From the NCBI GenBank assembly GCA_016929465.1, contig JAFGIT010000069.1, positions 1 through 10,408 on the forward strand: a DNA stretch of 10,408 bases, given 5' to 3'. The position numbers and the translations under genes are program-made. Below the pieces are notes generated by a model. It ran no database searches. It had not been told where the DNA came from and worked only from the letters and a program-made list of their open reading frames with translations. Positions 1-10,408 of this stretch are shown here, piece after piece; within the stretch, counting starts at the first letter, position 1; each line of letters starts with the position of its first letter. The DNA comes from JAFGIT01 sp016929465 [NCBI: Candidatus Coatesbacteria bacterium] (lineage in GTDB: Bacteria > B130-G9).

Positions 1-768
1 GTCAGATGGGTAATCCCCGACAAGACCGAACCCCCTCGCGTGACCAAAGTCTCTATGCTACTTCAGGAGCAGTTCCTGAATTCGCCTCCGGTCGCGATCC
101 AGCAGATCAAGAAGGCCATTTTGCACATGTTCGTGCGGGCCTATGAGATGTTGGGCCACATAAAGGATGATATCTCGAATGATAACAACGAGAAGAAAGA
201 TGAGATAATCAAGCTGGAGGATGAACTCGATCGCCATCAGGCGGAGATCACTGAGTACATAAGCCTCGTTATGCACAAGGGCGTCTCCGTGTCCGACAGC
301 GAAACGCTAACTCACCTCCTTCACGCGGTCAACGACGTCGAGAATATCGGGGATTCTGTGGAGAGCACCTCGAATCTCCTTCAGCGCCTGGCAAAACTCG
401 GCCAGAAATTCTCCCCCGCAGCAAAAAGCGATATCATCGAGATGGTGACGCTCGTCGCCTCGATGGTTGATGATTCGATTCGCGCTCTCGAGCACGAGAG
501 CAGGCGAACTGCGATGAGCGCGATTGAGAAGGAAGCGCGAATCGACGAGATGAAGCGGAAATTCCGCAAGCGGAATAGGGATAGATATGTTGCGTATAAG
601 CGCGGTGAGAGCACAACAGAGGAAAAACTCTGGGGCCAGGTCATCTCCAATGATGTAATCTCTAATATGGAAAAGATTGCCGATAATGCTGAGAACGTTC
701 TCGAGGCTTATAAACTCGCTGCAGAGAGCAAACCCACGGATCAATGGGTGAGAGATCATGAGGCTTAG
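1..768 (+). CDS. Na+/phosphate cotransporter, C-terminal PhoU-like domain (5'-truncated by window edge)
   Basis: The frame is open from base 1, so this is the 3' end of a longer gene. A GTG at 40 is available but is unlikely to be the true start. The visible 255 residues are soluble and highly charged, made of long helices, and fit the PhoU-like tail that follows the membrane part of bacterial Na/Pi cotransporters (Na_Pi_cotrans/NptA family). The entry segment VIPDKTEPPRV followed by LLQEQFLNSPPVAIQQ is typical of the junction between the last membrane segment and this tail ('LN-PPVA' motif). Later stretches such as DVENIGDSVES and MEKIADNAENVLEA are PhoU-type helices with conserved Asp/Glu and Asn. 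The protein would import or export phosphate with sodium at the inner membrane, the tail being cytoplasmic. Its stop overlaps the next gene by 11 bases. A free-standing PhoU/DUF47 protein starting at 40 is possible but less likely because the upstream frame is open. Confidence 0.82.
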   Translation, partial: VRWVIPDKTEPPRVTKVSMLLQEQFLNSPPVAIQQIKKAILHMFVRAYEMLGHIKDDISNDNNEKKDEIIKLEDELDRHQAEITEYISLVMHKGVSVSDSETLTHLLHAVNDVENIGDSVESTSNLLQRLAKLGQKFSPAAKSDIIEMVTLVASMVDDSIRALEHESRRTAMSAIEKEARIDEMKRKFRKRNRDRYVAYKRGESTTEEKLWGQVISNDVISNMEKIADNAENVLEAYKLAAESKPTDQWVRDHEA

Positions 769-1090
769 AGTGTATTTTGCTATTTGTGCCTTCTGTTTTT
801 TGGGAGGCTGTATAGGTTGCGGCACGGAGCACGGCATGTACGAGGGCTCTCAGATAAGCTCTTCGATCATGCTTTTTGTCCTCTATGCCTTTTCATTTGT
901 TTGCATTCTCGGGTCATTGCTCAAACGCTGGGGGATGCCTTTTCTCTTTGCGGGCACCTTTGTGCTCGTCTGCTGCACCGTAATGCTGTTGATGACACCG
1001 TACCTGTGGTTGGGCATGGTATTGCTCGCCGCTGGTCTCGTTGCGTCATATTTCGCGTACAGCCGTAATCGCAGCGGGACAGGCTCTTAG
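758..1090 (+). CDS. small membrane protein of unknown function
   Basis: This 110-residue protein is mostly hydrophobic. It has an N-terminal segment (about residues 4-20) ending in FLGGCIGC and three further likely membrane segments (about 37-55, 61-80 and 82-101), then a short basic tail (SRNRSGTGS). LGGC loosely resembles a lipoprotein lipobox with Cys18 as the acceptor, but the later membrane segments make an ordinary multi-pass protein equally likely. The ATG lies inside the 3' end of the phosphate transporter gene with an 11-base overlap, which suggests translational coupling; only a weak purine-rich stretch precedes it. I recognise no family. Its position suggests a role linked to the transporter, but nothing in the protein proves it. 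Confidence 0.62.
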   Translation: MRLRVYFAICAFCFLGGCIGCGTEHGMYEGSQISSSIMLFVLYAFSFVCILGSLLKRWGMPFLFAGTFVLVCCTVMLLMTPYLWLGMVLLAAGLVASYFAYSRNRSGTGS

Positions 1091-1193
1091 AGGGCGGAGA
1101 CGGACCCTATCCCAGGTTTCAATGATATTCGGTTGCGTCTCATGGTGACGGGCGATTTCACTCCGGTCCCTATTTGGCGTAGGCCTTTCTCGA

Positions 1194-2012
1194 ATGAGGA
1201 GCAAATTAATATTGCGATTGATTGATTCTGGTTCATGCTCAGCCGAGCTCAATATGGCAATAGATGAGTCGTTATTCTCGACCTTCGATTGTGACACGGC
1301 CGAGCCGGTTCTGAGGCTTTATACATGGAATCGGCCTTGTTTGACGCTGGGCTACTTCCAGAGGGCGGCCGATGCGGTAAGAAGGGATGCGTGCAGAGAG
1401 CGGGGAGTCGATGTCGTAAGACGGATAACAGGCGGAAGAGCTGTTCTGCACGACCAGGAATTGACATATTGCATCGTGGCCCCCGTAAAGAGGGGACCCT
1501 TTGCCGGGCGCTTGATCGACTGCTATCAGGCCATAGCGACCTGTCTCGCCGAAAGCTGCGAGCAGCTGGGAATATCGAAGAACATGATAGAGGTCGTAAC
1601 CGGGGCTCGCGGCGGCAGCGCATCTGCGGCATGCTTTATGATGGCCTCAGCGTACGAGATAATGGTCGGAGGTCGCAAGCTGATCGGCAGCGCACAGAAA
1701 CGCAACGACGACGTCTTTGTTCAGCATGGCTCGATCCCCCTGCGAATCGATATGCCGCTGACATTGAGCGTGATGCGGCTCGAGGAGAATTCGCCCGGGG
1801 GCGGCGCGGGTCTCCCGATGCCTTCGTGCCTGGAGGAACTCGCAGGCAGGCCGCTCGAATATGATGAAGTGAAGAAAGCAATCAAGGAGGGTTTCAGGCT
1901 GTCTCTGGAGGAGGAAGTCGTGCCCTCGGATTTGAGTGAACAGGAAGCGCGGCTCGCGGGAGAGCTTGCCCGCGAAAAATATGGGACTGACGCCTGGAAT
2001 TTTCGCAGGTAG
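1194..2012 (+). CDS. lipM: octanoyltransferase LipM-type (BPL_LplA_LipB family)
   Basis: The 272-residue protein matches the LipM/LplA fold and is close to the usual LipM length of about 278. Recognisable parts in order: IDSG near the start, NMAIDESL (20-27), TLGYFQ (51-56), the lipoyl-binding motif RRITGGRAVLHDQELTY (76-92), the catalytic-cysteine segment SAACF with Cys147, GGRKLIGSAQ (159-168) with Lys162, and a terminal DAWNFRR like the WNYKR end of Bacillus LipM. LipM moves octanoyl from acyl carrier protein to a lipoyl domain or GcvH, the first step of lipoate synthesis; the Cys in this place separates octanoyl/amido-transferases from ATP-using LplA ligases. Start: ATG 1194 has no visible Shine-Dalgarno, while in-frame TTG 1212 (residue 7) has GAGGAG at 1196-1201, so the true start may be 1212. 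No lipA or glycine-cleavage gene lies nearby. LipL-type amidotransferase remains possible. Confidence 0.87.
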   Translation: MRSKLILRLIDSGSCSAELNMAIDESLFSTFDCDTAEPVLRLYTWNRPCLTLGYFQRAADAVRRDACRERGVDVVRRITGGRAVLHDQELTYCIVAPVKRGPFAGRLIDCYQAIATCLAESCEQLGISKNMIEVVTGARGGSASAACFMMASAYEIMVGGRKLIGSAQKRNDDVFVQHGSIPLRIDMPLTLSVMRLEENSPGGGAGLPMPSCLEELAGRPLEYDEVKKAIKEGFRLSLEEEVVPSDLSEQEARLAGELAREKYGTDAWNFRR

Positions 2013-2048
2013 CCCATTAAATCGCCGTCGATGCGGCGCAAATTGCTT

Positions 2049-2053
2049 GGAGG
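2049..2053 (+). promoter_or_regulatory. ribosome binding site that decides the rph start
   Basis: GGAGG lies 10 bases before a TTG at 2064. The in-frame ATG at 2031 has no Shine-Dalgarno before it and would add 11 residues not expected for RNase PH, whose N-terminus normally begins a few residues before the GR(x)n-E-x-RP motif. This favours TTG 2064 as the start. Confidence 0.6.
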
Positions 2054-2063
2054 TTTCCTTGTT

Positions 2064-2801
2064 TTGAGGGCAAATGGTAGGAAGAATAATGAGATTCGCC
2101 CGGTAGAGATTGAGCGGGCATTTGCGAAGTATGCAGAGGGTTCTGCCTTAATCACGATGGGTAATACGAAGGTCTTGTGCACAGCCACGGTCAGAGAAGA
2201 ACTGCCGCAGTGGCTCCGTGGATCTGGACAGGGATGGATCACCAGCGAGTATGGGATGCTGCCCCGCTCTTCACCAAATAGGATACCCAGGGAGGCAAGC
2301 AGGGGCAGAATCACTGGTCGAACGCACGAAATACAGCGTCTGATCGGTCGGTCTCTGCGGGCAGTTGTCGATCTCACTATGATAAAGGACAGGACTATAT
2401 GGCTCGATTGTGACGTCATACAGGCTGATGGTGGAACGAGAACAGCCTCTGTTACTGCGAGCTTCGTCGCGCTCTGCGATGCGCTGACCTGGCTCGGTGG
2501 GGCGGACCAGGGATTGCCGTGCCTCTCAGGATTTGTGGCGGCGACAAGTGTTGGAATTGTATCCGATGAGCTTCTGCTCGATCTCGATTACTCTGAGGAT
2601 TCGACAGCAGCGGTCGATATGAATATTGTGATGACGGACACTGGCAAGTTCATCGAGATTCAGGGGACCGCCGAGGCCCAGCCTTTCGGGCAGGACTCGC
2701 TGACAGAGCTGATTTCGCTGGGCAATCACGGGATATCACAGCTGGTTGAGATTCAGCGTCGGGTTCTTGGTGATGTGTCCCATCTGATGGCGGGATATTA
2801 G
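2064..2801 (+). CDS. rph: ribonuclease PH
   Basis: RNase PH is a phosphate-dependent 3'-5' exoribonuclease that trims tRNA 3' ends and degrades structured RNA, working as a hexameric ring in the cytoplasm. The protein shows the family motifs in order: ANGRKNNEIRPVEIE at the N-terminus, GWITSEYGMLPRSS, then REASRGRITGRTHEIQRL (substrate-arginine region), IGRSLRAVVDL, LDCDVIQADGGTRTAS (phosphate-binding GGTRTA), LDLDYSEDSTAAVDMNIVM with the catalytic/metal aspartates, and IEIQGTAEAQPF. With the TTG start at 2064 the product is 245 residues, the usual family length; starting at ATG 2031 gives 256. It follows lipM by 51 bases and may share its transcript, which ends at the terminator just after the stop. 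No rdgB follows it, unlike the arrangement in many bacteria. The family assignment is very secure; only the start is open. Confidence 0.95.
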   Translation: MRANGRKNNEIRPVEIERAFAKYAEGSALITMGNTKVLCTATVREELPQWLRGSGQGWITSEYGMLPRSSPNRIPREASRGRITGRTHEIQRLIGRSLRAVVDLTMIKDRTIWLDCDVIQADGGTRTASVTASFVALCDALTWLGGADQGLPCLSGFVAATSVGIVSDELLLDLDYSEDSTAAVDMNIVMTDTGKFIEIQGTAEAQPFGQDSLTELISLGNHGISQLVEIQRRVLGDVSHLMAGY

Positions 2802-2804
2802 TCT

Positions 2805-2831
2805 GCTCCGGAGCGATTTCCGGAGCGTTTT
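2805..2831 (+). terminator. intrinsic terminator after rph
   Basis: Perfect 8-bp GC-rich stem GCTCCGGA (2805-2812) and TCCGGAGC (2819-2826) with a 6-base loop, followed by GTTTT. It begins 3 bases after the rph stop and separates rph from rpmB. The T-run is short, so termination may be partial. Confidence 0.72.
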
Positions 2832-2903
2832 CTGAACTATTTATTGGCTTTTAGTGTTAATCGAATGAATATGTCGATGACTGATACATAAGGAGTAAAT
2901 GAA

Positions 2904-3146
2904 ATGTCGCAAGTCTGTGAAATATGTGGCAAGAAGCCGATGTCCGGGCATAATATCAGCCACGCGCACAATGTAACCAACCGTCGTTGGCTTCCCAACC
3001 TCCAGACGGTCCGCACCAACGTGAACGGCCATGTCAAGCGAGTCAAGGTCTGCACAAGCTGCCTGAAAGCCGGGAAGGTAGAAAAGTTCGTCAAGTCCGC
3101 CACCCAAAAGCAGTTAAGACCCTCGGCCGAGGAATCGAAGAGCTAA
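2904..3146 (+). CDS. rpmB: 50S ribosomal protein L28, zinc-binding form
   Basis: This 80-residue basic protein is large-subunit ribosomal protein L28. It has the L28 opening [20 protein letters not shown], then [11 protein letters not shown] and a [13 protein letters not shown] end. Two Cys pairs, Cys5/Cys8 and Cys50/Cys53, form the zinc ribbon of the C+ (zinc-containing) form of L28. The C-terminal 15 residues after Val64 are polar and probably disordered. A strong AAGGAG at 2890-2895 sits 8 bases before ATG 2904. An out-of-frame ATG at 2899 is ignored. The gene follows the rph terminator, so it probably has its own promoter in the 100-base gap, although no clear -35/-10 pair is visible. There is no terminator between it and the next gene 45 bases downstream, so it may head the transcript for the signalling and sugar genes. 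Confidence 0.96.
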
Positions 3147-3191
3147 ATACGGATTGCCGCGATTCAAAGCCGAAATCGATAGGGGGAGCTT

Positions 3192-5075
3192 GTGGAGCAG
3201 AATTCCTCGATCCTCGTTGTTGAGGATTCGGCCGGGCTAAGGGAGAATCTCGTCCAGACTCTCTCTATGGGCGGCTACTCGGTGCAGGCGGCCGATAACG
3301 GCCACTCCGCGCTTGAGATTCTCGAGACTGAGTCCTTCGATGTCATAATCACTGATATCAGGATGCCCGGAATGGACGGCCTTGCGCTCCTGGATCAGGT
3401 TCTGGCCATGGACGGGAAGCCCGAGACCGCTGTCATTTTGATGACGGCCTATATGACAATTGAATCGGCTGTGTCGTCCCTGAAGAAGGGGGCGTACGAC
3501 TACATCACAAAGCCCTTCAAAATCGAGCAGCTTCTGCACACCGTCGAGACTGTAATAGACAAGCGGAGGCTTAAGCTCGAGAATGTCCGGCTGAACAACG
3601 AGCTCAAAGAGCTCAACAGGGAGCTCGAGGAGAAGGTCAGGCTTCGAACGAAGCAGCTCCAGGAGTCTCAGAATGAGCTGCAGGAGAATTACCTGCAGGT
3701 TATCAAGTCATTCGCGGTCGTTCTCGAGGAAAGAGACGCGTACACACAAGGTCATTCCTCTCGTGTCACCGAGTACTCGGTCCGGATTGCGAACGAGATG
3801 GGACTTCCCGAGGGTCAGATAATCGCTCTTCAGATTGGTGGGAATCTGCACGATATCGGCAAGATCGGAATCCCCGAGGAGGTTCTTAGAAAACCGACCA
3901 GGCTGACAGATGATGAGTGGCGCGTTATGCGTGAGCATCCTATCAAAGGTGCACGCATGGTCGAGCCGCTGAGCTTCCTCTCGAAGGAGAGGATACTCAT
4001 CAAACATCACCATGAGCGCTGGGATGGCAGAGGCTATCCCGACGGCCTCGCCGGGGAAGAGATACCGCTGCTCTCCAGGATACTCTGCGTTGCGGATTCA
4101 TTCGACGCAATGACCTCGACGAGAAGCTATCGAAGGCGGATGGCGCTTGCCACGGCCATAGCCCAGATCGAAGAGAACAGGGGCACACAGTTCGATCCCA
4201 GAATCGTTGACGTGTTCATGAATTGCCTGAAGGAATTCGGGATTATAACCTCGATGGACTGCGTAATTCTCGCCGCCGGTAAGGGCAAGCGCATGAACAG
4301 CGATCGCCCGAAAGTACTCACCCAATTGCGCGGCAGACCCTTGCTGGGCTATGTTCTCGATCTGATGGCGAAGTTTGGGATGCACAAGACCTATATAGTC
4401 GTCGGCCATGGCGCCAATGAGGTCAAGGAATTCGTCCAAAGCACTTATTTGCAGGGAACCACCAATAATTGGTTCAGTGCCCACAGCCGGGCGCATCGCG
4501 AGGAATTAATCGAGTTCGTCCAGCAGAAGGAACAACTCGGCACAGCTCACGCTGTCGCGCAAGTCCTGCCACATCTGGTCCCCTCCAGAAATAGCATGCT
4601 GATTTTGAGTGGCGATGTCCCGCTGCTCAGCTTCAATACCATCAATAAATTGATCGACGAGCAGATGAGAACCGATGCAGGTCTGGTTCTTGCGACCGCT
4701 GACCTCGATGACCCGGGTTCTCTGGGCAGAATAGTCCGCAACGAAGAGGGCGAGCTAAAAGCGATCGTAGAGGCCTGCGAAGCTAGTGAAGAGGAACTGG
4801 CGATCAAGGAGATCAATGTCGGCGCATATTGCCTGTCTGGCGACCGTCGCTTTCTCGATTTCTTGGGCAAGGTCGAGAATGACAACTCCCAGGGCGAGTA
4901 TTACCTCACAGACGCAATCCGGCTATTCATGGAAAAAGGCAACCGAGTGCGTCTCTGCAAGATCGCTGATAGCCGTGAATCGCTCGGTATCAATACTATC
5001 CAGGACCTCGAAAGGGCAGAGAAATACATCGATGGGATAAACCTCTCAGCTCCCCTCGGCACCAATTTTCCCTAA
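3192..5075 (+). CDS. three-part fusion: response regulator receiver + HD-GYP phosphodiesterase + GlmU-type uridylyltransferase
   Basis: The 627-residue protein reads through three domains. Receiver (about 6-120): acidic pair Glu11/Asp12, phospho-acceptor Asp55 in TDIRMPGMDG, Thr85 and Lys107 in YITKPF. A charged coiled-coil linker runs from about 125 to 165. HD-GYP domain (about 168-350): His188, HD pair His220/Asp221 in LHDIGKIG, HHERWDGRGYP (273-283) and DSFDAMTS (302-309). All expected metal ligands and the GYP signature are present, so c-di-GMP hydrolysis is likely. Uridylyltransferase (about 355-612): LAAGKGKRM (360-368), PKVL with Lys374, EQLGTAHAV (447-455), SGDVPL with Asp475, GRIVRNEEG, KEINVG with Asn542, and NDNSQGEYYLTD (563-574). 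These match the N-terminal half of GlmU, which makes UDP-GlcNAc from UTP and GlcNAc-1-P. No left-handed helix acetyltransferase follows. The start is GTG with AGGGGGAG close before it. An in-frame ATG at 4254 begins the third domain exactly, so a separate product is possible; GAAGGA at 4229-4234 is 19 bases away, too far for a good ribosome site. Substrate sugar is inferred. Confidence 0.9.
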   Translation: MEQNSSILVVEDSAGLRENLVQTLSMGGYSVQAADNGHSALEILETESFDVIITDIRMPGMDGLALLDQVLAMDGKPETAVILMTAYMTIESAVSSLKKGAYDYITKPFKIEQLLHTVETVIDKRRLKLENVRLNNELKELNRELEEKVRLRTKQLQESQNELQENYLQVIKSFAVVLEERDAYTQGHSSRVTEYSVRIANEMGLPEGQIIALQIGGNLHDIGKIGIPEEVLRKPTRLTDDEWRVMREHPIKGARMVEPLSFLSKERILIKHHHERWDGRGYPDGLAGEEIPLLSRILCVADSFDAMTSTRSYRRRMALATAIAQIEENRGTQFDPRIVDVFMNCLKEFGIITSMDCVILAAGKGKRMNSDRPKVLTQLRGRPLLGYVLDLMAKFGMHKTYIVVGHGANEVKEFVQSTYLQGTTNNWFSAHSRAHREELIEFVQQKEQLGTAHAVAQVLPHLVPSRNSMLILSGDVPLLSFNTINKLIDEQMRTDAGLVLATADLDDPGSLGRIVRNEEGELKAIVEACEASEEELAIKEINVGAYCLSGDRRFLDFLGKVENDNSQGEYYLTDAIRLFMEKGNRVRLCKIADSRESLGINTIQDLERAEKYIDGINLSAPLGTNFP

Positions 5076-5095
5076 TCGACCAGCGAGAAGTCCCA

Positions 5096-7318
5096 ATGCG
5101 AATCCAGGGAACCGACGGAATACGTAGGCCGACCTCACCGGATAATGCAGCTCGCGTCAAGGGTCTGAGCCCGCTCGATGCATTTCTGAAAGGAGGACTC
5201 ATCACCCCCTCCTTCATGGAGCTTTACGCTTATTCATTCCTAACCGACCTCTCGAGGCTCGAGAGAATAAGTCCGGGCGAATCCGTCGTCGTCGGCTGGG
5301 ACCCCAGGGATCCGAAAGGCGAATTCATCGAGGCCTTCGTCAGCGGCATTCGCAAGGCTGGAGCAAGTGTATTGTCACTCGGGATCATCCCAACCCCAGC
5401 GGTTCCAGCCTACATGCTCCGAGCCGGCGCTGCAGGCGGCGCGATGATCACGGCCTCCCACAACCTGAAGGACCAGAATGGCGTCAAGCTCTTCTGGAAG
5501 GAGCAAGGCCTGAAATACCTGCCCCAGGATGATGTCCGCCTGACGAGAGTAATACTCGAACTCGCGAAGAGCACCGATCTCCGCGAAATCGCCCCAGCCG
5601 GCGAGGTCATCGACCGCCATGAGGATGCCTCGTCGATGTTCAAGAGCTTCATGCTCGATCCGACGAACAGCTGGCTTGAGCCCGGTAGCATGCAGGAGCT
5701 CGACCTCGACAGGATCGATCTCGTTGTTGACACGGCCAACGGCTGTTTAAGTAAATTTGCCGGCAATTTATTCAGGAATTGGGGCTTCACCAATGTCCAC
5801 GAGGTCAACACCAGCCTCGCGGGCGACGTCAATGAGGGTGGAGGAGTTGCAGCACTGGAGGGGACCGAGATCATTTCGAGAGCGGACGTCTTCGCAACTG
5901 AGGGCGGATCGGGTTCCCCGTTCTCGGAGCACCAGGCCGTGCTGCAGATGTTTCGCCTCGCGGATGAGCGCAGGCAGGAATTCCTCTCGGGGACGAGGCT
6001 TCTCGTCGCTGCTGTGTTCGACGCTGACGGAGACCGCTTCTTTAGGCTCGATTACTCTCCTCACAAAGATGCACTGATTGTGACATCGGGAGATGAGGCG
6101 GCATTCCTCCAGGCGAAATACCTCGTGGAGTCTCGATCGGTCTCAGGAAGACCGCGAATCGTGCACACCGTTGAGAGCGACATAAACGTCGGTGCTTTCG
6201 CTGACGAATCTCTCGGAGTAAGCCCGGTGATGACAGCGGTGGGGGATAAGTGGGTGTTATATGAAGCTTTCGCGGCGCTCATCGAAGGCAGGCTTGAGCT
6301 ATTGAAGAGGACCCTCGCCGAACTCGATAGGGAAGATGCCATCAAGGAGCTCGAATCGGCTGACAGGAAGCTCGCATCAATTCGATCCCAGCGATCTAGC
6401 GATAGCCAGGACTATTTCGACCTCGAGAATGAAGTAGAAACAGTGCAGTCCAAGCATCTCTCTCCAGATCAGATCATCGAGCTCGAAAAGGCTCTGCTCG
6501 AACAGGGGGCAATCCCCTACTTGATGGGATTTGAGGAGACCGGCCATTCCATAGCGCCGGCCATCCTCGAATTCAGTTCGACAGCCAACTGCCAACTGCC
6601 AACTGCCAACCGGTTATTCTTCGCCGGCAACGGCTTGAAGGCGGCCATCAACACATTCGTGGCGACACAGACGGCTCTGAAATCAATGGACGTCGAGGCT
6701 TTCCACGAGATGATGGAGGCCCCATTCCCGCGCGGCTTCAAGAGGACCTTCTACGCCTACTACACGCGGAAGGAGGAATTCGCCTTCGGCACGGACTACT
6801 GGCACGAGCTCGCCCTGTGGTTGGAATATGCTTGTCAGACCCGCTTTGGCGCGGAGTTCGACGTCAGGAGGAAGGAATTCGCCGAGGAGCTGGACATGGT
6901 CTTCATTTCACTGTCACAGAAAGGTAGCTCGATGACGGCGGCATCTGTGTTCGTCCGCAATTCGGGGACCGAGGAGAAGACAGGTGTGAATGTGAGGGGA
7001 CCTAAGAGCCTGGCAGCTTCGCTCGATGCGGTGGGCGACCTTGCAAGGCGGAGGCTTCAGACCACCTTGAAAGACCCGAGCAGCGAATATGCAAAGGCCG
7101 AGACGAGAACACTGCGCGAGATGATAGAACTCGAACGGCAAGGCAAGGCCCTTTCCGTCGGTCTGGCCGTTTCCCTATTGAATGAGAGGCATCCTGATGT
7201 TGTGCCCGAGCGGCTGTTGCTGGAGATGTTCAAGCAGGATCTAATTACACTGGAATCGCTGACCGCATCTGCCGCGCCTCTAAAGACGACCGACCTCGGA
7301 CGCTGGCTCGCCGGCTAA
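5096..7318 (+). CDS. oversized phosphohexomutase (PGM/PMM/GlmM superfamily) with coiled-coil insertion and C-terminal extension
   Basis: The enzyme would interconvert hexose-6-phosphate and hexose-1-phosphate. Signatures in order: IQGTDGIRR (3-11), catalytic serine loop ITASHNLKDQNGVKLF with Ser121, metal loop FDADGDR (308-314), TAVGDKWV (380-387), sugar-binding loop GFEETGHS (478-485) and phosphate-binding loop RNSGTEE (621-627). At 740 residues it is far longer than the usual 445-480. About 75 extra residues (393-468), charged and helical with coiled-coil character, separate the VGDKWV and EETGH segments, which normally lie close together. Another 100 residues after the phosphate loop form an extra helical tail. 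The EETGH loop is closer to PMM/PGM (E-E/M-S-G-H) than to GlmM (E-N-S-G-H), so the substrate is uncertain. The gene starts 20 bases after the fusion gene (weak GAGAAG 5 bases before ATG), so the two are probably co-translated. It may feed sugar-1-phosphate to the uridylyltransferase. A 7-bp tandem repeat lies within the frame. Confidence 0.87.
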   Translation: MRIQGTDGIRRPTSPDNAARVKGLSPLDAFLKGGLITPSFMELYAYSFLTDLSRLERISPGESVVVGWDPRDPKGEFIEAFVSGIRKAGASVLSLGIIPTPAVPAYMLRAGAAGGAMITASHNLKDQNGVKLFWKEQGLKYLPQDDVRLTRVILELAKSTDLREIAPAGEVIDRHEDASSMFKSFMLDPTNSWLEPGSMQELDLDRIDLVVDTANGCLSKFAGNLFRNWGFTNVHEVNTSLAGDVNEGGGVAALEGTEIISRADVFATEGGSGSPFSEHQAVLQMFRLADERRQEFLSGTRLLVAAVFDADGDRFFRLDYSPHKDALIVTSGDEAAFLQAKYLVESRSVSGRPRIVHTVESDINVGAFADESLGVSPVMTAVGDKWVLYEAFAALIEGRLELLKRTLAELDREDAIKELESADRKLASIRSQRSSDSQDYFDLENEVETVQSKHLSPDQIIELEKALLEQGAIPYLMGFEETGHSIAPAILEFSSTANCQLPTANRLFFAGNGLKAAINTFVATQTALKSMDVEAFHEMMEAPFPRGFKRTFYAYYTRKEEFAFGTDYWHELALWLEYACQTRFGAEFDVRRKEFAEELDMVFISLSQKGSSMTAASVFVRNSGTEEKTGVNVRGPKSLAASLDAVGDLARRRLQTTLKDPSSEYAKAETRTLREMIELERQGKALSVGLAVSLLNERHPDVVPERLLLEMFKQDLITLESLTASAAPLKTTDLGRWLAG
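6584..6610 (+). repeat. heptanucleotide tandem repeat inside the mutase gene
   Basis: Three full copies and six bases of a fourth copy of GCCAACT, without mismatch. It encodes about residues 497-505 (ANCQLPTAN) in a loop between the sugar-binding motif GFEETGHS and the FAGNGLKAA segment. Three units equal 21 bases, so gain or loss of a single unit would shift the frame. Confidence 0.9.
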
Positions 7319-7336
7319 ATGCGAGCTCTTTGGGGA

Positions 7337-7357
7337 TAGAGGATTTAGTATCCTCTA
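7337..7357. terminator. hairpin between convergent genes, possible bidirectional terminator
   Basis: Perfect 8-bp palindromic arms TAGAGGAT (7337-7344) and ATCCTCTA (7350-7357) around a 5-base loop. The right arm contains the TAG stop of the minus-strand flavoprotein, and the left arm begins 19 bases after the mutase stop. There is no T-run on either strand, so it may act as a transcript-end stabiliser rather than a strong terminator. Confidence 0.45.
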
Positions 7358-7942
7358 ACCGCACGACTGCACGAGCAGTCGGCCCATCTCTTTCGCGCTC
7401 TCGAGTGGCTTCAGGAATTCGTCCTTCTCCATCTTGTCAGTGCCAGCGACGCCATAGAACGGCTGTGACTTGAGAAGAACCGGCCTCATACGCATCTCGA
7501 GGGTGAATTGCTGAAGCGTGGCAAAGATCGCATTTGGTGGAGTGCAGTAGGATACCGCCACGAGGCAGCAGGGCTTATCGGCGAGCGGATGCTCGTTGTG
7601 CCCCTTGTATTGACCGAGGTGTGCAACACAGCTGAGTCTCTCTATCAGAGCCAAAAGACGAGATGGCACGTTGAAGTAGAGAGCGGAGCCGAGAACGATA
7701 GCATCGGCCTCCTTCATCTTCTCCAGGGCCACCTGCAGGTCGTCCTTGTGGACGCATAGATATGGCTCGTTCGCGCACACATCGTAACACGCGCGACATG
7801 GTCCGATTTTGAGCTCCGAGAGCTGTAGCGTTTCCGTCTCGACGCTGCCATCGACTTGCTTCGCGCCGTCGAAAATCGCCTGCACAATGCGGTTAGTGTT
7901 GCCTTCCTTACGCATGGACCCGACCAATCCCAGGATCTTCAC
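7355..7942 (-). CDS. NADPH-dependent FMN reductase / iron-sulfur flavoprotein family
   Basis: The 195-residue protein has a flavodoxin-like fold. It opens with ILGLVGSMRKEGNTNRI, the FMN phosphate-binding loop (Gly8-Ser9, then Gly14-Asn15-Thr16). A compact cysteine cluster at residues 49-63, Cys-x2-Cys-x3-Cys-x6-Cys followed by HKDD, is where iron-sulfur flavoproteins of the Isf type bind a 4Fe-4S cluster; Isf itself has a slightly tighter spacing. ADAIVLGSALYFNVPS (79-94) is the second flavin-contact strand and loop. Proteins of this family pass electrons from ferredoxin or NAD(P)H to small acceptors; the partner is unknown here. The start is GTG at 7942, with AGGAGGG (7951-7957 on the complement) 8 bases upstream. 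The gene faces the mutase gene and probably belongs to a separate unit. A cluster-free FMN reductase remains possible. Confidence 0.85.
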   Translation of the reverse strand: MKILGLVGSMRKEGNTNRIVQAIFDGAKQVDGSVETETLQLSELKIGPCRACYDVCANEPYLCVHKDDLQVALEKMKEADAIVLGSALYFNVPSRLLALIERLSCVAHLGQYKGHNEHPLADKPCCLVAVSYCTPPNAIFATLQQFTLEMRMRPVLLKSQPFYGVAGTDKMEKDEFLKPLESAKEMGRLLVQSCG

Positions 7943-7990
7943 CTTAGAATCCCTCCTATTCCTGAGTATGCCTTGTTTTCATTGCTGTCT

Positions 7991-8038
7991 TAACGGAATG
8001 AGTCAAACCAATATACACCCCTGACTCGCGTAACGGAA
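7991..8038 (-). promoter_or_regulatory. candidate promoter/operator of the flavoprotein gene
   Basis: On the minus strand, TATATT (8010-8015) could be a -10 box, with TTCCGT (8033-8038) 17 bases before it as a poor -35. TTGACT (8001-8006) is an alternative -35 with a weak AATGAA 17 bases on. The block holds a direct repeat TAACGGAA at 7991-7998 and 8031-8038, exactly 40 bases apart. It also has an inverted pair GAGTCA (8000-8005) and TGACTC (8022-8027) whose centre falls on the TATATT. This is the layout of a repressor site, but no regulator can be named. Confidence 0.3.
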
Positions 8039-8039
8039 G

Positions 8040-8070
8040 TTCTGATCCTACTGGGAGCTCGCAATCAGAA
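8040..8070. other. inverted repeat in the divergent intergenic region
   Basis: TTCTGAT (8040-8046) and ATCAGAA (8064-8070) form a 7-bp stem around 17 bases. The rest of the 8071-8231 leader shows only a 5-bp TGGGG/CCCCA pair at 8127-8142 and no convincing promoter: TTGTAT at 8144 is followed at 17 bases by a poor GATGCT. The role is unknown; it may be part of the upstream control region of the beta-helix gene. Confidence 0.35.
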
Positions 8071-8216
8071 TGCCTTTGGAGTGGACTTCGCGTTTCGCAT
8101 TCGGCTCGCCCGGCCTGGAAATGAGATGGGGATTCCGCCCCACTTGTATTTTGCATGTGTTTGCAGGATGCTAATCCGCCTTTTGTCAGTTGATTTTCAA
8201 ATTACAGATCATTTGT

Positions 8217-8228
8217 GGAGGGGAGGAG
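8217..8228 (+). promoter_or_regulatory. ribosome binding site deciding the beta-helix gene start
   Basis: The purine run GGAGGGGAGGAG ends 3 bases before ATG 8232, with GGGAGG placed 5 bases away. An upstream in-frame TTG at 8190 has no such site and would put 14 polar residues in front of the signal peptide, so ATG 8232 is preferred. Confidence 0.75.
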
Positions 8229-8231
8229 ACC

Positions 8232-10241
8232 ATGCCTTCGTCTGCTATATACTGGAGATGTGCCTGTTACATTGCTCTCGCAATCTCTCTTTCTTGCTTT
8301 GCACCCCTTATATCGAACGGGGAGCCATTCATTGTTGCTTACACAGACGGTGATTCCTATCAGCTTGGTGACACACTCAGTGCGAGTCTGTCTGGTGGGA
8401 ACACGTCCGCCGGGGGCATGTCGGTAGCGGTTTATGCTGGCTTTCTGACGCCAGATGGAGTTGTCTATACCGCCCACTACGATGGCTGGCGGACGTCGAT
8501 CGAGCCGTGGATATCGGATATCTTTGTCCCCCAGGATTTCATGCTCGACAGGACAGTCTTCTGGTCGCTTGATCTCCCATGCGATTCGCCGCAGATCCGG
8601 GAAGACGGGCTCTATTGCTTTGTGGCTGCCCTTGCCAGGTCGCAGACTGCGGATTGGCTCTCCATAAGCTACGCGCCATTCAACGTCGGAAGCTCTGCTC
8701 CGTCGGATTTCTATGTCAACGCGGAGACCGGCGATAACGCGAATGATGGCTCTGAAGCAGCTCCGTGGAGGACGATAACTCACGCCCTGGAGTCAGTGAG
8801 TGGCAGCGAGGCGTCGCCGATTACTATCCATGTCATGTCAGGTGAGTATTCCGCATCATCGAACGGTGAGACATACCCCTTGAACATGAAAAGCTGGGTC
8901 TCTATTTGTGGTGAGGGCGCGGAGTCAACGGTCCTTGACGCTGAAGATGCAGCGTATCATGTGATTTACTGCGACGGTGTTCACGATCTGACGATCGAGG
9001 GAATGACGATTAAGGGCGGAAAGGCTGACGGATCCGGGATATTCGACCAGATAGGAGCGGGGATTCTCCTTGTTCGGCTGAGTTCACCTTTGATAAGGGA
9101 CAACCTGCTATTAGAGAATGAATCGGTCGGGAGCGGCGGGGCCATCTATTCCTCGGACTGTTCGATGACTATTGAGAGCAATACATTGAGAAGGAATGTC
9201 GCCAGCGGCAGTGGCGGCGCCATTTTCTGCTATTTGGGATCACCCGAGATACTGAACAACACGTGCACGGGGAACACGGCTTCATATAGCGGCGGAGCTG
9301 TCTGCTGCTTCTTGAGCTCGCCGACGATCGTCGGGAATACGGTCGCGAATAATCGGGCGGAGGGCGAGCTCTTCGCCGGGGGTGGCATCTATTGCCAGGA
9401 TTGCACCGGCTCAATCAGAGATAACGCGGTCATCCAGAACATCTCATTCGATTCAGGAGGCGGGATCGCCTGGTGGGGAACCGGCGCGGTCGAATTCCGG
9501 GGGAATACGATCTCGGACAATGTGTCCAATGGCCGGGGCGGCGGATTATACTTAAATGGCGCGGTATCGGTTCTCGTGACGGACAATGTGATCGAGAACA
9601 ACAGCGCGGACGACGTGGGAGGGGGCATTTTCTGCGATGGGACCTCGGCGACAATCCAGGCGAACACAATCTCGGGCAATTCGACAAGCGGCGCCGGTGG
9701 CGGAATAATGCTCTGGGGGCTTTCAGGGCCATTTTCAATCGATAACAACACGCTCGAATACAACACGGCAGCAGCCTCCGGCGGCGGAATCTTCTGCCTG
9801 GAAAGCTACGGCGCGCTGACCCAAAACACGATAGCCAACAACACCTGCCCCTCCGACGGCGCGGGCGTCTCCTGCCACGGGGGACTTGTGAACATCGAAC
9901 ACAACAGAATCGAAAGCAATGCAACGTCGGCCGGATTCGGTGAGGGAGGCGGCGGAATCTCCCTGAATAGCTGCTCTCCCACTATCCAGAACAACACCAT
10001 CATTTACAACGAGGCCTTCGCGTCCGGCGGCGGAATCTTCGTCTCCTGGTTCAGCTCACCCGTAATTCAGAAGAATGAGATAAGCTACAACCACGCCGCC
10101 TACGGAGGCGCGATATTCGTGGACTTGACCAGCACCCCAGCAATCGAGGACAATACCATGACAGGCAATCTTGCCGACAACGAGGGGCCTGATGTGTATT
10201 ATGAGACGCCGCCCGAAGAGGACCTCACTAAAGACGACTGA
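8232..10241 (+). CDS. secreted DUF1565 / right-handed parallel beta-helix protein
   Basis: From ATG 8232 the product is 669 residues. Residues 1-30 form a signal peptide: Arg9, then the hydrophobic run CACYIALAISLSCFAPLI. There is no proper lipobox, so export without lipidation is likely. Residues about 32-155 form a distinct N-terminal domain (YQLGDTLSASLSGGN, VAVYAGFLTPDGVVY, GWRTSIEPW, FWSLDLPC, YAPFNVG) that I do not recognise. DUF1565 begins at FYVNAETGDNANDG (160-173), continues with APWRTITHAL (177-186), MSGEY and VSICGEG. From about 300 to 650 come 13 beta-helix rungs with a GG(G/A)I motif and an N-T/N-x-I asparagine motif each. Such folds bind or cut polysaccharides, or serve as surface or phage-like adhesins. 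I see no clear catalytic triad, so enzyme activity is unproven. The tail YYETPPEEDLTKDD is acidic, with no anchor or sorting signal. No co-transcribed partner is visible. Confidence 0.88.
   Translation: MPSSAIYWRCACYIALAISLSCFAPLISNGEPFIVAYTDGDSYQLGDTLSASLSGGNTSAGGMSVAVYAGFLTPDGVVYTAHYDGWRTSIEPWISDIFVPQDFMLDRTVFWSLDLPCDSPQIREDGLYCFVAALARSQTADWLSISYAPFNVGSSAPSDFYVNAETGDNANDGSEAAPWRTITHALESVSGSEASPITIHVMSGEYSASSNGETYPLNMKSWVSICGEGAESTVLDAEDAAYHVIYCDGVHDLTIEGMTIKGGKADGSGIFDQIGAGILLVRLSSPLIRDNLLLENESVGSGGAIYSSDCSMTIESNTLRRNVASGSGGAIFCYLGSPEILNNTCTGNTASYSGGAVCCFLSSPTIVGNTVANNRAEGELFAGGGIYCQDCTGSIRDNAVIQNISFDSGGGIAWWGTGAVEFRGNTISDNVSNGRGGGLYLNGAVSVLVTDNVIENNSADDVGGGIFCDGTSATIQANTISGNSTSGAGGGIMLWGLSGPFSIDNNTLEYNTAAASGGGIFCLESYGALTQNTIANNTCPSDGAGVSCHGGLVNIEHNRIESNATSAGFGEGGGGISLNSCSPTIQNNTIIYNEAFASGGGIFVSWFSSPVIQKNEISYNHAAYGGAIFVDLTSTPAIEDNTMTGNLADNEGPDVYYETPPEEDLTKDD
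9135..10181 (+). repeat. 13 beta-helix coding repeats, period about 26 codons
   Basis: The first Gly of each GG-x-[IVL] motif falls at residues 302, 328, 354, 383, 409, 436, 463, 489, 517, 543, 573, 599 and 625 (numbered from ATG 8232; the tenth is GAGV). The steps are 25-30 residues, most often 26, about 78 bases. The units are diverged in DNA sequence, so this is an old protein repeat rather than a recent DNA tandem array. Confidence 0.85.
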
Positions 10242-10408
10242 CAGCGGATGCTTATGCTCAGGTGGAGATAAGAATGCTGCTGGAGATGATGCACTCTTTG
10301 CCCATCTGGCGGGGAGAAACGCCTTGACAAAACAGCCCAAATCGCTGAGCGTGAATACACATATTTGGTGGTGGCGCTTCAGTGAAGAGCATTGATGAGA
10401 TTCGGAGA
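10242..10408. other. 167-base end region without a supported gene
   Basis: No coding frame with recognisable content, no terminator hairpin with a T-run after the beta-helix stop, and no RNA gene are visible. A perfect TTGACA at 10324-10329 has no -10 box at 16-18 bases, so it is not called as a promoter. Any downstream gene begins beyond the window. Confidence 0.5.

What the first reader, a model, noticed from the sequence alone, without database searches (positions are those of the whole stretch)
3192..5075. c-di-GMP phosphodiesterase response regulator fused to a GlmU-type uridylyltransferase
One uninterrupted frame encodes REC (Asp55, Lys107), HD-GYP (HD 220-221, HHERWDGRGYP 273-283) and a complete GlmU N-terminal domain (LAAGKGKRM, EQLGTAHAV, NSQGEYYLTD). 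All three have intact key residues, so each may be active. REC-HD-GYP proteins are common (RpfG type), but I know of no described member carrying a sugar nucleotidyltransferase. This would directly join phospho-signalling and c-di-GMP turnover to sugar-nucleotide synthesis. Domain order is seen; the coupling is inference.
Basis: partly seen in the sequence, partly recalled or inferred. Interest (0 to 1): 0.8.

Follow-up and report, generated by a model that had tools for sequence, protein, structure and literature searches.

The report
Signalling enzyme fused to cell-wall enzyme
In a little-known group of uncultured sediment bacteria, one protein joins a switch that probably destroys the signal molecule c-di-GMP to an enzyme that probably makes UDP-GlcNAc, a building block of the cell wall, so the two may be controlled together.

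Summary
One 627-codon frame (3192-5075) encodes a receiver (REC), an HD-GYP domain and the uridylyltransferase half of GlmU, without GlmU's acetyltransferase half. The same chain is in 4 of 4 held genomes of its phylum (GTDB B130-G9 by inference; one family, three genera). Its junction is conserved as protein while silent sites are saturated. No full-length match appeared in 382 other genomes (a capped search).

The GlmU half keeps the catalytic residues checked and is the only strong GlmU match in these genomes. A GlmS-linked, archaeal-type GlmU-like protein lost the signature Arg and a presumed catalytic His in all four. The next gene is a long GlmM-like mutase; elsewhere its relatives often sit beside GlmS, acetyltransferase or GlmU-N genes, and once it is fused to GlmU-N. 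So the fusion is probably the UDP-GlcNAc pyrophosphorylase of a split GlmU pathway.

The HD-GYP half keeps 10 of 11 residues tested in the phosphodiesterase PmGH; Tyr replaces one metal ligand, as in the predicted two-metal subfamily. All four genomes encode GGDEF domains.

Both activities, and any control of one half by the other, are inferred. My paper searches found no description. New variant of known kinds; moderately high interest.

The parts
3192..5075 (+). fusion gene, REC - HD-GYP - GlmU N-terminal domain, 627 aa
   Evidence: open frame, Pfam and NCBIfam, conserved in 4 of 4 phylum genomes
3210..3545 (+). receiver domain (residues 7-118); E11, D12, D55, T85, K107 invariant in 4 of 4
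   Evidence: Pfam Response_reg 105.3 bits
3546..3686 (+). linker (residues 119-165), helical, signalling-helix-like by inspection
   Evidence: sequence and a low-confidence helix 111-184 in a failed model; weak
3714..4205 (+). HD-GYP domain (residues 175-338); H188, H220, D221, K224, H249, H273, H274, D302, D305, with D182 just before the Pfam boundary region; Tyr184 in place of PmGH Glu185
   Evidence: Pfam HD_5 146 bits; PDB alignment
4206..4256 (+). junction (residues 339-355), no linker domain; Met355 is where a separate GlmU would begin
   Evidence: protein-level conservation with saturated silent sites
4257..5030 (+). GlmU uridylyltransferase domain (residues 356-613)
   Evidence: TIGR01173 positions 2-236; the 17 best PDB sequences of 21 matched are GlmU; residues
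5096..7318 (+). long GlmM-like phosphohexomutase gene, 20 bases downstream; TASHN and SGTEE motifs present (motif meaning recalled)
   Evidence: Pfam PGM_PMM_I and III; adjacent in 4 of 4
2904..3146 (+). rpmB (ribosomal protein L28), just upstream
   Evidence: Pfam and NCBIfam; 4 of 4
2031..2801 (+). rph (ribonuclease PH), upstream
   Evidence: NCBIfam over cut-off; 4 of 4

Best explanation
A single-chain signalling and metabolic enzyme. The C-terminal domain is the organism's UDP-GlcNAc pyrophosphorylase (UTP + GlcNAc-1-P to UDP-GlcNAc + PPi), working with the neighbouring GlmM-like mutase, GlmS and a separate hexapeptide acetyltransferase in a split GlmU pathway. The N-terminal part is a response regulator whose HD-GYP domain hydrolyses c-di-GMP. 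Shown by sequence: architecture, conservation, intact sites, loss of key residues in the second GlmU-like protein, and gene links to the pathway. Inferred: both catalytic activities, dimerisation through the linker helix, and that receiver phosphorylation lowers c-di-GMP where and when UDP-GlcNAc is made, for example steering it to peptidoglycan rather than to c-di-GMP-activated exopolysaccharide. My estimates: real phylum-wide fusion 0.98; UDP-GlcNAc pyrophosphorylase 0.85; active c-di-GMP phosphodiesterase 0.7; regulatory coupling between the halves 0.35.
For: Fusion in 4 of 4 phylum genomes, protein-conserved junction. GlmU half: only strong GlmU match per genome (213-218 bits; next best 70.4), catalytic residues invariant, nearest PDB sequences are GlmU. 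The Arch_glmU-like rival has lost the GxGxR Arg and the aligned His in 4 of 4. Outside the phylum, G008 and G035 have a GlmU or GlmU-N gene directly upstream of such a degenerate gene and glmS. The mutase is adjacent in 4 of 4, fused to GlmU-N in G044, followed by GlmU-N in G189, and beside a GlmS or acetyltransferase homologue in 9 of the 20 loci outside the phylum. MurA in 3 of 4 genomes. HD-GYP: 10 of 11 PmGH residues; GGDEF in 4 of 4 genomes.
Against: No activity measured. The degenerate proteins of G001, G002 and G003 still pass the NCBIfam Arch_glmU cut-off, so a curated model would name them bifunctional enzymes. PmGH Glu185 is Tyr here. The REC-HD-GYP part scores below the curated cut-off of NCBIfam's NosR phosphodiesterase model (291.5 against 400). 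G050 has the degenerate gene, glmS and an acetyltransferase-like gene but no GlmU match at E 1e-12. 9 of 20 mutase loci outside the phylum show no pathway neighbour. All genomes are drafts. Nothing shows coupling.
Confidence: 0.62

Rival explanations
1. Neutral operon fusion: the stop codon between a regulator gene and a standalone glmU-N was lost. Both halves work independently, sharing only expression and stoichiometry, with no allostery.
For: Almost no linker between the domains and a Met exactly where GlmU would begin. GlmU-N is found elsewhere as a separate gene and fused to a different partner, the mutase in G044, so it seems to be a freely moving domain. No coupling is shown.
Against: The fusion and its junction are kept across three genera although silent sites are saturated; that shows age and selection on the chain, not coupling.
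Confidence: 0.4
2. The HD-GYP domain hardly hydrolyses c-di-GMP and serves as a sensor: binding of c-di-GMP, or of another cyclic dinucleotide, tunes the uridylyltransferase.
For: Tyr184 replaces a metal ligand of PmGH; some HD-GYP proteins of Vibrio cholerae were inactive although activity could not be predicted from residues (PMC4212101, passages); the phosphodiesterase NosR model is below cut-off.
Against: The other 10 residues important in PmGH are invariant in 4 of 4, and the best PDB match, the cyclic-dinucleotide phosphodiesterase 5z7c, also has Tyr there.
Confidence: 0.2
3. The uridylyltransferase half uses another sugar phosphate, and UDP-GlcNAc is made by the GlmS-linked Arch_glmU-like protein.
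For: That protein lies directly upstream of glmS in G001 and G002 and passes the Arch_glmU cut-off in 3 of 4 genomes.
Against: It lacks the GxGxR Arg and the aligned His in 4 of 4, and the fusion has the GlmU-type residues with GlmU as nearest PDB relatives.
Confidence: 0.12
4. Two products: besides the fusion, GlmU-N is made separately from Met355 by an internal start (or by cleavage).
For: Met355 is invariant in 4 of 4 and sits where GlmU proteins begin.
Against: By eye no Shine-Dalgarno-like sequence is conserved upstream in the four, and the surrounding codons vary at silent sites while the amino acids are kept.
Confidence: 0.08
5. Assembly or sequencing artefact joining two genes.
For: All genomes are drafts of metagenomes; the window is one 10.4-kb contig.
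Against: The same join occurs in 4 of 4 genomes at 70-72% protein identity, in records with different names and accession series.
Confidence: 0.01

Closest known systems
REC-HD-GYP response-regulator phosphodiesterases (RpfG and TM0186 type)
   Same: Receiver followed by HD-GYP; matches elsewhere cover residues about 5-350 at up to 45% identity among the listed rows.
   Different: Carries a uridylyltransferase domain at the C-terminus; PmGH Glu185 is Tyr184 (Y/F subfamily of PMC4159591, passages).
PmGH of Persephonella marina (PDB 4mcw), HD-GYP c-di-GMP phosphodiesterase
   Same: 10 of 11 metal-ligand or otherwise essential residues conserved.
   Different: GAF instead of REC partner, Glu185 present and three irons in PmGH; no GlmU domain.
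Bifunctional GlmU (TIGR01173)
   Same: Whole uridylyltransferase half, model positions 2-236, with the residues checked.
   Different: No left-handed beta-helix acetyltransferase half; score under the curated cut-off; N-terminal REC-HD-GYP.
Standalone GlmU-N genes (for example G008:C25) and the GlmM-like/GlmU-N fusion of G044
   Same: The same domain, with links to the same pathway genes.
   Different: No signalling domains; in G044 the partner is the long mutase.
c-di-GMP effects on UDP-GlcNAc genes in Salmonella (PMC10100716, passages)
   Same: Links c-di-GMP to UDP-GlcNAc supply.
   Different: Transcriptional and indirect there, with a rise of glmS and glmU mRNA under high c-di-GMP; covalent here.

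Membership tests
REC-HD-GYP response regulator | Receiver with acidic pair, phosphoacceptor Asp, Thr and Lys | tested here: met
   E11, D12, D55, T85, K107 in 4 of 4; Pfam 105.3 bits
REC-HD-GYP response regulator | HD-GYP domain with HD pair, GYP motif and metal ligands | tested here: met
   Pfam HD_5 146 bits; HD 220-221, GYP 281-283; 7 of 8 PmGH metal ligands, the eighth (Glu185) is Tyr
REC-HD-GYP response regulator | NCBIfam NosR-family response-regulator phosphodiesterase model NF053512 over its cut-off | tested here: not met
   291.5 bits against 400; so not filed as NosR family
REC-HD-GYP response regulator | c-di-GMP phosphodiesterase activity | not testable with these tools
   needs an enzyme assay
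Bifunctional GlmU | Uridylyltransferase domain with intact catalytic residues | tested here: met
   residues invariant in 4 of 4, roles recalled; model positions 2-236
Bifunctional GlmU | C-terminal beta-helix acetyltransferase domain | tested here: not met
   protein ends 14 residues after the first domain; no hexapeptide family matched
Bifunctional GlmU | TIGR01173 score over curated cut-off | tested here: not met
   217.7 against 366.85 bits
UDP-GlcNAc pyrophosphorylase (function) | Pathway context (GlmM, GlmS, acetyltransferase) | tested here: met
   GlmM-like gene adjacent in 4 of 4; GlmS seen in G001 and G002; acetyltransferase-like protein in 3 of 4
UDP-GlcNAc pyrophosphorylase (function) | Activity on UTP and GlcNAc-1-P | not testable with these tools
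   needs an enzyme assay or complementation

The most novel reading that the evidence does not exclude
A second messenger directly gates the supply of the central cell-wall precursor inside one polypeptide: receiver phosphorylation and c-di-GMP binding or hydrolysis in the HD-GYP domain allosterically set UDP-GlcNAc synthesis, throughout a bacterial phylum.
Probability: 0.3. Interest if true: 0.85.

Novelty: new variant of a known kind. Interest (0 to 1): 0.62.

Why it matters
c-di-GMP is known to act on polysaccharide synthases and on transcription (general knowledge); the one link to GlmU that my searches turned up is transcriptional, higher glmS and glmU expression under high c-di-GMP in Salmonella (PMC10100716, passages). 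A covalent link between a response-regulator phosphodiesterase and the probable UDP-GlcNAc pyrophosphorylase would make direct signal control of cell-wall precursor supply testable in one purified protein. It also shows that GlmU-N is a mobile module: fused to HD-GYP here, to a GlmM-like mutase in G044.

Tried and rejected
Assembly or frameshift artefact: rejected. Similar fusions elsewhere: 386 genomes searched with the whole fusion (3 candidates scored per genome, rows only to E 1e-60) gave full-length matches in the 4 phylum members only. A 60-genome search (up to 21 candidates scored in most, listing truncated) shows none beyond those 4 in the rows printed. A scan of all ORFs of 90 aa or more in the loci then held found both halves in one ORF only in loci of those 4 genomes; it included the 78 other loci, and among all loci only L044 held a GlmU-like and a REC/HD-GYP-like ORF side by side. 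The peptide patterns came from the HD-GYP end and the junction, so that scan favours HD-GYP hits.

L044 (G034): the upstream ORF ends like an NtrC-type regulator and matches by its receiver, in my reading; not an HD-GYP neighbour.

Structure prediction with 3 sequences failed (mean pLDDT 43.3, pTM 0.26); no fold search was run. The GlmU tree (30 rows, the short G034 row left out) groups the four fusions (100/100) but does not place them (21 of 27 inner branches open). The UDPGP search (PF01704) found nothing in 4 genomes, but its controls rang nowhere either, so it proves nothing. PilZ was not searched. G000 has no MurA match, perhaps through incompleteness. My own first ORF extraction for the Arch_glmU set picked wrong frames for many rows and was replaced, which used 22 of the 30 loci. 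Paper searches for GlmU Arg18 and ST0452 His308 found nothing, so those residue roles are recalled. For one search (13 papers) I saw titles and abstract starts only.

Full report
What is there. Window 3192-5075 (+) is one open frame of 627 codons with a GTG start preceded by AGGGGGAG. Pfam finds Response_reg (7-118), HD_5 (175-338) and NTP_transf_3 (357-503), all above gathering scores. NCBIfam finds the first half of GlmU at residues 356-613 and reports nothing for the second half.

Is it real and conserved? The window is a whole contig (C190) of an 86%-complete draft genome. The same fusion lies in all 4 genomes held of this phylum, one family and three genera, at 70-72% identity. The isolate name matches GTDB phylum B130-G9, 'Candidatus Cuxufiota' in PMC11382960 (one passage seen), listed with 3 genomes of 2.27-3.43 Mb and 53.9-56.2% GC; the window has 54.7% GC. 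The phylum name is therefore an inference.

Selection. In the five pairwise comparisons other than the close pair G001/G003, nonsynonymous distances are 0.08-0.16 (REC), 0.12-0.13 (HD-GYP), 0.16-0.33 (junction) and 0.28-0.36 (GlmU), against synonymous distances above 1 or saturated in these four regions. The junction GI(I/V)T(S/N)MDC is kept as protein while its silent sites are saturated, and by eye no ribosome-binding site is conserved before Met355. The 14-residue tail after the GlmU domain is not conserved.

Distribution. Searching 386 genomes with the whole fusion gave full-length matches in the 4 phylum members only. The other matches listed (E up to 1e-60) end between residues 336 and 398 of the query (3 candidates scored per genome). 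A scan of ORFs in all loci then held gave the same answer. A fusion in a genome that was not sampled, or hidden by the candidate cap, is not excluded.

Active sites. REC: E11, D12, D55, T85, K107 in 4 of 4. HD-GYP against PmGH (PMC4159591, passages; alignment): the equivalents of H189, H221, D222, H250, H276, H277, D305, D183, K225 and D308 are invariant; that of E185 is Tyr184 in 4 of 4, which the paper associates with a subfamily expected to hold two metals. In that paper E185A still hydrolysed c-di-GMP, though less well. The best PDB match, 5z7c, a cyclic-dinucleotide phosphodiesterase, also has Tyr there. The domain is below the cut-off of the NCBIfam NosR model. GlmU: R367, K374, Q445, Q448, G450, T451, D475, G512, E527, N542, T573 and N601 are invariant in 4 of 4; their roles are recalled from E. 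coli GlmU. Of 21 PDB sequences matched, the 17 best are GlmU.

Which enzyme makes UDP-GlcNAc here? In each of the 4 genomes the fusion is the only strong GlmU match: 213-218 bits, next best 70.4. A second candidate is an Arch_glmU-type protein of about 400 aa, directly upstream of glmS in G001 and G002; in G000 and G003 the contig ends before glmS could be seen (GlmS of G001 confirmed). It passes the Arch_glmU cut-off in G001, G002 and G003 but not in G000, where it is cut by the contig end. Yet in 4 of 4 its GxGxR motif has lost the Arg (N, N, N, G), and the His aligned with the presumed catalytic His of Sulfolobus ST0452 (position recalled; alignment) is Arg. Relatives from G008, G035, G044 and G050 show the same losses, so 8 of 8; G047 keeps both residues; 13 of 13 lower-scoring homologues, RmlA-like in my reading, keep the Arg (22 of the 30 loci). 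In G008 a 250-aa GlmU-N gene and in G035 a 349-aa GlmU-type gene lie directly upstream of the degenerate gene, followed by glmS. Against this pattern, G050 has the degenerate gene and glmS but no GlmU match at E 1e-12. A separate hexapeptide protein that keeps the His was seen in 3 of the 4 phylum genomes; for G003 none was among the rows listed. MurA is present in 3 of 4, not in G000.

The neighbouring mutase. The gene 20 bases downstream (740 aa) is a long relative of GlmM, far under the GlmM cut-off (100.3 against 447.55 bits). Its start is adjacent to the fusion in 4 of 4, although two contigs end inside it. Each of the 4 genomes also has a second, ordinary phosphohexomutase (partial in G003), typed in G000 as PgmG-like, below cut-off, so the mutase step has another candidate. 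The long mutase was found in 24 of 372 genomes, the 4 of the phylum and 20 others in 13 families (2 candidates scored per genome). In G044 it is fused to GlmU-N in one 960-aa chain, and in G189 GlmU-N follows it directly. Of the 20 loci outside the phylum, 6 have a GlmS homologue and 9 (including those 6) an acetyltransferase homologue beside it, 2 have GlmU-N, and 9 have none of these in the fetched flanks. So the fusion's GlmU half and this mutase most likely belong to UDP-GlcNAc synthesis with a split GlmU.

How it may work. GGDEF domains occur in 4 of 4 genomes, so c-di-GMP is probably made. The likely picture is a dimer held by the linker helix, receiver phosphorylation adjusting the HD-GYP domain, and the attached uridylyltransferase making UDP-GlcNAc. 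Whether the halves affect each other is not shown, and a neutral fusion remains nearly as likely as a coupled one. The gene follows rph and rpmB in 4 of 4, which suggests expression with growth genes (inference).

Literature. HD-GYP with GlmU gave 2 papers; one was seen in passages (PMC10100716), the other in the listing only. HD-GYP with uridylyltransferase gave 13 (listing only); HD-GYP with domain architecture, nucleotidyltransferase and response regulator 3 (listing only); c-di-GMP with UDP-GlcNAc, phosphodiesterase and GlmU 1, again PMC10100716. Nothing seen there describes this fusion. The library lacks most subscription papers and all preprints, and sequence databases of domain architectures were not available.

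Limits. All four phylum genomes are drafts (83-95% complete by the tool's figures). The whole-genome searches cap the candidates scored. The structure prediction failed. No biochemical result exists.

Noticed in passing
L177:2814-3893, L178:2012-3235, L179:1933-3129, L180:3313-4509; also L219, L221, L223, L224: A GlmS-linked Arch_glmU-like protein, present in the 4 phylum genomes and in G008, G035, G044 and G050, has lost both the nucleotidyltransferase Arg and the aligned acetyltransferase His in 8 of 8 yet is kept; where the contig allows it lies upstream of glmS. It may be a pseudoenzyme regulating GlmS.
   Followed up: partly
L247:2645-5524 (G044): A 960-aa chain fusing the long GlmM-like mutase to GlmU-N, another fusion of the same uridylyltransferase.
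   Followed up: partly
window 5096-7318: GlmM-like protein of 740 aa (782 aa in G001), much longer than ordinary GlmM, with only PGM_PMM domains I and III recognised; found in 24 of 372 genomes.
   Followed up: partly
window 40-768: PhoU-domain ORF at the contig start; in G001 the gene in this place encodes Na/Pi-cotransporter plus PhoU domains (about 604 aa), so the window copy is probably cut by the contig end.
   Followed up: no
window 8190-10241: Predicted beta-helix protein (NosD, DUF1565 and Chlamydia PMP-type repeats), 683 aa, with many GG-type repeats.
   Followed up: no
L044:1-2691 (G034): An NtrC-like response regulator gene directly precedes a glmU whose matches fall in two frames, so either a frameshift or a sequencing error there.
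   Followed up: no
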